From Gluconacetobacter azotocaptans (lineage in GTDB: Bacteria > Pseudomonadota > Alphaproteobacteria > Acetobacterales > Acetobacteraceae), in assembly GCF_014174355.1 (NCBI RefSeq), contig NZ_JABEQF010000005.1, positions 248,001 to 312,000 on the forward strand: 64,000 nt of DNA, given 5' to 3'. Below are positions 1 through 64,000 of this stretch, one piece after another. The notes below the pieces were generated by a model that worked only from the letters and a program-made list of their open reading frames with translations, made no database searches and had not been told where the DNA came from. Positions within the stretch are counted from its first letter, which is position 1. Every line of letters begins with the position of its first letter. A program made the position numbers and the translations under genes.

Positions 1-975
1 CCTGACCTGCTTGCGGGCCTCGCGGGCCTCGCGCCACGCGTCGACGGCCGTGCGCGTGCCCTTCGCCGCACGACGGGACGCCGCGGGCTTGACCGCGACC
101 GGAGCCGCCTTCGCCGCGCGCGGGGCGGGCGCCTTCTTCGCAACGGCCTTTGTCGCGACAACCTTCGGCGCTGCCTTCTTGCTGGCGGCTTTCACCGGCA
201 CAGCCTTCGGCGGCGCGGCCTTCGTCGCCTTCGCGGCCGGCTTGGCCGCCGCAACTTTTGTCACCGCAACCTTCGTCGCCGGCGCCTTCGCAGCCTTGGT
301 CTTCGGCGCCTTCACGGCGGCCTTTACCGCTGCCTTGGCACGCGTCTTCGGGGCCTCGGCCACGACCGGCGCCGGGGTGGCCTTGCGGGCCGAAGCGGTC
401 GAGACCCGGCGCGCCGGGTTCTTGGCAACAGCGGCGCGCACCGTCGCGCGGGTGGCCGGGGCGCTCCGCGGCGCGGGGGCTGCAACAGCGGCCGACTTGG
501 CGGGCTTGCGGGCCGTGGTCACCACGTCCTCGGCAACCGCGCGGGTCTTGGCGGCCGGACGCGCAGCAGTCTTGGGACGGGCGGCAGCACGCACGGGGCG
601 GGCGGGAGCGATCGGGGCGACGGCGACCGGCGCCACGGCTGCCGCGCGACGCCGCCGCGGAGCGGCAACGGGTTCGGGCGCAGGCTCGGCCGCAGCGGCC
701 TTCACGGCGCGCTTGCGCCTGGCCGGCTTCGCCTCGGCAGCCGTTTCCGCAGGCGCCTCCACCACGGCCGGAGCGACCTCGGCCTTGACCTCGGCAGCCT
801 TCGCCTTCTTCCGGGAGACCTTGCCTTCGGTCTTGACCGGCGCCTCGACCGGAGCGGCCTGCGTCTCGACGGCCGCCGCTTCGACCGGTGCGGCCGTTAC
901 CGGGGTTGCCGAGGCCGTCTTCGCCGATCCCTTGCGACGACCACCACGGGTAGCCGTCTTCGTCTCATCACTCAT
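1..975 (-). CDS. Histone H1-like Lys/Ala/Pro-rich protein (3' end beyond window)
   Basis: Reading down from the ATG at 973-975 gives 325 codons without a stop to the window edge, so the C terminus is missing. The start MSDETKTATRGGRRKGSAK is preceded by an AAGAGG-type ribosome site. The chain is almost entirely Ala, Lys, Pro, Val, Arg and Thr, with many AKK, AAK and PAAK-like repeats, as in bacterial histone H1-like or AlgP-type DNA-binding tails. The last part before the edge (TAVDAWREAREARKQVR) is less repetitive and may begin a folded or coiled segment. A nucleoid-binding role is inferred from composition only. The plus strand is also open here, but that frame is the low-complexity complement of this gene. 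Confidence 0.75.
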   Translation of the reverse strand, partial: MSDETKTATRGGRRKGSAKTASATPVTAAPVEAAAVETQAAPVEAPVKTEGKVSRKKAKAAEVKAEVAPAVVEAPAETAAEAKPARRKRAVKAAAAEPAPEPVAAPRRRRAAAVAPVAVAPIAPARPVRAAARPKTAARPAAKTRAVAEDVVTTARKPAKSAAVAAPAPRSAPATRATVRAAVAKNPARRVSTASARKATPAPVVAEAPKTRAKAAVKAAVKAPKTKAAKAPATKVAVTKVAAAKPAAKATKAAPPKAVPVKAASKKAAPKVVATKAVAKKAPAPRAAKAAPVAVKPAASRRAAKGTRTAVDAWREAREARKQVR

Positions 976-1146
976 ATAGATACAACCTCTTGCAGACCCA
1001 GGTTTCCATCGTTCCGGTCAACGGCGCGACGTTGCAACACGCCAGCGATCGAACGGGGGTATCCTGGAAAGCCTTTCCGTTCCCTGCCATGCCGGACGTC
1101 CCGCACGCCCGGAAGCAGGTCGTGAAAACAACCCGTTCTTTCGCAT

Positions 1147-1175
1147 CATTTCGACTTTAGAGACAGGCATGTCAA
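1147..1175 (-). promoter_or_regulatory. Possible sigma70-type promoter for the H1-like gene
   Basis: On the minus strand a perfect TTGACA (1175-1170) is followed, after 17 bases, by GAAATG (1152-1147). It lies about 170 bp upstream of the H1-like start codon. The -10 match is poor, so this is a candidate only. Confidence 0.3.
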
Positions 1176-1462
1176 GTCAAAGCCACTACAAATCGTCTTT
1201 TTTTCTTGCAGCACGATAAAAGCCGTTCGGGCGGCGGAGTTCCGGGAACGTTACAAAATATTTTTCCCTTTATAATATCATCAGTTTTTAGAAGTTAGCC
1301 ATCACCTTGCCCTACCCCGCCGGTCAGGCCGCGGCCCGCGCGACGATCGGCCGGCGGCGCCCTCCGCCGGGAGGAGGGACACGATTTTCCGCCCGATTCC
1401 GAAACCGGGCAGCCCTACCCCCCAGATGCACGTACGCGGGCCACCGCTTTCACCCCCCGGCG

Positions 1463-1480
1463 CCCCCCCCCCCCCCCCCC
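1463..1480. repeat. Homopolymer of 18 C
   Basis: An uninterrupted run of C lies in the gene-free stretch. Such runs are prone to slippage in vivo and to length errors in sequencing, so the exact length should be treated with caution. Confidence 0.85.
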
Positions 1481-1959
1481 GTCCCGGGACCAACGGACGG
1501 ATGACCGGAACGCCGACCGCACAGCCGGCCGAAATCGCCAGCGCGGGGCCGGTGGCGGTATCACCCGCGACCGGTTCGGAATCCTTCGATATCGTCACGC
1601 ACGATATCCCGGCTCCACGCCGTCTCCCGTCCATACTGCCCAGGATCCCTCGCCCGCCCGACCGGGCGGCAAGGCTGCTGGCGATCATACAGACGCAACC
1701 GGGGTGGATGTCGGTACTCCTCGATTGCCTGACAGGCCGTTTCGCGACCCCCGTATGCCGGCCGGGATCCGCGCCGATGCCACGAGGAAAACCGGGCCAC
1801 CGGAAGCGCCGCCTCCCCCGGAAAGGAAAGACGTTGCCTCGGCAGGCCTTTTTCTTGAACAGGCAGATACGGGTTCAGCCCCCTGGCCCACCGCGCAGGA
1901 AGCAGGCGGGCCGACCGACACGGCCGGATTCACGATCCTGCCTGTGTCAGCCTGCGCGA

Positions 1960-2514
1960 TCAGGGCAGGCAGGTGTCCTTGACCGTCATGGGCAGGCCCG
2001 CGACCATGAACACCACCCGCGCGGCCTCACGCGCGAGGGCCTGATGCAGCAGTCCCGCCTCGTCGCGGAACCGGCGGCCCAAGGCAGTTTCCGGGACAAT
2101 GCCCAACCCGACCTCGTTCCCCACCAGGACGCTGAGGGCCCGACGACGCCGCAGCGCCGCAAGCAGGTCGGCCCGGGCCAGGGCGACGTCCCGCCCGTCC
2201 AGGATCAGGTTCGTCAGCCACAGCGTCAGGCAATCCACCAGCACCGGCGCGTCGGCTGCCGCATCCAGCGCGCCGGGAAGATCCAGCGGTTCCTCGACCG
2301 TCCGCCAACCGGCGATCCGCGTGGCGCGATGATGTGCGATCCGCTGCCGCATTTCATCGTCCCAGGCCCGCCCTGTCGCCAGGTAGGTCCACGGGCCCGG
2401 CAGGGCGGTGACGATCGCCTCGCCATGACGGCTCTTGCCCGACCGAACGCCCCCCAGCACCAGCACGCATTCCGCACCGCGTTTCCGATCGTCTCCGGTC
2501 CCAGCCCGTTCCAT
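1960..2514 (-). CDS. cobP: Adenosylcobinamide kinase / adenosylcobinamide-phosphate guanylyltransferase
   Basis: This bifunctional enzyme phosphorylates adenosylcobinamide and then transfers GMP to it, forming the GDP-cobinamide used by CobS. The 184-residue chain starts MERAGTGDD and carries the P-loop GGVRSGKS near residue 20, then the family segments YLATGRAWDDEM, VDCLTLWLTN and VGNEVGLGIVPE. Length is typical. The start at 2514 was chosen because upstream in-frame codons encode a non-conserved tail overlapping the divergent cobT start. The gene is transcribed away from cobT-cobS with only 58 bp between the start codons, so the two units probably share a control region. Confidence 0.9.
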   Translation of the reverse strand: MERAGTGDDRKRGAECVLVLGGVRSGKSRHGEAIVTALPGPWTYLATGRAWDDEMRQRIAHHRATRIAGWRTVEEPLDLPGALDAAADAPVLVDCLTLWLTNLILDGRDVALARADLLAALRRRRALSVLVGNEVGLGIVPETALGRRFRDEAGLLHQALAREAARVVFMVAGLPMTVKDTCLP

Positions 2515-2572
2515 CCTGCGTCCTCCGTCTTGCGTCTTGCGTCGGGCGGCATAACGCCACACAAAATGCGCC

Positions 2573-3622
2573 ATGCCAGCCCCCGAATGCCCCCAGCCGT
2601 CCGGTTCCCCCGCCTTCACCACGATGGAGGCCCTGCGCGCCGCCTGCACAACCCTGCCCCCGCCGGATGGCGGGGCCCGGCAGGCGATCGCGACGCGTGA
2701 CGCGACGCTGACGAAACCGCCCGGCAGCCTGGGCCGGCTGGAGGCACTGGTGGCCTGGCTCGGCGCATGGCAGGGGCGGCCCGACCCGGTGCTGGATCAC
2801 GTGCGCGTGGTGATCTTCGCTGGAAATCACGGCGTCGTATCGCAGGGTGTCTCGCCCTGGCCGGCCAGCGTCACCGCGCAGATGGTGGAAAATTTCGCCG
2901 CCGGCGGGGCCGCGATCAACCAGATTGCCCGGATCGCCGGAGCCAGCCTGCACGTCGTGCCCATGGCCGGGCTGGCCCCCACGGCCGATTTTACCGTGGC
3001 GCCCGCGATGGATGACGACACATTCCTTGCGGCGGTATCGGCCGGCCATGCCGCGGTCGGGATGGACATCGACCTGCTGTGCCTGGGCGAGATGGGGATC
3101 GGCAACACCACCGCCGCCGCCGCCCTGGCAGCAGGCCTGTTCGGGGGCGCCGGGCAGGATTGGGCAGGACGGGGCACCGGCCTGGATGCCGCCGGGGTCG
3201 CGCACAAGGCCCGCGTGATCGACGCGGCGCTGGCCCGCCATGCCCATGCCGGGCACGACCCGCTGGCCGTCGCGCGCTGCCTGGGCGGCCTGGAACTGGC
3301 GGCGATCCTGGGCGCGGTCCTGGCCGCGCGGCATCGGCGTATTCCGGTCCTGCTGGACGGTTTCGTCTGCACGGCCGCCGCCGCCCCTCTGGCCTGCCTG
3401 CACCCCTCTGGTCTGGCGCACACCACCCTGGCCCATCGCTCTGCCGAGGCCGGCCATGCAGCGCTGGCCCGGGCGCTGAACCTCCCCCCCCTGCTGGATC
3501 TCGACCTTCGGCTGGGCGAGGCGACCGGGGCGGCGCTGGCGGTTCCCCTGCTGCGCGCCGCCGTGGCGTGCCACAGTGGAATGGCGACCTTCGCCCAGGC
3601 CGGGGTCAGCGACCGGACATGA
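2573..3622 (+). CDS. cobT: Nicotinate-nucleotide--dimethylbenzimidazole phosphoribosyltransferase
   Basis: CobT makes alpha-ribazole phosphate, the lower-ligand precursor of cobalamin, from nicotinate mononucleotide and dimethylbenzimidazole. Family motifs are clear: [12 protein letters not shown] near the N terminus, IFAGNHGV, the GEMGIGNTT block and the C-terminal segment ending in [12 protein letters not shown]. The start at 2573 gives 349 residues. An ATG at 2624 (MEALRAAC) would remove a poorly conserved 17-residue leader and may be the true start. The stop codon overlaps the cobS start in an ATGA junction, so the two are translationally coupled. Confidence 0.92.
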
Positions 3623-4371
3623 GCTGGATCGCCCGCCGCCGCGCCGACCTGCTGGCCGGACTGGGGCTGCTGACCCGCCTGCCGGTCGGATGGCTGGCGC
3701 GCGGCGTGGGGCCTGTCGACATGGCCCGGTCGGTCTGGACGTGGCCCCTGGTAGGCCTGGGGGCGGGCGCCGTGGGCGGTGCCGTCCTGGCCGGGCTGTC
3801 TCTGGCCGGCGTGCCCGGACTGCCGGCGGCGGGATGGGCGGTGGCGGTCCAGATCCTGCTGACCGGCGGCCTGCACGAGGACGGCCTGGCCGACATGGCC
3901 GACGGGTTCGGCGGGGGCCGCGACCGGGCGCGGAAGCTGGAGATCATGCGCGACAGCCGCATCGGCGCCTACGGCGTGCTGGCGCTGGGCCTGTCGCTTC
4001 TGGTACGGGCGACGGCGGCGGCGGCAACGCCGCACCCCATCGCCGCGATGGCCGTCGCCGGGGCGCTGTCGCGCGCAACGATGACGGGGGTCCTGGCCGC
4101 CCTGCCCCCGGCCCGCAGCGACGGCATCGCCGGCACCATGGGCGGGATCCCCCGCCCCGCCCTTGGTGCCGGCCTGCTGCTGTCGGCGCTGGCGGCGGCA
4201 TGGCTGGTCGCCCCGGCGCGCGCCACGGCCGCCTGCCTGGCCGCCGCCGTGTCGGCGGCTGGCATCGCCCGACTGGCGCGGCGGCAGATCGGCGGCCAGA
4301 CGGGCGACGTCCTGGGGGGCACCGCCTCCATCGCCGAATGCGCCATCCTGACCGTGATGGCTGCTGTCTGA
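3619..4371 (+). CDS. cobS: Adenosylcobinamide-GDP ribazoletransferase (cobalamin synthase)
   Basis: CobS joins GDP-cobinamide to alpha-ribazole (phosphate) in the inner membrane, the last step of the nucleotide loop pathway. The 250-residue protein starts [14 protein letters not shown], contains the metal-binding signature [17 protein letters not shown] around residues 85-100, and has several Ala/Leu/Val-rich membrane segments. It follows cobT with a four-base overlap. With cobP on the opposite strand, all nucleotide-loop enzymes except the alpha-ribazole phosphatase are present here. Confidence 0.92.
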
Positions 4372-4495
4372 CGGGGTGCGAACCAGCACATCACATGATC
4401 ACGATGCCCGGGCGCGTCATCTTGCAACCGACCTCGCCCAGCCCAGATCCAGTCTGACGGGGGTAGTCCTATCCCCCGGTGAGGGAGAACACGCC

Positions 4496-4648
4496 ATGTT
4501 CGGTAAACGTTTTGCCGGGCACCCGACCGGCCACAAATTGTCGGACAATACCAAGCAGACGCTCGGCGGGGTGGTGATCGTGCTGCTGATGCTGGCCGCC
4601 ATCGCCGCCAGCATCATGCTGTCGCCCATGATTCCGCTGGGTCAATGA
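4496..4648 (+). CDS. Small single-pass membrane protein
   Basis: A 50-residue protein starting MFGKRFAGHPTG. It has a hydrophilic N-terminal 23 residues, one hydrophobic helix (GGVVIVLLMLAAIAASIML) and a short tail. A good ribosome site (GAGGGAGA) lies about 7 bases upstream. No family was recognised. The strong ribosome site and clean membrane helix argue for a real gene. Confidence 0.6.
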   Translation: MFGKRFAGHPTGHKLSDNTKQTLGGVVIVLLMLAAIAASIMLSPMIPLGQ

Positions 4649-4673
4649 AATCGTCGATCATTAACCTTACAGC

Positions 4674-4698
4674 CGGGCGGGGCCGACAAGGCCCCGCC
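4674..4698. terminator. GC-rich hairpin after the small membrane protein gene
   Basis: GGGCGGGGCC and GGCCCCGCCC form a perfect 10-bp stem with a 5-base loop, 25 bases after the stop codon. The bases that follow (CTTCATCC) are not a real U-tract, so termination is likely but not certain. Confidence 0.5.
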
Positions 4699-4841
4699 CC
4701 TTCATCCCCCGACATCACCGGCCCCAATCTGGACCGGGGTCGGGTCATGGTGTAGGCCCGTTACCGCCCGCGCGACGCGGGATGTCGTCGCCCGGCGCCG
4801 ATCGCCGCCAGGATGGCGGCGCATTGGCGGGGGGCGGTGTC

Positions 4842-5171
4842 ATGACCTATTTTTACCTCGCGATCGCGATTGTCGCTGAAGTCATCTCCACATCCGCGCT
4901 CAAGGCGTCGGACGGATTTTCCCGGCCGATACCATCCCTGCTGACAGTGCTGGGATACGGCATCACGTTCTTCTTCCTGTCACTGACCCTGCGCACCATG
5001 CCGACGGGCATCGCCTACGCCATCTGGTCCGGCGTCGGCATCATCCTGATTTCCATCATCAACTGGATCTGGCTGAAGCAGCATCTGGACGCCCCGGCGA
5101 TCGCGGGGCTGGGCCTGATCGTGCTGGGGGTGGCGGTCATCAACCTGTTCTCCCGCACCGTCGGCCACTGA
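4842..5171 (+). CDS. Small multidrug resistance (SMR) family transporter
   Basis: A 109-residue EmrE/Sug-type protein with four hydrophobic helices. The start MTYFYLAIAIVAEVISTSAL places the essential membrane glutamate at residue 13, equivalent to EmrE Glu14, and GIAYAIWSGVGIILI matches the third helix of the family. It would exchange cationic drugs or quaternary ammonium compounds for protons. The start at 4842 matches the family N terminus, while the open frame upstream encodes an unrelated leader. The ribosome site is only a G-rich tract. It stands alone between small genes, so its physiological substrate cannot be inferred. Confidence 0.88.
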   Translation: MTYFYLAIAIVAEVISTSALKASDGFSRPIPSLLTVLGYGITFFFLSLTLRTMPTGIAYAIWSGVGIILISIINWIWLKQHLDAPAIAGLGLIVLGVAVINLFSRTVGH

Positions 5172-5200
5172 CCACACCCTTTCGCCGGGCAATCCGTCGG

Positions 5201-5632
5201 TCAGCGCGTGTCCTGGACCTTCAGCTGCGCCCGGGCCTCGCCATCGGGATGGGCAGCGGTATGCAGGTTGATATAGACGCGGCCGGCGCGCAGCGCGGCG
5301 ACCTGGTCGGCCGTCATCATCGCCGATCCCCGCAACGGGCTGACATACGGGCCGCTGATGGGGACCAGAACCCCGGCATCCTGGCCCGGATCGGCGGGGC
5401 CATGGAAATGGGCGGCCGTGACCGGACCGCTCAGCCCGCTCCAGCTCAACCGGTACGTCACCAGGTTGCGCTTGTCATCCAGCATTCCGGTAACGCCTCC
5501 GGACGGCGCCCCCGTCACGCCCGCCGACGGCGTGAACTGTCCCATGACGTGAAGGGTCCGGGCCGTCGCCGGCGCGACGGCCGCCACCGACGCGGCAAGC
5601 GCCAGCCCTGCGAAAACAGAAGAGCGGATCAT
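5201..5632 (-). CDS. Secreted CHRD-domain protein
   Basis: A 143-residue protein with an N-terminal signal peptide (MIRSSVFAGLALAASVAAVAP, then ATAR). A CHRD domain follows and fills the mature part: segments such as VTAAHFHGPADPG, LRAGRVYINLHTAAHPDGE and a closing ARAQLKV are typical. CHRD domains occur in chordin and in many short exported bacterial proteins of unknown function. A periplasmic or extracellular location is expected. No partner is evident nearby. Confidence 0.82.
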   Translation of the reverse strand: MIRSSVFAGLALAASVAAVAPATARTLHVMGQFTPSAGVTGAPSGGVTGMLDDKRNLVTYRLSWSGLSGPVTAAHFHGPADPGQDAGVLVPISGPYVSPLRGSAMMTADQVAALRAGRVYINLHTAAHPDGEARAQLKVQDTR

Positions 5633-5688
5633 CGGATATCTCTCCCCACCGACCGGCGATACGAAACACCGGCCGCAAGCAAGCCAGA

Positions 5689-5823
5689 TCAGATATCGAG
5701 ACCGGTCGAGCGGTTCAATGCCGACATCTCGGGATCAATGCGGCTTTCGACCAGTCGCGCAACGTGCAGGCCGCCGACGATGAACAGGCCGGACACCAGA
5801 CCGATCATTCCCAGATAGACCAT
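5689..5823 (-). CDS. Small membrane protein (44 aa)
   Basis: Reads MVYLGMIGLVSGLFIVGG at the N terminus, a single hydrophobic helix, followed by a charged tail ending in GLDI. An AGGAG ribosome site lies 9-10 bases before the start. No family is recognised. The helix plus strong ribosome site make it more likely real than chance. Confidence 0.5.
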   Translation of the reverse strand: MVYLGMIGLVSGLFIVGGLHVARLVESRIDPEMSALNRSTGLDI

Positions 5824-5962
5824 TGCCGTTCTCCTGCTGAAGATCACTCAACACTGTCAGGAGTGACCGTCCCCTGTGCTCGAATCATGGCAAGAGGCGG
5901 ACTTTTCTGCAGCACGGCCCTCGGCCCGGCGATCTTGCCGGGTCAGCAGGCCCCTCGTACGC

Positions 5963-6136
5963 TTACCAGCCGCCGCCGTGGCCGTATCGCCCATTGTACC
6001 CGCCTCGATGATCTCGGCTGGGACCGTCATATCCATCATGATGGCGGCCATGATCGTAATCGCATCCGGCCAAGGCCAGCATCGTCACGAAAACGCACAG
6101 CGATTTTACGCCAGGCGGCCGCAGGAACTGCTTCAT
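5963..6136 (-). CDS. Small His/Gly/Asp-rich lipoprotein
   Basis: A 57-residue protein. The N-terminal signal ends in the lipobox LALAGC, so it should be lipid-anchored at Cys24. The mature part is rich in His, Gly, Asp, Tyr and Arg (for example DYDHGRHHDGYDGP), a composition that could bind metal ions. No family was recognised. The start MKQFLRPPG was chosen because it places a normal-length signal before the lipobox. Confidence 0.6.
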   Translation of the reverse strand: MKQFLRPPGVKSLCVFVTMLALAGCDYDHGRHHDGYDGPSRDHRGGYNGRYGHGGGW

Positions 6137-6221
6137 GATAGTTCTCCCACCCGGGTGGAACGTCCCCGATACGGAAAAGTTCGGGTGGTACGCCCCTTGT
6201 CGGCCTGTCACCGGGGCGCCT

Positions 6222-6590
6222 TCAGCCTTCGTTCTGTACCAGCGTCCAGGTTCCATCGACTTTCTTGAATGAAAGGTTCGCCGTGTTCGTTCCGGCCTTT
6301 GTCACGGCCGTCACGGCACAGCGATAGACGCCATTGTCCCGGGCCGTGCAGTCGGCATTGGTGATCGAAAGATCCGCCGGGTCGTATGGCCCGCTGAACA
6401 GGCCCAGGGACCGGTCGGACGTCTTCTGGTTTTCGCTCTGCATGGCGGTGCGGACCACCTGCAGGATCTCCGCCTTCGTCGGGGGGCCGGCCTGGCCACA
6501 GGCCGCCAGCAGGAACGGCAAGGCCAGGGCGGCGCAGGCCGCAGCCAACCCCCGCCGCGAGGCAGGGGCGTCAGCGCGCAGGGTGGGCAT
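6222..6590 (-). CDS. Putative lipoprotein
   Basis: A 122-residue protein with a long basic N-region, a hydrophobic core and the lipobox LLAACG. The mature domain (PTKAEILQVVRTAM onward) ends in KVDGTWTLVQNEG and contains two cysteines (TARDNGVYRC), possibly a disulfide. The small alpha/beta pattern resembles DUF4878 or NTF2-like lipoproteins, but no family is assigned with confidence. The start at 6590 has a GGAG-type ribosome site. Confidence 0.65.
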   Translation of the reverse strand: MPTLRADAPASRRGLAAACAALALPFLLAACGQAGPPTKAEILQVVRTAMQSENQKTSDRSLGLFSGPYDPADLSITNADCTARDNGVYRCAVTAVTKAGTNTANLSFKKVDGTWTLVQNEG

Positions 6591-6670
6591 GATCCGTCGC
6601 TCCGTGAATGTTCGATGACATTCCAACGGACAAACGCATCCTCGGTTCGTCGTCACCTATCAAACCCGCC

Positions 6671-6787
6671 TTACCAGGGGTGGCTGTCGGCGAGAAACCG
6701 CCCCATCTCTCCGACCATGCTGATGGCGACGCCGCAGATCGCCACGGCAAGCAGCAACATGACGAGCATGCCCAGACGGCGTATCAT
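6671..6787 (-). CDS. Possible 38-aa membrane peptide
   Basis: Reads MIRRLGMLVMLLLAVAICGV, then a short amphipathic tail ending DSHPW. It has the two-arginine, single-helix form common in bacterial small membrane proteins. The ribosome site is weak, so this remains tentative. Confidence 0.4.
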   Translation of the reverse strand: MIRRLGMLVMLLLAVAICGVAISMVGEMGRFLADSHPW

Positions 6788-6847
6788 GGCGCGCGCAGCC
6801 CCCGGATCACCCGTCGGCCATCCGACACCAGGTCAGGAGAACGATTC

Positions 6848-7084
6848 ATGTCCCGCTTTATCGAAGATGACGACACACCCTCGGACGCCGGACCGGACAA
6901 GCACGAACAGGCCCGACGCCTGGCTGAAGCCGCGCTGCGCGCCGAAGAGGAAGGTGACCAGACCCGCGCCGATGCGTTGTTCGCCGAGGCCGAACATACC
7001 GACCCCCAGGCCGTCGAGAACGTCCTGATGGAGTGGCCGGACCATCCCCGCACCCACCGCCGGACGGCGTCGCGGCACGGCTGA
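6848..7084 (+). CDS. Small acidic hypothetical protein
   Basis: A 78-residue soluble protein starting MSRFIEDDDTPSDAG, with a strongly charged Ala/Glu/Arg helix (EQARRLAEAALRAEEEGD) in the middle and a basic C terminus. AGGAGA lies at a good distance before the ATG. Family unknown. The helix pattern resembles half of a TPR-like hairpin. Confidence 0.6.
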   Translation: MSRFIEDDDTPSDAGPDKHEQARRLAEAALRAEEEGDQTRADALFAEAEHTDPQAVENVLMEWPDHPRTHRRTASRHG

Positions 7085-7097
7085 AGAGGGACCGCGG

Positions 7098-8147
7098 TCA
7101 GGAGGCCGCCATAGCGGCCGGCTGGGTCTCAGCCGGCCGGTCTTCGGTCTCCGGCGCCGGAGCATCCGGGTTCCGAGTGTCCAGACTCTGGGGATCCGCA
7201 TTCTGGCGCAGGCGGGCCGCCCCTCCGGCGACAGCATTCCATGCGGCCTGCGCCAGCGCCTTGCGGCTGGGAAAATCGTCCGGATCCAGCGCCGGGTGCA
7301 GCAGGACAGTCGCCCGCATGGACCGCCATTGCGCCAATTGCCAGACATGCGGCGCCAGATCCATGTCGCCGTACCACGAGAACACCGCCCGGCGGACGCG
7401 ATTCACGTTCAGCCCGTCCAGCCGGTCGTACACCAGCGACACCGGCTGGATCAGCGGCGCCATGCCGGGGGCATAGGTCAGCATCGGCGGATCGACATCC
7501 ATTCCCTTGCGCAGGGCCGGCATCTTGGCGATCGCGAAGAACGCCGACATGAAGGGTAACACCCGCGACCCGTCCGACGACGTGCCTTCGGGGAACAGGA
7601 CCAGATTGTCGCCACCGATCAGGCGGCCGACCATCTCGTCCCGCTCGCGCCCCGTGGTACTGCGCTGGCGGCTGACGAAAATCGTCCGGCCGATCCGCGA
7701 GACGGTGCCCATGATCGGCCAGTTCCCGATATCGCCCTTGGCGACGAACACGGACGGCAGGATGGTGCCCAGCACCGGCACATCCAGCCACGAGGCATGG
7801 TTGGACACATAGATGACCGGACGCTCGCCGCGCGCGCGCGCGCGCGCACCGCCGACCGAGCCGGCACGGGTGCCGATCACGCGGATGTCCAGCGACAACA
7901 GCCGGCAGAGCACCCCCCAGATCACGCGGGTCCAGCGGATTTTGGCGGTGCCGGGTACCAGAAGCAGGATCGCCTCGAACCCGACCGACAGCGGCACCCA
8001 GATGGTGATGGCCAGCAGGCGCGCCGTCGCACGCAGACGACGCAGCAGACGCCGGCCCGGCTTCATGGACGGGGGGGGCACGCCCCCTTCGTCATTCAAC
8101 GCGGGAAAGACCGCCGAGCGGCGATGCTGGGCCCGGCGCGCCGTCAT
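7098..8147 (-). CDS. 1-acyl-sn-glycerol-3-phosphate acyltransferase family protein (PlsC-like)
   Basis: A membrane acyltransferase of the lysophospholipid type. The NHASWLD motif (HX4D catalytic pair) and FPEGTSS substrate motif are intact, with VFVAKGDIGNWPIMG between them, and there is one or two hydrophobic helices upstream. The start at 8147 has TGGAGG about 11 bases upstream. A second candidate is MKPGRRLLRR at 8066. The C-terminal 40 residues are Pro/Glu-rich and not part of the family. Length is about 349 residues, longer than PlsC because of both tails. A (CG)9 tract at 7829-7846 encodes an Arg-Ala run. Confidence 0.85.
   Translation of the reverse strand: MTARRAQHRRSAVFPALNDEGGVPPPSMKPGRRLLRRLRATARLLAITIWVPLSVGFEAILLLVPGTAKIRWTRVIWGVLCRLLSLDIRVIGTRAGSVGGARARARGERPVIYVSNHASWLDVPVLGTILPSVFVAKGDIGNWPIMGTVSRIGRTIFVSRQRSTTGRERDEMVGRLIGGDNLVLFPEGTSSDGSRVLPFMSAFFAIAKMPALRKGMDVDPPMLTYAPGMAPLIQPVSLVYDRLDGLNVNRVRRAVFSWYGDMDLAPHVWQLAQWRSMRATVLLHPALDPDDFPSRKALAQAAWNAVAGGAARLRQNADPQSLDTRNPDAPAPETEDRPAETQPAAMAAS
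7829..7846. repeat. (CG)9 dinucleotide tract inside the acyltransferase gene
   Basis: Nine CG units encode alternating Arg and Ala just before the conserved VIYVSNHASWLD block. A change of one unit would shift the frame upstream of the catalytic motif. Confidence 0.85.
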
Positions 8148-8412
8148 GCCGGGTGCCTCCAGGGCAGGCAGGCGGAATCTGGAGCGCGGAAGGAAGCAGG
8201 GATCATGTGCCATTCATAGCCCGGACGACGCCGCAACCCAAGCGACCGGCGCCTCACCGCCGCCATGCATCACTAATCGCCCGGCATGTCAAATATCCGG
8301 CCGCACGCCGCCCCGCGACGAACCGGGCACATCACATGCACGGGACCGGGAAAACATGGCGGCCCGGCCGCGTTGAACCGACATCCCATAATCTCATCCT
8401 CGGAGGTCGATC

Positions 8413-8580
8413 ATGTCGGACACCAGGACGCCGCCTGCGGACCAGACGCAGGACAAGGCAGAAAACGCGAAGAAGAAGAGGGCTGCAACCGAAGAAAAAA
8501 TTGAAGAGGGTCTGGAGGAAACCTTCCCCGCCAGCGACCCGCCTGCGATCGGTGGGTCGACGGGGGAACGGGACTGCTGA
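8413..8580 (+). CDS. Small conserved charged protein
   Basis: A 55-residue protein starting MSDTRTPPADQTQDK, with a Lys/Glu-rich centre and the segment EEGLEETFPASDPPA, a motif seen in a family of short uncharacterised proteobacterial proteins. CGGAGG lies 7 bases upstream of the ATG. No membrane segment. Function unknown. Confidence 0.65.
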   Translation: MSDTRTPPADQTQDKAENAKKKRAATEEKIEEGLEETFPASDPPAIGGSTGERDC

Positions 8581-8640
8581 AGCAGGAAAATGGCGCAGGG
8601 TACCGCTCCAAGGCCCCCTACTCGGAAACGGAGGACGAAG

Positions 8641-9051
8641 ATGATGACGACGCCCCCCCGCTTCGGCCCCAAGGGCGGCAAGCCGGCCCCGGGGCCATGG
8701 CGCGCGGAAACCACCCTCGATGCCTGGCTGGATGCCTTTCTCTCGGACACCGCGCCCGAGCGCGGGTATGTGTTTCTGATGCGGCAGGCGGCGGACACGG
8801 GCCTGTACGACGTGGTACGGCGCTGGAGCCAGACCGGCAATCCCGAGCCGACCGATGCCGCGACCGTTCTGTCGCTGATGCCGCCCGACATGCTGGCGGA
8901 AATCAGCCGGAAAACCGCCCTGCAACGCGATGAGGTCGTCACTCGCCTTTCCGAGGAACTGCCGGTCGCAGTGCGTCAGCATACCCTGGGAAAGCGGTTC
9001 AACCGCTTCGGTCATGCCGGATGTGTCGGCGAAGACCCGACGCGACGATAG
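8641..9051 (+). CDS. Hypothetical protein, YidB/DUF937-like
   Basis: A 136-residue soluble protein. A basic Gly/Pro N terminus is followed by helices (ETTLDAWLDAFLSD, TGLYDVVRRW). The C-terminal segment (PPDMLAEISRKTALQRDEVV, then LSEELPVAVRQHT) resembles the helix pair of YidB-type proteins. GGAGG lies 5-10 bases before the start, and a clear terminator follows the gene. The family assignment is tentative and the function unknown. Confidence 0.6.
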   Translation: MMTTPPRFGPKGGKPAPGPWRAETTLDAWLDAFLSDTAPERGYVFLMRQAADTGLYDVVRRWSQTGNPEPTDAATVLSLMPPDMLAEISRKTALQRDEVVTRLSEELPVAVRQHTLGKRFNRFGHAGCVGEDPTRR

Positions 9052-9098
9052 GTCGGCCCAAACCGGCATTTCGGTTCGATCCACAGATTTCCCGCTGC

Positions 9099-9130
9099 CC
9101 CCTGCCGTCATGCCACGGCAGGGGATTTTT
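9099..9130 (+). terminator. Rho-independent terminator
   Basis: CCCCTGCCG and CGGCAGGGG form a 9-bp stem around an 8-base loop, followed by ATTTTT. It lies 48 bases after the YidB-like gene. Confidence 0.85.
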
Positions 9131-9481
9131 CATGTACCGACTCCACGGCAATTCAATTCCACGGCAATTCAATATTTTATTTCATATCCATTGAATTTTT
9201 CCACTCTCAAATCCGTTCAGGCAGCGTGGGACAGGCAGCGGAAGCAGCTTATGACAAAGCCGTGCGGGATGAACATTTTATGGACTTTCCATTTCCTTAC
9301 GTGATAAGAAATGATTGCAAAACAACAATAAAAACCATGCAAATTCATAAGAAAATTCATTTGCGGAATTTTGATTCCGAACCAATAAATCATACAAGTC
9401 TATTGCATGTATATCGCGAGATCCGTCACAAGTATAAATTTCAAATTATAGGTGAAATTTTATTTTGAAAGGGTTGTTATT
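9131..9481. other. AT-rich intergenic region before the exopolysaccharide genes
   Basis: About 350 bases clearly richer in A and T than the rest of the window, with runs such as AATTCAATATTTTATTTC. Short frames here have no recognisable product. It probably contains promoter elements for the exopolysaccharide genes, and its composition suggests acquired DNA. Confidence 0.5.
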
Positions 9482-10099
9482 ATGAAAACCCTCGATTTTA
9501 GAAAAATGATTACGTCAGAAATATCTTCTCCAACATCGGCGGATTTTCAACGGAATGCCCAACAGGCCGTCCGCCCCTGGGCAATTTTCGGACATCCGGC
9601 GCTGTTCCTATTCGCCTCCGATGTCCTGTCCTTCATCATATCCTTCTGCATATCCTTCTGCGCCGTCCATTTCATGTCTGCCGAATTTCAGCGTCTTCTG
9701 CATCCCACGGGCATTTCAATACCCTCGCCGCATCTCCTTATGGGGCCATCGGTCGATCAGATTACCCTGTTCGTCCTGATGGCCCTTCTTTTCGCACGCC
9801 AGGGACATTATCGCGGGCAGGACTCATTCTGGGACGAAACCCGCATCGTGACCTTATCCGCGCTGGGCGCCTTTCTGATCGCGGGCGCGTTCGCCTGGAG
9901 GCGCCATGCCTCGCCGTATGATCTGCCGATGATAGGCGGGCTTCTGGCACTGTTCGCGCTGCTCGCACCCATCGCGCGCCAAGCAACCAGGCACCTCCTG
10001 CACCGGGGGCGCATAATCCAGCCGGGGCCGCGTTCCCCGCGGCATATCGGTATCGACACGTTCCCCGGCCGGCCAGGCGCCGCACCGGTCCGGACATGA
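9482..10099 (+). pseudogene. Truncated polyprenyl glycosylphosphotransferase (N-terminal membrane domain only)
   Basis: The 205-residue product starts MKTLDFRKMITSEISSPTSA and contains the multi-helix N-terminal domain of WbaP/GumD-type initiating sugar transferases (FASDVLSFIISFCISFC, LFVLMALLFARQGHY, ALGAFLIAGAFAW, MIGGLLALFALLAPIAR). These enzymes normally need 400 or more residues and end in a catalytic bacterial sugar transferase domain. That domain is absent, and only about 150 bp separate this stop from the next gene, so no frame can supply it. The last 40 residues are basic and unconserved. It is probably a remnant and should not transfer sugar phosphate. Confidence 0.65.
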
Positions 10100-10246
10100 T
10101 CGATGCGATCCATCCCAGCTTCGTCTTTCCAAGATTAATAGTCACGCACATGCAGCGTACACCGCCATCACGCCGCCGCCCGTCCGGGCCACCTCATGGA
10201 TGACACACATGCATCGCGACCATCAGCAGGACAGGGCGACGTGCCC

Positions 10247-11353
10247 ATGAATATCTATGTCAACGGCCGTTTCATGACCCAGCGCCTGAGCGGCGTGCAG
10301 CGTTTCGCGCGTGAGATCACCCGCAAGATGCGCCAGATCTCGGCACATACCCCCGCCGGCATGCCCCGGATCCTGGTGCCGTCAGGCGATCTGACACAGC
10401 CCGAGGCCGACCTGCCGGCGACCCATTGTGGCCGCCTGCATGGACAATTGTGGGAACAGGTCGAACTGCCGCGCCATGTCGACGATGGAATCCTGGTCAA
10501 TCTGGGCAATACGGCCCCCCTGTTGGGCAAGCCGCAGATCGTGGTCGTCCACGATGCCGGGATCTTCAGTTATCCGACCGCCTATTCCACGAAATTCCGG
10601 CTGTGGAACATGGCGCTGCTGCATGGACTGCGCCGCACGGCCACGCATTTCGTCACCGTATCGGAATTTTCGCGACGGGAATTGCAGGCGCGGCTGCATC
10701 TGCCCGACGATCGTGTCTCCGTCATCACCGAAGGGGCGGACCATATCCTGTCCACGCCCCCCGATACGTCGATTCTGGAGCGGCATCACATCACCCCGGG
10801 CCGCTTCGTCCTTGCCGTGGGCAACCTGGCGCCGCACAAGAACCTGCACGGACTGTCGAAGCTTGCCCGTTCGCTGGCCGCACGGGACATCGACCTGGTC
10901 GTGACGGGCGGCCTGAACACCGCCGTCTTCTCCCAAAGCGACACCGCATCGTCGCTGCCGGTACCCGCGAAATATATCGGTCGCGTCAACGACACCGAAT
11001 TACGGGCGCTGTACCAGGCCGCGTTGTGTTTCGTCTTCCCGTCGTTCTACGAGGGATTCGGACTGCCGCCGATCGAGGCGATGGCGTGCGAGTGCCCCGT
11101 CGCGGCATCGGCGATCCCGTCCCTTCAGGAAGTCTGCGGCCTGGCGGCAACATATTTCGATCCGGCCAGCCAGGACGAAATCGACCGCACCGTCCTGCAC
11201 GTCATCGAGAACCCGGTCCTGCGCGCCCATCTGCGAAGCGCGGGGCGATCCCATGCCGCATCGTTCACCTGGGAACACGCGGCGCGCCAGTTGCTGGAGG
11301 TCATCGGCCAACATATGCCGCGGGGGCATGTGCCTTCCGCGATGCTTCACTGA
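10247..11353 (+). CDS. GT4-type (GT-B) glycosyltransferase
   Basis: The start MNIYVNGRFMTQRLSGVQR matches GT4 enzymes of polysaccharide clusters. The C-terminal nucleotide-sugar domain shows NLAPHKNLHGL and the E-x7-E motif (FPSFYEGFGLPPIEAMACE). Length is 368 residues from 10247. An ATG at 10196 would add 17 unconserved residues and has no better ribosome site. Because manC follows, a mannosyl donor is possible, but the sugar specificity cannot be read from the sequence. It probably adds one sugar to a lipid-linked repeat unit at the cytoplasmic membrane. Confidence 0.85.
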   Translation: MNIYVNGRFMTQRLSGVQRFAREITRKMRQISAHTPAGMPRILVPSGDLTQPEADLPATHCGRLHGQLWEQVELPRHVDDGILVNLGNTAPLLGKPQIVVVHDAGIFSYPTAYSTKFRLWNMALLHGLRRTATHFVTVSEFSRRELQARLHLPDDRVSVITEGADHILSTPPDTSILERHHITPGRFVLAVGNLAPHKNLHGLSKLARSLAARDIDLVVTGGLNTAVFSQSDTASSLPVPAKYIGRVNDTELRALYQAALCFVFPSFYEGFGLPPIEAMACECPVAASAIPSLQEVCGLAATYFDPASQDEIDRTVLHVIENPVLRAHLRSAGRSHAASFTWEHAARQLLEVIGQHMPRGHVPSAMLH

Positions 11354-11623
11354 TCCGGGCGATATCGTTTCGACAGGGACCGGTTTCCATTTGAGCAGGC
11401 TTCCCGATCCATGATAGGTTCAACCGCCATAGGGCAAATTTCCGACGGGATACCGGAACGATCGAGACGTCCGGCCCGTCATGTCATGGACCGGTTCCAG
11501 ATTACTCTGCACGACGGATTTTTTCGGCCGATCGCGCTGTACCGCATCCTTATTGCCATGTCTTGACCATGATGTTCGTTTTTCATCCCCTTCCCATCCC
11601 TGCGCGACAGAAGGACATGAGTC

Positions 11624-13087
11624 ATGTCGGAAACCACCTTCCCGCTGATCGGCACGAAGGCCCCCAGCACCACACGCATCGTGCCTGTCATCCTGTCGGG
11701 GGGGTCGGGCAGCCGGCTGTGGCCGGTGTCTCGCGCCAGCTTTCCCAAGCAGCTCTGGCCCCTGGTCAGCGACAGGACCATGCTCCAGGAAACGGCGTTG
11801 CGCGGGGTCGGCGAGCAGTTCGATGCACCGATCGTCATCTGCAACAATGAGCACCGCTTCCTGATCGCCGAACAATTGCGCGCGGCCGGGATCGAGGACG
11901 CGCGGATCGTGCTGGAACCCGTTGGACGCAATTCCGCTCCGGCCATCGCCGCGGCGGCGTTGCTGGTCGCGGAAACCGATCCGGACGCGGTGCTGTGGAT
12001 CATGGCCGCCGACGCGGTGATCACCCGGCCCGAGGCCATGGCCCAGATGATGCCCGCGGCGGCGGATGCGGCCCAGCGTGGACATATCGTGGTCTTCGGG
12101 ATGAAACCCACCCGGCCCGAGACCGGATACGGCTATATCGAGGCCGGCACGCCCCTGGCCAAGTTGCCCGAGGCCAGCACCGTCGCCTCGTTCATCGAGA
12201 AGCCCGACGCCGCCACCGCGGCCGACCTGATCGCATCGGGCAGGTATATGTGGAATTCGGGCATGTTCGTCTTCACCGCCCGCACCCTTCTGGACGAGAT
12301 GGAGACCTATGCTCCGGCGGTGCTCACCCCCGTCCGCCAGGCCGTCGCGCGACGGGCGGGCGACCTGGTGTTCCAGCGCCTGGAGGTGCCGTCATTCACG
12401 GCGGCCCCCGACATCTCGTTCGACTACGCGGTCATGGAACATACCGACCATGCGGTGGTCATCGCGGGCGATTTCGGCTGGACCGATGTCGGAAGCTGGG
12501 ACGCCGTGTGGGAAATCAGCGACAAGGACGGCAACGGCAACGTCAGCCACGGGAATGTCTTCCTGGAGGCCGCGCGCGACAGCTATGTCCGATCGGACGA
12601 GATCCTGACCGCCGTCGTCGGCGTCGAGGACGTGATCGTGGTCGCGACCCGCGACGCGGTGCTGGTCACGCAGCAAAGCAAGGCGCAGGACGTCAAGAAG
12701 ATGGTCGCCCGCCTGCAATCCGCCGGCCGCCACGAAGCCCAGTCCCACAATCGCTGCTATCGGCCCTGGGGCTTCTATGAAAGCCTGATCCAGGACAGCC
12801 GTTTCCAGGTCAAGCGGATCGTCGTGACGCCGGGCGAGAAACTGTCCCTGCAGAAGCATTTTCATCGTGCCGAACACTGGATCGTCGTCAGCGGCGTCGC
12901 CCGGGTGACCCGCGACGAGGAGCAGATCATGGTGTATGAGAACCAGAGCATCTACCTGCCGCAGCATTGCACCCACCGGCTGGAAAATCCGGGCAGGATC
13001 CCGCTGGTCCTGATCGAGATCCAGACCGGTTCGTACCTTGGCGAGGACGACATCATCCGCATAGAAGACACCTACAATCGCAATTAA
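11624..13087 (+). CDS. manC: Mannose-1-phosphate guanylyltransferase / mannose-6-phosphate isomerase
   Basis: A bifunctional type II enzyme of 487 residues that supplies GDP-mannose for polysaccharide. The N-terminal pyrophosphorylase domain has SGGSGSRLWPVSRASFPKQ and the FIEKPD block. The C-terminal cupin domain carries the isomerase active site (GEKLSLQKHFHRAEHWIVVS) and ends near IEIQTGSYLGEDDIIR. AAGGA precedes the ATG. It lies 16 bp before galE and is probably co-transcribed with it. About 270 bp separate it from the glycosyltransferase, where no gene was recognised. Confidence 0.95.
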   Translation: MSETTFPLIGTKAPSTTRIVPVILSGGSGSRLWPVSRASFPKQLWPLVSDRTMLQETALRGVGEQFDAPIVICNNEHRFLIAEQLRAAGIEDARIVLEPVGRNSAPAIAAAALLVAETDPDAVLWIMAADAVITRPEAMAQMMPAAADAAQRGHIVVFGMKPTRPETGYGYIEAGTPLAKLPEASTVASFIEKPDAATAADLIASGRYMWNSGMFVFTARTLLDEMETYAPAVLTPVRQAVARRAGDLVFQRLEVPSFTAAPDISFDYAVMEHTDHAVVIAGDFGWTDVGSWDAVWEISDKDGNGNVSHGNVFLEAARDSYVRSDEILTAVVGVEDVIVVATRDAVLVTQQSKAQDVKKMVARLQSAGRHEAQSHNRCYRPWGFYESLIQDSRFQVKRIVVTPGEKLSLQKHFHRAEHWIVVSGVARVTRDEEQIMVYENQSIYLPQHCTHRLENPGRIPLVLIEIQTGSYLGEDDIIRIEDTYNRN

Positions 13088-13103
13088 CCGAAAGGTGGGG
13101 ACT

Positions 13104-14123
13104 ATGGCGCGATCGAAATTCCTGGTGACAGGCGGGGCCGGCTATGTCGGCAGCCACGTGGTCGCCGCCCTGTGCGACGCGGGGCACGATGTGGTGGTCT
13201 TCGACAACCTGCGGACCGGGCATCGCGAATCGGTGCCCGACACGGTGCGTTTCATCCAGGGCGACCTGCAGGACCACGCGCTGGTCGACAAGGTGCTGGC
13301 GGATGGCCCGTGGGACGGCGTGTTGCATTTCGCAGCCCTTTCCCTGGTCGGGGAGAGCATGCAGCACCCGTTCATGTATATGCAGGCCAATGCCGGACTG
13401 GGCTTCGCGCTGGTTGAGTCGTGCGTGCGCCATGGCGTCAAGCGGTTCGTCTTTTCCTCCACCGCCGCCCTGTTCGGGATGACCGAGGACCCGCTGATTA
13501 CCGAGGACACGCCCATCATCCCCGGTTCGCCCTATGGCGAGAGCAAGCATATGGTCGAGCGGGCCCTGCTGTGGGCGGACAGGATCCACGGCCTGCGCAG
13601 CGCCTGCCTGCGGTATTTCAATGCGGCGGGCGCCGACCCCGGTGGTCGCCTGGGCGAGGATCACACGCCGGAAACCCACCTGATTCCGCTGGTCATCGAC
13701 GCCGCCCTGGGGCGTCGGGCGGAATTGCAATTGTTTGGCGATGACTACCCGACGCCCGACGGCACGTGCATCCGCGACTACATCCACGTCACGGACCTGG
13801 CCCAGGCCCATCTGGCCGCGCTGGACGTCATCCGCGACCGCAGCGTCGTCTATAATGTCGGCAACGGTCACGGCCATTCCAACATGGATGTCATCCGGAG
13901 CGTCGAGCGCGTGACCGGCAAGCCTGTTCCCTGGCGACTGGCCCCCCGCCGCCCCGGCGACCCGGCCCGGCTGGTCGCCGGCGCCGGCCGGCTGAAGGCC
14001 GAAACCGGCTGGGCCCCCCGCTATGCCGACCTCGATCAAATCGTCGAGACCGCATACCGCTGGCGCCTGGCCCATCCCCAAGGCTATCGGACCCGCCTTC
14101 CAGCCGAAGCCGCCTGCATCTGA
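13104..14123 (+). CDS. galE: UDP-glucose 4-epimerase
   Basis: An extended short-chain dehydrogenase that interconverts UDP-glucose and UDP-galactose. The NAD-binding motif GGAGYVGSH is at the N terminus, with a catalytic Ser/Thr in FSSTAALFG and the YGESK catalytic Tyr-Lys pair. The GalE signature RYFNAAGADPGGRLGE and CIRDYIHVTDLAQAH are present. Length is 339 residues. The ATG at 13104 has AAAGGTGGGG upstream. Its place after manC fits supply of sugar nucleotides for exopolysaccharide. Confidence 0.93.
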   Translation: MARSKFLVTGGAGYVGSHVVAALCDAGHDVVVFDNLRTGHRESVPDTVRFIQGDLQDHALVDKVLADGPWDGVLHFAALSLVGESMQHPFMYMQANAGLGFALVESCVRHGVKRFVFSSTAALFGMTEDPLITEDTPIIPGSPYGESKHMVERALLWADRIHGLRSACLRYFNAAGADPGGRLGEDHTPETHLIPLVIDAALGRRAELQLFGDDYPTPDGTCIRDYIHVTDLAQAHLAALDVIRDRSVVYNVGNGHGHSNMDVIRSVERVTGKPVPWRLAPRRPGDPARLVAGAGRLKAETGWAPRYADLDQIVETAYRWRLAHPQGYRTRLPAEAACI

Positions 14124-14359
14124 ATAACCACTCCCCCGGTTCCGACACCGCCGTCTCGATGACGACCAGCGGCTGCAGGAACCGGGCATCGCCCCTGTCT
14201 CGCTGCCGAAACCAATAATTCACGAATTTTCATCTCTGTAGATTATCAATACGCGACTCAAAACCTCCGGCCTTGCCGTAGGCTCCTGACCGGACTCAGG
14301 CGACCTCGCACATCGGGTGCATCGGGGTGCCTCGTCCGATCGTTCTTCAGGAGCCGACC

Positions 14360-15331
14360 ATGCCGTTGAAGCCCAGCCTCCAGAGCCTCTCCGCCGCCAC
14401 CGTCACCACGATGAACCCGGTCCTGTCCGTCGCCGGCCGGTCGGGCGGCGCCCAGCGTTCCAATCCTGGACAGCCGGCCATGGCCAGTCATCCGACGGTC
14501 GAGGTGTCGCTGGACACGGTCGGCCGGACGTTATGGAGCTTCATGCGCCCCAACGGCCGCCCCAGCTTTTCCCCGTCCCTGCTGCGCGACCTGCACGCCA
14601 TGCAGCGATCCATCCACGACATGGCCGAGACGTCCGGGGGCACCCTGCCCTTCCGTTACATGGTCGTGGGATCGCGGGTGCCGGGGATCTTCAACCTGGG
14701 AGGCGATCTGGCCCTGTTCGCCGAAAAAATCGCCCGGGGCGACCGGGAAGGGCTGCGTCAGTATGCCCACGCCTGCGTCGACGTCGTGTTCGCGAATGCC
14801 GACGGTTACGGCCACCCTGTCACCACGGTCGCCCTGGTGCAGGGCGACGCGCTGGGCGGCGGGTTCGAGGCCGCCCTGTCGTGCGACCTGATCGTGGCCG
14901 AGAAGCAGGCCAAGTTCGGCCTGCCCGAAATCCTGTTCAACCTGTTCCCCGGCATGGGCGCCTATACGCTGCTGACGCGGCGTGTGGGTGCACGGATGGC
15001 CGAAAAAATGATCCTCAGCGGTCAGACCTATACTGCCGCCAACCTGCACGAGATGGGGGTCGTGGACATCCTGGCCGAACAGGGCGACGGCGAGGCCACG
15101 GTACGCGAGCATCTGGCGCGCATCGACCGCCGCTACAACGCGCATGAGGCCATCCAGCGGACCAAGCGCCTGGTCAATCCGGTCAGCCACCAGGAACTGC
15201 GCGACGTCACCGACATCTGGGTCGACGCCGCGCTGCGCCTGGCCGAAACCGACCTGCGCAAGATGATGCGCCTGGTCAACGCACAGAACCGGCGCATCCA
15301 GACCATCCAGGTCGAAAGCGTCGCAAGCTGA
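14360..15331 (+). CDS. rpfF: RpfF-type synthase of diffusible signal factor (crotonase family)
   Basis: RpfF makes cis-2-unsaturated fatty acid signals (DSF family) from acyl-ACP using thioesterase and dehydratase activities. The chain matches RpfF rather than ordinary enoyl-CoA hydratases: FNLGGDLALFAEKI, LVQGDALGGGFEAALSC and PEILFNLFPGMGAYTLLTRR. By count the two catalytic glutamates are E170 and E190, with the same 20-residue spacing as E141/E161 in the Xanthomonas enzyme. The 323-residue protein has a longer N terminus than RpfF of Xanthomonas. AGGAG precedes the ATG. It converges on the hybrid kinase gene, as expected for an rpf locus. Confidence 0.88.
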   Translation: MPLKPSLQSLSAATVTTMNPVLSVAGRSGGAQRSNPGQPAMASHPTVEVSLDTVGRTLWSFMRPNGRPSFSPSLLRDLHAMQRSIHDMAETSGGTLPFRYMVVGSRVPGIFNLGGDLALFAEKIARGDREGLRQYAHACVDVVFANADGYGHPVTTVALVQGDALGGGFEAALSCDLIVAEKQAKFGLPEILFNLFPGMGAYTLLTRRVGARMAEKMILSGQTYTAANLHEMGVVDILAEQGDGEATVREHLARIDRRYNAHEAIQRTKRLVNPVSHQELRDVTDIWVDAALRLAETDLRKMMRLVNAQNRRIQTIQVESVAS

Positions 15332-15350
15332 ACCGACCGACGAAGCCAAT

Positions 15351-15476
15351 GGCACAATGGGCAGGACAGGTCGGGCGTTGTCCGAACCCGCCGGTTACCC
15401 AGGGTCGGGGGCCTGAGGCCCAGGATCCCGATCATGGATAAAGGACTGGATTTCCAAAGGGCGATGCCCTTTGGCG
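15351..15476. repeat. Dispersed palindromic repeat, copy A
   Basis: Shares blocks with copies at 24336, 42882 and 46454 (read on the minus strand here): GATCGGG, GGGCCTCAGGCC, GGGTTCGG-CAACGCCCG and ACCTGTCCTGCC. Copy A also has a 9-bp hairpin, CCAAAGGGC/GCCCTTTGG, at 15454-15474. It lies between the convergent rpfF and kinase genes. Confidence 0.7.
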
Positions 15477-15505
15477 GGTTTCAGGACGGCGCCCTGAGCG
15501 GCAGA

Positions 15506-15541
15506 GCACGCTGCGATGAGGCCAACCTCATCGCAGCGTGC
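15506..15541. terminator. Perfect 16-bp hairpin overlapping the kinase stop codon
   Basis: GCACGCTGCGATGAGG and CCTCATCGCAGCGTGC pair without mismatch around a CCAA loop. The kinase stop codon (15528-15530) lies in one arm. There is no U-tract on either strand, so it could be a factor-assisted terminator or a 3' RNA-stabilising structure between convergent genes. Confidence 0.55.
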
Positions 15542-18065
15542 CTGCGTTGCCGTCCTCGGCCTGCAATACTGTATAGGGCGTCAGGGCTTCCCTGACCTTG
15601 CCCATCTCCTGGCGTATGGCGTGCAGATGCACCTGCGCCCGGTCCGGTGCGTCGTGGCCGTTGATGCCGCGCCATTCCTGACACAGGGTGGCCAGGCGTT
15701 CCGCCCCCACATTTCCCCCGGCACTGCGCAGGGCATGGGCCTCGTCCAGCAGGGCGGCCCAGTCACCGGCGTCCAGCGCCCGATCTATCCGGTCGATGAT
15801 GGCATCGGCATCCGTCAGGAACTCGCCGATGACATCGGCCCGGAACCGGTCGCCGCCCAACGTCCGCAGATCCTGCACCATCTTTCGGTTGACCGTCGCC
15901 GACGGGAACGGGACGACGACGGCCTCCTCCGCCGGGATGTCCGCCGGCCTGTCCGCATCGAGGGGGACGTCCATCCCGGTGGGTCTCGGCCGTTTCTGCC
16001 CCGCCGCAGCGGGGACCAGCGCGTCGATGGTGTCCAGCAGGGCGTCGATTTCGACCGGCTTCAGCAGGAAGCCGCTCATGCCCGCATCGCGGCAACGCTG
16101 CTGCGCCTCGGGCGTGCCGTCGGCCGTCAATGCCACGATCGGCAGGGCGGGGCCCCCGCCGACCTCGGAAAACCGGTACAGTTTCGTCGCCTCGATCCCG
16201 TTCATCACGGGCATGTTGATGTCCATGAGAACGAGGTCGAACGGTTCCTCCCCCAGCATGTCCAGGGCGTCCTCGCCGTTGGGGGCGGCCTGCCACCGGT
16301 GCCCTGCCCGGTCGAGAATCTTGCCCAGCACCTTCTGGTTGACCAGATTGTCCTCGACCAGAAGAATATTCAGCGACCGTTCGGCCCTGCCGGTCCCCGC
16401 CTCTCCGCCAATGGGCTTGCCGTCCTCATGGAACGGGATCAGACCGTCCACGATCGTCAGGAACGATGATATCGCAGCATCGTCGGCCTGGGGCGACAGG
16501 ATGGAGAGGAACCGGCAGCGCAGGGCCTCGGGCGGCAATCCGGCCTCGACATCCCTGTCGAGCAGAATTGTCGGAAACGGCGCCCCCTCCGCGTCCGATG
16601 CGTCGCCGGCGGTCATGTCCGTCAGCAGCACCGACCTGCCTTCGGGCCGGCGCATCAGCGCCGCCGCCGCTTCCCCGTTCGGGGCGACGACCGCCCCGAC
16701 GCCCTGCCGGGTCAGACGCGCGACAAGATCGGCCTGACGATCCTCCCGGCCGGTCAGCAGCACAATGCCCGGCCAAAGGCCGGCCGGCCGTTGCTCGGGC
16801 AAGGACGAGGCGGCGACCGGCTGCACCGGAATGAAGAACCAGAAGATGCTGCCTTCGCCAACGACGCTGTGCACCCCGATTTCGCCGCCCAGCAGGTCCA
16901 CCAGCTTCCGGCAGATGGCCAGCCCCAGCCCGGTACCGCCGAAACGGTCGATCACCGTGTCATCCGCCTGGGCGAATGTCTCGAACACCCGCGCCTGCGC
17001 GGCGGGGGAAATGCCGATCCCGGTATCCGACACCTCGACACGCAGGCTGGTCCCGCCGTCGCGCAGCGGACCCCCGTCGACCGCGATGACCACATGCCCA
17101 CGTTCGGTGAACTTGACGGCGTTTCCCGCCAGGTTGAGCAGGATGTCCCGCAGGTGCCGCTCGTCCCCGACCAGCCGGACCGGCGTACGCGCGGTCACAT
17201 GGCAGGCAAGCGTCAGGCCCTTCGCCCGCGCGTTGACGCCGACGATCCGCTCGACCTCGCGCAGGACCGCGAGCAGATCGAAGGGATGCAGGCGGACAGG
17301 CATCCGCCCCTCCTCGATCCTGGAAAAATCGAGAAGATCCTGGATCATGCCCAGCAGGGACGATCCCGCCCCACCGATCGTGCGTACCATGTCGCGCTGC
17401 TCGGCATTCAGGTCCGTGTCGTCGAGAAGGCGGCTCATGCCGATCACGGCATTGAGCGGCGTACGCAACTCGTGGCTGACGCTGGCGAGGAACAACGTCT
17501 TGGCACGGCTTGCCTCCTCGGCCCGCTGACGCGTTTGCGACAGGAAGCGGATGAGCGACGCCGAATAGAGCGGAATGATCAGCAGGCCGCCGACCAGTCC
17601 CGCGAACAGATAGCCCGTGTCCCGCCACATCGCCAGCCCGTGGACGGCGATGGCGAAACTCGCGGCGCCGACACACGCGGCGCCCGCAAGATAGCCCAGC
17701 CCGAAGCGGAAGCCGTACCCCAGGATGGCCCACAGATAGATCGGATAGAGCGGGACCACCGCCACGTCGCCCAGATGCATGCCCAGCGACAGGAAGATGA
17801 AATCCCAGAACATCTGACCAATGCGGCGGGTCCGCGACCGGGATGGAAACAGCACCAGCGCCACCGCGACCACGATGCCCCCCGCCAGGAAGGTGTCGCA
17901 GACGCCCGACAGCAGCAGCATCCTGGGCAGCGTCAGCGTCCCGTAGAGGTACGACCCGACCAGGTAGCCCTGTATAAGGCACGCGATTGCCAGCCGGTTC
18001 AGGACGATCTGATACTCGCCATCGCCGCCGCGCTTCATCCGCGACAGGATCTTATGCACCCACAT
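15528..18065 (-). CDS. rpfC: RpfC-like hybrid sensor histidine kinase
   Basis: An 845-residue membrane sensor with the RpfC order of domains: short N-terminal input region, five or six membrane helices (about residues 23-173), histidine kinase with H-box SVSHELRTPLNAVIGMS (H198 by count), the ATPase motifs NLAGNAVKFTERG and DTGIGIS, and FGGTGLGLAICRKLV. A degenerate receiver-like region precedes a true receiver (MDINMPVMNG, D615), and a C-terminal HPt domain has AHALRSAGGNVGA (H777). In Xanthomonas, RpfC senses DSF and passes phosphate to RpfG. The gene follows the REC-PAS-GGDEF-EAL gene by 73 bp on the same strand. The first ATG is used. MKRGGDGEYQ at 18038 is an alternative start. Confidence 0.82.
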   Translation of the reverse strand: MWVHKILSRMKRGGDGEYQIVLNRLAIACLIQGYLVGSYLYGTLTLPRMLLLSGVCDTFLAGGIVVAVALVLFPSRSRTRRIGQMFWDFIFLSLGMHLGDVAVVPLYPIYLWAILGYGFRFGLGYLAGAACVGAASFAIAVHGLAMWRDTGYLFAGLVGGLLIIPLYSASLIRFLSQTRQRAEEASRAKTLFLASVSHELRTPLNAVIGMSRLLDDTDLNAEQRDMVRTIGGAGSSLLGMIQDLLDFSRIEEGRMPVRLHPFDLLAVLREVERIVGVNARAKGLTLACHVTARTPVRLVGDERHLRDILLNLAGNAVKFTERGHVVIAVDGGPLRDGGTSLRVEVSDTGIGISPAAQARVFETFAQADDTVIDRFGGTGLGLAICRKLVDLLGGEIGVHSVVGEGSIFWFFIPVQPVAASSLPEQRPAGLWPGIVLLTGREDRQADLVARLTRQGVGAVVAPNGEAAAALMRRPEGRSVLLTDMTAGDASDAEGAPFPTILLDRDVEAGLPPEALRCRFLSILSPQADDAAISSFLTIVDGLIPFHEDGKPIGGEAGTGRAERSLNILLVEDNLVNQKVLGKILDRAGHRWQAAPNGEDALDMLGEEPFDLVLMDINMPVMNGIEATKLYRFSEVGGGPALPIVALTADGTPEAQQRCRDAGMSGFLLKPVEIDALLDTIDALVPAAAGQKRPRPTGMDVPLDADRPADIPAEEAVVVPFPSATVNRKMVQDLRTLGGDRFRADVIGEFLTDADAIIDRIDRALDAGDWAALLDEAHALRSAGGNVGAERLATLCQEWRGINGHDAPDRAQVHLHAIRQEMGKVREALTPYTVLQAEDGNAGTLR

Positions 18066-18138
18066 GGGTCATCACTTCTTCAGGGTTCCGCTGTCGTGCT
18101 GGCATTCCATGGCCCCGTTGCCCGGCAGCGGGCCGGTG

Positions 18139-20283
18139 TCAATGCTCGGGGGTGCCGGTCGCATCCGGCAGGGCCGGCGTCGGGGCGGGCAGCATCAGCC
18201 CCCCGCTGTCGATCACCGCCCGCAGCCGCGCCGGCGGCACGGGACGGCCGAAATAGAAGCCCTGCGCCTCCTGGCAATTCTGGTCCTCGAGCCAGCGTAG
18301 CTGGTCCTCGCGCTCGATCCCCTCGGCGATGACCTTGATTCCCAGATTTTCCCCCAAGGCCAGGATCGCCTTGATGATCGTCCGGCTTCCGGGCGAGGAA
18401 TCAATCTCCCGGATGAAGGCGGAATCGATCTTGAGGCGGCGGATCGGCAGTTTCGTCAGATAGATCAGGGACGCATATCCCGTTCCGAAATCGTCAATGG
18501 TGATCGACACCCCCATCCGTTGCAAAGCCGCCAGTTGGGGGCTGGCCGCCTCGGGGTTTTCGATCAGCGCGGTTTCGGTCAGCTCCAGTTCCAGAAACGC
18601 AGGGTCCAGCCCGGTTTCGGCGATGGCGTCGGTCACCAACTGGTGGACATCGTGCTGGCGAAAGAGAATACCCGAAAGATTGACCGCCACGCGCAGCGGC
18701 ATGCCGTCGCGCTTCCACAGCGCCGCCTGGCGGCAGGCCTCGCGCAGGGACCAGACGGTCATCGGCACGATCAGGCCCGTCTCCTCCGCCAGGGGCAGGA
18801 ACCGTCCGGGATAGATCAGTTCGCCATCCGGCCTCACCCACCGGATCAGGGCCTCGACCCCCATGACGGTGCCCGACCGCAGGTCGATCTCGGGCTGGTA
18901 GTGCAGTACGAATTCCTCGTTTCCCACCGCATTGCCCAGCGCTTGCTCCAGCTCGGTCGCCGCGAAAAATGCCTGTTCCATGGCGGAATCGAAAAAGGCG
19001 TACCGGCACCGTCCTTCGTTCTTGGCCTTGTACATGGCCAGGTCCGCATGCTTGAGCAATGTCCCGAAGGTCTCGTCGTCGCCCAGGAACAGGGTCACGC
19101 CGACGCTGGCGCCGACATTCATCGCCCGTTCGCCCAGGACAAACGGGCGGGCGAAGATGCCCACGATGCGTTCGGCCAGTTCGGCGGCGGCGGCCGCGTC
19201 CGCGATGTCGTGGACGATCGCGAATTCATCGCCCCCCAGACGCGCGATGACCGCGGCATGCGGCAGTGCCGTCCGCAACCGGACGGCGACCTTGCGCAGC
19301 AAAAGATCCCCGACCGTATGGCCCTGGGTATCGTTGACGCTCTTGAACCGATCCAGGTCCAGCAACATGAAGGCGAAGGGCGGCCCGCCCCCCTGCCGCT
19401 GGCCCACCATCGCCTGCATCTCGACCTCCAGCTTGGATCGGCTGGGCAGCCCGGTCAGCTGGTCGTAATAAGCCAGATGGTGCAGTTCCCACTCGGCCTT
19501 CTTCCGGTCGGTGATGTCCAGCGACGTGGTCAGGACATAGCGCAGCCCGGTGGCATCGTCGTGAAGCGGGATCTTGGACGTCAGCAGGACGCGCTCCATC
19601 CCGTACCGGTCGGCGATGGTTTCCTCGTAGCGCGCCGTCGGCAGGCCGGTTTCCAGCACCTGACGGTCGCGGAGCTGCGACGCCGCGCTGCCCGGCCCCT
19701 GCCGGGCGCCCAGCACCCGGGCGTGAAACTTGTTGGCGAAAATGTAATTCCCGTTCGCGTCCGTCGCGCTGACCATGGCGGGAACCGTGTCGATGACCTG
19801 CAACAGTTTGTCGCGACTGCCCCGCAGGATCTCGGCATGTGCCTGGCGGCTGCTTTCCAGTTCCTGTTCCAGTTCGACAGCCCGGACGCGCGCGCGCCGC
19901 CGATGCCAGCTGAGTTGCAGCAGGTTGCGCGCGCGGGTCAGGAATTCGGTATGGTCGACGGGACTGAGCAGGAAATCCGTAGCCCCCGCATCCAGCGCGT
20001 TGAGGCGATACTCGCGGTCCTCGTATGCCGTCACCACGATGACCGGCAGGTCATGCCCCCAGTCCAGGGTCCTGATGCGGGCGGTGAAGGCGGCCCCGTC
20101 CATCAGGGGCATCTTGTAGTCCGTTACGATCAGGTCGGGGATATTGTTGTCGCCGAACCAGTCGAGCGCCTCGATCGGCGTGGCGAAAACCTCGACCTGG
20201 ATGTCAGACCCCAGCGTCATCGCCAGCCGCGCGAAGATCGCCCGATTGGTGGACCGGTCGTCAACGATGGCAACAAGTCGCAT
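18139..20283 (-). CDS. REC-PAS-GGDEF-EAL response regulator
   Basis: A 714-residue regulator. The receiver (about 4-125) resembles that of RpfG (AIVDDRSTNRAIF, LIVTDYKMPLMDG with D55, NALDAGATDFLLSPVDHTEF). It is followed by a coiled linker, a PAS domain (about 155-262), a GGDEF domain (ARLGGDEFAIV, motif at 350-354) and an EAL domain (GVEALIRW, EAL at 477-479, with ELTETALI and IDDFGTGYASL intact). Both cyclic di-GMP active sites look complete. No RxxD inhibitory site precedes GGDEF. GAGG lies before the ATG. It is upstream of and co-directional with the RpfC-like kinase, its likely phosphodonor, and takes the place of the HD-GYP regulator RpfG. Confidence 0.88.
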   Translation of the reverse strand: MRLVAIVDDRSTNRAIFARLAMTLGSDIQVEVFATPIEALDWFGDNNIPDLIVTDYKMPLMDGAAFTARIRTLDWGHDLPVIVVTAYEDREYRLNALDAGATDFLLSPVDHTEFLTRARNLLQLSWHRRRARVRAVELEQELESSRQAHAEILRGSRDKLLQVIDTVPAMVSATDANGNYIFANKFHARVLGARQGPGSAASQLRDRQVLETGLPTARYEETIADRYGMERVLLTSKIPLHDDATGLRYVLTTSLDITDRKKAEWELHHLAYYDQLTGLPSRSKLEVEMQAMVGQRQGGGPPFAFMLLDLDRFKSVNDTQGHTVGDLLLRKVAVRLRTALPHAAVIARLGGDEFAIVHDIADAAAAAELAERIVGIFARPFVLGERAMNVGASVGVTLFLGDDETFGTLLKHADLAMYKAKNEGRCRYAFFDSAMEQAFFAATELEQALGNAVGNEEFVLHYQPEIDLRSGTVMGVEALIRWVRPDGELIYPGRFLPLAEETGLIVPMTVWSLREACRQAALWKRDGMPLRVAVNLSGILFRQHDVHQLVTDAIAETGLDPAFLELELTETALIENPEAASPQLAALQRMGVSITIDDFGTGYASLIYLTKLPIRRLKIDSAFIREIDSSPGSRTIIKAILALGENLGIKVIAEGIEREDQLRWLEDQNCQEAQGFYFGRPVPPARLRAVIDSGGLMLPAPTPALPDATGTPEH

Positions 20284-20753
20284 TCAGGCCTCGGCTGGGT
20301 GGGAATTCGGGCCGGACAGCCCGGCAGGGCAAATACCTGGATCCACGCCGCAATGCGGCACGCGCATCGTCATCGTATCGAAGGCCGTCCCCGTGCCCGG
20401 CATCGTAATCGGTCAAGCCGGCTTTCCAATGCATTGGGCCACAGCATGGAGCATGACGCCGCCCCATTGCCAAGCTTTTTTCCGTCCGGGACTTACCGCG
20501 CGCCCGACGGCCGCAGGGGCGGAATGGACCGGGAGCGACTGTCACAAAAGAGACACACCGGTATCGAAATATTTTTTTGCCTGCTTTTCCGGGTCGGCAC
20601 CGTGCCCCAATCCGACATTAAATTATTGAAATGACTTCGAAAGAGGCGAAGGGCATTATCGTTGCGAAACAAAAAGGATGATCATATACGATATAAGCAA
20701 TGGATCGTCGTTCGAGGGTCCACGATGCGAAGGAATCGAAAGGGCGTGGAGCA
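20284..20753. other. Intergenic region between divergent regulator and TonB receptor genes
   Basis: About 470 bp between the starts of two divergent genes, so promoters for both must lie here. The half nearest the receptor is AT-richer. No gene, clear operator or riboswitch was recognised. Confidence 0.5.
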
Positions 20754-23213
20754 ATGAGACGGAACAGCGTAACATGGGCGTTGCTGGCCACGACCATGTT
20801 TGTCTCGGGCGGGGGAGCCGTTTCGCTCGCCGCCCCGGCGCATAAGGCGCGGCACACCGCAGCCAAGGCGGCCGCCAGCCAGCCGGCCCCCGCCGTCACC
20901 CAGGTCGCGGCCGCGGCGCCGGCCGCACCCGTCGAGCATCACCGCACGGCGCTGCCCCGCACCGTCTCGGCCGAGGAGGTTGGCGTGACGGCCCGCCACC
21001 TGGTGCGGGGCGCCGATATCTCGATCGGTTCCGAAATGATCTCGCGGGCGGTGCCGGGCACCAACCCGCTGAAAGTGCTGGCGTCCCAGCCGGGCATCAT
21101 GTTCCAGTCGGATGACCCGCAGGGCGTCGATACCTGGTCCACGCAGATCTACATGCACGGGTTCATGCAGAACCAGATCGGCACGACGCTGGACGACATC
21201 CCGCTGGGCGAGCTTGTCTATCGCAACTATAACGGCCTCAACCCGGTCCAGGCCATCAGCTCGGAAAACGTGCAGCGCCTGAACGTCTCGATGGGCGCCG
21301 GCGCCGAGGAAGTCGCCAGCACCAACAATCTGGGCGGCTCGATCGAGTACGTGTCCTCCGACCCGAAGAACAAGATGGGCGCGACGCTGGCCCAGACCTT
21401 CGGCAGCAACAGCCTGTTCCACACCTTCATCCGCCTGGACAGCGGCAAGCTGAACAGCTCCGGCACCAAGTTCTTCGTGTCCTATATGCGTAACGATACG
21501 GACAAGTGGAAGGGCGGCGGCATCCAGTTCATGCAGCAGGTCAATGCGAAGGTCGTGCAGCCTGTCGGCGAAAACAGCCGCATCTCCGCGTTCTTCGATT
21601 ACAGCAACCTGGCCCAGTTCAACTACCAGGACTATTCGCTGGATATCTGGAAGAACGGCGGCAAGAATATCGACAACTACTATAACGGCAAATACAGCGG
21701 CTACCAGGCCTCCTACGCCGCCGCACTGTGTACCGCCTTCGCCACGCCTCAGCCCGGATGCGCCTATCCGGCCAGCCTCAGCAAGATCACCGACAAGGCC
21801 GACGCCGCCTACTATGACGGCGCAACCGCCGTGACCGACTATTTCGGTGGCCTGACGGGCGATTTCGAGCTGACCGACCGCATGCGCTGGAAAACGACGG
21901 TCTACGGCCACGGCGAGACCAGCCATCTGACCTGGTCTAACCCGTTCTACCCCTCGCCGAACGGCGCGCCGATGTTCGAACAGGTGAAGGAGCCGGGCAT
22001 CCAGCGCTTCGGCCTCCTGTCGTCCGTCACCTACGACATCGCCCATAACCACATCAGCGGCGGCGTCTGGTACGAGAACAACAAGTTCGTCTCGAGCATG
22101 GTCGGCTACCAACAGCCCCTTCTGGGCCAGGGCGATCCGATCTACACGATCGGCAGCTACGCCAACCTGACGCCGTTCATGAAGATCTTCGGGCAGACCA
22201 TCAACACGAACACCTTCACCGCGTTCGTGGAAGACACCTACCATCCGGTCAGCAACCTCGACCTGCATTTCGGCTTCAAGTCTCTGCTCAACACGTCGCG
22301 CGCCGGCGACGGATACTACAACAATGCGTATTACGGCACCGACGATTCCATGGCCGCCGGAACGCTGACCTCGGCCGCCGCCTTCCTGCCGCATATCAGC
22401 GCGGACTGGCACTTCCTGCGGCATCATGAACTGTTCTTCGACGTGTCGGAGAACATGCACGCCTACCCGCAGGCGCAGTTCAAGACCGCCGCATCGCCGT
22501 TCGCCGTGACGCAGGCCGCCTATAACCTCGCCACCCCGAGCTTGAAACCGGAAACCGACTGGGCCTATTCGGTGGGGTACCGCTTTACGCACCGTCTGCT
22601 GAGCGCGTCGATTTACGCCTATCACGTCGACTACAAGAACCGCCTGCAACAGATCCAGAGCGGCAGCATCGTGAACCCGGTCGCTTCGGTGCTGAACGTG
22701 GGTGGCGTAACCATGAACGGCGTCGATGCCGGCCTGACGCTGACGCCGGTCGAAGGGCTCTCGCTGTTCAACAGCGTCAGCTACAATCACTCGACCTATG
22801 ACGACAACATCACCCAGGGCACCACGGTCTACCATCTCGCGGGCAGCCAGGTCGTCGCCTATCCGCGCTTCATGTATAAGTCGAGCCTGTCCTACGAATG
22901 GGGCGCCTTCCTGGCGCATATCGACGCGTCCTACATGTCGAAGCGTAACCTGAGCTACAACGGCGACACCAAGGTTCCCAGCTACTGGCTGGCCAATGCG
23001 GGCCTGCGCTATCGCCTGGGCAACATGGGGAAATACAACCACCATCTCGCGTTCATGCAGAACCTGACCTTCGACTTCAACGTCTACAACCTCGCCAATA
23101 CGACCTATGTCGCGACGATGGGCGAGAACGGCTTCAACCTGGCGGGCGATGCCCAGTCCTTCGAACTTGGCGCGCCGCGTCAGTTCTTCGGTTCCGTGCG
23201 CGTCGAATTCTGA
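20754..23213 (+). CDS. TonB-dependent outer-membrane receptor
   Basis: An 819-residue outer-membrane transporter. The signal peptide (MRRNSVTWALLATTMFVSGG onward) is followed by an Ala/Pro/Lys-rich linker, then a plug domain (NPLKVLASQPGIMFQSDD, IYMHGFMQNQIGTTLDDIPL, NNLGGSIEYVSSDPKN) and a beta-barrel closing with an aromatic-type C terminus (FGSVRVEF). It resembles the receptor at 56670-59039, for example SGTKFFVSYMRNDTDKWKGGG, so the two are paralogues. The start at 20754 follows GTGGAG. Substrate unknown. No transporter or sigma/anti-sigma pair lies beside it. A strong terminator follows. Confidence 0.9.
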   Translation: MRRNSVTWALLATTMFVSGGGAVSLAAPAHKARHTAAKAAASQPAPAVTQVAAAAPAAPVEHHRTALPRTVSAEEVGVTARHLVRGADISIGSEMISRAVPGTNPLKVLASQPGIMFQSDDPQGVDTWSTQIYMHGFMQNQIGTTLDDIPLGELVYRNYNGLNPVQAISSENVQRLNVSMGAGAEEVASTNNLGGSIEYVSSDPKNKMGATLAQTFGSNSLFHTFIRLDSGKLNSSGTKFFVSYMRNDTDKWKGGGIQFMQQVNAKVVQPVGENSRISAFFDYSNLAQFNYQDYSLDIWKNGGKNIDNYYNGKYSGYQASYAAALCTAFATPQPGCAYPASLSKITDKADAAYYDGATAVTDYFGGLTGDFELTDRMRWKTTVYGHGETSHLTWSNPFYPSPNGAPMFEQVKEPGIQRFGLLSSVTYDIAHNHISGGVWYENNKFVSSMVGYQQPLLGQGDPIYTIGSYANLTPFMKIFGQTINTNTFTAFVEDTYHPVSNLDLHFGFKSLLNTSRAGDGYYNNAYYGTDDSMAAGTLTSAAAFLPHISADWHFLRHHELFFDVSENMHAYPQAQFKTAASPFAVTQAAYNLATPSLKPETDWAYSVGYRFTHRLLSASIYAYHVDYKNRLQQIQSGSIVNPVASVLNVGGVTMNGVDAGLTLTPVEGLSLFNSVSYNHSTYDDNITQGTTVYHLAGSQVVAYPRFMYKSSLSYEWGAFLAHIDASYMSKRNLSYNGDTKVPSYWLANAGLRYRLGNMGKYNHHLAFMQNLTFDFNVYNLANTTYVATMGENGFNLAGDAQSFELGAPRQFFGSVRVEF

Positions 23214-23235
23214 TCCGCATTGTTTCCCGAAGACC

Positions 23236-23270
23236 GGGGGGCCGAACGCAGGTTCGGCCCCCCTTTTTTT
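23236..23270 (+). terminator. Rho-independent terminator after the TonB receptor gene
   Basis: A 12-bp stem GGGGGGCCGAAC/GTTCGGCCCCCC with loop GCAG is followed by seven T. It lies 23 bp after the receptor stop. The convergent dehydrogenase gene ends shortly beyond. Confidence 0.92.
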
Positions 23271-23287
23271 GCCCGTGGGAATGCCCC

Positions 23288-24214
23288 CTAATATCCCCGT
23301 CCGCGATCCACCAGACCGATGGGCGTCTGCCCGGCCTGCAACCGGCGCAGATTGTCCACCAGTTGATGGGCGGCGCTGGCCGGCGTCGTATCGCTGGCCA
23401 CGTGCGGGGTGAGGGTAATGCCCGGATGATCCCAGAACGGATGATCCGCCGGCAGCGGTTCCTGCCCCGCGACGTCCAAAATCGCGTGGGACAGATGTCC
23501 CGCCTCCAGGGCCGCCAGCAGGTCGGCCTCGACCATATGGCCGCCACGCCCGCAATTGATGACGCCGGCGCCTTGCGGCAGGGCGGCGAACGTCCTGGCG
23601 GACAGGATACCCCGCGTCTCGTCTGTCAGCGGCAGCAGGCAGATCAGGATATCCGTCCGGTGCAGGAAGGCGGCCAGGGTATCGTGGCCGGCAAAGCAGG
23701 TCACGCCGTCGATGGCGTGGGCGCTCCGGCTCCATCCCGCACAGGGGAAACCGAACAGATGCAGCCGCCGCAGCAGCGCCGCCCCCAGCACCCCCAGCCC
23801 CAGCACCCCTATCCGGCGGTCCCGCGCCAGGGGCTGGGTCAGCGGACGCCACGCATGCGCGGCCTGCGACCGGCGATAGGCCGGCGCCTGCCGATGAAGC
23901 GCCAAGGTGGCCCACACGCCGTATTCGACCATCATGTCCGTCAGCGCGGGGTCCACGATCCGCACCAGGCTGACGCTGTCGGGCAGGTCGAGCGACAGGA
24001 ACTGATCCACCCCCGCGCCTTCCGAAAAGACCATGCGCAGGTTGGGAAAGCGCGCCATGAGGTCGGACGGGGGTTTCCACGTCAACAGATGCGTGACGGC
24101 CGCCGGATCGCCCACGTCGGGCCAGATGCGAATATCAAGATCCGGCGCCTGCGCCGACAGGGCAGCCCGCCAGGCGGCACTGCGCGCGGACGACGTTCTG
24201 ATGACAAGGGACAT
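23288..24214 (-). CDS. D-2-hydroxyacid dehydrogenase (glyoxylate/hydroxypyruvate reductase GhrA type)
   Basis: A 308-residue NAD(P)-dependent dehydrogenase. The nucleotide-binding motif GVLGLGVLGAALLRRL lies in mid-chain. The catalytic Arg in INCGRGGHMVE, Glu in DVAGQEPLP and His in LTPHVASDT are all present. The N-terminal half is GhrA-like (VFSEGAGVDQFL, LVRIVDPALTDMMVEYG). The likely reaction is reduction of glyoxylate or hydroxypyruvate. The start MSLVIRTSS at 24214 has CAGGA upstream. Longer in-frame starts would read into the repeat region. Confidence 0.85.
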   Translation of the reverse strand: MSLVIRTSSARSAAWRAALSAQAPDLDIRIWPDVGDPAAVTHLLTWKPPSDLMARFPNLRMVFSEGAGVDQFLSLDLPDSVSLVRIVDPALTDMMVEYGVWATLALHRQAPAYRRSQAAHAWRPLTQPLARDRRIGVLGLGVLGAALLRRLHLFGFPCAGWSRSAHAIDGVTCFAGHDTLAAFLHRTDILICLLPLTDETRGILSARTFAALPQGAGVINCGRGGHMVEADLLAALEAGHLSHAILDVAGQEPLPADHPFWDHPGITLTPHVASDTTPASAAHQLVDNLRRLQAGQTPIGLVDRGRGY

Positions 24215-24335
24215 GGTGCGGCGTTCCTGCAAGCAAGGCCCGGCACGCACATTCGCGGGCGTCCCGGACGAAACGCGATTTATGGACGCCATCCCGCTAC
24301 CCGACAAGAATCGCCCCCAGTTCATCGACAGGCCT

Positions 24336-24440
24336 CAGGGCACAGCCCTTTGGAATCCAATCGTTCATCCATGATCGGGGCCCAGGGCCTCAGGCCCTGG
24401 TGGGTTCGGGCAAAGCCCGACCTGTCCTGCCACCTGTGTC
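24336..24440. repeat. Dispersed palindromic repeat, copy B
   Basis: The best-formed copy on the plus strand. It holds a perfect palindrome CCAGGGCCT-C-AGGCCCTGG (24382-24400), then a 6-bp hairpin TCGGGC-AAA-GCCCGA (24406-24420), then ACCTGTCCTGCC. It lies between the dehydrogenase start and the dinB stop. See copy A for shared blocks. Confidence 0.75.
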
Positions 24441-24472
24441 GTTGATTTTACCGGCTGGTATCGGATGCCGGA

Positions 24473-25573
24473 TCAGACAGGCAGCGCCAGTGCGAATTGC
24501 GGGCTGGCGTCGCCGTCCGCCGGCTGGAGGTTCGACAGGGTCACGCCCAGCAGGCGGATCCCCCGGTCGGGCGGAAAGCCGGGGCGCAGCAGATCCTGCG
24601 CCACACGCAGCAATTCGGCCTGCGCCGAGACCGGCGCCGGCAGCGAGCGCGCGCGGCCGGTCTGCTGGAAATCGGCATATTTGACCTTCACCGTCACCGT
24701 GCGGCCGCCCACCCCCCGCGTGGCGCACGCCAGCCAGACCCGGCCGGACAGATCGGCCAGCGCCGCCGTAGCCTCGGCCCAATCGTAGATGTCGCGATCG
24801 AACGTCCGTTCCGCGCCGACGGATTTGCGGCGGCGCTCGGCATCGACCGGCCGGTCGTCCCGGCCCCGGGCAATGCCGTGATAGAACGCGGCCGCCTTGC
24901 CGAAATGCCGGGCCAGCAGCGCCAGCTCCTGCCGGCGGAGGTCCAGGCCGGTCCGGATGCCCAGCGCCCGCATGCGGGTGGCGGTCGCGGGACCGATGCC
25001 ATGGAACGCCTCGATCGGCAGGGCTTCGACGAACGCCGGCCCCATGCGCGGCGTGATGACGAACAGCCCGTCCGGCTTGCGATAATCCGACGCCAGCTTG
25101 GCCAGGAATTTATTGTACGACACGCCGGCCGACGCCGTCAGGCCGGTTTCCGCACGGATAGCGGCCCGGATCGCTTCGGCGATCGCGGTGGCGGAGGGTG
25201 CATCGACCAGCGGATGGGTCACATCCAGATAGGCCTCGTCCAGCGACAGCGGCTGAATCAGCGGGGTATAGCGCGCGAAGATTGCATGGATCTGCCCGGA
25301 AACCGCCCGATAGACGTCAAAACGCGGCGGCACGAAGACCAGTTCGGGACATTTCCGGCGGGCGGTGACCGAGGGCATGGCGGACCGCACGCCAAACCGC
25401 CGGGCCTCGTAGCTGGCGGCCGCGACCACGCCGCGCTGGCGGCTGCCGCCGACCGCCACCGGCCGGCCGCGCAAAGCAGGATCGTCACGTTGTTCGACGG
25501 ACGCATAGAACGCATCCATGTCGATATGGATGATCCGACGTACGGGCGCAGGCCCGGGATCGCGTTGCGCCAT
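24473..25573 (-). CDS. dinB: DNA polymerase IV
   Basis: A Y-family translesion polymerase of 366 residues. Catalytic acidic residues lie in HIDMDAFYASVEQRD at the N terminus and in LSLDEAYLDVT. The family blocks GVSYNKFLAKLASDYRKPDG and the helix-hairpin-helix region IEAFHGIGPATATRMRALGI follow. A little-finger domain occupies the C-terminal third, and there is no obvious beta-clamp motif at the very end. The start at 25573 matches the family N terminus. No LexA-type operator was recognised. Confidence 0.93.
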   Translation of the reverse strand: MAQRDPGPAPVRRIIHIDMDAFYASVEQRDDPALRGRPVAVGGSRQRGVVAAASYEARRFGVRSAMPSVTARRKCPELVFVPPRFDVYRAVSGQIHAIFARYTPLIQPLSLDEAYLDVTHPLVDAPSATAIAEAIRAAIRAETGLTASAGVSYNKFLAKLASDYRKPDGLFVITPRMGPAFVEALPIEAFHGIGPATATRMRALGIRTGLDLRRQELALLARHFGKAAAFYHGIARGRDDRPVDAERRRKSVGAERTFDRDIYDWAEATAALADLSGRVWLACATRGVGGRTVTVKVKYADFQQTGRARSLPAPVSAQAELLRVAQDLLRPGFPPDRGIRLLGVTLSNLQPADGDASPQFALALPV

Positions 25574-25632
25574 GTCCTGCTGCCCCGGTCACCGACAGGC
25601 CCGTCCCGGGTACATCCCCGGGACGGAGGGGA

Positions 25633-25767
25633 TCAGGCGCAGGCCTTTCCCTTGCAGCAGGCTTTCTTCTTCACGAAGCAGATCACCGCCACCACCAGGC
25701 CCAGTGCCAGGATGCCCTTCACGCACGGGGACTTCACGGAACATTTCTTCACAGCACAGTCAGCCAT
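25633..25767 (-). CDS. Cysteine-rich small membrane peptide (44 aa)
   Basis: Reads MADCAVKKCSVKSPCVKG, then a hydrophobic helix (ILALGLVVAVICF), then KKKACCKGKACA. Seven cysteines (4, 9, 15, 30, 37, 38, 43) flank a single membrane helix, with lysines on both sides. AAGGAAG precedes the ATG. No family is recognised. The Cys arrangement could bind metal or form disulfides, which is an inference. Confidence 0.55.
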   Translation of the reverse strand: MADCAVKKCSVKSPCVKGILALGLVVAVICFVKKKACCKGKACA

Positions 25768-25847
25768 TGGTCGTCTTCCTTGCAACTGCATCCGGCATCG
25801 GGATGGGCCGGAGCATCCTCGTATTCTACCCGCACCATCCCGTATGG

Positions 25848-27941
25848 CTACCCGTGCGCCGCATAGGCGTCCACTGCCCGGACCAGATGGGCGATGTCGG
25901 GCGACAGGTCGCCGCTATCGACCGGGGGGCCGCCAGCGCCCTCGCCGCGCAGCCGGGCCGCCATCGCCGCGCCGACCGCGGCATAGGCCGCCGCGCGTCG
26001 GCCATCCGGGGGGCCATCCGGCGTCTGCCCCGACATCCGTTCCAGCCAGGCGACACTGGCCACGCCCGCGACCTGGCGCAGGGCCAGCAGCAGGTCGGCC
26101 GCCCTGTCCAGGCGCGCCGAGCGGCGCAGTCCTTCCAGGCGCAGGCGCTGGCGCGCGATCTCGGCGGCGGTGCTGGCCACGCCGGCGTCGCGCCGGGCCG
26201 TGTCGATCCGCGCGATATCCGACACCGCCGGATCGGCCACCAGGGCCAGATAGCGCATGTTGGCCGCCACCGCCTCGGCCAGGCGGGTGGAAAAATTCGC
26301 CGCCGTCCGTTCGGGCCAGAGCACGAAGCACCCCAGAAGCCCCACGACGCTGCCCAGCACATTGTCGCCCGCCCGCGCCAGCGCCACCCCCCAGCCATGG
26401 CCCGGACTGCCCAGGTCGGTCACCAGCACGAACAGGGGCGTGAGAAACAGGACGAACAGCGTGTAATTGACCGACCGCAGCGCGATCGTCGCGGCCGCCA
26501 GCGGGAAGATCAGCAGCACCGTCGCGGGCATCGGCAGCGCCACGCCCAGAACGGCCGCCACGATTCCCCCCGCCACGCTGCCCAGCATGCGTTCGACCAT
26601 GCGCGGCCCCGTGGTCGCGGCCTGCGGCTGCATGACGACGACCACGGCCATGGTCGCCCAATAGGCATAAGGCAGGCCCAGCAGGATGGTCAGCCCATAC
26701 GCCACGACCACCGCGACGGACAGCCGCGCGGCATGACGCGCCGCATGCGGCAGGACGATCCGGCGCCACAACGCCCCCCGCGGCCCCGATGCATCGGGCA
26801 GGCCGGCCTCGGTCTGTGTGGAAATGGGCCCCGCCCCCGCCGCCTGCTCCCAGGCCGCCGCCAGATCCCACAGCGCATCGCCACAGACGCCCAGCGCCTG
26901 CGTGGCCACCCCCTGCGTCATCCGGGCCTGCCGGCGCAGCGATGCCGCCAGCCGACGCATGCGGGCATGATCCGGATCGACCCGCAGGACCTGCTGCCGC
27001 GTGCGGGCGATGGCGGCAACCATGCGCCGCAGGACGCGCCGGTCCGCCGGGCGGGCGGCCCCGTGCGATGCAGCCAGGTCATGTTCCATCGCGATCAGCG
27101 CCACGAAGATCCGGTCCCCCGCCTCGATCCCCGCCGACAGCGCCCTCCGGACCGGGCTGCCGCCTTCCTCCGCCCCGATCGTGCCCACCATGCCCCGGGT
27201 CCGTTCGATCCGGGCGCGGATCGCGCGCCGATAGGCGCCGATGCGGGTCCGGCCCGCCGCGTCCCGTCCGGTGTCGGCCCGGTCCAGCAGGTCGTGCGCC
27301 ATCCCGGCTTCCTCGCGCAGCAGGGCGGCGGTGGCCCGCCGCGCCGGGGCATAGGGGTCGACCGGCCAGGCCAGGGTGCAGATCGCCAGCGCCCACCCGG
27401 CCCCCAGCGCGAACAGGCCGGCCAGCCCCAGCGCGCCCGAGGGCGACATCGGGTAACAGACCGCGACCACGCCCACGATGGCCGCCAGCACGCCCACCTG
27501 CGTCGCGGCGGCCCCATGGCCCCGGCTCAGGCCGCACAGAAACGTCACCGCCGCCAGCACCGGAAACGCGACAACCAGGCCCATACCGGCGACGCAGGAC
27601 ATCAGGCCGGCCAGCATCGTGCCCATGATGCCGAACATGACCATGGCGCGCAGGCGCGGGCGGCGTGGACCGCCGGGATCGACCAGGCAGGTCCAGAAGG
27701 CGGCGAAGGCCGACCACGCCATCAGCGGCTGGCCCAGCCCCGTCGCCAGCCCCATCATGACGCCGACCGCGACGGCGGCGCGCAGCCCTTCGCGCAGCCC
27801 GACCTGTTCGGGCGCGATCAGGATGGCGCGCATGCCCAGCCAATGGCCCAGACGGGCCACACGCGACGCCCGCGCGGGCGCTCCGAACAGCCGGCGCAGG
27901 CGTGCCCGTCCCCTGTCGCGCATCGCGCCGCGGGCCGGCAT
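25848..27941 (-). CDS. FUSC family inner-membrane protein (aromatic-acid exporter/YccS type)
   Basis: About 697 residues with the duplicated FUSC form: an N-terminal block of hydrophobic helices (LREGLRAAVAVGVMMGLATG through about residue 190), a long soluble Arg/Ala-rich helical middle, then a second membrane block (LSVAVVVAYGLTILLGLPYA, YWATMAVVVVMQPQ, LFVLFLTPLFVLVTDLGSPG) and a soluble tail. YWATMAVVVVMQPQ with ATTGPRMVERMLGSVAGG is the family signature. Known relatives export aromatic carboxylates or are uncharacterised. ATG at 27941 or 27923 may be the start. Upstream only a TTG is available. Confidence 0.82.
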   Translation of the reverse strand: MPARGAMRDRGRARLRRLFGAPARASRVARLGHWLGMRAILIAPEQVGLREGLRAAVAVGVMMGLATGLGQPLMAWSAFAAFWTCLVDPGGPRRPRLRAMVMFGIMGTMLAGLMSCVAGMGLVVAFPVLAAVTFLCGLSRGHGAAATQVGVLAAIVGVVAVCYPMSPSGALGLAGLFALGAGWALAICTLAWPVDPYAPARRATAALLREEAGMAHDLLDRADTGRDAAGRTRIGAYRRAIRARIERTRGMVGTIGAEEGGSPVRRALSAGIEAGDRIFVALIAMEHDLAASHGAARPADRRVLRRMVAAIARTRQQVLRVDPDHARMRRLAASLRRQARMTQGVATQALGVCGDALWDLAAAWEQAAGAGPISTQTEAGLPDASGPRGALWRRIVLPHAARHAARLSVAVVVAYGLTILLGLPYAYWATMAVVVVMQPQAATTGPRMVERMLGSVAGGIVAAVLGVALPMPATVLLIFPLAAATIALRSVNYTLFVLFLTPLFVLVTDLGSPGHGWGVALARAGDNVLGSVVGLLGCFVLWPERTAANFSTRLAEAVAANMRYLALVADPAVSDIARIDTARRDAGVASTAAEIARQRLRLEGLRRSARLDRAADLLLALRQVAGVASVAWLERMSGQTPDGPPDGRRAAAYAAVGAAMAARLRGEGAGGPPVDSGDLSPDIAHLVRAVDAYAAHG

Positions 27942-28112
27942 GACGGCTCTAGGCCGCCGGGCCGGCGAGTCGGCGGGCGGCCGGACGGGCAAAGGGTGCG
28001 AAACGATCCGGAAGGGGCAGCACGGTGCGGGGATCCCTGGGGAGACAGTTTGTTATAACTGACGCGAACAGCCCGTCTTGTCCATTCCCCCCCGGGTGGC
28101 GCGATTGTCCGA

Positions 28113-28520
28113 TCAGGGCAGTTCCGCGATCACGTCCACCTCGATCAGCCATTCCGGCCGCGCCAGCGCGACGACGACCAGTCCGGTGAAGACCGGGAAG
28201 ACCCCCTTGAGCCAGCGGCCGAGCACACGGTACGTCGCCTCGCGATAGCGGATATCCGTCAGATAGACCGTCACCTTGCAGATATGCGACAGGTCGGAGC
28301 CGGCCTCGTCCAGCAGCAGGGCGATGTTGGCCATCACCTTCTCGGCCTGGCCGACCGGATCGCCGACCGCGACATTTTCCCGCGTGTCCAGGTCCTGCGG
28401 CACCTGGCCGCGCAGATAGACTGTCTTGCCCGCCACCACGGCCTGGCACAGATCGTTGTCCAGGTCCTGCTCGGGGTAGGTGTCCTTCGTGTTGAAGGGC
28501 CGGATGCGCGTGTGGATCAT
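28113..28520 (-). CDS. RidA/YjgF/YER057c family protein
   Basis: A 135-residue member of the Rid family, which includes reactive enamine/imine deaminases and ring-cleavage pathway accessory enzymes. It has the family pattern (VYLRGQVPQDLDTRENVAVG, QAEKVMANIALLLDEAGSDL, ICKVTVYLTDIRYREATYRV, PEWLIEVDVIAELP). The usual catalytic Arg region near the C terminus is ARPEWLIEVDV. GGGGAG precedes the ATG. It is the last gene of the flavin monooxygenase operon, 31 bp after the oxygenase gene, so it probably acts on an imine or unstable product of that pathway. Confidence 0.85.
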   Translation of the reverse strand: MIHTRIRPFNTKDTYPEQDLDNDLCQAVVAGKTVYLRGQVPQDLDTRENVAVGDPVGQAEKVMANIALLLDEAGSDLSHICKVTVYLTDIRYREATYRVLGRWLKGVFPVFTGLVVVALARPEWLIEVDVIAELP

Positions 28521-28551
28521 CGTGTCGAACTCCCCGTTCGGTCTTGGCGGA

Positions 28552-30009
28552 TCAGGATGTGCGGTCCAGCACGCGCGGGTCCAGCCCGGCGGAGCGCTGC
28601 ACGAAGGACAGCGGGCTGTCCCAGTCGAAATTGCGATACACCGCCGCCAGATGCGCAAAGGGCGGCGACTGGGCGAACAGCTGGAACGTCAGGCGGTGCC
28701 CCGCATAATCCGAATTCAGCAGGTCGCGCCCATAGGCCAGCAGGCGGCGGCGGTCGGTAGCCGCCCACTGGTCGTTGATGGTGTAGAATTTTTCCAGCCA
28801 CGGTCCCGTTTCAGGGTCGGCGAAGGCCGCCGCGTCCGGCGTGACGCAGATCTGGCCGCCGCACAGTTCGCGCGCCAGATGCATCATCTCGTGCAATTGC
28901 GAACAGGCCAGCACCCGTCCGCTGAACAGTAGCGACTGGTTGGGCATCAGCAGGCCGCCCGGGCTGGGCTCGGCGGTGGCGATCGCCGCCGTCAGGTGGG
29001 CGTTGATCCCTTCGCGATAGCACGCCAGGCGGGCCAGTTTCTCCTGCACCGCCTGCTGGCGGTCCAGGCCGGTCTGGCGTACGTTGAACAGCGCGGTGCC
29101 GATCATCATGTCCGCCAGCTTCAGGTTGCGCTGCACGAAGGCGAACGCGCTGTAGCGATGCAGGGTGGCGCGGATGAAGGTGGCGGCCTTGGTGTGCCGG
29201 TAGAACAGCACGTTTTCCCATGGGATCAGCACATCGTCGAAGATGACCAGGGCCTCGACCTCGTCATACCGGTTCGACAGCGGATAATCCTCGGCCGGCG
29301 CACGGCCGGCGAAGCCCGTGCGGCAGATGAATTTCAGGTTCGGCGAGGAAAAATCGCAGACGAACCCGACCGCGTAGTCCGACAGCGCCGCATCGCCCCA
29401 GTTCGCGATCGTCGGCTTGGTGAAGGCCTGGTTGGCGTAGGCGGCGGCGGTTTCGTATTTCGCGCCGCGCACGACGATGCCGGCATCGGTTTCCCGCACG
29501 ACATGCAGCAGCATGTCGGGGTCCTGGTCCTGCGGCCTCTTGGACCGATCACCCTTGGGGTCGGTATTGGCCGAGACATGGAACGGATCGGCACGGATCG
29601 CCTTGTCGACATGATGGCGGATATTGCGCGAGAAGGTCGGATCGACCTCGTTCAGGATGTCCTGCCCGTCGTACAGCGACCACATCTCGCCGATCGTCTC
29701 GTCGCCCACGCGGGTGACGACGCCGCCGACCTCGTCCAGCACCGTGTCGGTCGCCAGACGTTTCGCCTGCCAGTCCGCCTGGGTGCGCGGCAGTTGCAGC
29801 GCGACGGACGAGGCCTCGCCATCTTCGTCCAGGCACGTCATGCGGTCGCGGAACGCGGCCTCGTGCTGCATGTCGTAGATGCGGGCGCGAATGTTGACGA
29901 TGGGCTTGAACATCGGATGCCGCGTCACATCGGCGACGCGTTCGCCGTTCATCCAGACCCGCCGCCCGTCGCGGATCGAATCAATGTAGTCCTGACCGGT
30001 GCGTATCAT
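28552..30009 (-). CDS. 4-hydroxyphenylacetate 3-monooxygenase (HpaB/PvcC) family oxygenase
   Basis: A 485-residue FADH2-dependent hydroxylase. The start MIRTGQDYIDSIRDGRRVWM and inner segments VNIRARIYDMQHEA, DPDMLLHVVRETDAGIVVRG, FDDVLIPWENVLFYRH and FSGRVLACSQLHEMMHLARE are characteristic of the HpaB family (acyl-CoA dehydrogenase fold). A flavin reductase gene lies just upstream, giving the normal two-component system. The substrate is probably a phenolic compound. True HpaB is usually linked to ring-cleavage genes, which are absent, so another phenol or tyrosine-derived substrate is possible. Confidence 0.87.
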   Translation of the reverse strand: MIRTGQDYIDSIRDGRRVWMNGERVADVTRHPMFKPIVNIRARIYDMQHEAAFRDRMTCLDEDGEASSVALQLPRTQADWQAKRLATDTVLDEVGGVVTRVGDETIGEMWSLYDGQDILNEVDPTFSRNIRHHVDKAIRADPFHVSANTDPKGDRSKRPQDQDPDMLLHVVRETDAGIVVRGAKYETAAAYANQAFTKPTIANWGDAALSDYAVGFVCDFSSPNLKFICRTGFAGRAPAEDYPLSNRYDEVEALVIFDDVLIPWENVLFYRHTKAATFIRATLHRYSAFAFVQRNLKLADMMIGTALFNVRQTGLDRQQAVQEKLARLACYREGINAHLTAAIATAEPSPGGLLMPNQSLLFSGRVLACSQLHEMMHLARELCGGQICVTPDAAAFADPETGPWLEKFYTINDQWAATDRRRLLAYGRDLLNSDYAGHRLTFQLFAQSPPFAHLAAVYRNFDWDSPLSFVQRSAGLDPRVLDRTS

Positions 30010-30028
30010 GAAACCGTCCTCGTTCTCG

Positions 30029-30568
30029 TCAGGCCGAAGCCGAAAGGCCGACCGGCCGGCAGAATTCCCGCCGACAATACAGAAGCGCGCTGGCGTCGCG
30101 GACGACGGTGCGCAGGACCCGGCCGATGACGATCACATGCGTGCCGGCCTGCACCACCTGTTCGGGCGTGCAGGTCAGGGTGGCAATCGCATCGTCCAGG
30201 CAGATTTCCCCCTGCGTGCCGGCCTGCCACGCGCCGCAGCCGAAATCGTAGGCCGGATAGCGCCCGTCACGGCCGGCGAAGCGTTCCGCCATCTCGGCCT
30301 GCGCCGGTGAAAGCATGTTGACCGTATAGAGCCGGTTGGCCGCCAGGGGCCCGGCGATCGGGCTGCGCTGGTTGATGCAGGCCAGCACCATCGGCGGATC
30401 GGCCGACACCGAGACGACCGAGCTGACGGTGATGCCATAGCGGCCCGCCGGCCCATTGGTAACCACGATCCCCACGGGTGCCGCGACCCGGCTCATCGCC
30501 TCCAGGAACAGGGCGCGGGCCTCGGCCTGGTCCGTGTGCGTCTCGTCCCCATACATGTCCTGCGCCAT
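30029..30568 (-). CDS. Flavin reductase (HpaC-like) component
   Basis: A 179-residue flavin reductase-like split-barrel protein. SRVAAPVGIVVTNGPAGRYG, VSSVVSVSADPPMVLACINQ and LAANRLYTVNMLSPAQAEMA match NAD(P)H:FMN/FAD reductases of two-component monooxygenases. GGGGAG precedes the ATG at 30568. It lies 19 bp upstream of the oxygenase gene and should supply it with reduced flavin. Confidence 0.87.
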   Translation of the reverse strand: MAQDMYGDETHTDQAEARALFLEAMSRVAAPVGIVVTNGPAGRYGITVSSVVSVSADPPMVLACINQRSPIAGPLAANRLYTVNMLSPAQAEMAERFAGRDGRYPAYDFGCGAWQAGTQGEICLDDAIATLTCTPEQVVQAGTHVIVIGRVLRTVVRDASALLYCRREFCRPVGLSASA

Positions 30569-30713
30569 CTGCCACTCCCCTGTTGCCGGAAGCCCTGGAC
30601 CATCCGTCCGATCCTGACGGTCCCATATCCCGAACCTCACAAAAAGAAATGAATACGGACCATTTTCATCAGTTTTTCCGACGAATCTGCATCACGGCGA
30701 TGCAGCCGGCGGA

Positions 30714-31391
30714 TCATTCGTCGCCCGGCACGCCGTAGGACGGCGCGGCGTCGGGATTCAGCGCCCGTTCGACATAATCGTACATCTGCGGCCGCCAGAC
30801 CGCCCAGATGTCCGCCAGGCGGCCGACGGGCCGGTCGTCCCAATCCACCCGCAGGTCCGTCAGCGGCCAGGCTTCGCGGTCCACCACCACCATGCCGGCG
30901 GAATGGACCGGCCCGGCCTCGCCGCCCGCGGCCAGTCCGGCCTGCAATGCCAGCAGCAGCCGGTCGCCCAGTTCCAGCGCCGGATCGCTGCCTTCGAACG
31001 CGCGCACGATCGCGCCCGGAACCTCGCGATTGGCCAGCAGATTGCCCGCCGACACCACGTCCGCCCCACAGGCGCTGGCGTACAGCCCCAACGTGCCGCT
31101 GCCCGACCAGACGGCCGTGCCGCCGTGCCGGTCGACGATCGTCAATTGCCGGAAGGCGCTGCCGGACGCGGTGCGGGACAGGACAGCGCAGCATTCCTCG
31201 GCCGTCAGCCCGCGCGCCAGCAGGTCCAGCCCCGCCGGCCCCAGCCGGGGGTCGGTCACGTTCTGCGTCGTCACCGCGCCGACCCCGGCGCGGGCCCAGG
31301 CGCAGCGCGCCGCCACCGCCGGCGACGAGGAGACGACGGCGGACCCGAACTGGCCGGTCCTGGCGCAACGCGCCGCGATGGAAAAGGTCAT
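30714..31391 (-). CDS. DUF1028 family protein (putative Ntn-hydrolase fold)
   Basis: A 225-residue protein beginning MTFSIAARCARTGQFGSAVV, the typical DUF1028 N terminus. GVGAVTTQNVTDPRLGPAGL, QLTIVDRHGGTAVWSGSGTL and a late GEAGPVHSAGMVVVD are family blocks. CAGGAGG precedes the ATG. It is the first gene of the hydroxylase operon, with 145 bp to the flavin reductase. DUF1028 members are often found with amidohydrolases and RidA proteins. The enzymatic activity is not established, and a hydrolase role on an amide intermediate is inferred. Confidence 0.85.
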   Translation of the reverse strand: MTFSIAARCARTGQFGSAVVSSSPAVAARCAWARAGVGAVTTQNVTDPRLGPAGLDLLARGLTAEECCAVLSRTASGSAFRQLTIVDRHGGTAVWSGSGTLGLYASACGADVVSAGNLLANREVPGAIVRAFEGSDPALELGDRLLLALQAGLAAGGEAGPVHSAGMVVVDREAWPLTDLRVDWDDRPVGRLADIWAVWRPQMYDYVERALNPDAAPSYGVPGDE

Positions 31392-31627
31392 GGCTGCCTC
31401 CTGCCCGGCGACGACATGCCCGTTTCGCCGTCCGGACCTTCCGGAAGTGTGCATGACAATCCCGGCGCGATCGCCCCGGTTTTTCCGATCCCGTTGCCCG
31501 GAAAAGCCGGGGCCGATGCCCACCGGGCCGGCAAGCGCGCGGGCGGCGCCCGCGCTGCCCGGCCACGGTTGCGCGCCGTCGGCGGCACGCGATAGATGGA
31601 CGCACCGTCACGCCGTACGGACCGCGC

Positions 31628-32578
31628 ATGCACCCGCCCAGACGTTTCCTGCCCTCGCTCTCTCTCCTGACAGCGTTCGAAGCCGCCGCCCGCACCGGCA
31701 GCATCACCCGCGCCGCCCACGAACTGTCGCTGACGCAAAGCGCCGTCAGCCGGCAGATCAAGGCGCTGGAGGACCGGCTGGGCGTCGAACTGTTCACCCG
31801 CGACCGGCAGACCATCCGCCTGACGCCCGGGGGCGAGTCCTATGCCCGCGAAATCCGCGAGGCCCTGCGGCGCATCAGCACCGCGTCGCTGTATCTGCGC
31901 GGCAATCCCTATGGCGGCACGCTGAACCTGGCCACGCTGCCCACCTTCGGCGCGCGCTGGCTGGCCCCGCGCCTGCCCGCCTTCCTGGCCGCCTGCCCGG
32001 GCATCACCATCAACGTGGGCACGCGCCTGTCCTATTTCGATTTCCGCCTGGAATCGTTCGATGCGGCCATCCATTTCGGCCAGCCGGACTGGCAAGGCTG
32101 CCAAACCGACCTGCTGCGGCGGGAAACCGCGGTCCCGGTCTGCAGCCCCGACCTGGCGCGGCGGTTCGACATCCGCACCCAGGACGACATCCTCAAGGCG
32201 CCGCTTCTGCATCTGGTGACCCGTCCGGACGCCTGGGAACGCTGGTTGGGCACGCAGGGCGTGGCGTTCGACCTGGTCCACGGCATGCTGTTCGACCAGT
32301 TCACCATGGTGGCCGAGGCCTGCGTCGCAGGCCTCGGCGTGGCCCTGCTGCCGACCTTCCTGATCGCCGACGAACTGCGCGCGGGCCGTCTTGCGGTCCT
32401 GTTCGACCGCCCGGCCGAGGAACGCGACGCCTATTACCTGGTCTGGCCGGCCGAGCGCGCCGATTATGGCCCGCTGGCCTGCTTCCGCGACTGGATCCTG
32501 GCCGAAACAGCCCTCGACCGCCTGGCCACCCCCGACGGCGTGCCGGCCGGCCCAGCGTCACATTCCCCCCGGGAATGA
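31628..32578 (+). CDS. LysR-type transcriptional regulator (GcvA-like)
   Basis: A 316-residue regulator. The N-terminal helix-turn-helix (LLTAFEAAARTGSITRAAHE, QSAVSRQIKALEDRLG) is followed by a substrate-binding domain of the GcvA group (LNLATLPTFGARWLAPRLPA, FDFRLESFDAAIHFGQPDW). It is divergent from the DUF1028-hydroxylase-RidA operon (237 bp between starts), the usual arrangement for a LysR activator and its target. It also lies 83 bp upstream of the 2-oxoadipate dioxygenase gene in the same direction, so that gene is an alternative target. Confidence 0.9.
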   Translation: MHPPRRFLPSLSLLTAFEAAARTGSITRAAHELSLTQSAVSRQIKALEDRLGVELFTRDRQTIRLTPGGESYAREIREALRRISTASLYLRGNPYGGTLNLATLPTFGARWLAPRLPAFLAACPGITINVGTRLSYFDFRLESFDAAIHFGQPDWQGCQTDLLRRETAVPVCSPDLARRFDIRTQDDILKAPLLHLVTRPDAWERWLGTQGVAFDLVHGMLFDQFTMVAEACVAGLGVALLPTFLIADELRAGRLAVLFDRPAEERDAYYLVWPAERADYGPLACFRDWILAETALDRLATPDGVPAGPASHSPRE

Positions 32579-32661
32579 CCTGTTTACGATTTGCCGATGG
32601 CGGCGCGTCCGGGCCGATCCTATCGTGACCGCCGTTTGAAGCAGCCGAGACGAACCCCACG

Positions 32662-34050
32662 ATGGCCCCTGCACGTCCCCCCGGCCCCGACGCGATCCGC
32701 CTGGCCTTTTCCCGCGCCATGTCCGCGATGTATCGCAACGAGGTTCCGCAGTACGGAACGCTGCTGGACCTGGTGCGCGACGTCAACGCGGCCCTGCTGG
32801 ACGACGATCCGGCCCTGAGCGCGCACCTGGCCCGAACCGGCGAACTGGAGCGCCTCGGCGACGAACGGCATGGTGCCATCCGCCTGGGCACGGCGGCGGA
32901 ACTGTCCGATATCCGGCGGATCTTCGCCGTCATGGGCATGGAGCCCGTGGGCTATTACGACCTGGCGGCGGCGGGCGTGCCCGTCCATTCCACCGCCTTC
33001 CGTCCGGTCGGCGAGGCCGCGCTGGCGGCATGCCCGTTCCGCGTCTTCACCTCGCTGATCCGGCTGGAACTGATCGAGGACGCCGACCTGCGCGCCCGCG
33101 CCGCCGCCATCCTGGCCCGTCGCCACATCGTCAGCCCCCGCCTGAGGGCCCTGGTCGCCCGGCACCAAGCCGGCGAGGCGCTGGACGAGCACGACGTCAC
33201 GCTGTTCGTCCGCGAGGCGCTGGAGATCTTTCGCTGGCACAGCGAGGCGACGGTCGATTTCGACACCTACCGCCGGCTGCACGCCGCCCATCGCCTGATC
33301 GCGGACGTGGTGTGCTTCCGGGGGCCGCATATCAACCATCTGACGCCCCGGACCCTGGACATCGACCAGGTGCAGGCCCTGATGCCCGCGCATGGCATCA
33401 CGCCCAAGGAAACGATCGAAGGCCCGCCGACGCGGCGCTGCCCGATCCTGCTGCGGCAGACCAGCTTCAAGGCGCTGGAGGAAGCGATCGCCTTCACCAC
33501 CCCCGACGGCGCGCCGGTCGCGGGCCACCACACCGCGCGCTTCGGCGAGATCGAGCAGCGCGGCGCCGCCCTGACCGAGACCGGCCGCGCATTGTACGAC
33601 CGCCTGCTGGCCGACGCCCGGGTCATCGCCGACGGGCGGCCCTACGACCAGGCCTTGCGCGACGCCTTCACGGCCTTTCCCGATACATGGGACAGCCTGC
33701 GCCGGCAGGGGCTGGCCTTCTTCCGCTACGCCGCGACACCGGCAGGCCTGGCGGCGGACGCCGCGCGCCGCGATGGGCTGGATGTGGACGGGCTGATCGC
33801 CGCCGGCTTCCTGGCCTGCGATCCCCTGGTCTACGAGGATTTCCTGCCGGTCAGCGCCGCCGGCATCTTCCAGTCCAACCTGGGCGGCGGCGGCCCGCAG
33901 GCATACCGTCCATCGGACGCCCGCGCGGCGTTCGAGGCGGCGCTGGGCCGCCCGGTGCTGGACGAGTTGGACCTTTATACGACGCAGCAGACCGCCTCCC
34001 TGCGCCGGGCCCTGGCCGACCTGGGCCGGAGCGACCTCGCCGTCGGCTGA
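32662..34050 (+). CDS. 2-oxoadipate dioxygenase/decarboxylase (HglS, DUF1338)
   Basis: A 462-residue iron-dependent enzyme of the former DUF1338 family, which converts 2-oxoadipate to D-2-hydroxyglutarate in lysine catabolism. The conserved metal-ligand regions are present: VPVHSTAFRPVGE (His), FRGPHINHLTPRTLDID (His) and ARFGEIEQRGAALT (Glu). VYEDFLPVSAAGIFQSNLG is a C-terminal signature. No other lysine-degradation genes are next to it, so the physiological route in this organism is uncertain. Start by family length. The ribosome site is weak. Confidence 0.88.
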   Translation: MAPARPPGPDAIRLAFSRAMSAMYRNEVPQYGTLLDLVRDVNAALLDDDPALSAHLARTGELERLGDERHGAIRLGTAAELSDIRRIFAVMGMEPVGYYDLAAAGVPVHSTAFRPVGEAALAACPFRVFTSLIRLELIEDADLRARAAAILARRHIVSPRLRALVARHQAGEALDEHDVTLFVREALEIFRWHSEATVDFDTYRRLHAAHRLIADVVCFRGPHINHLTPRTLDIDQVQALMPAHGITPKETIEGPPTRRCPILLRQTSFKALEEAIAFTTPDGAPVAGHHTARFGEIEQRGAALTETGRALYDRLLADARVIADGRPYDQALRDAFTAFPDTWDSLRRQGLAFFRYAATPAGLAADAARRDGLDVDGLIAAGFLACDPLVYEDFLPVSAAGIFQSNLGGGGPQAYRPSDARAAFEAALGRPVLDELDLYTTQQTASLRRALADLGRSDLAVG

Positions 34051-34452
34051 AATGTCAGGTCGCGAGACGTCATCGACGGCATGCCGATCCTGAAAATTCG
34101 CACACGAAGACAAGACGCACGATGTCAGGCCCTGGCCGCTTCCCGTTAGAAGCGCGCCATCATCGCGATATCGACTATGCTGCGCATGTTATCCTTTTCC
34201 ACATGCTCACGCAGCACCGTGATCAAGAGACGCGCGGGCACGTCCGCTCGCCGCCGCGCCCTTTTCGCCCTGCTGGCAGCCATCTTCGCCTTCATTGCCG
34301 ACACGACGCCACCCACGGCCTCGCTGTCAGGATAAATGTTCGAAGCGTCGACACACGGCTTCGTGTCCTGACGGGAACAGGACCGTTGCGAACCATCGGC
34401 CCGGTACTTCCTTTTCTTCCGAACACCCGAAATTTTTGAAGGAGCCACCCGC
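34051..34452. other. Intergenic region with no supported gene
   Basis: About 400 bp before the mannitol dehydrogenase family gene. A 52-codon frame at 34177-34335 with one hydrophobic stretch and an opposite 117-codon frame both lack ribosome sites and recognisable sequence, so neither is called. The promoter of the downstream gene should lie in the final 100 bp. Confidence 0.45.
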
Positions 34453-35931
34453 ATGCTCGATCGTGCCGTTTTATCGCGCCTTTCGCCTGCCATGGCCATT
34501 CATCAGCCTCGCTTCGATTTGACGCGCTTGCGGTCGGGTATTCTGCATCTGGGTTGTGGCAATTTTCACCGCGCACATCAGGTTGTCGCGACGCAAGCGG
34601 CGATCGAGGCGGATAAGGAGAACGGGCTGCGGTGGGGGATTACATCCGCGACGATGCGTCGTCCCGATTTGACCCGGCAACTGACACGGCAGGACAATCT
34701 CTACACGCTGCTGACGCGGGAGCCGGAAGGCACTGTCGTCTCTATTATAGGGGCCATCGCCGAATCCGTATTCTTGGGTGACGATCGGCCGGGACTGCCT
34801 GCACGCCTGGCTGACCGCCGGACGCGGATCGTCACGCTCACCGTCACGGCCAGCGGTTATCACCTGACGGCGGATGGCCGGCTCGATGCGCAGGCGGACG
34901 ATATCCAGGCCGATCTGGTACGTGACACGCCCCATACCGCGCCGGGGGTTCTGACCGCCGGACTGGAGAAGGTGCGCAGGCAGGGCAGCGCGCCGCCGGT
35001 CGTGCTATGCTGCGACAATCTTTCACATAATGGCCGGACATTGAGGCGCGCCGTGACCGATTTCGCATCGTTGCGTGGCGATGATCGATTGGCGGAGTGG
35101 ATTGCGCAGCATGTGCAATTTCCCGATACGATGGTGGACCGGATCGTCCCGGCCACGACGCCGGACGATATCGAGGATGTGCGCCGCGCGCTGGGCGACG
35201 TCGAGGACGCCGCGCCGGTTCCGGCAGAACCCTGGTTCCAATGGGTGATCGGCAATTTCGAGGGGCCGCGCCCATGTTGGGAAGCGCATGGCGCGCAATT
35301 CACATCCGATGTCGCGACGTTCGAGCGCGCCAAGCTGCAAATGCTCAACGGCACGCATATGATCCTGGCCTATATCGGCGCGCTTGCCGGCTTGCCGACG
35401 ATCGCGGACGCCGTGGCCGATCCGGCCTTGGGACGTATCGCGTCGCGCTTCATGCGCGAGGAGCAGAGCGCCGGCGTCGCGTTCGCGTCCGACGACATCG
35501 CGCGTTATGCCGACGCGCTGATGACGCGCTTTCGCAACCCCGCCATCGTGCATCGGGCGGATCGCATCGGGCGCAACGGTTCGGCCAAAATGGCGGCCCG
35601 GGTCATCGCGCCGATGCGCGCGAATATCGAGGCCGGACGCCCGACGCCGGGTGCGATTTTGCTGATTGCCGGGTGGATACGCTGGTTCGCGCTTCATGAA
35701 CAGCAGGCGCTGGATACGGCGTTGGCCGATCCCCGCGCCGAGACGCTGCGACGTATTTGCGCCGAGGCCCGGCACGACCATCACGCGCAGGCAAAAGCAT
35801 TTCTGGAGATGGAGGAGGTGTTCGGACCGCCGTTGCCCAGGCACGAGTACCATGCGGCGGAGATTGCCGGCATGCTGCGTCGCCTGACGGAGGAGAGTGT
35901 AACGGCGGTGTTGTGTGACGAGGCGGGCTAG
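34453..35931 (+). CDS. Mannitol dehydrogenase family protein (polyol/uronate oxidoreductase)
   Basis: A 492-residue long-chain polyol dehydrogenase. The NAD-binding start ILHLGCGNFHRAHQ, the central WGITSATMRRPDL and the catalytic Lys-Asn-His set in KLQMLNGTHMILAYIG are intact, and the C-terminal helical domain is complete. The family includes mannitol 2-dehydrogenase, fructuronate reductase and related enzymes. At this length mannitol or a similar hexitol is likely. AAGGAG precedes the ATG. Synonymous codon use is less G/C-biased than in neighbours, which hints at transfer. The HAD phosphatase gene converges on it. Confidence 0.88.
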   Translation: MLDRAVLSRLSPAMAIHQPRFDLTRLRSGILHLGCGNFHRAHQVVATQAAIEADKENGLRWGITSATMRRPDLTRQLTRQDNLYTLLTREPEGTVVSIIGAIAESVFLGDDRPGLPARLADRRTRIVTLTVTASGYHLTADGRLDAQADDIQADLVRDTPHTAPGVLTAGLEKVRRQGSAPPVVLCCDNLSHNGRTLRRAVTDFASLRGDDRLAEWIAQHVQFPDTMVDRIVPATTPDDIEDVRRALGDVEDAAPVPAEPWFQWVIGNFEGPRPCWEAHGAQFTSDVATFERAKLQMLNGTHMILAYIGALAGLPTIADAVADPALGRIASRFMREEQSAGVAFASDDIARYADALMTRFRNPAIVHRADRIGRNGSAKMAARVIAPMRANIEAGRPTPGAILLIAGWIRWFALHEQQALDTALADPRAETLRRICAEARHDHHAQAKAFLEMEEVFGPPLPRHEYHAAEIAGMLRRLTEESVTAVLCDEAG

Positions 35932-36018
35932 CAGCCTGTCGGATCGAACCCTGTCGCTGTGAGTGCAGGCGCGGTCGGTGGCTCCGCCAGCGACGGACGC
36001 CGGCAGATCCTTTCCCGC

Positions 36019-36738
36019 TCACTCCGCTCCGTACATTCCGGCCGCTTTCTCGATATAGGCGCGTACGATGTCGAGGTCATCGACCACGGCCAGCGCCTTG
36101 CCACGAATTTCGTCCGTCGCCTCCAAAAGGTCGGGCACGACGATGACAGGGATTCCAGCGGCGTGCGCGGCGCGGGCGCCGTTATGGGAATCTTCCAGAG
36201 CGAGACAGAATTCCGGTGCAACGCCGATCTTACGGGCCGCGGTCAAATAAGGTTCCGGACTGGGCTTGCCGCGCGAGACGTCATCACGGGTGACGGTTGC
36301 GTCGAAACGGTGATCCAGCCCGACAAGCTTGAGGTGATGGTCTGTCCGATAGCGGCTGGAAGACGTCGCGATGGCACGCGGCAGTCCGAGGCGATCCAGC
36401 AGATCCAGTAGAGGCACCACCCCCGCTTTCAGCGCCAGTCGCCCCGTATCGACGAAATTGCGCAGATGGATTTCCTGCAGGGCGAAGAAGCGCTCCAGGG
36501 GGAACGCCGCACCATAATCGCCCTGGACGAGACGGCGGCAATCGTCGGCAGGCAAGCCGATCATACGACGGCAGAACACCGACGGCATGTCGTAGCCAAG
36601 GTCCTTGCCAGCACTGACCAGCGCATCCATCGCCAATGTCTCGCTGTCGAGGAGCAGACCATCCATATCAAAGATCACGCCACGGACCGGCGTGGGCTTC
36701 GTCTCGAAGATCGTCTCCACGACTGCATTGCTCACCAT
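36019..36738 (-). CDS. HAD family phosphatase (beta-phosphoglucomutase-like subfamily)
   Basis: A 239-residue haloacid dehalogenase-type hydrolase. Motif I is IFDMDGLLLDSE, motif II is AIATSSS, the motif III lysine is in GKPSPEPYL, and motif IV is ALEDSHNGARAAHAAG. The helical cap lies between motifs I and II. It probably removes phosphate from a sugar or polyol phosphate. The neighbouring polyol dehydrogenase suggests a hexitol phosphate, but this is inference. AAAGGAT precedes the ATG at 36738. Confidence 0.88.
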   Translation of the reverse strand: MVSNAVVETIFETKPTPVRGVIFDMDGLLLDSETLAMDALVSAGKDLGYDMPSVFCRRMIGLPADDCRRLVQGDYGAAFPLERFFALQEIHLRNFVDTGRLALKAGVVPLLDLLDRLGLPRAIATSSSRYRTDHHLKLVGLDHRFDATVTRDDVSRGKPSPEPYLTAARKIGVAPEFCLALEDSHNGARAAHAAGIPVIVVPDLLEATDEIRGKALAVVDDLDIVRAYIEKAAGMYGAE

Positions 36739-36848
36739 CGTGTCATCCTTTTCGCTGCTGACCTGAATCCTTATGACTGACGGGGCGAAAGGTTGCATCC
36801 ACGGGGCGGCGCCGGGGGAACAGAGCCTGAATTTCGGCAGCTCGTATA

Positions 36849-37910
36849 TTACGGGACGACATCCGGGCGGATCATGTCGCAGACGCCGACATCGGCCCCG
36901 GGCGCATAGGGCAGGCCCACCACGTCACGCAGGTAATCCCGCGTCGCGCGACAGACGGCGGCAGCGGCGTGCGAGCGCAGCGGCGAGGCGATGACATGGG
37001 CGCCCGCATCGGGGAAGTCCACACGCCGGCGCAGGGCGGCCGGGGTGCCCAGCCGGTCATACATCCGCAGCATCGCCGCCACCGACACGGTGGGGTCCTG
37101 ATGGTCGGGGTCGCGATCGTAATATCCCATAAAGACCGGGGCCGTGACCTGCCCGAACAGATCGTCGGTCATCAGCCCCCGCGTCAGTTCGGCCAGGGCG
37201 ACATAGCCGTCCAGATGCACATCCCCCGTCCAGATCGGCCCGACCGCCGGTTCGTGCGTCACGTCCCGCCCCTGATTATGGACCAGCCACATCAGCGACC
37301 TGCCCCACGGCCACAGCAACGGATCAAGCTGGCTGCCGCGCTCGCGCACCAGCGGCGACCACAGCACCAGGGCGGACACCGCCTGCGGCTGCTGCGCGGC
37401 CAGCGCCAAAGCCAGCGCCCCGCCGGTCGAGGTCCCGATGACGATCACCCGGTCCCCGATCGCCCGCCCGACCGCCAGCGCCGTGGCCGCGCCCTGCATC
37501 AATCGCGCGGCCGACAGGCCCCGCATCGCGTCGGGCGCGCGCAACCCATGCCCCGGCAGCCGGGACAGATACAGGTTGCAGCCGAACAGCCGCGCCAGGT
37601 CGCGATGCACGGGAAAGCCTTCCCCCTGGCTGGCGGTGAAGCCGTGCAGATAGACCATGGTGCAGGCCGTCCGCGCCGGATGCGCCGGATCGGCCCAGAC
37701 GATCCGGGCCTCGGTATCCGGCCGCAACGCCCCCGCCCGGCGCTCCCCCGCCGCAATCCACGCGTCCAGCGCCGCCGGGTCGCGTGGCACGTCCGGCAGG
37801 ACGACATCCCCCACCCACGGCCGCACACGCGGCCCCGCCGCGAACACGCAGGCCAACGCCCCCAACAGCGCCAGCCCAACCCACCGCCACCGCACTTGCC
37901 GGCCGTTCAT
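36849..37910 (-). CDS. Membrane-anchored alpha/beta hydrolase
   Basis: A 353-residue protein with an N-terminal signal anchor (WVGLALLGALACVFAAG). The alpha/beta hydrolase fold follows: oxyanion region VYLHGFTASQGEG, nucleophile elbow GTSTGGAL (Ser), catalytic Asp region GYYDRDPDHQDPT and His in PDAGAHVIASPL. Carboxylesterase or lipase-like activity at the periplasmic face of the membrane is likely. The start MNGRQVRW at 37910 has CAGG upstream and leaves the anchor near the N terminus. Confidence 0.8.
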   Translation of the reverse strand: MNGRQVRWRWVGLALLGALACVFAAGPRVRPWVGDVVLPDVPRDPAALDAWIAAGERRAGALRPDTEARIVWADPAHPARTACTMVYLHGFTASQGEGFPVHRDLARLFGCNLYLSRLPGHGLRAPDAMRGLSAARLMQGAATALAVGRAIGDRVIVIGTSTGGALALALAAQQPQAVSALVLWSPLVRERGSQLDPLLWPWGRSLMWLVHNQGRDVTHEPAVGPIWTGDVHLDGYVALAELTRGLMTDDLFGQVTAPVFMGYYDRDPDHQDPTVSVAAMLRMYDRLGTPAALRRRVDFPDAGAHVIASPLRSHAAAAVCRATRDYLRDVVGLPYAPGADVGVCDMIRPDVVP

Positions 37911-38082
37911 TCCGTTACCTGCATCGTTTCTCTCGGATCCGTGTCGCAGCATAGCCGACCATTACGGAATCGTCGCATTCCACGCTTGCCATCACCAGAG
38001 CAGTTATATCCATGGCCAATACGTCTGCTATGGGGGGGAGGCTCTTGAGTCGAGGGAGCAACTGGTCCGAGGAAAATTACCG

Positions 38083-38622
38083 ATGAGCGGTCCCAGAATC
38101 CTTGTGAGTGCGTGCCTGGTGGGACGCCCCGTGCGCTACAACGGGACCGCCAAATCGTTGGTTCATCCCGCATTACTGCGTTGGCTGGCCGAAGGACGGG
38201 TCGTCACTCTTTGTCCCGAACTGGCGGCTGGCTTCGCTGTTCCACGGCCAGCAGCCGAAATAGTCGCTGGTCGCTCGGGGCGGGACGTATTGGCGGGAAA
38301 TGGCTGCGTCCTCGAATCTACGGGCAATGACGTCACTGACCTGTTCCGCGCGGGCGCACAAGCAGCCCTTACGCTTGCGCGGGAGCAGGCCTGCGTCTTT
38401 GCCCTTTTGACCGATGGAAGTCCCTCATGCGGCAGCAACTTCATATATGATGGCAGCTTCCGGGGCATCCTCCATGACGGGACCGGTGTCACGGCAGCTC
38501 TTCTACGCGATAATAGGATCGAAGTTTTTGCAGATTCCGAAATTGATAAACTGGCCGCAAGACTTGAAGCATGTACAGCAAACGACGGAGAGCGTTTTAA
38601 CTCTCCGTCGATCGAGAAATGA
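38083..38622 (+). CDS. DUF523 family protein
   Basis: A 179-residue protein of the DUF523 family. Conserved cysteine regions are seen: ILVSACLVGRPVRYNG at the N terminus, TLCPELAAGFAVPRPAAEI, and SPSCGSNFIYDG. The cysteines suggest metal or cluster binding, but no activity is established. GAGGAAA precedes the ATG. It stands alone between divergent and convergent genes. Confidence 0.85.
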   Translation: MSGPRILVSACLVGRPVRYNGTAKSLVHPALLRWLAEGRVVTLCPELAAGFAVPRPAAEIVAGRSGRDVLAGNGCVLESTGNDVTDLFRAGAQAALTLAREQACVFALLTDGSPSCGSNFIYDGSFRGILHDGTGVTAALLRDNRIEVFADSEIDKLAARLEACTANDGERFNSPSIEK

Positions 38623-38665
38623 CCGCTTTGTCATCGATTTTTCATAAGGGACTGGGGAGAGGTCG

Positions 38666-39694
38666 TCAGACCCCAGGCCGTTCCAAGGAGGCGTCGATTT
38701 CCAGCGCCAGCCGCGCCATTTTCAACGCGCCGTCCTTGCTGGCCGCGCCACAGATAAAGCGGGCCGGGTGCGCGAAGACCGCATCCGGAACGCCGGACAT
38801 CTCGGCCAACGCCTCCCTCTCCAGGCCGCCCCACGCTTCCGGCAGCGAGACCCGTTGTCCGAAATCGCCCCGTTTGGGCGGGACGGCCTTCACATTCCAC
38901 CGGTCGGGTCCGGCCGGCGAGACCACGTAGACGACGGGAAGCTGCTGCTCGAAAATCACCTTCTCGGTGGGCATGCCCGTGTCCATGACAAGGATGCGCT
39001 TGTCGTCCGCGCTGTCATAGGCCGCCATCACCCGGTTCGCCGCCTTCAGGCCGGCGCGCACGCGGTCGACCATATTGACCAGATGGGACGCAACGGCCAC
39101 GGCGGCATTCGCAAAGCCCTGGGCTTCCCTCGACCGCGCCTCGTCGGGACCATAAAGCTCGGCGGTGTCCCAGGCCGGACCGCAGGCCGACACGATGTCC
39201 GCCAGCGACAGCTTGCCCATCTTCGCAACGCCATTGTCATCCTGGTCGATCGGCAGGACCAGCGCGTGATCGACGGCCTGCCAGATCGCAGCCAGCCCCT
39301 CGTCGTCCACCGGCGTCGTCAGGATATTGCGCAGCGCCGCGACCCCGTAATCCTTCCACAGCAACCCGGCCGCGCTGTAGGGCGTGCCGTCCTCGCGGAG
39401 CGGCTTGTCCTTCATGTGATGGTCATACCGTCCCCGGGACGGTTCATACGCACCGCCCACGTCGAACACGATGTCGGCCGATTTGATGCGTTCCGGCGCC
39501 CGCGTACGCGTGAAATCAAGCCGGTCGACGGGTGCGTCCGCCAGAACACGGCCTCTCAGATCACCCTGCGGCGCAAGGGCGTAATGAAGGATGACGTACC
39601 CCAGCGTTTCATCGACATGGAAATTCCCCGAATGGGTCAGTGCCTTGACGGGTGTGGTCCCATTCTCAAGACCAATGGGGGTGTGCTCTGACAT
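38666..39694 (-). CDS. MYG1 family protein (DHH-like phosphoesterase/exonuclease fold)
   Basis: A 342-residue protein homologous to MYG1. THSGNFHVDETLGYVILHYA carries the His/Asp metal motif, and DVGGAYEPSRGRYDHHMKDK holds the DHH-like motif. The C terminus includes LAEMSGVPDAVFAHPARFIC. Eukaryotic MYG1 is an RNA exonuclease, while the bacterial role is not defined. The start MSEHTPIG at 39694 is preferred. MPAGPYM at 39712 is possible. Neither has a strong ribosome site. It is divergent from nhaA. Confidence 0.85.
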   Translation of the reverse strand: MSEHTPIGLENGTTPVKALTHSGNFHVDETLGYVILHYALAPQGDLRGRVLADAPVDRLDFTRTRAPERIKSADIVFDVGGAYEPSRGRYDHHMKDKPLREDGTPYSAAGLLWKDYGVAALRNILTTPVDDEGLAAIWQAVDHALVLPIDQDDNGVAKMGKLSLADIVSACGPAWDTAELYGPDEARSREAQGFANAAVAVASHLVNMVDRVRAGLKAANRVMAAYDSADDKRILVMDTGMPTEKVIFEQQLPVVYVVSPAGPDRWNVKAVPPKRGDFGQRVSLPEAWGGLEREALAEMSGVPDAVFAHPARFICGAASKDGALKMARLALEIDASLERPGV

Positions 39695-39939
39695 ATAGGG
39701 ACCTGCTGGCATACAAGGGTGAATTTTCGATCGTGCTCCGTCATGCCGCACGGGCTACCGCCAGACAACACCCTTTGTCGGAAACACTGCCCGCTCCGGC
39801 CCCCAGGCCACGGGGCAGCAATCGCCTTGTGGTTGGAAACCCCGATCCGCTTTGATAGTAAGTGGGTGGGTGTCCGCCGCAGGGTGCGACGAGGCAGGCT
39901 TTTGTGTTGGTCGGGCCGCCACGCGGAGAAAGCACGCCG

Positions 39940-41199
39940 ATGGATCATCCCATACCCGAGCGAAAATTGCCTCGCGTCCGGATTATCGCCGAACGCACCT
40001 TCGCCGCCCTCGAGCACTTCCTGCATATCGAAGCCGTCAGCGGCGCCGTGCTGCTGGCCGCCGCCGCCTTTGCCCTTGCCTGGGCCAATTCAGCGATGGC
40101 GGACAGCTATCATCACCTCTGGCAGCTTTCCTTTGCGATCCGGCTGGGTGGGTTCATCTTCGATCATCCTCTGCACTTCTGGATCAATGATGTGCTGATG
40201 ACCGTATTCTTCCTGGTCGTCGGCATGGAAATACGGCGGGAAGTTCATGAAGGGGCGCTGACGGACCTGCGGCAGGCATTGTTGCCTGTCGCCGCGGCGC
40301 TCGGCGGCGTGCTCGTGCCTGCACTGCTCTATCTCGGTCTGAACGGCGCCGGTCCACAACGGCAAGGCTGGGCGGTCCCCACGGCCACGGACATTGCTTT
40401 CGCCGTCGGCGTACTGGCGCTTCTGGGCAAATCGATCCCCGGAAATATCCGCATCTTCCTGCTGGCGCTGGCAATTATCGACGACATTGTGGCCGTGCTC
40501 ATCATTGCCTTCTTTTATTCCAGCGGACTGCATTACGGCGGTTTCGCGGTCGCGGGCCTGGGCGTTGTCATGGTGTCGAGCCTGCATATCATCGGTATCG
40601 GCTCGGCCTATGCCTATGTACTGCCGGGAGCGGTCATTTGGGCCGGTTTGCTGATGACGGGCGTCCATCCCACACTGGCGGGTGTGGTGCTGGGGCTGAT
40701 GACGCCTGTCATGCCCATGCGTGCAAGCAAGAATCCGCTGGATACCCAACGCGAGATGCTTCCTCCTGTCGTGCGGGTACAGGCCGCGTTACACCCGTGG
40801 GTGGCCTACGGGGTGATGCCCCTCTTCGCCTTGGCGAATGCCGGCGTGACGGTTGATGGGGTCGACCTTTCCCGAAGCGGGCCGCAATGGGTCATGGCAG
40901 GTGTCGCCATTGCATTGGTTGCAGGAAAATTCTCGGGGATCGTGAGCGTGAGCTGGCTGACGGTGCGCCTTGGCTTCTGCCGGCTGCCGCCGGGCGTCGA
41001 TTGGGGTGGCGTGTGTCTCATCGGGCTGCTGGGGGGCATCGGGTTCACCATGTCCATCTTCATCGCCATGTTGGCCTTCGAAGACGCGAACCTGCTCGGC
41101 GCGGCCAAGCTGGGCGTTCTCGCGGGCTCGGTGATCGCCACCGCGTCTGGACTTGGCTGGGGCACGATATATGTGCGCGGACGCCGCCGGCAGGCATAG
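39940..41199 (+). CDS. nhaA: Na+/H+ antiporter NhaA
   Basis: A 419-residue inner-membrane antiporter that expels Na+ in exchange for H+. The paired transport aspartates lie in [18 protein letters not shown]. Other NhaA blocks are [38 protein letters not shown] and [15 protein letters not shown]. About twelve helices are expected. The ATG at 39940 follows GGAGAA. The upstream in-frame extension is not conserved. Confidence 0.95.
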
Positions 41200-41226
41200 T
41201 CCCAACACACCCCCGACCCGTCCGCC

Positions 41227-42669
41227 TTACCGCGTGATGCCCGGCTGCGGCAGGGCATCGGCCTCACGCAGGCGCAATCCGTCACTGTCCTGGACGCCCC
41301 GCCGGTAGAAGAACAGCAGCAGCGAGCACACCAGGATCGCGACGGCGACGATCTGTTGCGTATGGCCGCCATATCCGGCGGCGGCGGGATGCAGGAATCC
41401 GACACCGAGCATGGCCAGGTTGAAGGCGACCAGCAGCACCGCGATCGCGGTCCAGATCCGCCCGCGACAGATAGCCGGCACCTGGTCCGGCCGATGCCGC
41501 CGCAGGATCATGAACCCGCCCAGCGCCAGGATTACCGACAGGATGTAGCCGATATTCCCCGCGAAGATGATGCCGGTGATATTGGCGATGAAGAACACGA
41601 TGAAGATGTTGACCACCAGATCCACCACCATGGCCCGGGCCGGCGCACCCCGACTGTTCAGCCGGTCCAGTTGCCGCACGGTCAGCCCCCGTTCGGCCAG
41701 GCCGTGCAGCGCGCGGCTGGACCCGGCGATGGCCGAATTCATCGTCACGAACTGCGCCAGGCAGATCACCGCGATGAAGACGCCCGTCAGCCCGTGGCCG
41801 ATGATACGGTCGACGACGGCGACGTAGAAGCCGACCGGATCGTCGCCGATGGCCTGTTCCCCCACCACCGACGGCAACACGACGCAGCTGAGCACAGCAA
41901 CCAGGATGACGATCAGCGACGACACCATCAGCGCCCAGCGGATGTGCTCGCGCGGGTTGTGGTATTCGGGCGCGAATGTCGCGCACAGTTCGGTGCCGTA
42001 GCTGGTCCAGGACGTGATGAAGGACCAGACCAGGAAAGCCTGCCACAGCGGCAGCCCGCCCACCCCCTCGAAATGCCAGTGCAGGCGCGACAGGTCGATG
42101 GGCACCACGAAGAACGGGCCGATCAGGCACACCGCCCCCAGCAGGCCCAGCAGCACGCTGACAATGCGATTGACGCGCGCCACCAGGGCGATGCCCCGCA
42201 CGTTCAGCACATAAACCAGCAGAATCATCGCGGCGGCGACGACATGCGGCAACCCCACCGCGCCTCCGCCCAGCGACATCGTCGCCGTCCAGGACGGAAA
42301 CCACTGGGCCTGCACCAGCCGCCCCACCTGCAACCCGCAGACCGCCAGCGTCACCGACCAGCCGGCCCAGTAGCCGAAAACGGCCAGCGCCCCCAGCGGA
42401 GTCGCGTATCGCCGCCAGGCCTCATGCGCGAAGACGCCGATCCCGCCCGACCGGTCGGGCAGCAACAACGCCAGTTCGGCATAAATCAGGTTCTGGACCA
42501 GCGCGACCAGGCTGGTGACGCACCAGACCGCCAGCGCGCCCCAGGCCCCGATCGGCCCGATTTCCAGGCCGATCAGACAGAAGGTGGTGACCGGCGTGCC
42601 GATCGCCAGCATGACGCCGTCGCTCCAGCGCAGGGACCGGACGAAGCCGGTGGCGGTGTGGGGTATCAT
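41227..42669 (-). CDS. APC superfamily amino acid/amine transporter
   Basis: A 480-residue permease with about twelve helices. The start MIPHTATGFVRSLRWSDGVM leads into the first helix, LAIGTPVTTFCLIGLEIGP. A central TSYGTELCATFAPEYHNPRE and a late GNIGYILSVILALGGFMILR fit the amino acid-polyamine-organocation superfamily. AAGGAGG precedes the ATG. It lies downstream of the GlxA-type regulator on the same strand and beside the carnitine catabolic genes, so uptake of carnitine or a related betaine or amino acid is likely but unproven. Confidence 0.85.
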   Translation of the reverse strand: MIPHTATGFVRSLRWSDGVMLAIGTPVTTFCLIGLEIGPIGAWGALAVWCVTSLVALVQNLIYAELALLLPDRSGGIGVFAHEAWRRYATPLGALAVFGYWAGWSVTLAVCGLQVGRLVQAQWFPSWTATMSLGGGAVGLPHVVAAAMILLVYVLNVRGIALVARVNRIVSVLLGLLGAVCLIGPFFVVPIDLSRLHWHFEGVGGLPLWQAFLVWSFITSWTSYGTELCATFAPEYHNPREHIRWALMVSSLIVILVAVLSCVVLPSVVGEQAIGDDPVGFYVAVVDRIIGHGLTGVFIAVICLAQFVTMNSAIAGSSRALHGLAERGLTVRQLDRLNSRGAPARAMVVDLVVNIFIVFFIANITGIIFAGNIGYILSVILALGGFMILRRHRPDQVPAICRGRIWTAIAVLLVAFNLAMLGVGFLHPAAAGYGGHTQQIVAVAILVCSLLLFFYRRGVQDSDGLRLREADALPQPGITR

Positions 42670-42713
42670 GCTGCCTCCTTGGCTCCTTGCGGATAAAGGG
42701 CGCGCGCATCGAA

Positions 42714-42848
42714 TCACGCCATCCGCCACCAGATCCCGCGCGTCAGCCGCTCCAGTTCGGTTGTCGATCCATCGCAGCCATAGAAGCGCACCATCGGCCT
42801 GATGTCGATCTCCAGCCGGTACAGTTCGTCCAACGTATCGTCACGGAC
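42714..42848 (-). pseudogene. Possible C-terminal gene fragment
   Basis: An open stretch with no good start reads as ordinary protein (DDTLDELYRLEIDIRPMVR, then TTELERLTRGIWWRMA and stop). A stop lies in frame immediately upstream, near repeat copy C. It may be the broken end of a gene once located between the regulator and the permease. Not recognised. Confidence 0.25.
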
Positions 42849-42881
42849 TCAAAATGGAAACGGCCGCCCTGCGCCCGACGC

Positions 42882-42945
42882 CACGATCGGGGTCCAGGAC
42901 CTCAGGCCCTGGTGGGTTCGGGCAACGCCCGGCCTTGTGTCATGC
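42882..42945. repeat. Dispersed palindromic repeat, copy C
   Basis: Plus-strand copy with GATCGGGGTCCAGGACCTCA, GGCCCTGGTGGGTTCGGGC and the AACGCCCGG hairpin arm. The CTGTCCTGCC end is degenerate here. It lies between the permease start and the regulator stop. Confidence 0.7.
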
Positions 42946-42956
42946 CGGCCTCGCCT

Positions 42957-43898
42957 TCACGGCTCCACGCGGTCCCGCGCCGGCGCGATTCCGAATTCTG
43001 ACCGATAGGCACGAGAGAAATTCGAACGGCTTTCGAACCCGCAGGCATCGGCGATATCCACGATCGACAGAGCGGTTTCCCGCAGCAGTGTCCGCGCCCG
43101 CGCCAGGCGCAGCTTGCGGTGATGGGCCGCCGGTCCCCAGCCATACTGCCGGCGGAACAGCCGCTCGATATGTCGGGGGGAGCGACCGGCCAGGTCGGAT
43201 AACTCCCCCGGCGCCACGCGTCGGTCGGCGACGCTTTCCATCCACGCCGTCAGGCGCGCCAGTATCCGCCCGCCCGCCGGCGCATCGCGCAGCGCGCGGC
43301 GACGCTGCGGTTCACCGGGCAGACGGATCGCGGAATGAATGAACTGCTCCGCCACGCGGCGGGCCAGACGGGGCCCGTGCAGGCGGGCGATGCGATGCAG
43401 CATCAGGTCGATCGATGCCGTTCCCCCCGCGCTGGTGAAAATGCGCCCGTGATCCTCGAACAATTCGCTCGAGGGCATCAGGTCGGGGAAGGCCTCGGCA
43501 AAGGCGGCGCAGACTTCCCAATGCATGGTGACCGGCACCTGATCGACCAGCCGGGCCTGGGCCAGTACGAACGCCCCGGTATCCAGCGCCCCGATTTCCA
43601 CCCGCCGCGCCGCCAGTCGCCGCAGCAGGCGCGGCAGGCGCGGCGAAATCTGCTTCAGCGGCTCGAACCCCGCCACGACCACCAGGCTGTCGAGCGCCGC
43701 ATCCGGCCCCAGGGGCGCGTCGGCCGCGATCTGCATCCCGTTCGACGCCGCCACCGGGCGGCCATCCTCGGAAAATACCGTCCATTCGAACAATCTTTCC
43801 TCGGCCAGGCGATTGGCGACGCGCAGCGGTTCGGCCGCGCACAGAAAGCCCAGCGCCGAAAAGCGGGGGATCAGCAGAAATCCGATGCGCACCGTCAT
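42957..43898 (-). CDS. GlxA-type transcriptional regulator (GATase1-like + AraC HTH)
   Basis: A 313-residue regulator. The N-terminal DJ-1/PfpI-like domain ([53 protein letters not shown]) senses a ligand, and the C-terminal AraC domain ([40 protein letters not shown]) binds DNA. This architecture includes CdhR, the regulator of carnitine dehydrogenase operons, and GbdR. It is divergent from the beta-keto acid cleavage enzyme and dehydrogenase genes and upstream of the permease, so it probably controls all of them. Confidence 0.88.
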
Positions 43899-44052
43899 GC
43901 CGGCAGTCAAGCAGACGCGAAACAGCACATCAACGCCGGTTTTCGGCACGCCTGTCCCGATCGCACGGCCCTACGCTGCCGGTCATCCCGTCGCGACCCC
44001 GGCCAGGGTGGCCGGACACCTCGCGGCCTGGGCCGGAGTCCGAGCAGCCAAC

Positions 44053-44946
44053 ATGACCTCGAAACTGTTCATCACATGCGCCGTCACCGGATCGGGCGAC
44101 ACGGCGTCGCGCCATCCCGATCTGCCGATCACGCCGAAGCAGATCGCCGACGCCGCCATCGCCGCCGCCCGGGCCGGGGCCGCCATCGCCCATATCCATG
44201 TCCGCGACCCCAGAACCGGTGCCGCCGCCCGCGACATCGCGCTGTATCGCGAGGTCGTCGAGCGCATCCGCGAGTCCGACACCGACGTCGTGATCAATCT
44301 GACGGCCGGCATGGGCGGCGACCTGGTCCTGCAATCGGGCGAAACGCCCCTGCCGCCGGTGGCCGGCGCGACCGATCTGGTCGGCCCGACCGAACGGCTG
44401 GCGCATATCGCCGAATTGTTGCCCGAGATCTGCACGCTGGATTGCGGCAGCATGAATTTCGCGCTGGGCGACTACATCATGGTCAACACGCCGTCGCAGT
44501 TGCGCGCCATGGCGGCGCAGGTGCAGGCGCTGGGCGTCCGGCCGGAACTCGAGGTCTTCGACACCGGCCATCTGGTGTTCGTCAAGGATCTGCTGAAGGA
44601 AGGGTTGCTGGACGCGCCGCTGATGATTCAGTTGTGCATGGGGGTGCCTTACGGCGCGCCCGACGATGTCCTGACCCTGCTGTCTATGGTCAACCGGTTG
44701 CCCCCCGGCACAATCTACAGCGCGTTTTCGCTGGGCCGCCACCAGTTGCCCTATGTCGGGCTGGCCCCGATGATCGGCCACAACATCCGCGTGGGACTGG
44801 AAGACAATCTGTACCTCTCACGCGGCCAGTTCGCCAGCAATGCCGACCTGGTGGCCCGTGCCGTCACGACGCTGGAGGCGATGAACGTCGCCATTATGAC
44901 ACCGCAGGAAGTCCGTACGCACCTGAAGCTGGTCAAGCGGGGCTGA
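44053..44946 (+). CDS. Beta-keto acid cleavage enzyme (BKACE), probably 3-dehydrocarnitine-cleaving
   Basis: A 297-residue member of the BKACE (DUF849) family, which condenses a beta-keto acid with acetyl-CoA and cleaves it to acetoacetate and a new CoA thioester. The zinc-binding HIHVRDP motif is present after [47 protein letters not shown] and [17 protein letters not shown] are family blocks. It lies 3 bp before the carnitine dehydrogenase-like fusion, so 3-dehydrocarnitine is the likely substrate, giving betainyl-CoA and acetoacetate. Confidence 0.87.
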
Positions 44947-44949
44947 GCC

Positions 44950-46440
44950 ATGACCCAGGACGATAAAATCCAGCGCGCCGCCGTCATCGGCGGCGGGGTG
45001 ATCGGCGCGGGATGGGCCGCGCGGTTCCTGCTGAACGGCATCGACGTCGCGTTCTACGACCCCAGCGACAGCGCGCGGGACAGGGCGCACGCGGTCCTGG
45101 CCATGGCGCGGCAGGCATGGGCGCGGCTGTATCCCGGCGCAACCGTCGCGGAAGGACAATTGATTTTCGCCCCCACCCTGGAGGATGCGGTCCGCGACGC
45201 GGATTTCGTGCAGGAAAGCCTGCCGGAAATCGAGACGCTGAAACGCAGCGTGCTGGCGCAGATCGACGCCGTGGCGCCGGTGGATACCCTCATCGGATCA
45301 TCGACATCCGGCCTGCTGCCCAGCCGCTTGCAGGCCGACATGCGCCACCCCGGCCGGCTGGTGGTCGGTCATCCGTTCAACCCGGTCTATCTGCTGCCGC
45401 TGGTCGAAATCTGCGGCGGCGACCAGACGACGGAGGCGACCCGGGACCGCGCCGCCGCGTTCTATACGCGCACCGGCATGCAGGTGCTGCGCGTGCGCAA
45501 GGAAATCGACGGCTTCATCGCCGACCGCCTGCTGGAGGCCCTGTGGCGCGAGGGGCTGTGGCTGATCGAGGAAGGGGTGGCCACGACATCGGAACTGGAC
45601 GACGCCATCCGCTACAGCGCAGGGCTGCGCTGGGCGTTCATGGGGACGTTCCTGACCTATCGCCTGGCCGGCGGCGACGACGGCATGCGGCATTTCCTGC
45701 ACCAGTTCGGGCCGGCGCTGAAACTGCCGTGGACGAAGCTGGTGGCGCCGGAACTGACCGACACGCTGATCGACCGCATCGCCACGCAATCCGACGAACA
45801 GGCCGCCGGCACCTCGATCCGCGAGCTGGAGGCCCTGCGCGACGACGCGCTGGTCCGCATCCTGAACGCCCTGTCGCAGGTCGGCCCGGACGGGTACGCG
45901 GCAGGCCGGACGCTGAACGGTTTCCGCAATGCGCGCGCCCCTGCGGACACAGCGATACCCGACCCCGACGGCCCGATCGTGTCGTACCAGGGCCACGCGC
46001 TGGACGCATGGATCGATTATAACGGGCACATGACCGAACACCGCTACCTGCAGGTCTTCGGCCAGGCCACGGACCATGTGCTGGCCCTGATCGGCGCGAA
46101 CGAGGCCTATGTCCGCGCCGGCCACAGCTTCTACACCGTCGAAAGCCATATCCGCCATCTGGGCCAGGTCCATGCCGGCGATGCCGTCCGCGTCTGCTCG
46201 CAGATCCTGGGCCATGACGCCAAGCGCCTGCATCTGTTCCACACCATGACCGGTGCCGACGGAACAGCGGTGGCGACATCGGAACATATGCTGATCCATG
46301 TCGATGCCCGGCAGGGCGCCAGCGCCCCGATCCTGCCCGCCGTGCAGGCGGCCCTCATGGCGATCGGGGACAAGCATGCGGCGCTGCCACGACCGGCCGG
46401 CGCCGGGGGCAGCATCGGCATCCGTCCAAAAACCTCCTGA
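44950..46440 (+). CDS. Carnitine 3-dehydrogenase fused to a hotdog thioesterase
   Basis: A 496-residue two-domain enzyme. Residues 1 to about 320 form a 3-hydroxyacyl-CoA dehydrogenase-like NAD enzyme (VIGGGVIGAGWAARF, GSSTSGLLPSRLQ, VGHPFNPVYLLPLVEICGG) of the L-carnitine dehydrogenase group. From about 340 a 4-hydroxybenzoyl-CoA-type hotdog thioesterase follows (WIDYNGHMTEHRYLQVFGQA, CSQILGHDAKRLHLFH). In species where the two are separate, the thioesterase hydrolyses betainyl-CoA to glycine betaine. With the BKACE enzyme this gives a route from carnitine to glycine betaine and acetoacetate. Confidence 0.9.
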   Translation: MTQDDKIQRAAVIGGGVIGAGWAARFLLNGIDVAFYDPSDSARDRAHAVLAMARQAWARLYPGATVAEGQLIFAPTLEDAVRDADFVQESLPEIETLKRSVLAQIDAVAPVDTLIGSSTSGLLPSRLQADMRHPGRLVVGHPFNPVYLLPLVEICGGDQTTEATRDRAAAFYTRTGMQVLRVRKEIDGFIADRLLEALWREGLWLIEEGVATTSELDDAIRYSAGLRWAFMGTFLTYRLAGGDDGMRHFLHQFGPALKLPWTKLVAPELTDTLIDRIATQSDEQAAGTSIRELEALRDDALVRILNALSQVGPDGYAAGRTLNGFRNARAPADTAIPDPDGPIVSYQGHALDAWIDYNGHMTEHRYLQVFGQATDHVLALIGANEAYVRAGHSFYTVESHIRHLGQVHAGDAVRVCSQILGHDAKRLHLFHTMTGADGTAVATSEHMLIHVDARQGASAPILPAVQAALMAIGDKHAALPRPAGAGGSIGIRPKTS

Positions 46441-46453
46441 TTGCGGCACCGGA

Positions 46454-46512
46454 CATGGGCGACGGTCCTGTCCGGCCCACAGGGCCTGAGGGCCTTGACC
46501 CCGATCGAGGGA
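46454..46512. repeat. Dispersed palindromic repeat, copy D (short)
   Basis: Minus-strand orientation. It keeps CGATCGGGGTCAAGGCCCTC and CAGGCCCTG but has lost the TTCGGGCAAAGCCCG hairpin present in copy B, joining directly to a degenerate GGACAGGAC end. It lies between the dehydrogenase fusion and ada. Confidence 0.6.
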
Positions 46513-46567
46513 GGCGCCTGGAAATTCGAGCGCAGGAAACGGGATGCACGGACAAGGATGAATCCCC

Positions 46568-47692
46568 ATGATCTGCTCCATGGCCACGGCAGCAGACAGG
46601 AACAGGGACATGCCGACAGAGATATGCACCGCTTTGGCGCGGAACGAGGCGACCGAGCGCGACCCGCGCTGGGCGCGTATCGTCGCGCGGGACCGGTCCG
46701 CCGACGGCCTCTTCTGGTATTCGGTGGCGACCACCGGCGTGTATTGCCGGCCCTCCTGCCCGTCGCGCACCGCGAAACCGGTCAATGTGCGCCTGCACGA
46801 TACGCCGGCCGATGCGCGGGCGGCCGGCTTCCGGCCCTGCCTGCGCTGCCGGCCGGACGACGCGCCCCGCCCGATGCGAAACGCGGCGATCGTGGCCGGG
46901 GCCTGCCGGGCCATCGACCAGGCCGAAGACATGCCGTCGCTGGACCAACTGGCCGGCGCGTCGGGACTGAGCCCCGCCCATTTCCACCGGCTGTTCAAGG
47001 CCGAAACCGGCCTGACGCCGCGCGATTACGCGGTGGCCCGGCGCGGCGCGCGCCTGCGCCGGAACCTGGCGGAGGCGCCGACGGTCACCGCCGCGATCTT
47101 CGATGCGGGATATGGGTCCAGCAGCCGGTTCTACGAGGCGGCCGAGGATCTGCTGGGCATGACGCCCGCCGCCTGGCGCAATGGCGGGGCGGGCCAGACC
47201 CTGCACTTTGCCATCGGCCAGTGTGCGCTGGGTGCGCTGCTGGTCGCCAGCAGCGACAAGGGGGTCTGCGCCATCACGCTGGGCGACGATCCGGACGCAC
47301 TGGCCCGCGATCTGCAGGACCGGTTTCCCAACGCCGACCTGACCGCCGGCGATGCGGCGTATGATGCGCTGGTGGCCCGGGTGGTGGGCTTTGTCGAGGC
47401 CCCGCAACTGGGGCTGGACCTGCCGCTGGACATCCGCGGGACGGCGTTCCAGCACCGGGTCTGGGCCGCGCTGCGCGCCATTCCCGCCGGCCGGACCGCG
47501 ACCTACACCCAGATCGCCCGGCAGATCGGCGCGCCGGGGGCGGTGCGCGCGGTAGCCGGGGCGTGTGCCGCCAATGCGCTGGCCGTCGCCATTCCCTGCC
47601 ACCGTGTGGTGCGTACGGACGGGTCGCTGTCGGGCTATCGCTGGGGCGTGGCGCGCAAGCGCGCCCTGATCGCGCGCGAGGCGTCGGCATGA
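46568..47692 (+). CDS. ada: Bifunctional DNA-repair methyltransferase / transcriptional regulator Ada
   Basis: About 374 residues. The N-terminal zinc domain takes methyl groups from phosphotriesters (TTGVYCRPSCPSRT and FRPCLRCRPDD supply four cysteines, one the acceptor). An AraC helix-turn-helix follows (LAGASGLSPAHFHRLFKAET). The C-terminal O6-methylguanine methyltransferase has the acceptor IPCHRVV. All key cysteines are intact. The ATG at 46568 follows AAGGATG. MPTEICTA at 46610 is an alternative. It heads an operon with the 2OG oxygenase and alkB, joined by overlapping start and stop codons. Confidence 0.93.
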   Translation: MICSMATAADRNRDMPTEICTALARNEATERDPRWARIVARDRSADGLFWYSVATTGVYCRPSCPSRTAKPVNVRLHDTPADARAAGFRPCLRCRPDDAPRPMRNAAIVAGACRAIDQAEDMPSLDQLAGASGLSPAHFHRLFKAETGLTPRDYAVARRGARLRRNLAEAPTVTAAIFDAGYGSSSRFYEAAEDLLGMTPAAWRNGGAGQTLHFAIGQCALGALLVASSDKGVCAITLGDDPDALARDLQDRFPNADLTAGDAAYDALVARVVGFVEAPQLGLDLPLDIRGTAFQHRVWAALRAIPAGRTATYTQIARQIGAPGAVRAVAGACAANALAVAIPCHRVVRTDGSLSGYRWGVARKRALIAREASA

Positions 47693-48393
47693 TTCCGGAC
47701 GCCACACCGGGGCCCGACTGGACCCACGTCGCCGACGCGCTGGACTCACGCGGCTGGGCCTGCCTGCCCGGACTGCTGCCCCCTGCCGACGCCGACGCGG
47801 TCGCCGGCCTGTATGACCGGCCGGACGGGTTCCGGTCGCGTGTGGTGATGGAACGGCACGGGTTCGGGCGGGGCGAGTACAGATATTTCGCCTATCCGCT
47901 TCCGCCCCTGGTGCAGACATTGCGCACGACGCTCTATCCGCCATTGGCTGCCATCGCCAATGCATGGCACGTCCGGATGGGCCTGACGGAGCGCTTTCCC
48001 GCACGCCATGCCGATTTCCTGGCAACCTGCCATGCGGCCGGACAGTGCCGCCCGACGCCGCTGCTGCTGCGCTACGGACCGGGGGATTATAATTGCCTGC
48101 ATCAGGATTTGTACGGCGCACAGGTCTTTCCGCTGCAAGTCGCCATCCTGCTGTCGCGCCCTGACGACGATTTCACCGGGGGCGGCTTCATCCTGACCGA
48201 ACAGCGCCCGCGCATGCAGTCCCGCGCCGATGTCGTGCCACTGGACAAGGGCGATGCCGTCGTCTTCGCGGTCAACCACCGGCCGGTCCAGGGCACGCGC
48301 GGCCCCTACCGGGTGGCGATGCGCCACGGCGTCGGCACCGTCCGGTCGGGCCGACGCCACACGCTGGGGATCATATTCCACGATGCCGCCTGA
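47689..48393 (+). CDS. 2OG-Fe(II) oxygenase family protein
   Basis: A 234-residue protein. The HQDLYG segment gives the His-x-Asp iron pair and RPVQGTRGPYRVAMRHGV supplies the distal His and the oxoglutarate-binding Arg region. The prolyl-hydroxylase-like core lies in PTPLLLRYGPGDYNCLHQDL. It overlaps the ada stop (ATGA) and the alkB start, so it belongs to the alkylation-response operon. Relatives are commonly found between ada and alkB. Its substrate is unknown, and a repair or protein-modification role is inferred. Confidence 0.83.
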   Translation: MIPDATPGPDWTHVADALDSRGWACLPGLLPPADADAVAGLYDRPDGFRSRVVMERHGFGRGEYRYFAYPLPPLVQTLRTTLYPPLAAIANAWHVRMGLTERFPARHADFLATCHAAGQCRPTPLLLRYGPGDYNCLHQDLYGAQVFPLQVAILLSRPDDDFTGGGFILTEQRPRMQSRADVVPLDKGDAVVFAVNHRPVQGTRGPYRVAMRHGVGTVRSGRRHTLGIIFHDAA

Positions 48394-49050
48394 TCCCGCC
48401 CCTCCCGGCCATCCGTCGTTCGACCTGTTTACCGCCCGGCGCGACCAGGTGCTGGCGCCCGGGGCGATGCTGCTGGGCGGCTTCGCACGGGACGATGCGC
48501 CGGCGCTGCTGGCGGCCATCGACCAGATCGTGGCCACGGCACCGTTCCGCCGCATGACGACGCCGGGCGGACGCACGATGTCGGTCGCCATGACCAATTG
48601 CGGTCAGGCCGGCTGGGTGTCGGATCGGGCGGGCTATCGTTACGTGCCGGTCGATCCCGCGACCGGCCGCCCCTGGCCCGCCTTGCCGCCGCCTGCGCCG
48701 CCCTGGCCGCGCGGGCGGCCGCACAGGCAGGCTTCGCCGGGTTTCAACCGGATGCCTGCCTGATCAACCGCTACGACCCCGGCACCCGCCTGACCCTGCA
48801 CCAGGACCGGAACGAACGGGATTTCAGCCGGCCCATCGTGTCGGTGTCGCTGGGCCTGCCCGCCCTGTTCCTGTGGGGCGGACCGGCGCGGACCGACCGG
48901 GTGCGGCGCGTCCCGCTGGAACATGGCGACGTCGTGGTCTGGGGCGGCCCGGCGCGCCTGACCTATCACGGCATCCACACGCTGGCCGAGGGAACTCATC
49001 CCCTGACCGGACGGGTCCGCCTGAACCTGACGTTCCGGCAGGCGCTCTAA
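48383..49050 (+). pseudogene. alkB: alkB with a frameshift in mid-gene
   Basis: AlkB removes methyl lesions from 1-methyladenine and 3-methylcytosine. The first frame reads through FRRMTTPGGRTMSVAMTNCG and YRYVPVDPATGRPWPALP, then becomes nonsense and stops at 48763. A second frame, shifted by one, carries the rest: FQPDACLINRYDPGTRLTLH with the iron motif HQDRNERD, SVSLGLPALFLWGG and LEHGDVVVWGG, ending RVRLNLTFRQAL. The switch falls at about 48671-48690. The same bases encode PWPALP in frame one and LARLAA in frame two. As it stands the gene cannot make AlkB, unless there is a sequencing error. Confidence 0.85.
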
Positions 49051-49052
49051 AA

Positions 49053-49213
49053 AGGCTGTTTTATAAAGTGGGTATGACGAGCGAGAATGCCGCCCGGCGG
49101 CACGCCCGGCGTGTGTTTCCGAGCATCGGAGCGGAGCGGCCTTGTGGGCCGTGAGCACCGAAGCGCAGGAAACGCGCGTCGGATCGCCGGCAGGCCCACT
49201 TTTAAAACAGCCT
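49053..49213. mobile_element. MITE-like element (161 bp) with terminal inverted repeats
   Basis: AGGCTGTTTTATAAAGTGGG at the left end matches, inverted, CCCACTTTTAAAACAGCCT at the right end with one gap. The interior is itself an imperfect palindrome (GTGTGTTTCCGAGC against GCGCAGGAAACGCG) centred on GGCC-TTGTG-GGCC. There is no transposase. It starts 3 bp after the broken alkB and separates it from the Hsp70-like gene. The ends resemble those of IS5-type elements, which is an inference. Confidence 0.7.
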
Positions 49214-49249
49214 CCAAAGCCCGGATGGACATCGGCGGCGGCGGCACCT

Positions 49250-50560
49250 ATGCACGCCTCCATGTCATCGACCGCCCCGAACACACCCCTCAGGAACCGC
49301 ACCTGGATCGGTATCGATTTCGGCACGACCAACAGCGTCGTGGTCATCGCCGGACCGGACGGGCACACGCGCACCACGCGCTTTTCCTTCCCCGGCCACC
49401 CGGACGCCGACACCTGCCGCACGCTGCTGTGCCTGTGGCAGGAGGAGGCGCGCGGCCGCCTGACGGTGCATGAATCCATCGGCCCCGCCGCAATCGACGC
49501 CTATCTGGACGATCCGGCGGAAAGCCGGCTGATCATGTCCATGAAGTCGTACCTGGCGCAGAGTTCGTTCCGCGAGACGCGGCTGCTGGGCCGCCGGCTG
49601 ACCCTGGAAATGCTGGTCGGCCAGTTCCTGGCCTGCCTGATGCGCGAGGTCGGGATCGACCCGGCCGAGGTGCACGCCACCGTCGGCCGGCCCGTCCGCT
49701 TCGCCGGCGAGATGCCCGACGATGCGTTCGGCGAACAGCGCCTGCGCGATGGTTTCTCGGCAGCCGGCTTCGGCGGTATCGCGGTGGCGCTGGAACCCGA
49801 AGCCGCCGGCTGGCGCTTCGCCCAGCGCCTGGACGCGCCGGCCACCATCCTGGTCGGGGACTTCGGCGGCGGCACCAGCGATTTCTCGGTCCTGCGCTTC
49901 GACCCGGCCGACACGCGCCGCGCGCTGCCGCTGGGCCATGCCGGCGTGGGCATCGCCGGCGACCAGTTCGATTACCGCATCATCGACAATGTGGTCTCGC
50001 CCTGCCTGGGGCGCAACAGCACCTATCGCGTGATGGGCGGCGAGCCGCTGCCGGTTCCCATCGAATGGTACGCCAGCCTGGCGCGCTGGCATCGCCTGTC
50101 GCTGATGCGCACGCCGCAGACGCTGCGCGCCATCGCCGACGTCACCCGCACCGCATCGGAACCGGACCGTCTGCGGGCGCTGATGGCCCTGATCGAGGAC
50201 CAGCAGGGCCAGGCGCTTTACCGTGCCGTGGGCGCCGCGAAAAGCGCGCTGTCGCATTCGGACAGCACCATCCTGCGTTTCGCGCACAAGGACATCCGCA
50301 TCGAACGCACCATCACCCGCGCCGAATTCGAAGGCTGGATCGCCCCCGACCTGGCGCAGTTCGACGACGCGGTGTCGGCGGCGCTGGACCGGGCCGGGCT
50401 GCAGGCGGGCGATATCGACCGGGTGTTCCTGACCGGCGGCACATCTTTCGTGCCGGCGGTGCGCGCCCTGTTCGTCGACCGGTTCGGCGCGGACCGCGTC
50501 AATGCGGGCGGCGAGTTCGTGTCGGTCGCCGAAGGCCTGGCCCTGATGGGCGGGACCTGA
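49250..50560 (+). CDS. Hsp70 family protein (YegD-like)
   Basis: About 436 residues, an Hsp70-type ATPase without the usual long substrate-binding domain. The phosphate-binding motifs are IGIDFGTTNSVVVIAG, ILVGDFGGGTSDFSVL and DIDRVFLTGGTSFVPAVRAL. YegD-type proteins are of unknown function. The start is uncertain: 49250 (MHASMSST) or 49262. Frames extending upstream run into the MITE-like element and are discounted, so the element may supply or disrupt the promoter. Confidence 0.82.
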   Translation: MHASMSSTAPNTPLRNRTWIGIDFGTTNSVVVIAGPDGHTRTTRFSFPGHPDADTCRTLLCLWQEEARGRLTVHESIGPAAIDAYLDDPAESRLIMSMKSYLAQSSFRETRLLGRRLTLEMLVGQFLACLMREVGIDPAEVHATVGRPVRFAGEMPDDAFGEQRLRDGFSAAGFGGIAVALEPEAAGWRFAQRLDAPATILVGDFGGGTSDFSVLRFDPADTRRALPLGHAGVGIAGDQFDYRIIDNVVSPCLGRNSTYRVMGGEPLPVPIEWYASLARWHRLSLMRTPQTLRAIADVTRTASEPDRLRALMALIEDQQGQALYRAVGAAKSALSHSDSTILRFAHKDIRIERTITRAEFEGWIAPDLAQFDDAVSAALDRAGLQAGDIDRVFLTGGTSFVPAVRALFVDRFGADRVNAGGEFVSVAEGLALMGGT

Positions 50561-50620
50561 CCCGCCGGATTTGCCAACCCGGCCCCGGCGGGAAAAGATA
50601 CACCCCGGACGGAGGCCGCC

Positions 50621-51538
50621 ATGCGATTCACCCTGAAGCAGATCGAATATTTCGTGGCGGCGGCGGAAAGCGGGTCGATCACGACCGCGTCGCGGCTGGT
50701 GCATATCTCGCAACCCTCGATCTCGGCCGCCATCGCGCATCTGGAAGACGTGTTCCAGATTCCGCTGTTTATCCGCCACCATGCCCTGGGCCTGTCGCTG
50801 ACCGCCGAAGGCCAGGTTTTCCTGCGTGAAGCGCGGGTCCTGCTGCAACAGGCGCAGGATCTGGACGCCGCCGGCACGACGATCGCCGAGCGGATCGACG
50901 GCCTGCTGGAAGTCGGATGCATGACCACGCTGTATCCGCTGGTGGTGCCCGACCTGATCCAGACCTTCGAGGCCCGCCACCCCGGCGCACGGCTGAAGGT
51001 GGTGGCCGGCCACCATGGCGAACTGATCGAGAAACTGCGCAATGGGGACATCGCCGCCTTCCTGGCCTACGACCTGAACATCCCCGCCGACCTGGAATTC
51101 GAACCGCTGGCCACCCTGCCCCCCTTCGCCTTCGTGTCGGCCAGCCACCGGCTGGCCAAGCGGCGGACGGTGGCCCTGGCCGAACTGGCGTCCGACCCGT
51201 TCCTGCTGCTGGACCTGCCGCTGTCGCGCGACTATTTCCTGATGCTGTTCAGCCAGGCGGGCCTGACCCCGCAGGTCGCCGGCCGGTTCCAGAGCATCGA
51301 CGTGGTGCGCAGCCTGGTGGCCCGGGGCGTGGGATACAGCCTGGCCAATGCCCGGCCCCGCAACCGCGCGGCGCTGGACGGGCGGCCATTGTCCTACCTG
51401 GCGCTGAAAGGCGCGCACCGCGAACTGAAATACGGCACCGCGCGGATCGCCGGCCTGCGCCGTACCCCCCGCACGGCCGCCTTCCTGTCGCTGTGCGGCG
51501 AGATCCTGGCCAACCGCCCCCTGCCCGGCACGGATTGA
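50621..51538 (+). CDS. LysR-type transcriptional regulator
   Basis: A 305-residue regulator starting MRFTLKQIEYFVAAAESGSI, with the HTH LVHISQPSISAAIAHLEDVF and a ligand-binding domain (LEVGCMTTLYPLVVPDLIQT, VVAGHHGELIEKL). GGAGG precedes the ATG. It converges with the ABC transporter operon, its stop being 24 bp from the ATPase stop. The operon may or may not be its target. Confidence 0.9.
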   Translation: MRFTLKQIEYFVAAAESGSITTASRLVHISQPSISAAIAHLEDVFQIPLFIRHHALGLSLTAEGQVFLREARVLLQQAQDLDAAGTTIAERIDGLLEVGCMTTLYPLVVPDLIQTFEARHPGARLKVVAGHHGELIEKLRNGDIAAFLAYDLNIPADLEFEPLATLPPFAFVSASHRLAKRRTVALAELASDPFLLLDLPLSRDYFLMLFSQAGLTPQVAGRFQSIDVVRSLVARGVGYSLANARPRNRAALDGRPLSYLALKGAHRELKYGTARIAGLRRTPRTAAFLSLCGEILANRPLPGTD

Positions 51539-51562
51539 AAGCGCACCTGCCGCCGGACGTCT

Positions 51563-53167
51563 TCAGCCTGCCAGCCCGTGCCAGTGCTGACCGGGCAGCG
51601 CGGAGAGCAGGATCCTGGTATACGGGTCGGACGGTGTTGCAAACACATCGGCGGCCGCGCCGACTTCCACGATCCGGCCACGCCGCATGACCGCGATCCG
51701 GTCGGCGGTATGGGCGGCCAGGCGCAGATCGTGCGTGATAAACAGGATGGCCAGCCCGGTCTCGGCCTTGAGCCGCAGGAACAGGTCCAGGATCTGCCTT
51801 TGCATGGGCGGGTCGAGCGCCGCCACGCTCTCGTCCGCGATAAGGACACGCGGACGCAGGGCCAGCGCGCGGGCGATGCAGATACGCTGGCGTTGTCCGC
51901 CCGAAAAGGCGTGGGGCGTGCGGTCAAGCGCGTCCGCCGGCAACCCGACCATGGCCAGGAGGGACACCGCCTGCCGCGCTGCCTGCTGACGTGTCATGCC
52001 CCCGATACGGGCCGCGCGCTCCAGTATCGCACGCACGCTCCGGCGCGGGTTGAGCGCACCTGCCGGATCCTGGAACACCATCTGGACCGGGTTGCCGTCG
52101 GGCCGCCCACGCCGGCGCAGCGGCGTCGAGAAGTCTGCGCCGGCCACGACGACCTTTCCGCAATCGGGCGGCAGCAGGCGGCACAGGATGCGGGCGAGCG
52201 TACTTTTGCCCGAGCCGGATTCCCCGATGACGGCCAGCATCTCGCCAGGGTGAAGGTCGAACATCACGTCGGCCAGGGCGGTGAAGGCGCCATGCCGTTT
52301 GCCAAGGCCCCGCACCGCCAGGACGGGCGGGCCGCCGGATGGAACGCCCGACGCGGGCCGGCCCGGCATGCCATGCGGAAACGCGGCCACCAGTTCACGC
52401 ACATAGGGTGTCGCGGGCGCGGTCAGTACCGTGCGGGCATCGCCACATTCCACGATCCGGCCCGCCCTCATGATCGCGACGCGATCGGCAATATCCGCGA
52501 CGACCCCCAGGTCATGGGTAATCAGCAGAACGGCATGCCCCCGCCGGTCGCGCAGTTCCCGCAGCAGAGAGAGGATCTGCGCCTGGGTGGTGACATCCAG
52601 CGCAGTGGTCGGTTCGTCGGCGATCAGCAGGACAGGGTCCAGCGCCAGAGCCATGGCAATGACGACCCGCTGGCACTGGCCGCCCGAAAGCTGGTGCGGC
52701 AGACGGGTACCGATCGCCTCCGGCTCCGGCAGATGCACGTCCTGCAGCAGATCGACGACCCGCCGCGCACGTGCCGGCGCCGGCATCGACGGGCGGTGCA
52801 GGATCAGGACTTCCTCGATCTGCCGTCCGACCGGAATGGCGGGATTCAGCGAGGACATGGGCTCCTGGAAGACCATGGCGATGGCCGCGCCGCGCAGTGT
52901 TCGCCATTGCCGCTCGTCCAGCGCGGTCACGTCCCTGCCGTCGAACAGGATGCGCCCGCCGGCGATACGCAGCGGCGACGGAAGCGCCCCCATGATCGCC
53001 GCCGAGAGCACCGACTTGCCCGAACCCGATTGGCCGACCAGACACACGATCTCGCGCCGGTTGACGGTCAGGGACACGTCGTGAAGGGCCGCCGGCCGAT
53101 CGGCGCCGGCCGGAAGCGTCACGGTCAGGTGCGCGATCGACAGGACGGGGCTGCCTGGCGTGCTCAT
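51563..53167 (-). CDS. Dipeptide/nickel-type ABC transporter, fused double ATPase (DppD-DppF)
   Basis: A 534-residue protein with two complete ATP-binding domains, as in GsiA. The first has Walker A GQSGSGKS, signature LSGGQCQRVVIAMAL and Walker B VLLIADEPTTALD. The second has GESGSGKS, FSGGQRQRICIARAL and VLIADESVAALD. Note Ser for Pro in the second Walker B extension. It overlaps the upstream permease gene by four bases and is the last gene of a five-gene operon. It should power both permeases. Confidence 0.9.
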   Translation of the reverse strand: MSTPGSPVLSIAHLTVTLPAGADRPAALHDVSLTVNRREIVCLVGQSGSGKSVLSAAIMGALPSPLRIAGGRILFDGRDVTALDERQWRTLRGAAIAMVFQEPMSSLNPAIPVGRQIEEVLILHRPSMPAPARARRVVDLLQDVHLPEPEAIGTRLPHQLSGGQCQRVVIAMALALDPVLLIADEPTTALDVTTQAQILSLLRELRDRRGHAVLLITHDLGVVADIADRVAIMRAGRIVECGDARTVLTAPATPYVRELVAAFPHGMPGRPASGVPSGGPPVLAVRGLGKRHGAFTALADVMFDLHPGEMLAVIGESGSGKSTLARILCRLLPPDCGKVVVAGADFSTPLRRRGRPDGNPVQMVFQDPAGALNPRRSVRAILERAARIGGMTRQQAARQAVSLLAMVGLPADALDRTPHAFSGGQRQRICIARALALRPRVLIADESVAALDPPMQRQILDLFLRLKAETGLAILFITHDLRLAAHTADRIAVMRRGRIVEVGAAADVFATPSDPYTRILLSALPGQHWHGLAG

Positions 53168-54006
53168 GCGTTCGTCCTGCGAAGGGGGGTGCTGTCGCCC
53201 CGATGCCCCAGGGCGTCGGCAAGAACCGAGAGGCTGAGCATCAGCGAGGAAATGGCCAGGCACGGGAACAGGATCAGATGCGGGAAGACGATCGCCATGC
53301 CGCGCCCCTCGTTGATCATGCTGCCCCAGTCGGGGGTCGGCGGCGGCAGGCCCAGCCCCAGAAAGCCAAGCAGACCGATGGTGATGGCGGTATACCCCAG
53401 CCGAAGACAGGCATCGACCAGCAGGGGCCCGGCGACGTTGGGCAGAAGGTCGAACAGCAGGATCCGCCATGGGCGTTCACCCTGCATGACGGCGGCCAGA
53501 ACGTAGTCCTTGCCACGCTCGGCGGCGACCAGCGCACGCACGATGCGAAAGATGGCCGGCGCCGTCGAGAACGTGACCGCGACGATGATGTTGAATCCCG
53601 AGGCCCCGAGACGCATGACGATGAGCAGATACAGGATCAGCACGGGAAAGGACTGCATGACCGTGGCCAGGAAGGAAAACAGGCGGTCCGCCGCGCCCGA
53701 GGCGTAGCCGGCGGCCATGCCGCCGCCGATGCCCACGGCATAGGCGCAGACCGTCGCCAGGACGGACCACAGCAGAACCGGACGGGCCCCCCAGATCAGG
53801 CGGCTGAGGATATCTCGCCCCAGCATGTCGGTGCCCAGAAGATGCATCCCCATCCCGTCCCGTGCCAGCGGCAGCAGCAGCGGCGACCCGCTGCGCAACG
53901 GGTCGAACGGGCTCAGCAGGGGGGCCGCAAACGCACAGAGAAGCCAGAAGCCCGCCACCCCCAGCGCGATCCACGCACGCAGGGGCAGAACGCCGACACG
54001 CCTCAT
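53164..54006 (-). CDS. Dipeptide/nickel-type ABC transporter permease (DppC-like)
   Basis: A 280-residue inner-membrane permease. The N-terminal helix (LRAWIALGVAGFWLLCAFAA) is followed by the HLLGTDMLGRDILSRLIWGA block typical of DppC/OppC, and by the EAA loop region (RGKDYVLAAVMQGERPWRIL). The start overlaps the preceding permease stop (ATGA), and its stop overlaps the ATPase start. Confidence 0.9.
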   Translation of the reverse strand: MRRVGVLPLRAWIALGVAGFWLLCAFAAPLLSPFDPLRSGSPLLLPLARDGMGMHLLGTDMLGRDILSRLIWGARPVLLWSVLATVCAYAVGIGGGMAAGYASGAADRLFSFLATVMQSFPVLILYLLIVMRLGASGFNIIVAVTFSTAPAIFRIVRALVAAERGKDYVLAAVMQGERPWRILLFDLLPNVAGPLLVDACLRLGYTAITIGLLGFLGLGLPPPTPDWGSMINEGRGMAIVFPHLILFPCLAISSLMLSLSVLADALGHRGDSTPLRRTNA

Positions 54007-55022
54007 GGCACCGTCCGCCCGGTCGCGGCGGCGGGCGCATCCTGCGGGGGGGCCGCCGGCCGTGGAGCGAAGACGCCGCGCGCCCGGGGATCGAGCAGGG
54101 TCGTCAGCAGGTCCGAAACGAATTGCGCGCATGTCACGCACGCCACGCTCAGCATGGTGCAGGCCTCGACGACCGGCAGGTCACCGTTCATGGCGGCGGT
54201 GTACAGCAACGATCCGAAACCCCGATAGCCGAAGAATATTTCGACGACGAGCATGCCCGACAGCAGCCATGGAACCTGCTGCATGATGACGGTAACGGGG
54301 GCGGCAAGAGCGTTGGGCAGAATATGGCGCAGCACGAGCCGCCCGCGCCCCGCACCCTTCAACCACGCGGTCCGGACATAAGGACGCCCCATCTCCGCGC
54401 GGATTGCGGCACCTGTCACACGGGCCAGATAACCGGCGCAGTACAGAATCAGCACCGAGGCGGGCAGCACCATCTGCCGCGGGTCGAACCCGTCCGTCAT
54501 CGTGCTGGCGCCGGGCAGCCAGTGAAGGCCCACCACGAAGATCGCGGACAGGAAGGCGCAACTGGCATAGTCGGGAATGGCCGTGGCCATGATCGCCGCC
54601 GCCGACAGCACCGTATCCAACCATCTGCCGGCATACAGGCCGGATACGATTCCCACGCCCAGCCCCAGCGGCACGGTGACCGCCATCGTGATGGCGCACA
54701 GCGCCAGGGATGCCCCCAGCCGGTGCGGAACCAATGCGCGCACAGCGACATGGTCGTGAAGGGAACGCCCCCAGTCCCCTGTGACGAACCTGCCCAGCCA
54801 TTGCGCGTAGCGCCACAGGAACGGCCGGTCGTAACCGTTCCGATACAGCCAGATCGCGCGTTGTTCCGGCGTCGAGAACTGCCCCAGAATCTTGGTGGCG
54901 ATGGCCGATGCGTCGATTTCCAGAACGCCATACAGCAGGAACGAGACAGCCAGCATGACCAGAACCATCCCGCCCAAACGGTGCAGGACCACTGTCGGCC
55001 ACGGGGAACGAATTCGGATCAT
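54003..55022 (-). CDS. Dipeptide/nickel-type ABC transporter permease (DppB-like)
   Basis: A 339-residue permease with six helices. The first helix (LHRLGGMVLVMLAVSFLLYG), the periplasmic stretch with WRYAQWLGRFVTGDWGRSLH and the EAA loop (YVRTAWLKGAGRGRLVLRHI, LPNALAAPVTVIMQQVPW) are DppB-type. It forms the channel with the DppC-like protein. The start overlaps the binding-protein stop by four bases. Confidence 0.9.
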   Translation of the reverse strand: MIRIRSPWPTVVLHRLGGMVLVMLAVSFLLYGVLEIDASAIATKILGQFSTPEQRAIWLYRNGYDRPFLWRYAQWLGRFVTGDWGRSLHDHVAVRALVPHRLGASLALCAITMAVTVPLGLGVGIVSGLYAGRWLDTVLSAAAIMATAIPDYASCAFLSAIFVVGLHWLPGASTMTDGFDPRQMVLPASVLILYCAGYLARVTGAAIRAEMGRPYVRTAWLKGAGRGRLVLRHILPNALAAPVTVIMQQVPWLLSGMLVVEIFFGYRGFGSLLYTAAMNGDLPVVEACTMLSVACVTCAQFVSDLLTTLLDPRARGVFAPRPAAPPQDAPAAATGRTVP

Positions 55023-56647
55023 GCCAGGTACGCCGAAGTAAAATCGAGACAGTCAGCCGGATCCAGCCGATATCCGCGGACCCGCGTCGAAACGGCGGTA
55101 AACTTCTTCTGCCAGAATGGCTGCACGATCGCCGCGCTGTCCTGCAGGATGGCTTCGGCGCGCCCCATCGCCGCGCGGCAGGCCACCGGATCGACGCTGC
55201 GCATGGCGGCGTCCAGCGCCGCGTCGAAGTCGGGATTGCGCAGCCGGGTCTCGTTCCACGCGGACCCGCTGCGATAGGCCAGGTCCAGCGTGATCATCCC
55301 CAGCGGTCTCTGCGACCAGAACGTCAAACCGAACGGAATGTCGGACCAGATCGTCAGGTACTCGTTCGGCGGCAGGACATCCAGCCGGATGCGGATGCCG
55401 GCATCCGATGCGTTCTGTTGCAGGACCTGCGCCGTATTCTGCTCCCACGGCCCCTGGGTATTGCCGACGCCCAGCACCAGGTCGATTCCATCGGGATGCC
55501 CGGCATCCGCCAGCAGGTGACGCGCCTGCGCAACGTCGCGGCGCACAGGGGCGACCGGACCGTAATCCGGCTGGAACGGGGCGACATGACAGTTCGCCGC
55601 CACGCTGCCCGCGTCGGCATAGCCCAGCCGCAGCATCTGCGCATTGTCTGCGGACAGTTGCACGGCGCGCCGCACGCGCCAGTCATCGAAGGGCGGCGTG
55701 TCGGTGCGCATGCGAAAGCAGCATGTCTGCGCCGACAGGCAATCCACGATGCGCACCCCGGGCAGCCGCGAGGCCAGCGGAACGTCCGACGCATCCATCC
55801 GGTAGAGTATATCCACCTGGCCGTCCGACAGGGCCGTCAGTTGGGTGGACACCGTCTGGCCCAGGTCGATGAAGCGCAACGTCCGCGTCGGCGGCGTGGC
55901 CCCCCAATATCCGGCGCGCCGTATCAGCCGTGCCTCCTCGCCCACCCGGAAATGGTCGAGCCGGTATGGCCCGGTCCCAACCGGAGCATCCGTCCACGGG
56001 CGCCCCGATCCGGGAAAGGCGCGATGCAGCATCGGGCATGTCACCGCAAAGAGCATGTCCGGCAATGACAGCATGGGCCGGGCGAGATGAATGCGGACAA
56101 GGAAAGGGTGCACGATTTCGACCCCCCGCACATCCGCGAACAGGGTCTTGTTGACCGAGACGGACTCCGGGGCCAGCCAGTGGCCGATGGTGGCCGCGAC
56201 GTCCCTGGCCTCGAAACGATCGCCGTTCGACCAGAAGACGTCCCGGCGCAGGCTGATGTCCCAGCGCCGCAGGTCGTCGGACGGCGCCCAGCTTTCGGCG
56301 AGATGAGGGCGCAGAATGCCGTCGCCGTCGATCCGGACGAGATATTCCAGGCAGTTGCGAAAGATGTTCGAGGGTTCGAACGACGTGACCGCGCTCGGGT
56401 CGTCCATTTCCATCACGTGGCAGGCGATGCGTAGCGTGGTGTCCACCGGCGTGGGCGCACCTGCCGCTTTGCCGGCGACGCCCGTGGCGCCGGCGGCACC
56501 CAGGACCGCCAGCATGCGCAGGGCATCGCGACGGGGAAACCGTCCGCGCGCCATGCCATCCCGCAGCCAGCGGACGGCATCGGCATCGCACCCGGCCGCC
56601 GATGCGGCCGGCCCGATCCTGCCATTGTCGTCATGTGCCATCGTCAT
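55019..56647 (-). CDS. Family 5 extracellular solute-binding protein with Tat-type signal
   Basis: A 542-residue DppA/OppA-type periplasmic binding protein. The N terminus has a twin-arginine signal (GRFPRRDALRMLAVLG) after about 30 extra residues, then the mature domain (ITCHVMEM-like start at DTTLRIACHVMEMDDPS, LVRIDGDGILRPHLAESWAP, DRFEARDVAATIGHWL). Tat export implies folding or cofactor loading before export, which is unusual for peptide-binding proteins. It lies 22 bp downstream of the TonB receptor gene and overlaps the first permease, so the receptor and ABC importer are one operon. Confidence 0.88.
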   Translation of the reverse strand: MTMAHDDNGRIGPAASAAGCDADAVRWLRDGMARGRFPRRDALRMLAVLGAAGATGVAGKAAGAPTPVDTTLRIACHVMEMDDPSAVTSFEPSNIFRNCLEYLVRIDGDGILRPHLAESWAPSDDLRRWDISLRRDVFWSNGDRFEARDVAATIGHWLAPESVSVNKTLFADVRGVEIVHPFLVRIHLARPMLSLPDMLFAVTCPMLHRAFPGSGRPWTDAPVGTGPYRLDHFRVGEEARLIRRAGYWGATPPTRTLRFIDLGQTVSTQLTALSDGQVDILYRMDASDVPLASRLPGVRIVDCLSAQTCCFRMRTDTPPFDDWRVRRAVQLSADNAQMLRLGYADAGSVAANCHVAPFQPDYGPVAPVRRDVAQARHLLADAGHPDGIDLVLGVGNTQGPWEQNTAQVLQQNASDAGIRIRLDVLPPNEYLTIWSDIPFGLTFWSQRPLGMITLDLAYRSGSAWNETRLRNPDFDAALDAAMRSVDPVACRAAMGRAEAILQDSAAIVQPFWQKKFTAVSTRVRGYRLDPADCLDFTSAYLA

Positions 56648-56669
56648 CGGGGCCTCATGCGATGCACGG

Positions 56670-59039
56670 TCAGAAATCCATCCGCACCGTGCCGAAGAAC
56701 TGCCGCGGCGCCCCGGGCATCAGGGCCTGGTAATCGCCCTGCGACGGGTTTCCGTCCTCGCCCATGGTGGCGATGTATTTGATGTTGGTCAGGTTATACA
56801 CGTTGAACTGCAAGGTCAGATTATCCAGGGGCCCAATCGACCCGAACCGGTACGACGCACCCAGGGATGTCAGCCAATAGCCCGGGACCCGCGCCTCGTT
56901 CATGTAATCGAGATACCGATGGCCGAGATAGTTGACGTCGAGATCTGCCGAGAAACCCCGATAGCTGTACGACAGCGACCCTTTATACATCAGCTGCGGC
57001 ATGTTGGGTATGTTCTTGCCGCGCACGGGATACTGCACCCCCATCTGCGTATAGTCGTTCCGCAGCAGAGAGCGATTGTAGCTGATGCTGTTATAGAGCG
57101 ACAGCATACGAAGCCACGGGATATGGCGGAACGGCGTCAGGGTCCCGCTGGCCTCGACGCCATTGGTCTGGACCGACCCGACATTCGTCAGGATCGACGT
57201 CGAGAAGGCAAAGTTTCCATATGTCAGCGCCTGCTGCCGGTTCGAGAAATCGACACGGTACGCGGACAGAAGCCCCACGAAATACGGGCTGGTGAAACGA
57301 TACCCGGCCTCGTACACCCAGTCGGATTCGGGATGCAGCGTCTTCTTCAACTGGTCGAACTGCCCCTGGGTCGCGACCGACCACGGGCTGGCAGGCGTCG
57401 AACTGAATCCCGAAGGGGGGAAAGTGCGCATGTTCTTTGAAATATCGAAGAACAGCTCGTGCTGCGGCAGAAAGCGCCACCGGCCGCTGAACTGGGGCAG
57501 AAACGCATCGGCGGCCGTCATGCTGCCGCTGGGCAGCGACGGCAGGCCGGTATAGAGGGGATCGTTCGCCAGGATCTGGTCGGAGGTGCGGGAATACAGG
57601 GACCTGAATCCCGCCTGAAGCGTGATGTTCGGCGTGACCCTGAACGTATCCTGCAGATGGAACTGAAACGTGTTGGTATTGAACCGGTACCCCCAGGGCT
57701 CTGCAAAGGCGCCGGTCGGCCAGACGAAGGGATCGACCTGGATGCCCGGCGTCAGCAGCGGGGCGTTGTAGTAGTACCGCAACTGCGTAAACGTATTGTG
57801 TTCGTACCAGACGCCACCCTCGATGGTGTTCCGGCCGAGCGTATATTCGCCTGACGACAGGAAACCAAAGCGTTCGTTCGACGGATTGGTCGAACGCTGG
57901 ATCATCGGCGCGCCGTTGGGCGACATGACATACGGATTCCACCAGCTGCTCTCGCCGGATTCTCCCGATCCGTAGAACGTCGTCTTGGATCGCAGACGGT
58001 CGGTCAGCCTCAGGTCGAACGTCAGGCCCGACAGAAAATCACGGCGGATGGTGTTCCCGGCGTAATAGGCGGCGTCCTTCGGGTCGCTGGCCCGCGTCTC
58101 ACCATGCGTATAGATGCCCAGCGCCGCGTTGTACGCGGCCGCGTAATCGGGGAAATAATTGTCCCACCGCTGGCCCAGCGCCGAAATATCGTCAAGCGAC
58201 AGGTCCTGGTAATCGGCCTGCTGAGACTGGTCCCAATCGAAAAAGAGCGATGCCTTGCTTTCGTTGCGAATGGGCTGCACCAGCTTGAAATTGACCTGAT
58301 CGGCGATGTTGCCGCCCGCCCCTTTCCACTTGTCGAGCGTCGTATGGGCATATGACAGGGCAAATTTCGTCCCCGACCTGTTCAGGCGCCCGCTGTTGAA
58401 GCGCGCGAACGTACGGAACGTGTCGTTGCTGCCGAATGTCTGCTGCAACGTTCCACCCATGCGGTTGCTGGGGTCGGCGGTGTAGATCTGGATCGCGCCG
58501 CCCAGGGCGCTGGTGGCGGCAACGCCCAGCGCGCCCGCACCCTGCGATACGTTGGCACGGCCGACATTCTCGGAAATGACGGCACGATTCTGCGCCAGCC
58601 CGTTCCACGACGGATAGGTCTGATCGCCCAGGGGAATGTCATCCAGCGTAAAACCCAGTTGGGCGGCGCTGAAGCCACGCACATACAGGCTGATCGAATA
58701 TTCATACGCGCCGAACGGATCGGCCGACTGGAAATTGACGCCCGGCAGCCTGTTCAACGCCTTCAGCACCGTGGTCCCGGGCGCGAGCTGCTCGATCATG
58801 CGTGCGCTGACCGAGGTCATCTGCCGTGTCGATCCCCCGCCGAAGACCGAAATCTCCTCGGTGCTCGCCGGGGGTGGATGCGCGGCGCGCAGGACCGTGC
58901 CCTTGCGCGGCGGCGCGACATGCGGGACAGCGGCCGGGCGGGTCTGCACACCCGACGCGGGGCGCACCTGGCCATGGGCCTGCGTCGCCGCCAACGCCAG
59001 GGCGGAGGCTGAGGTCAGAAGGCAAAAGACTCGTTTCAT
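56670..59039 (-). CDS. TonB-dependent outer-membrane receptor, first gene of the ABC importer operon
   Basis: A 789-residue receptor. It has a signal peptide (MKRVFCLLTSASALALAATQ), a linker with EEISVFGGGSTRQMTSVSA, a plug (LKALNRLPGVNFQSADPFGA, SISLYVRGFSAAQLGFTLDD, ATSALGGAIQIYTADP) and a barrel ending FFGTVRMDF. AAAGGAA precedes the ATG. It is paralogous to the receptor at 20754. Direct linkage to a dipeptide-type importer suggests uptake of one compound across both membranes, such as a peptide, opine-type metallophore or metal complex. The substrate is not determinable here. Confidence 0.9.
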   Translation of the reverse strand: MKRVFCLLTSASALALAATQAHGQVRPASGVQTRPAAVPHVAPPRKGTVLRAAHPPPASTEEISVFGGGSTRQMTSVSARMIEQLAPGTTVLKALNRLPGVNFQSADPFGAYEYSISLYVRGFSAAQLGFTLDDIPLGDQTYPSWNGLAQNRAVISENVGRANVSQGAGALGVAATSALGGAIQIYTADPSNRMGGTLQQTFGSNDTFRTFARFNSGRLNRSGTKFALSYAHTTLDKWKGAGGNIADQVNFKLVQPIRNESKASLFFDWDQSQQADYQDLSLDDISALGQRWDNYFPDYAAAYNAALGIYTHGETRASDPKDAAYYAGNTIRRDFLSGLTFDLRLTDRLRSKTTFYGSGESGESSWWNPYVMSPNGAPMIQRSTNPSNERFGFLSSGEYTLGRNTIEGGVWYEHNTFTQLRYYYNAPLLTPGIQVDPFVWPTGAFAEPWGYRFNTNTFQFHLQDTFRVTPNITLQAGFRSLYSRTSDQILANDPLYTGLPSLPSGSMTAADAFLPQFSGRWRFLPQHELFFDISKNMRTFPPSGFSSTPASPWSVATQGQFDQLKKTLHPESDWVYEAGYRFTSPYFVGLLSAYRVDFSNRQQALTYGNFAFSTSILTNVGSVQTNGVEASGTLTPFRHIPWLRMLSLYNSISYNRSLLRNDYTQMGVQYPVRGKNIPNMPQLMYKGSLSYSYRGFSADLDVNYLGHRYLDYMNEARVPGYWLTSLGASYRFGSIGPLDNLTLQFNVYNLTNIKYIATMGEDGNPSQGDYQALMPGAPRQFFGTVRMDF

Positions 59040-59168
59040 GCCGTTATTCCTTTCCAGTCTTGAGGCCCGGGTCCGATGAATCCGCCCAGCACCCGGCCGA
59101 AGGCGATGCGCCTTTATCGTTTTGATTTCGAAATGTTATGCGCCCTGATCGACCCCACGGGCCGCCCG

Positions 59169-59849
59169 TCAGAGCGCATCGTAGAGCGCCGCGGCGTTAT
59201 CGTAGGTAAAGCGCAGCGGAACCGACCCCTGCACCATCCAGCCGTCCGCCGTCTGCCCGGCCAGCAGGCGGATGGCACGCGCGGTATCGACGACGGCGCC
59301 GCCATAGAGCCGATTGGCGAGATTCAGCACCGCCGTCTGGTGCATGGCCCCGCTGGCGCTGCCGCATGCATCCTTGACCAGGATGACGCGGTACCCGCGG
59401 GCAACGGCGTCCTTGACGGTCGCGTCGACACAGGCCTCGGTCCAGACACCGGTGATCATCACCCACTCGATCCCCGCTCGCCGCAGCCTCTCGTCCAGAC
59501 CGGCGGCGAACATGCTGGCCGCCGACTTGGTCAGAACAGCTTCGGCGCCATCAGGCCGCGTTTCCGGACACAGGCCGGACAGGGGGCTGTCCCGGTCGCT
59601 GAACGCCGACCTGCCGTCCGACGACAGGGGATGGAAGGGCGGCAGGTCCTCTGCGGCGCGATCGACAACATATTGGGCATGCATGACCGCGACGCCATGC
59701 GCGCGTGCGGCGACCTGCAACGCGGCGACCCGCGCCAGCACCGCGTCGAATCCCTCGACCAGATAGCGTGGATCCTGGCGATGTTCTTCCTGCAGATCGA
59801 TGCACAGAAGCGCCAGCCGATCGACCGGCGCGGCCAGCCGACACTTCAT
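59169..59849 (-). CDS. Cysteine hydrolase, isochorismatase superfamily
   Basis: A 226-residue hydrolase with the catalytic triad of the family: Asp18 in LALLCIDLQEEH, Lys108 in AVLTKSAASMF and Cys140 in ITGVWTEACVDATVKDAVA. The family hydrolyses amides, ureas and N-carbamoyl compounds. It overlaps the M24 enzyme gene by four bases (ATGA), so the two act together, probably on successive steps. The downstream TonB operon starts 130 bp later on the same strand. Confidence 0.88.
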   Translation of the reverse strand: MKCRLAAPVDRLALLCIDLQEEHRQDPRYLVEGFDAVLARVAALQVAARAHGVAVMHAQYVVDRAAEDLPPFHPLSSDGRSAFSDRDSPLSGLCPETRPDGAEAVLTKSAASMFAAGLDERLRRAGIEWVMITGVWTEACVDATVKDAVARGYRVILVKDACGSASGAMHQTAVLNLANRLYGGAVVDTARAIRLLAGQTADGWMVQGSVPLRFTYDNAAALYDAL

Positions 59850-61150
59850 ATTTCCCTCCCCAGCAGCGCATCCTCATAGGGAAAGCGGGACAGGAGCTCG
59901 GTGCCGGTCTCGGTTATCAGCACCTCGTCCTCCAGCTTGACGCCTTCGCGGCCGCCCTTTTCGCCGATATAGCTCTCGACGCTGACGACCATCCCCGGCA
60001 GCAGATGCCCCTCGCGGCCATAGGTATCGTAATCCATCGCGTGCGCGATGAACGGGGTCTCGCCGTGCATGCCGACCCCGTGCATGACCGAGGTATAGCG
60101 CTGCTCGACAAAGCGATCCGGGATCTTCCATGCCTTTTCCGCAATTTCGCGGAACGCCATGCCGGGCTTTATCAGCTCTATGTTATGCTGCACCTGCTCG
60201 TAGGCCATACGGTACAGAAATTTCTGTTCGTCCGACGGGCGGCCGGGACCGCACCGAAACGTGCGTGAAAAATCGGAATAATATCCGTAACACCCGATCG
60301 TATCGGTATCGAGCGCCACCAGTTCACCGGGCCGGACCTTGCGGCCCCCGGCCTCGTTGAACCAGGGGTTGGTCCGCTGGCCGGAGGACAGAAGACGTGT
60401 CTCGATGAATTCGCCCCCCTGCCGGATGACTTCCTGATACATGATGGCAAACAGTTCGTTTTCCGAAACCCCGGGCCTGATCGCGTCGCGCACTGAGGCG
60501 ACCGCGGCTTCCGATCCGGCCATCGAGACCTGGAGGCAGCGGATTTCCTCGGGCGTCTTGACGGCACGGACCGCCAGGATTTCCCCCTGGCAATCCTGGA
60601 CGACGCATCCCTGTTTCTGCAGGGCCACGGCATGCAGATGGGCACAGCGATCCAGGCCGATCTTCGTCGATCCGCCGCCATGTTGCCGAAGCAGGTCGGC
60701 GATTTCGGCCGCGAACGCGTCGGCGGTCTCTTCGTCGCGATTGGAAACCGATGACCAGACCAGGCGGGACGGCCGGGCCTCGTCCACCGTGTCCAGCACC
60801 ATGGTCACGTGGTACGTCTGCGGATATTCGAACAGGATAATCGGCCCCTGCGCCGGCACGAAGAAATAGCGCGTGGAATTGCGCAGGAAATATCCGAACA
60901 TGTTGCGCGATCCGGTGGCATAGCGCTGGTTGTACGGATCGAACAGAACGACGGCGCCATAGCCGGCCTTCACCATCCATGCCCGCAGCCGCGCCAGGCG
61001 CCCCTTGCGCAACGCATCGACATCGATGAAGGCGGGCTCGGTATCGGACAGCCACATGCCACCACCCGAATCCCCCCCGGCGGGATGACGCATCCGCTCC
61101 GAGAAATCCACATCCGCACAATCATCGGGGTTAAAAACGACCGTCTTCAT
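59846..61150 (-). CDS. M24 metallopeptidase-fold enzyme resembling DMSP lyase DddP
   Basis: A 434-residue pita-bread enzyme. Metal ligands by count are Asp281, Asp283, Asp293, His357, Glu392 and Glu407, in ALDTDTIGCYGYYSDFSRTF, SVMHGVGMHGE, VSVESYIGE and VKLEDEVLIT. Their spacing equals that of DddP (295/297/307/371/406/421, from memory), and RLLSSGQRTNPWFNE is also DddP-like. The position of the proposed DddP catalytic Asp377 is Gly363 here, so DMSP cleavage is doubtful. A peptidase, hydrolase or lyase for another small amine or sulfonium compound is likely. GGAGG precedes the ATG. It is co-translated with the cysteine hydrolase. Confidence 0.8.
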   Translation of the reverse strand: MKTVVFNPDDCADVDFSERMRHPAGGDSGGGMWLSDTEPAFIDVDALRKGRLARLRAWMVKAGYGAVVLFDPYNQRYATGSRNMFGYFLRNSTRYFFVPAQGPIILFEYPQTYHVTMVLDTVDEARPSRLVWSSVSNRDEETADAFAAEIADLLRQHGGGSTKIGLDRCAHLHAVALQKQGCVVQDCQGEILAVRAVKTPEEIRCLQVSMAGSEAAVASVRDAIRPGVSENELFAIMYQEVIRQGGEFIETRLLSSGQRTNPWFNEAGGRKVRPGELVALDTDTIGCYGYYSDFSRTFRCGPGRPSDEQKFLYRMAYEQVQHNIELIKPGMAFREIAEKAWKIPDRFVEQRYTSVMHGVGMHGETPFIAHAMDYDTYGREGHLLPGMVVSVESYIGEKGGREGVKLEDEVLITETGTELLSRFPYEDALLGREI

Positions 61151-61283
61151 GCCTGTGACACCTCCGCCTGATTGGGGGAGCATGCGACGAGACCGCGGCC
61201 CGACCCTGTGCCGGATACCGCTAATATTGTGCCGAAATCCGCTAAATGCGTTCCCGAAACAACTGGCGACAAACCGCCGGCGC

Positions 61284-62273
61284 CTATCGCCGCCGCGCGC
61301 CGCTCGGTGAGCAGCCGTGCTGTTGCCTGAATGCCCGCACAAAGCTGGACATGTTTGAAAATCCGCACGCCAGGGCGATCTCGCGCACCGGCAGGCGTGA
61401 ATGGGCCAGCAGGTCCTTGGCGCGGCGCAGGCGGAGCTGGCGGTAATATTGCCCGGGCGGCATCCCGACTTCCGCCCTGAAGTGACGTTCCAGCCGATCT
61501 GCCGATACCGCCAGCCGGTCGGCCAGGTCGGTCATCAGCAGCCGCTCCTCGACCTCGTCCTCCATGATGGCGATTGCCGAGAGCACCAACGGATGCTGAA
61601 TGCCGGTTCGCAGGCGCAACGGCATCATCCGGCGGTCCACACTCGATCTCAAGGGACTGTGGACAAACCACTCCGCCACGCCGGCCGCCACTTCACTGCC
61701 CACGTCGCGCGTGATCATGTCCAGCATCATATCGAGGCAGCCGATGCCACCGGCAGAGGTAAAGCGTTTTCTGTCAATGACATAAATGTCTCGTCGCAGA
61801 TCGATTTGAGGAAAATTCTCGGCAAAGGCCGACTGGCTGGTCCAGTGCAGCGTGCAGGCGTGCCCGTCCAGAAAACCGGCCCTGGCCAGGAAGAAGGACG
61901 CGTCGGCCACCGCGCCCAACGATGCACCGTGACGCAGGCATTTCCGTATCCATCTCACGGCCTGGTCGGCCACCAGATAATCGGCGTCCCCGCCGGAACA
62001 GACGACGATCCTGTCCGCCAGCGAAGCCTCCTCGACCGATTCCGTCGGATGGATCACCACGCCGTTCGAGGCCGCCACCTCGTCATGCGACAGGCCGACG
62101 GTCGTCCAGCGATAGCATGCCCGGTCCGTCAGACTGTTGGCTGCGCGCAACGGCTCGATGACGGAACTGAACGCCATCATCGGAAATCCCGGGAAAACCA
62201 GGATCGCAAACGTGATCGGCGACGTTTCCGGCGACGCGGCGGCATGCAACGATATCCGTGAAGCCAAAATCAA
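61284..62273 (-). CDS. GlxA-type transcriptional regulator (GATase1-like + AraC HTH)
   Basis: About 329 residues. The DJ-1/PfpI-like domain (ITFAILVFPGFPMMAFSSVI, KRFTSAGGIGCLDMMLDMI) is followed by an AraC HTH (LADRLAVSADRLERHFRAEV, REIALACGFSNMSSFVRAFR). No ATG lies in frame before the first domain. A TTG at 62273 (or 62267) is the best available start. Its position upstream of the M24 and cysteine-hydrolase genes, on the same strand, suggests that it controls them. The regulator in the carnitine cluster has the same architecture. Confidence 0.85.
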   Translation of the reverse strand: MILASRISLHAAASPETSPITFAILVFPGFPMMAFSSVIEPLRAANSLTDRACYRWTTVGLSHDEVAASNGVVIHPTESVEEASLADRIVVCSGGDADYLVADQAVRWIRKCLRHGASLGAVADASFFLARAGFLDGHACTLHWTSQSAFAENFPQIDLRRDIYVIDRKRFTSAGGIGCLDMMLDMITRDVGSEVAAGVAEWFVHSPLRSSVDRRMMPLRLRTGIQHPLVLSAIAIMEDEVEERLLMTDLADRLAVSADRLERHFRAEVGMPPGQYYRQLRLRRAKDLLAHSRLPVREIALACGFSNMSSFVRAFRQQHGCSPSGARRR

Positions 62274-62396
62274 TGATCCGTTTTGAAGATTGAATAATCG
62301 CGTATCCCATGATCCTGTATGCGCCGCCGGACATGGTCAACGGCAACGGGAAGCCACGCGCATCATTGCCGGCCCCATCGGCAAGGAAGGAAGAGT

Positions 62397-63308
62397 ATGT
62401 CTGTTTCATGGTCTTTCTCTCCCGCGGCGCTGCTGCGGCAGCATCATGCGCGCGATGCCGCGCAGACCATGGGGCCGCTGCCGGACGATGTGACGGAGAC
62501 GCCCTTCCCGCCATCCGGACTGTTTCGCGGCGGCCTGATGGCGGACCCGCACACGCGCCGCGGACAGGACGTCATCGTGTATTTCCACGGTGGGGGCTTC
62601 ATCGCGGGGGGCCCGGAAACCCACCGCCATGTCACGGCATGGCTTGCCCACATGACGGGCCTGCGGGTGCTGTCGGCGCGCTATCGCCTGGTGCCCGAAC
62701 ACCCTTTCCCCGCCCAGGCCGATGACGCCGTGGCGGCCTGCCGCGCGATGCTGGCCGTCATTGGAGAAGATGCGGGGATATTCCTGGCGGGGGATAGCGC
62801 CGGCGCCTGCGTCAGCCTGTGGGGACTGCACCGCATGACCGTTGCGGAACGGCAAAAAGTACGCGGCCTGATTCTGTTTTATGGCGGATACGGACAGGTG
62901 GAAAGCGAAAGCATCACGCGCCGCGGAACAGCGGAAAACGGGCTGGACAGTGGCACGCTCTCCATCATGTACGATCGTCTGCGCGGCGCGGGCCCCGAAG
63001 GCAATCCGGTCTGGCCGACCGCGTTCGCATCCCGGATCACGCAACCCGCCTATGTCGTCGCGGCGGAGCGGGATGCGATATTCGACGATTCAATACGGTT
63101 GTTCCACGCCATCGAAGGACAGAACCCACATTCACGGCTGGTCATCGTCCCCGATCAGGACCACAGTTTCCTCAAGGGAGCAGGACAGGACCCGACCGCA
63201 CAGATCGAACTGGCCCGCGCTTCGACATGGATTGGTACATTGACGGCCCAGGGACCGCTTTCGACGCCCGGGCCGGGCGACCGGCCGGCACACGCGCTCC
63301 ACAGCTGA
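62397..63308 (+). CDS. Alpha/beta hydrolase (HSL-type esterase)
   Basis: A 303-residue esterase of the hormone-sensitive lipase group. The oxyanion motif is VYFHGGGFIAGGPETHRH, the nucleophile elbow is LAGDSAGACVSLW, and the acid and His regions are AAERDAIFDDS and PDQDHSFLKGAG. AAGGAAGG precedes the ATG at 62397. It is divergent from the GlxA-type regulator and may be part of the same regulon. The natural ester is unknown. Confidence 0.87.
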   Translation: MSVSWSFSPAALLRQHHARDAAQTMGPLPDDVTETPFPPSGLFRGGLMADPHTRRGQDVIVYFHGGGFIAGGPETHRHVTAWLAHMTGLRVLSARYRLVPEHPFPAQADDAVAACRAMLAVIGEDAGIFLAGDSAGACVSLWGLHRMTVAERQKVRGLILFYGGYGQVESESITRRGTAENGLDSGTLSIMYDRLRGAGPEGNPVWPTAFASRITQPAYVVAAERDAIFDDSIRLFHAIEGQNPHSRLVIVPDQDHSFLKGAGQDPTAQIELARASTWIGTLTAQGPLSTPGPGDRPAHALHS

Positions 63309-63329
63309 GCGAACGTACAAAGGCGTCCT

Positions 63330-64000
63330 TCAAACTGCCAGCGCGTCGATCATCCGGGCCAGAAAGCGGTCCCCCTCCGCCAGTTCGGCGCGCGTGATAT
63401 ATTCGTCGGGCTTGTGCGCCCTGTCGATCGACCCGGGGCCACAGATGATGCAGGGCAGGCCGAGCTGTTCCTGGAACAACCCGGCCTCGGTCCCGAAACC
63501 GACGCTGACGACCTCGTTCCGCCCCGCCGCCGCCAGACCCAGCGCGCAGACGTCGGAGCCGGTGTCCGGCACCAGCCCCGGATAGGCGTTATCCACCGCG
63601 ATCGCGATCTCGCCACCGGGGCCGGAAGGCGGGGCGCGTTCGGCGACGATGTGCGCCGCGGCCTGACGCAGCCGTTCCAGATAGGGCGCGGAGTCGTCGC
63701 CCGGCAGCAGGCGCATCTCGAACGCGACCTGGCAGCGGTCGGGCACGATGTTCAGCGCGGTGCCGCCCTGGATGATGCCCACCTGCACGGTGCCGAACGG
63801 CACGGCATAGCCGTCGGCGCGCGCGCCGTCCCGTTCCAGGTCGCGTTGCAGGGCCTCGATCGCGCGCACCATGTCGGCCGCCATCAGGATCGCGTTCTGA
63901 CCCAGATACGGATTGGCCGAATGGGCCGCCCGCCCGGTGCAGGTGATGGTCGCCGCGACCTTTCCCTTGTGCCCCACCGCAACGTGCAGATCGGTCGGTT
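63330..64000 (-). CDS. M20 family deacetylase, ArgE-like (5' end beyond window)
   Basis: The frame stays open to the right edge (last residues read in are PTDLHVAVGHKGKVAATI), so the N terminus and first metal ligands lie outside. The dimerisation domain (CTGRAAHSANPYLGQNAILM, GTALNIVPDRCQVAFEMRLL) and C-terminal catalytic part (GFGTEAGLFQEQLGLPCIIC, GSIDRAHKPDEYITRAEL) match acetylornithine deacetylase or related N-acyl amino acid deacylases. Confidence 0.87.
   Translation of the reverse strand, partial: PTDLHVAVGHKGKVAATITCTGRAAHSANPYLGQNAILMAADMVRAIEALQRDLERDGARADGYAVPFGTVQVGIIQGGTALNIVPDRCQVAFEMRLLPGDDSAPYLERLRQAAAHIVAERAPPSGPGGEIAIAVDNAYPGLVPDTGSDVCALGLAAAGRNEVVSVGFGTEAGLFQEQLGLPCIICGPGSIDRAHKPDEYITRAELAEGDRFLARMIDALAV

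What the first reader, a model, noticed from the sequence alone, without database searches (positions are those of the whole stretch)
14360..20283. An Rpf/DSF quorum-sensing locus in an acetic acid bacterium, next to exopolysaccharide genes
RpfF-type synthase motifs with two correctly spaced catalytic glutamates (E170/E190) face an RpfC-like hybrid kinase (H198, D615, H777 relay) and a cyclic di-GMP regulator. DSF systems are best known in xanthomonads and Burkholderia. Here manC and galE end 236 bp before rpfF, which suggests that a fatty-acid signal controls exopolysaccharide or biofilm.
Basis: partly seen in the sequence, partly recalled or inferred. Interest (0 to 1): 0.85.

Follow-up and report, generated by a model that had tools for sequence, protein, structure and literature searches.

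The report
DSF-type quorum-sensing locus, new output
An acetic acid bacterium carries a likely fatty-acid cell-to-cell signalling system of the kind known from Xanthomonas, but its response regulator has a different output part; related loci occur across its family, and I found no description of this form in the papers I could search.

Summary
The window (genus Gluconacetobacter) has rpfF at 14360-15331 (+), converging on rpfC (15528-18065, -) and a c-di-GMP regulator (18139-20283, -). In a tree RpfF separates from 12 ordinary crotonases (100/100). 73 of 299 Acetobacteraceae genomes carry this RpfF family; 68 of these also have the RpfC input domain, 7 others have only the kinase, 219 neither.

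The regulator is the main surprise. Its receiver is of RpfG type (9 of 9 RpfG receivers outscore all RpfC and own-genome receivers tested), but HD-GYP is replaced by PAS-GGDEF-EAL, so it is neither RpfG nor RpfR. RpfC with such a regulator occurs in 36 of 74 Acetobacteraceae loci and 3 other alphaproteobacterial ones, one without a detected PAS. Gln22, important for DSF sensing in Xanthomonas RpfC, is Gln in 9 of 9 RpfG-linked kinases but Met/Ile in 48 of 49 linked to the new regulators: perhaps a different ligand fit.

The exopolysaccharide link is weak: manC and galE lie beside rpfF only here and in two sister species. DSF production is untested.

The parts
14360..15331 (+). rpfF-like gene: PRK08788/RpfF-type crotonase with E170 and E190 (alternative GTG start at 14327)
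   Evidence: both Glu present in 100 of 100 aligned RpfF rows (L151, split gene, not included); 29 RpfF rows against 12 crotonases, 100/100
15332..15527 (.). convergent intergenic gap between rpfF and rpfC (196 bp)
   Evidence: 54 of 64 rpfF-rpfC pairs are convergent, 5 divergent, 5 on one strand
15528..18065 (-). rpfC-like hybrid kinase: membrane input domain, HisKA (H198), HATPase, REC (D615), Hpt (H777)
   Evidence: its receiver alone has RpfC's receiver (3m6m_D) as best PDB match, 90.4 bits, next 78.8
17550..18065 (-). RpfC input domain (aa 1-172): N-terminal sensor motif RGGDGEYQ, then hydrophobic segments consistent with about five membrane helices
   Evidence: crude hydropathy
18139..20283 (-). 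response regulator REC-PAS-GGDEF-EAL in the position where xanthomonad-type loci have rpfG; likely in one operon with rpfC
19933..20274 (-). RpfG-type receiver of that regulator (aa 4-117)
   Evidence: 9 of 9 RpfG receivers at 77.6-111.6 bits; best RpfC receiver 36.9, best other own-genome receiver 31.8
18241..18945 (-). EAL domain (aa 447-681), all motifs checked present
19009..19473 (-). GGDEF domain (aa 271-425), GGDEF motif present, no RxxD inhibitory site

Best explanation
This is a complete DSF-type quorum-sensing module. RpfF makes a cis-2-unsaturated fatty acid from acyl-ACP. The signal builds up with cell density and is sensed by the N-terminal membrane input domain of RpfC. RpfC then passes phosphate H198 -> D615 -> H777 and on to the receiver of the regulator encoded just upstream of it. 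Phosphorylation changes the activity of the PAS-GGDEF-EAL output, most likely turning on c-di-GMP breakdown by the EAL domain, and so switches c-di-GMP-dependent behaviour. It works like Xanthomonas RpfF/RpfC/RpfG but with RpfG's HD-GYP output replaced by PAS-GGDEF-EAL. Shown here: homology, presence of the catalytic and phosphorelay residues, gene order, co-occurrence, matching trees, and the RpfG-type receiver. Inferred: the chemical signal, its binding, the phosphotransfer to this regulator, the sign of the c-di-GMP change, and the regulated behaviour.
For: RpfF family and clade; both catalytic Glu in 100 of 100 rows. RpfC input domain related to that of kinases in rpfG loci; best PDB match of the RpfC receiver is RpfC. 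rpfF with RpfC input domain: 68 genomes both, 5 rpfF only, 7 kinase only, 219 neither, of 299 (Fisher p = 1e-52, not corrected for shared ancestry). RpfF and RpfC distances agree: Mantel r 0.87 over 61 loci (shuffled maximum 0.42), 0.75 over 52 loci after removing the RpfG-type loci and L162 (shuffled maximum 0.31); shared descent of the genomes alone would also give some agreement. Regulator upstream of rpfC on the same strand in 58 of 58 loci that have both. Receiver of RpfG type. GGDEF and EAL motifs present.
Against: No biochemistry. NCBIfam's RpfF cut-off is not met (240 vs 550). The alpha RpfFs lie outside the clade that holds the RpfG- and RpfR-linked RpfFs (97/90), so function is inferred from a sister group. 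Of five Xanthomonas RpfC residues essential for DSF (PMC5391125), the window keeps D17 and E19 but has R15G, S18G and Q22I. In the receiver tree RpfG and the new regulators are not resolved as sisters. On the RpfF tree the linkage label needs 12 changes, so the neighbourhood is labile. The GGDEF motif is also present, so the net enzymatic sign is uncertain.
Confidence: 0.78

Rival explanations
1. RpfF makes a DSF-family signal, but RpfC senses a clearly different fatty acid from the Xanthomonas one, or senses it in another way, because the sensor motif has changed.
For: Xanthomonas Q22 is Q in 9 of 9 RpfG-linked kinases (three of them near-copies: L125, L126, L128) but M or I in 38 of 39 kinases linked to a REC/GGDEF/EAL regulator and 10 of 10 linked to REC-PAS. 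In Xanthomonas Q22A, D17A and S18A cut the response to added DSF to 22.9-32.9% of wild type (PMC5391125, passages read). In Gluconacetobacter R15 and S18 have changed too.
Against: E19 is E in 62 of 64 and D in 2; D17 is kept in the window; other Acetobacteraceae keep GRPDSEHEM. Lineage and output type are confounded, so the change may be neutral drift. This refines the main reading rather than excluding it.
Confidence: 0.4
2. RpfF is a lipid-metabolism thioesterase/dehydratase without a signalling role, and the kinase responds to membrane or fatty-acid stress.
For: No signal has been shown. A characterised RpfF also has thioesterase activity, and loss of RpfF in another species changes several fatty acids (PMC4504480, passages read). 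Two G143 loci and one G258 locus carry rpfF with no RpfC input domain found in those genomes; beside one of them (L078) a different kinase converges on rpfF.
Against: Co-occurrence of RpfF and the RpfC input domain with matching trees, and absence of both from four Gluconacetobacter genomes.
Confidence: 0.15
3. The module specifically controls exopolysaccharide made by the neighbouring manC-galE-glycosyltransferase genes.
For: They lie beside rpfF in the window, G. johannae and G. tumulisoli. c-di-GMP commonly controls polysaccharide production (general knowledge).
Against: GT4 and manC were found near rpfF in none of the other 98 loci, including congeners L083 and L089; only L150 and L154 show weak galE-like matches of 59 and 62 bits. 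Upstream flanks reach at least 5 kb in 90 of 101 loci. Only relatives of the window's own neighbours were sought, so other polysaccharide genes would be missed. 236 bp separate galE from rpfF.
Confidence: 0.15
4. The regulator is an RpfR-like protein that senses the signal directly through its PAS domain, with RpfC as a second input.
For: Same PAS-GGDEF-EAL order as RpfR; a PAS profile comparison with six RpfR-type proteins gives 88.6% probability.
Against: GGDEF-EAL is no closer to RpfR-type proteins than to unrelated paralogues of the same genome, and in that set the PAS matches only its own kin by phmmer. The profile match may be general PAS similarity. An RpfG-type receiver precedes it.
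Confidence: 0.12

Closest known systems
RpfF/RpfC/RpfG (xanthomonads; also Leptospirillum, Acidithiobacillus)
   Same: RpfF-type synthase, RpfC-type hybrid kinase, RpfG-type receiver; rpfF convergent to the regulator-kinase operon
   Different: HD-GYP of RpfG replaced by PAS-GGDEF-EAL; the own-genome search with Pfam HD_5 gave one match, a 208-aa ORF without a receiver; Q22 of the sensor replaced by Ile
RpfF/RpfR (Burkholderia, Cronobacter and relatives)
   Same: rpfF beside a PAS-GGDEF-EAL c-di-GMP protein
   Different: RpfR is described as PAS-GGDEF-EAL without a receiver (PMC4504480, passages); here an RpfC phosphorelay and an RpfG-type receiver are present, and the GGDEF-EAL part is not specifically related to RpfR-type proteins
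RpfF structures 7zq7, 3m6m, 5fus, 6dgn
   Same: best four matches in the PDB; 44% identity over 276 aa to the RpfF of L125, whose 289 residues are those of 7zq7
   Different: N-terminal extension of about 30 residues from the ATG; alpha branch outside the clade of the RpfG- and RpfR-linked RpfFs

Membership tests
RpfF, broad family (NCBIfam PRK08788) | Curated score cut-off 177 bits | tested here: met
   378 bits
RpfF, broad family (NCBIfam PRK08788) | Clade apart from ordinary crotonases | tested here: met
   29 of 100 RpfF rows (chosen by me) against 12 crotonases, 100/100; two earlier trees with poor outgroups did not resolve this
RpfF, broad family (NCBIfam PRK08788) | Two catalytic glutamates (Xanthomonas E141/E161, as named in PMC9040811) | tested here: met
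   E170/E190 align with the two Glu of 3m6m; 100 of 100 rows
RpfF, NCBIfam equivalog NF053515 (xanthomonad-type) | Curated cut-off 550 bits | tested here: not met
   240 bits. Among the reference-type controls L125 scores 580 (passes), L133 370, the RpfR-linked L129 and L130 181; the two alpha kin L083 and L098 score 244 and 224. So not filed under this equivalog
DSF synthase | Makes a cis-2-unsaturated fatty acid | not testable with these tools
   needs LC-MS
RpfC | Membrane input domain of RpfC type followed by HisKA-HATPase-REC-Hpt | tested here: met
RpfC | Receiver of RpfC type | tested here: met
   best PDB match 3m6m_D
RpfC | Encoded with rpfF | tested here: met
   196 bp, convergent; 68 of 73 rpfF genomes have the input domain
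RpfC | Five residues essential for DSF sensing (R15, D17, S18, E19, Q22) | tested here: inconclusive
   D17 and E19 kept, three changed in the window
RpfG | RpfG-type receiver | tested here: met
   (scores); sister relation not resolved in the tree
RpfG | HD-GYP output domain | tested here: not met
   PAS-GGDEF-EAL instead
RpfR | PAS-GGDEF-EAL order | tested here: met
RpfR | No receiver; GGDEF-EAL of RpfR lineage | tested here: not met
   receiver present; nine RpfR-type proteins 178-332 bits vs six own paralogues 171-329

The most novel reading that the evidence does not exclude
A third core DSF pathway, centred on Acetobacteraceae: RpfC phosphorylates an RpfG-type receiver that drives a PAS-GGDEF-EAL output, so that a fatty-acid signal can tune c-di-GMP in both directions and be gated by a second, PAS-sensed cue; together with the Gln22-to-Met/Ile shift in the sensor, it listens to its own DSF variant. 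In one branch the c-di-GMP domains are lost altogether, leaving a REC-PAS regulator.
Probability: 0.4. Interest if true: 0.75.

Novelty: new variant of a known kind. Interest (0 to 1): 0.58.

Why it matters
A 2015 review describes two core DSF circuits (PMC4504480). If confirmed, this is a third. RpfF of this family is in 73 of 299 Acetobacteraceae genomes sampled, and in 35 of the 299 it sits beside RpfC and the new regulator (the 36 loci less L005, which is outside the sample). The family includes vinegar and cellulose producers and plant associates (general knowledge). The locus offers a natural output-domain swap behind a conserved receiver, and a single sensor position (22) that changes with the output, which makes fatty-acid specificity directly testable.

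Tried and rejected
Exopolysaccharide linkage as a conserved feature: rejected. RpfR ancestry of the regulator: rejected by score comparison; the PAS profile match of 88.6% is too general to decide. Two RpfF trees with crotonase outgroups were inconclusive because the outgroup rows were very long or fragmentary; replaced by 12 fresh crotonases. The receiver tree does not resolve RpfG and the new regulators as sisters, so that claim rests on scores.

Rows dropped or not used: L151 (its rpfF is split over two ORFs) from the RpfF trees and the Glu count; 17 of 103 rows (3 outgroup, 14 others, mostly long or near-identical) from the tree; 71 of 100 RpfF rows from the tree; L126 and L099 from the RpfC tree. 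The receiver tree used 23 of 41 new-type regulators, 10 REC-PAS, 9 RpfG, 12 RpfC receivers, and 26 of the 28 other receiver matches of the own genome. G219 (gene split over contigs) was not fetched. Genome searches score only part of their candidates (at most 7 per genome, 11), so absences there are not certain.

Literature: 10 searches of an open-access library; lists were cut (12 of 26 shown; 12 of 50; 15 of 31; 10 of 14). No listed title or abstract start was about Rpf in Acetobacteraceae. I read passages or outlines of eight papers, none in full: PMC7889782, PMC9878147, PMC4504480, PMC10304161, PMC5391125, PMC9040811, PMC8357829, PMC10972369. Most subscription papers and preprints were not covered.
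Full report
What is there. The window lies in a genome of the genus Gluconacetobacter (nearest RpfF: G. johannae 93%, G. tumulisoli 91%). rpfF (14360-15331, +) converges on an operon-like pair on the - strand: a regulator (18139-20283) followed 73 bp later by a hybrid kinase (15528-18065).

Is it RpfF? NCBIfam PRK08788 gives 378 bits (cut-off 177) and the next ordinary crotonase model 85. The four best solved structures score 188-212 bits, the fifth entry 67. With 12 ordinary crotonases from related genomes as outgroup, 29 RpfF rows form one side of a branch with support 100/100. Both catalytic Glu are present in 100 of 100 rows. Against this, the xanthomonad-type NCBIfam model is not reached (240 vs 550). 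In a control run of six, only L125, whose RpfF has the sequence of the solved 7zq7, passes (580); L133, in a locus with RpfG, scores 370, the RpfR-linked L129 and L130 181, and the alpha kin L083 and L098 244 and 224. The alpha RpfFs lie outside the clade of the RpfG- and RpfR-linked ones (97/90), so the product is inferred.

Is it RpfC? Its receiver, searched alone, has the receiver of RpfC (3m6m) as best solved match, 90.4 bits, the next 78.8. The membrane input domain matches those of kinases in loci with rpfG (28% identity to L125). Hydropathy shows about five hydrophobic segments, a crude estimate. In 299 Acetobacteraceae genomes, 68 have both RpfF and the input domain, 5 only RpfF, 7 only the input domain, 219 neither. 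Several single cases are incomplete assemblies or short contigs, but G143 and G258 have rpfF and no input domain was found. In the genus, 9 of 14 genomes have RpfF and 10 of 14 the input domain; the same four lack both, and G696, with only the kinase, is a fragmented assembly. RpfF and RpfC trees agree (Mantel 0.87 over 61 loci, shuffled maximum 0.42; 0.75 over 52 loci without the RpfG-type ones and L162, shuffled maximum 0.31); common descent of the genomes would give part of this.

The regulator. In 101 loci examined (74 Acetobacteraceae, 27 other), the neighbourhood labels were: RpfC + REC/GGDEF/EAL 39 (36 in the family), RpfC + REC-PAS only 10, RpfC + RpfG 9, RpfR type (GGDEF-EAL, no such receiver) 9, RpfC alone 6, regulator alone 2, none of these nearby 26. 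A PAS was detected in 40 of the 41 REC/GGDEF/EAL proteins, not in L157. Of the 20 Acetobacteraceae genomes with nothing nearby (21 loci), 15 have an RpfC input domain elsewhere. Wherever regulator and RpfC occur together, the regulator is upstream on the same strand (58 of 58). On the RpfF tree the RpfC + REC/GGDEF/EAL label needs 12 changes, so linkage is often lost or moved. The window regulator's receiver scores 77.6-111.6 bits to 9 of 9 RpfG receivers (three near-copies), at most 36.9 to 12 RpfC receivers and at most 31.8 to 26 of the 28 other receivers found in its own genome. In a quick tree the receivers of the new regulators (23 of 41 used) and of the 10 REC-PAS proteins form one group (98), with RpfG nearby but unresolved. 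So the receiver is of RpfG type and the output differs. The RpfC tree separates the kinases of loci with rpfG (plus L162) from the rest by one change. GGDEF-EAL is not specifically close to RpfR-type proteins. The Pfam HD_5 search of the genome gave one match, a 208-aa ORF without a receiver.

Catalysis. In the window the GGDEF motif is present without an RxxD inhibitory site, and every EAL motif I checked is present. Over 41 such proteins, by simple patterns, GG[DE][EQ]F is present in 38, EALxR in 38, DDFG in 35 and the QG motif in 26; the I-site is present in 18 of the 38. The sign of the output is therefore a guess: I favour breakdown.

Sensor residues. Xanthomonas RpfC needs R15, D17, S18, E19 and Q22 for DSF (PMC5391125, abstract and passages). 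Over 64 input domains E19 is E in 62 and D in 2. Q22 is Q in 9 of 9 RpfG-linked kinases (three near-copies), M or I in 38 of 39 (REC/GGDEF/EAL), 10 of 10 (REC-PAS) and 5 of 6 (RpfC alone). Lineage and output type are confounded, so this is a lead, not proof.

Polysaccharide. GT4, manC and galE flank rpfF in the window, L004 and L005 only. L150 and L154 show weak galE-like matches (59 and 62 bits); in the other 96 loci no relative of these three genes was found in the fetched flanks, which reach at least 5 kb upstream in 90 of 101 loci.

What is known. A 2015 review names two core pathways, RpfCG and RpfR (PMC4504480, passages). DSF loci with rpfG are reported in Leptospirillum (PMC8357829, passages) and Acidithiobacillus (PMC9040811, passages); the passages of the latter that I saw assign DSF systems to those two genera and an AHL-degrading enzyme to some Acidiphilium, which belongs to Acetobacteraceae (recalled). 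A review on acetic acid bacteria mentions DSF once, in a general list (PMC7889782, passages). I found no report of an RpfC with a REC-PAS-GGDEF-EAL partner in the 10 searches listed, within an open-access library.

Range. The input-domain profile hits 24 of 385 genomes in a class-wide sample, the window's own included; those loci were not examined.

Noticed in passing
L075, L077, L086, L101, L106, L111, L113, L114, L122, L151: Ten rpf loci have a regulator with REC-PAS only (253-291 aa in nine; the L111 ORF is open far upstream, probably a start-choice artefact), no GGDEF-EAL. In L086 and L114, the two checked, the gene just upstream encodes a PAS-HWE histidine kinase.
   Followed up: partly
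window 9452-10099: ORF of 215 aa upstream of the glycosyltransferase with no Pfam match; only partial matches in L004 and L005. It looks like a remnant, perhaps of a membrane part of a sugar transferase (recalled resemblance only).
   Followed up: partly
L125, L126, L128: Kinase ORF of 910 aa with two RpfC-type input domains in tandem, as if rpfH were fused to rpfC.
   Followed up: no
L078 and L112 (both genome G143): Two rpfF copies in one genome in which no RpfC input domain was found; beside L078 a different kinase (737 aa) converges on rpfF.
   Followed up: no
G693 C16 (same genus): A divergent rpf pair in a Gluconacetobacter genome: RpfF 56% and input domain 36% identical, on opposite strands about 2 kb apart, as expected for a convergent pair; possibly a separate acquisition.
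   Followed up: no
L151: rpfF is split over two ORFs (126 and 244 aa) while its neighbours rpfC and REC-PAS are open.
   Followed up: no
L157 (other alphaproteobacterium): Regulator with REC-GGDEF-EAL and no detected PAS beside RpfC and RpfF.
   Followed up: no
window 20700-23213: TonB-dependent receptor next to the regulator gene; the same order is kept in L004 and L005.
   Followed up: no
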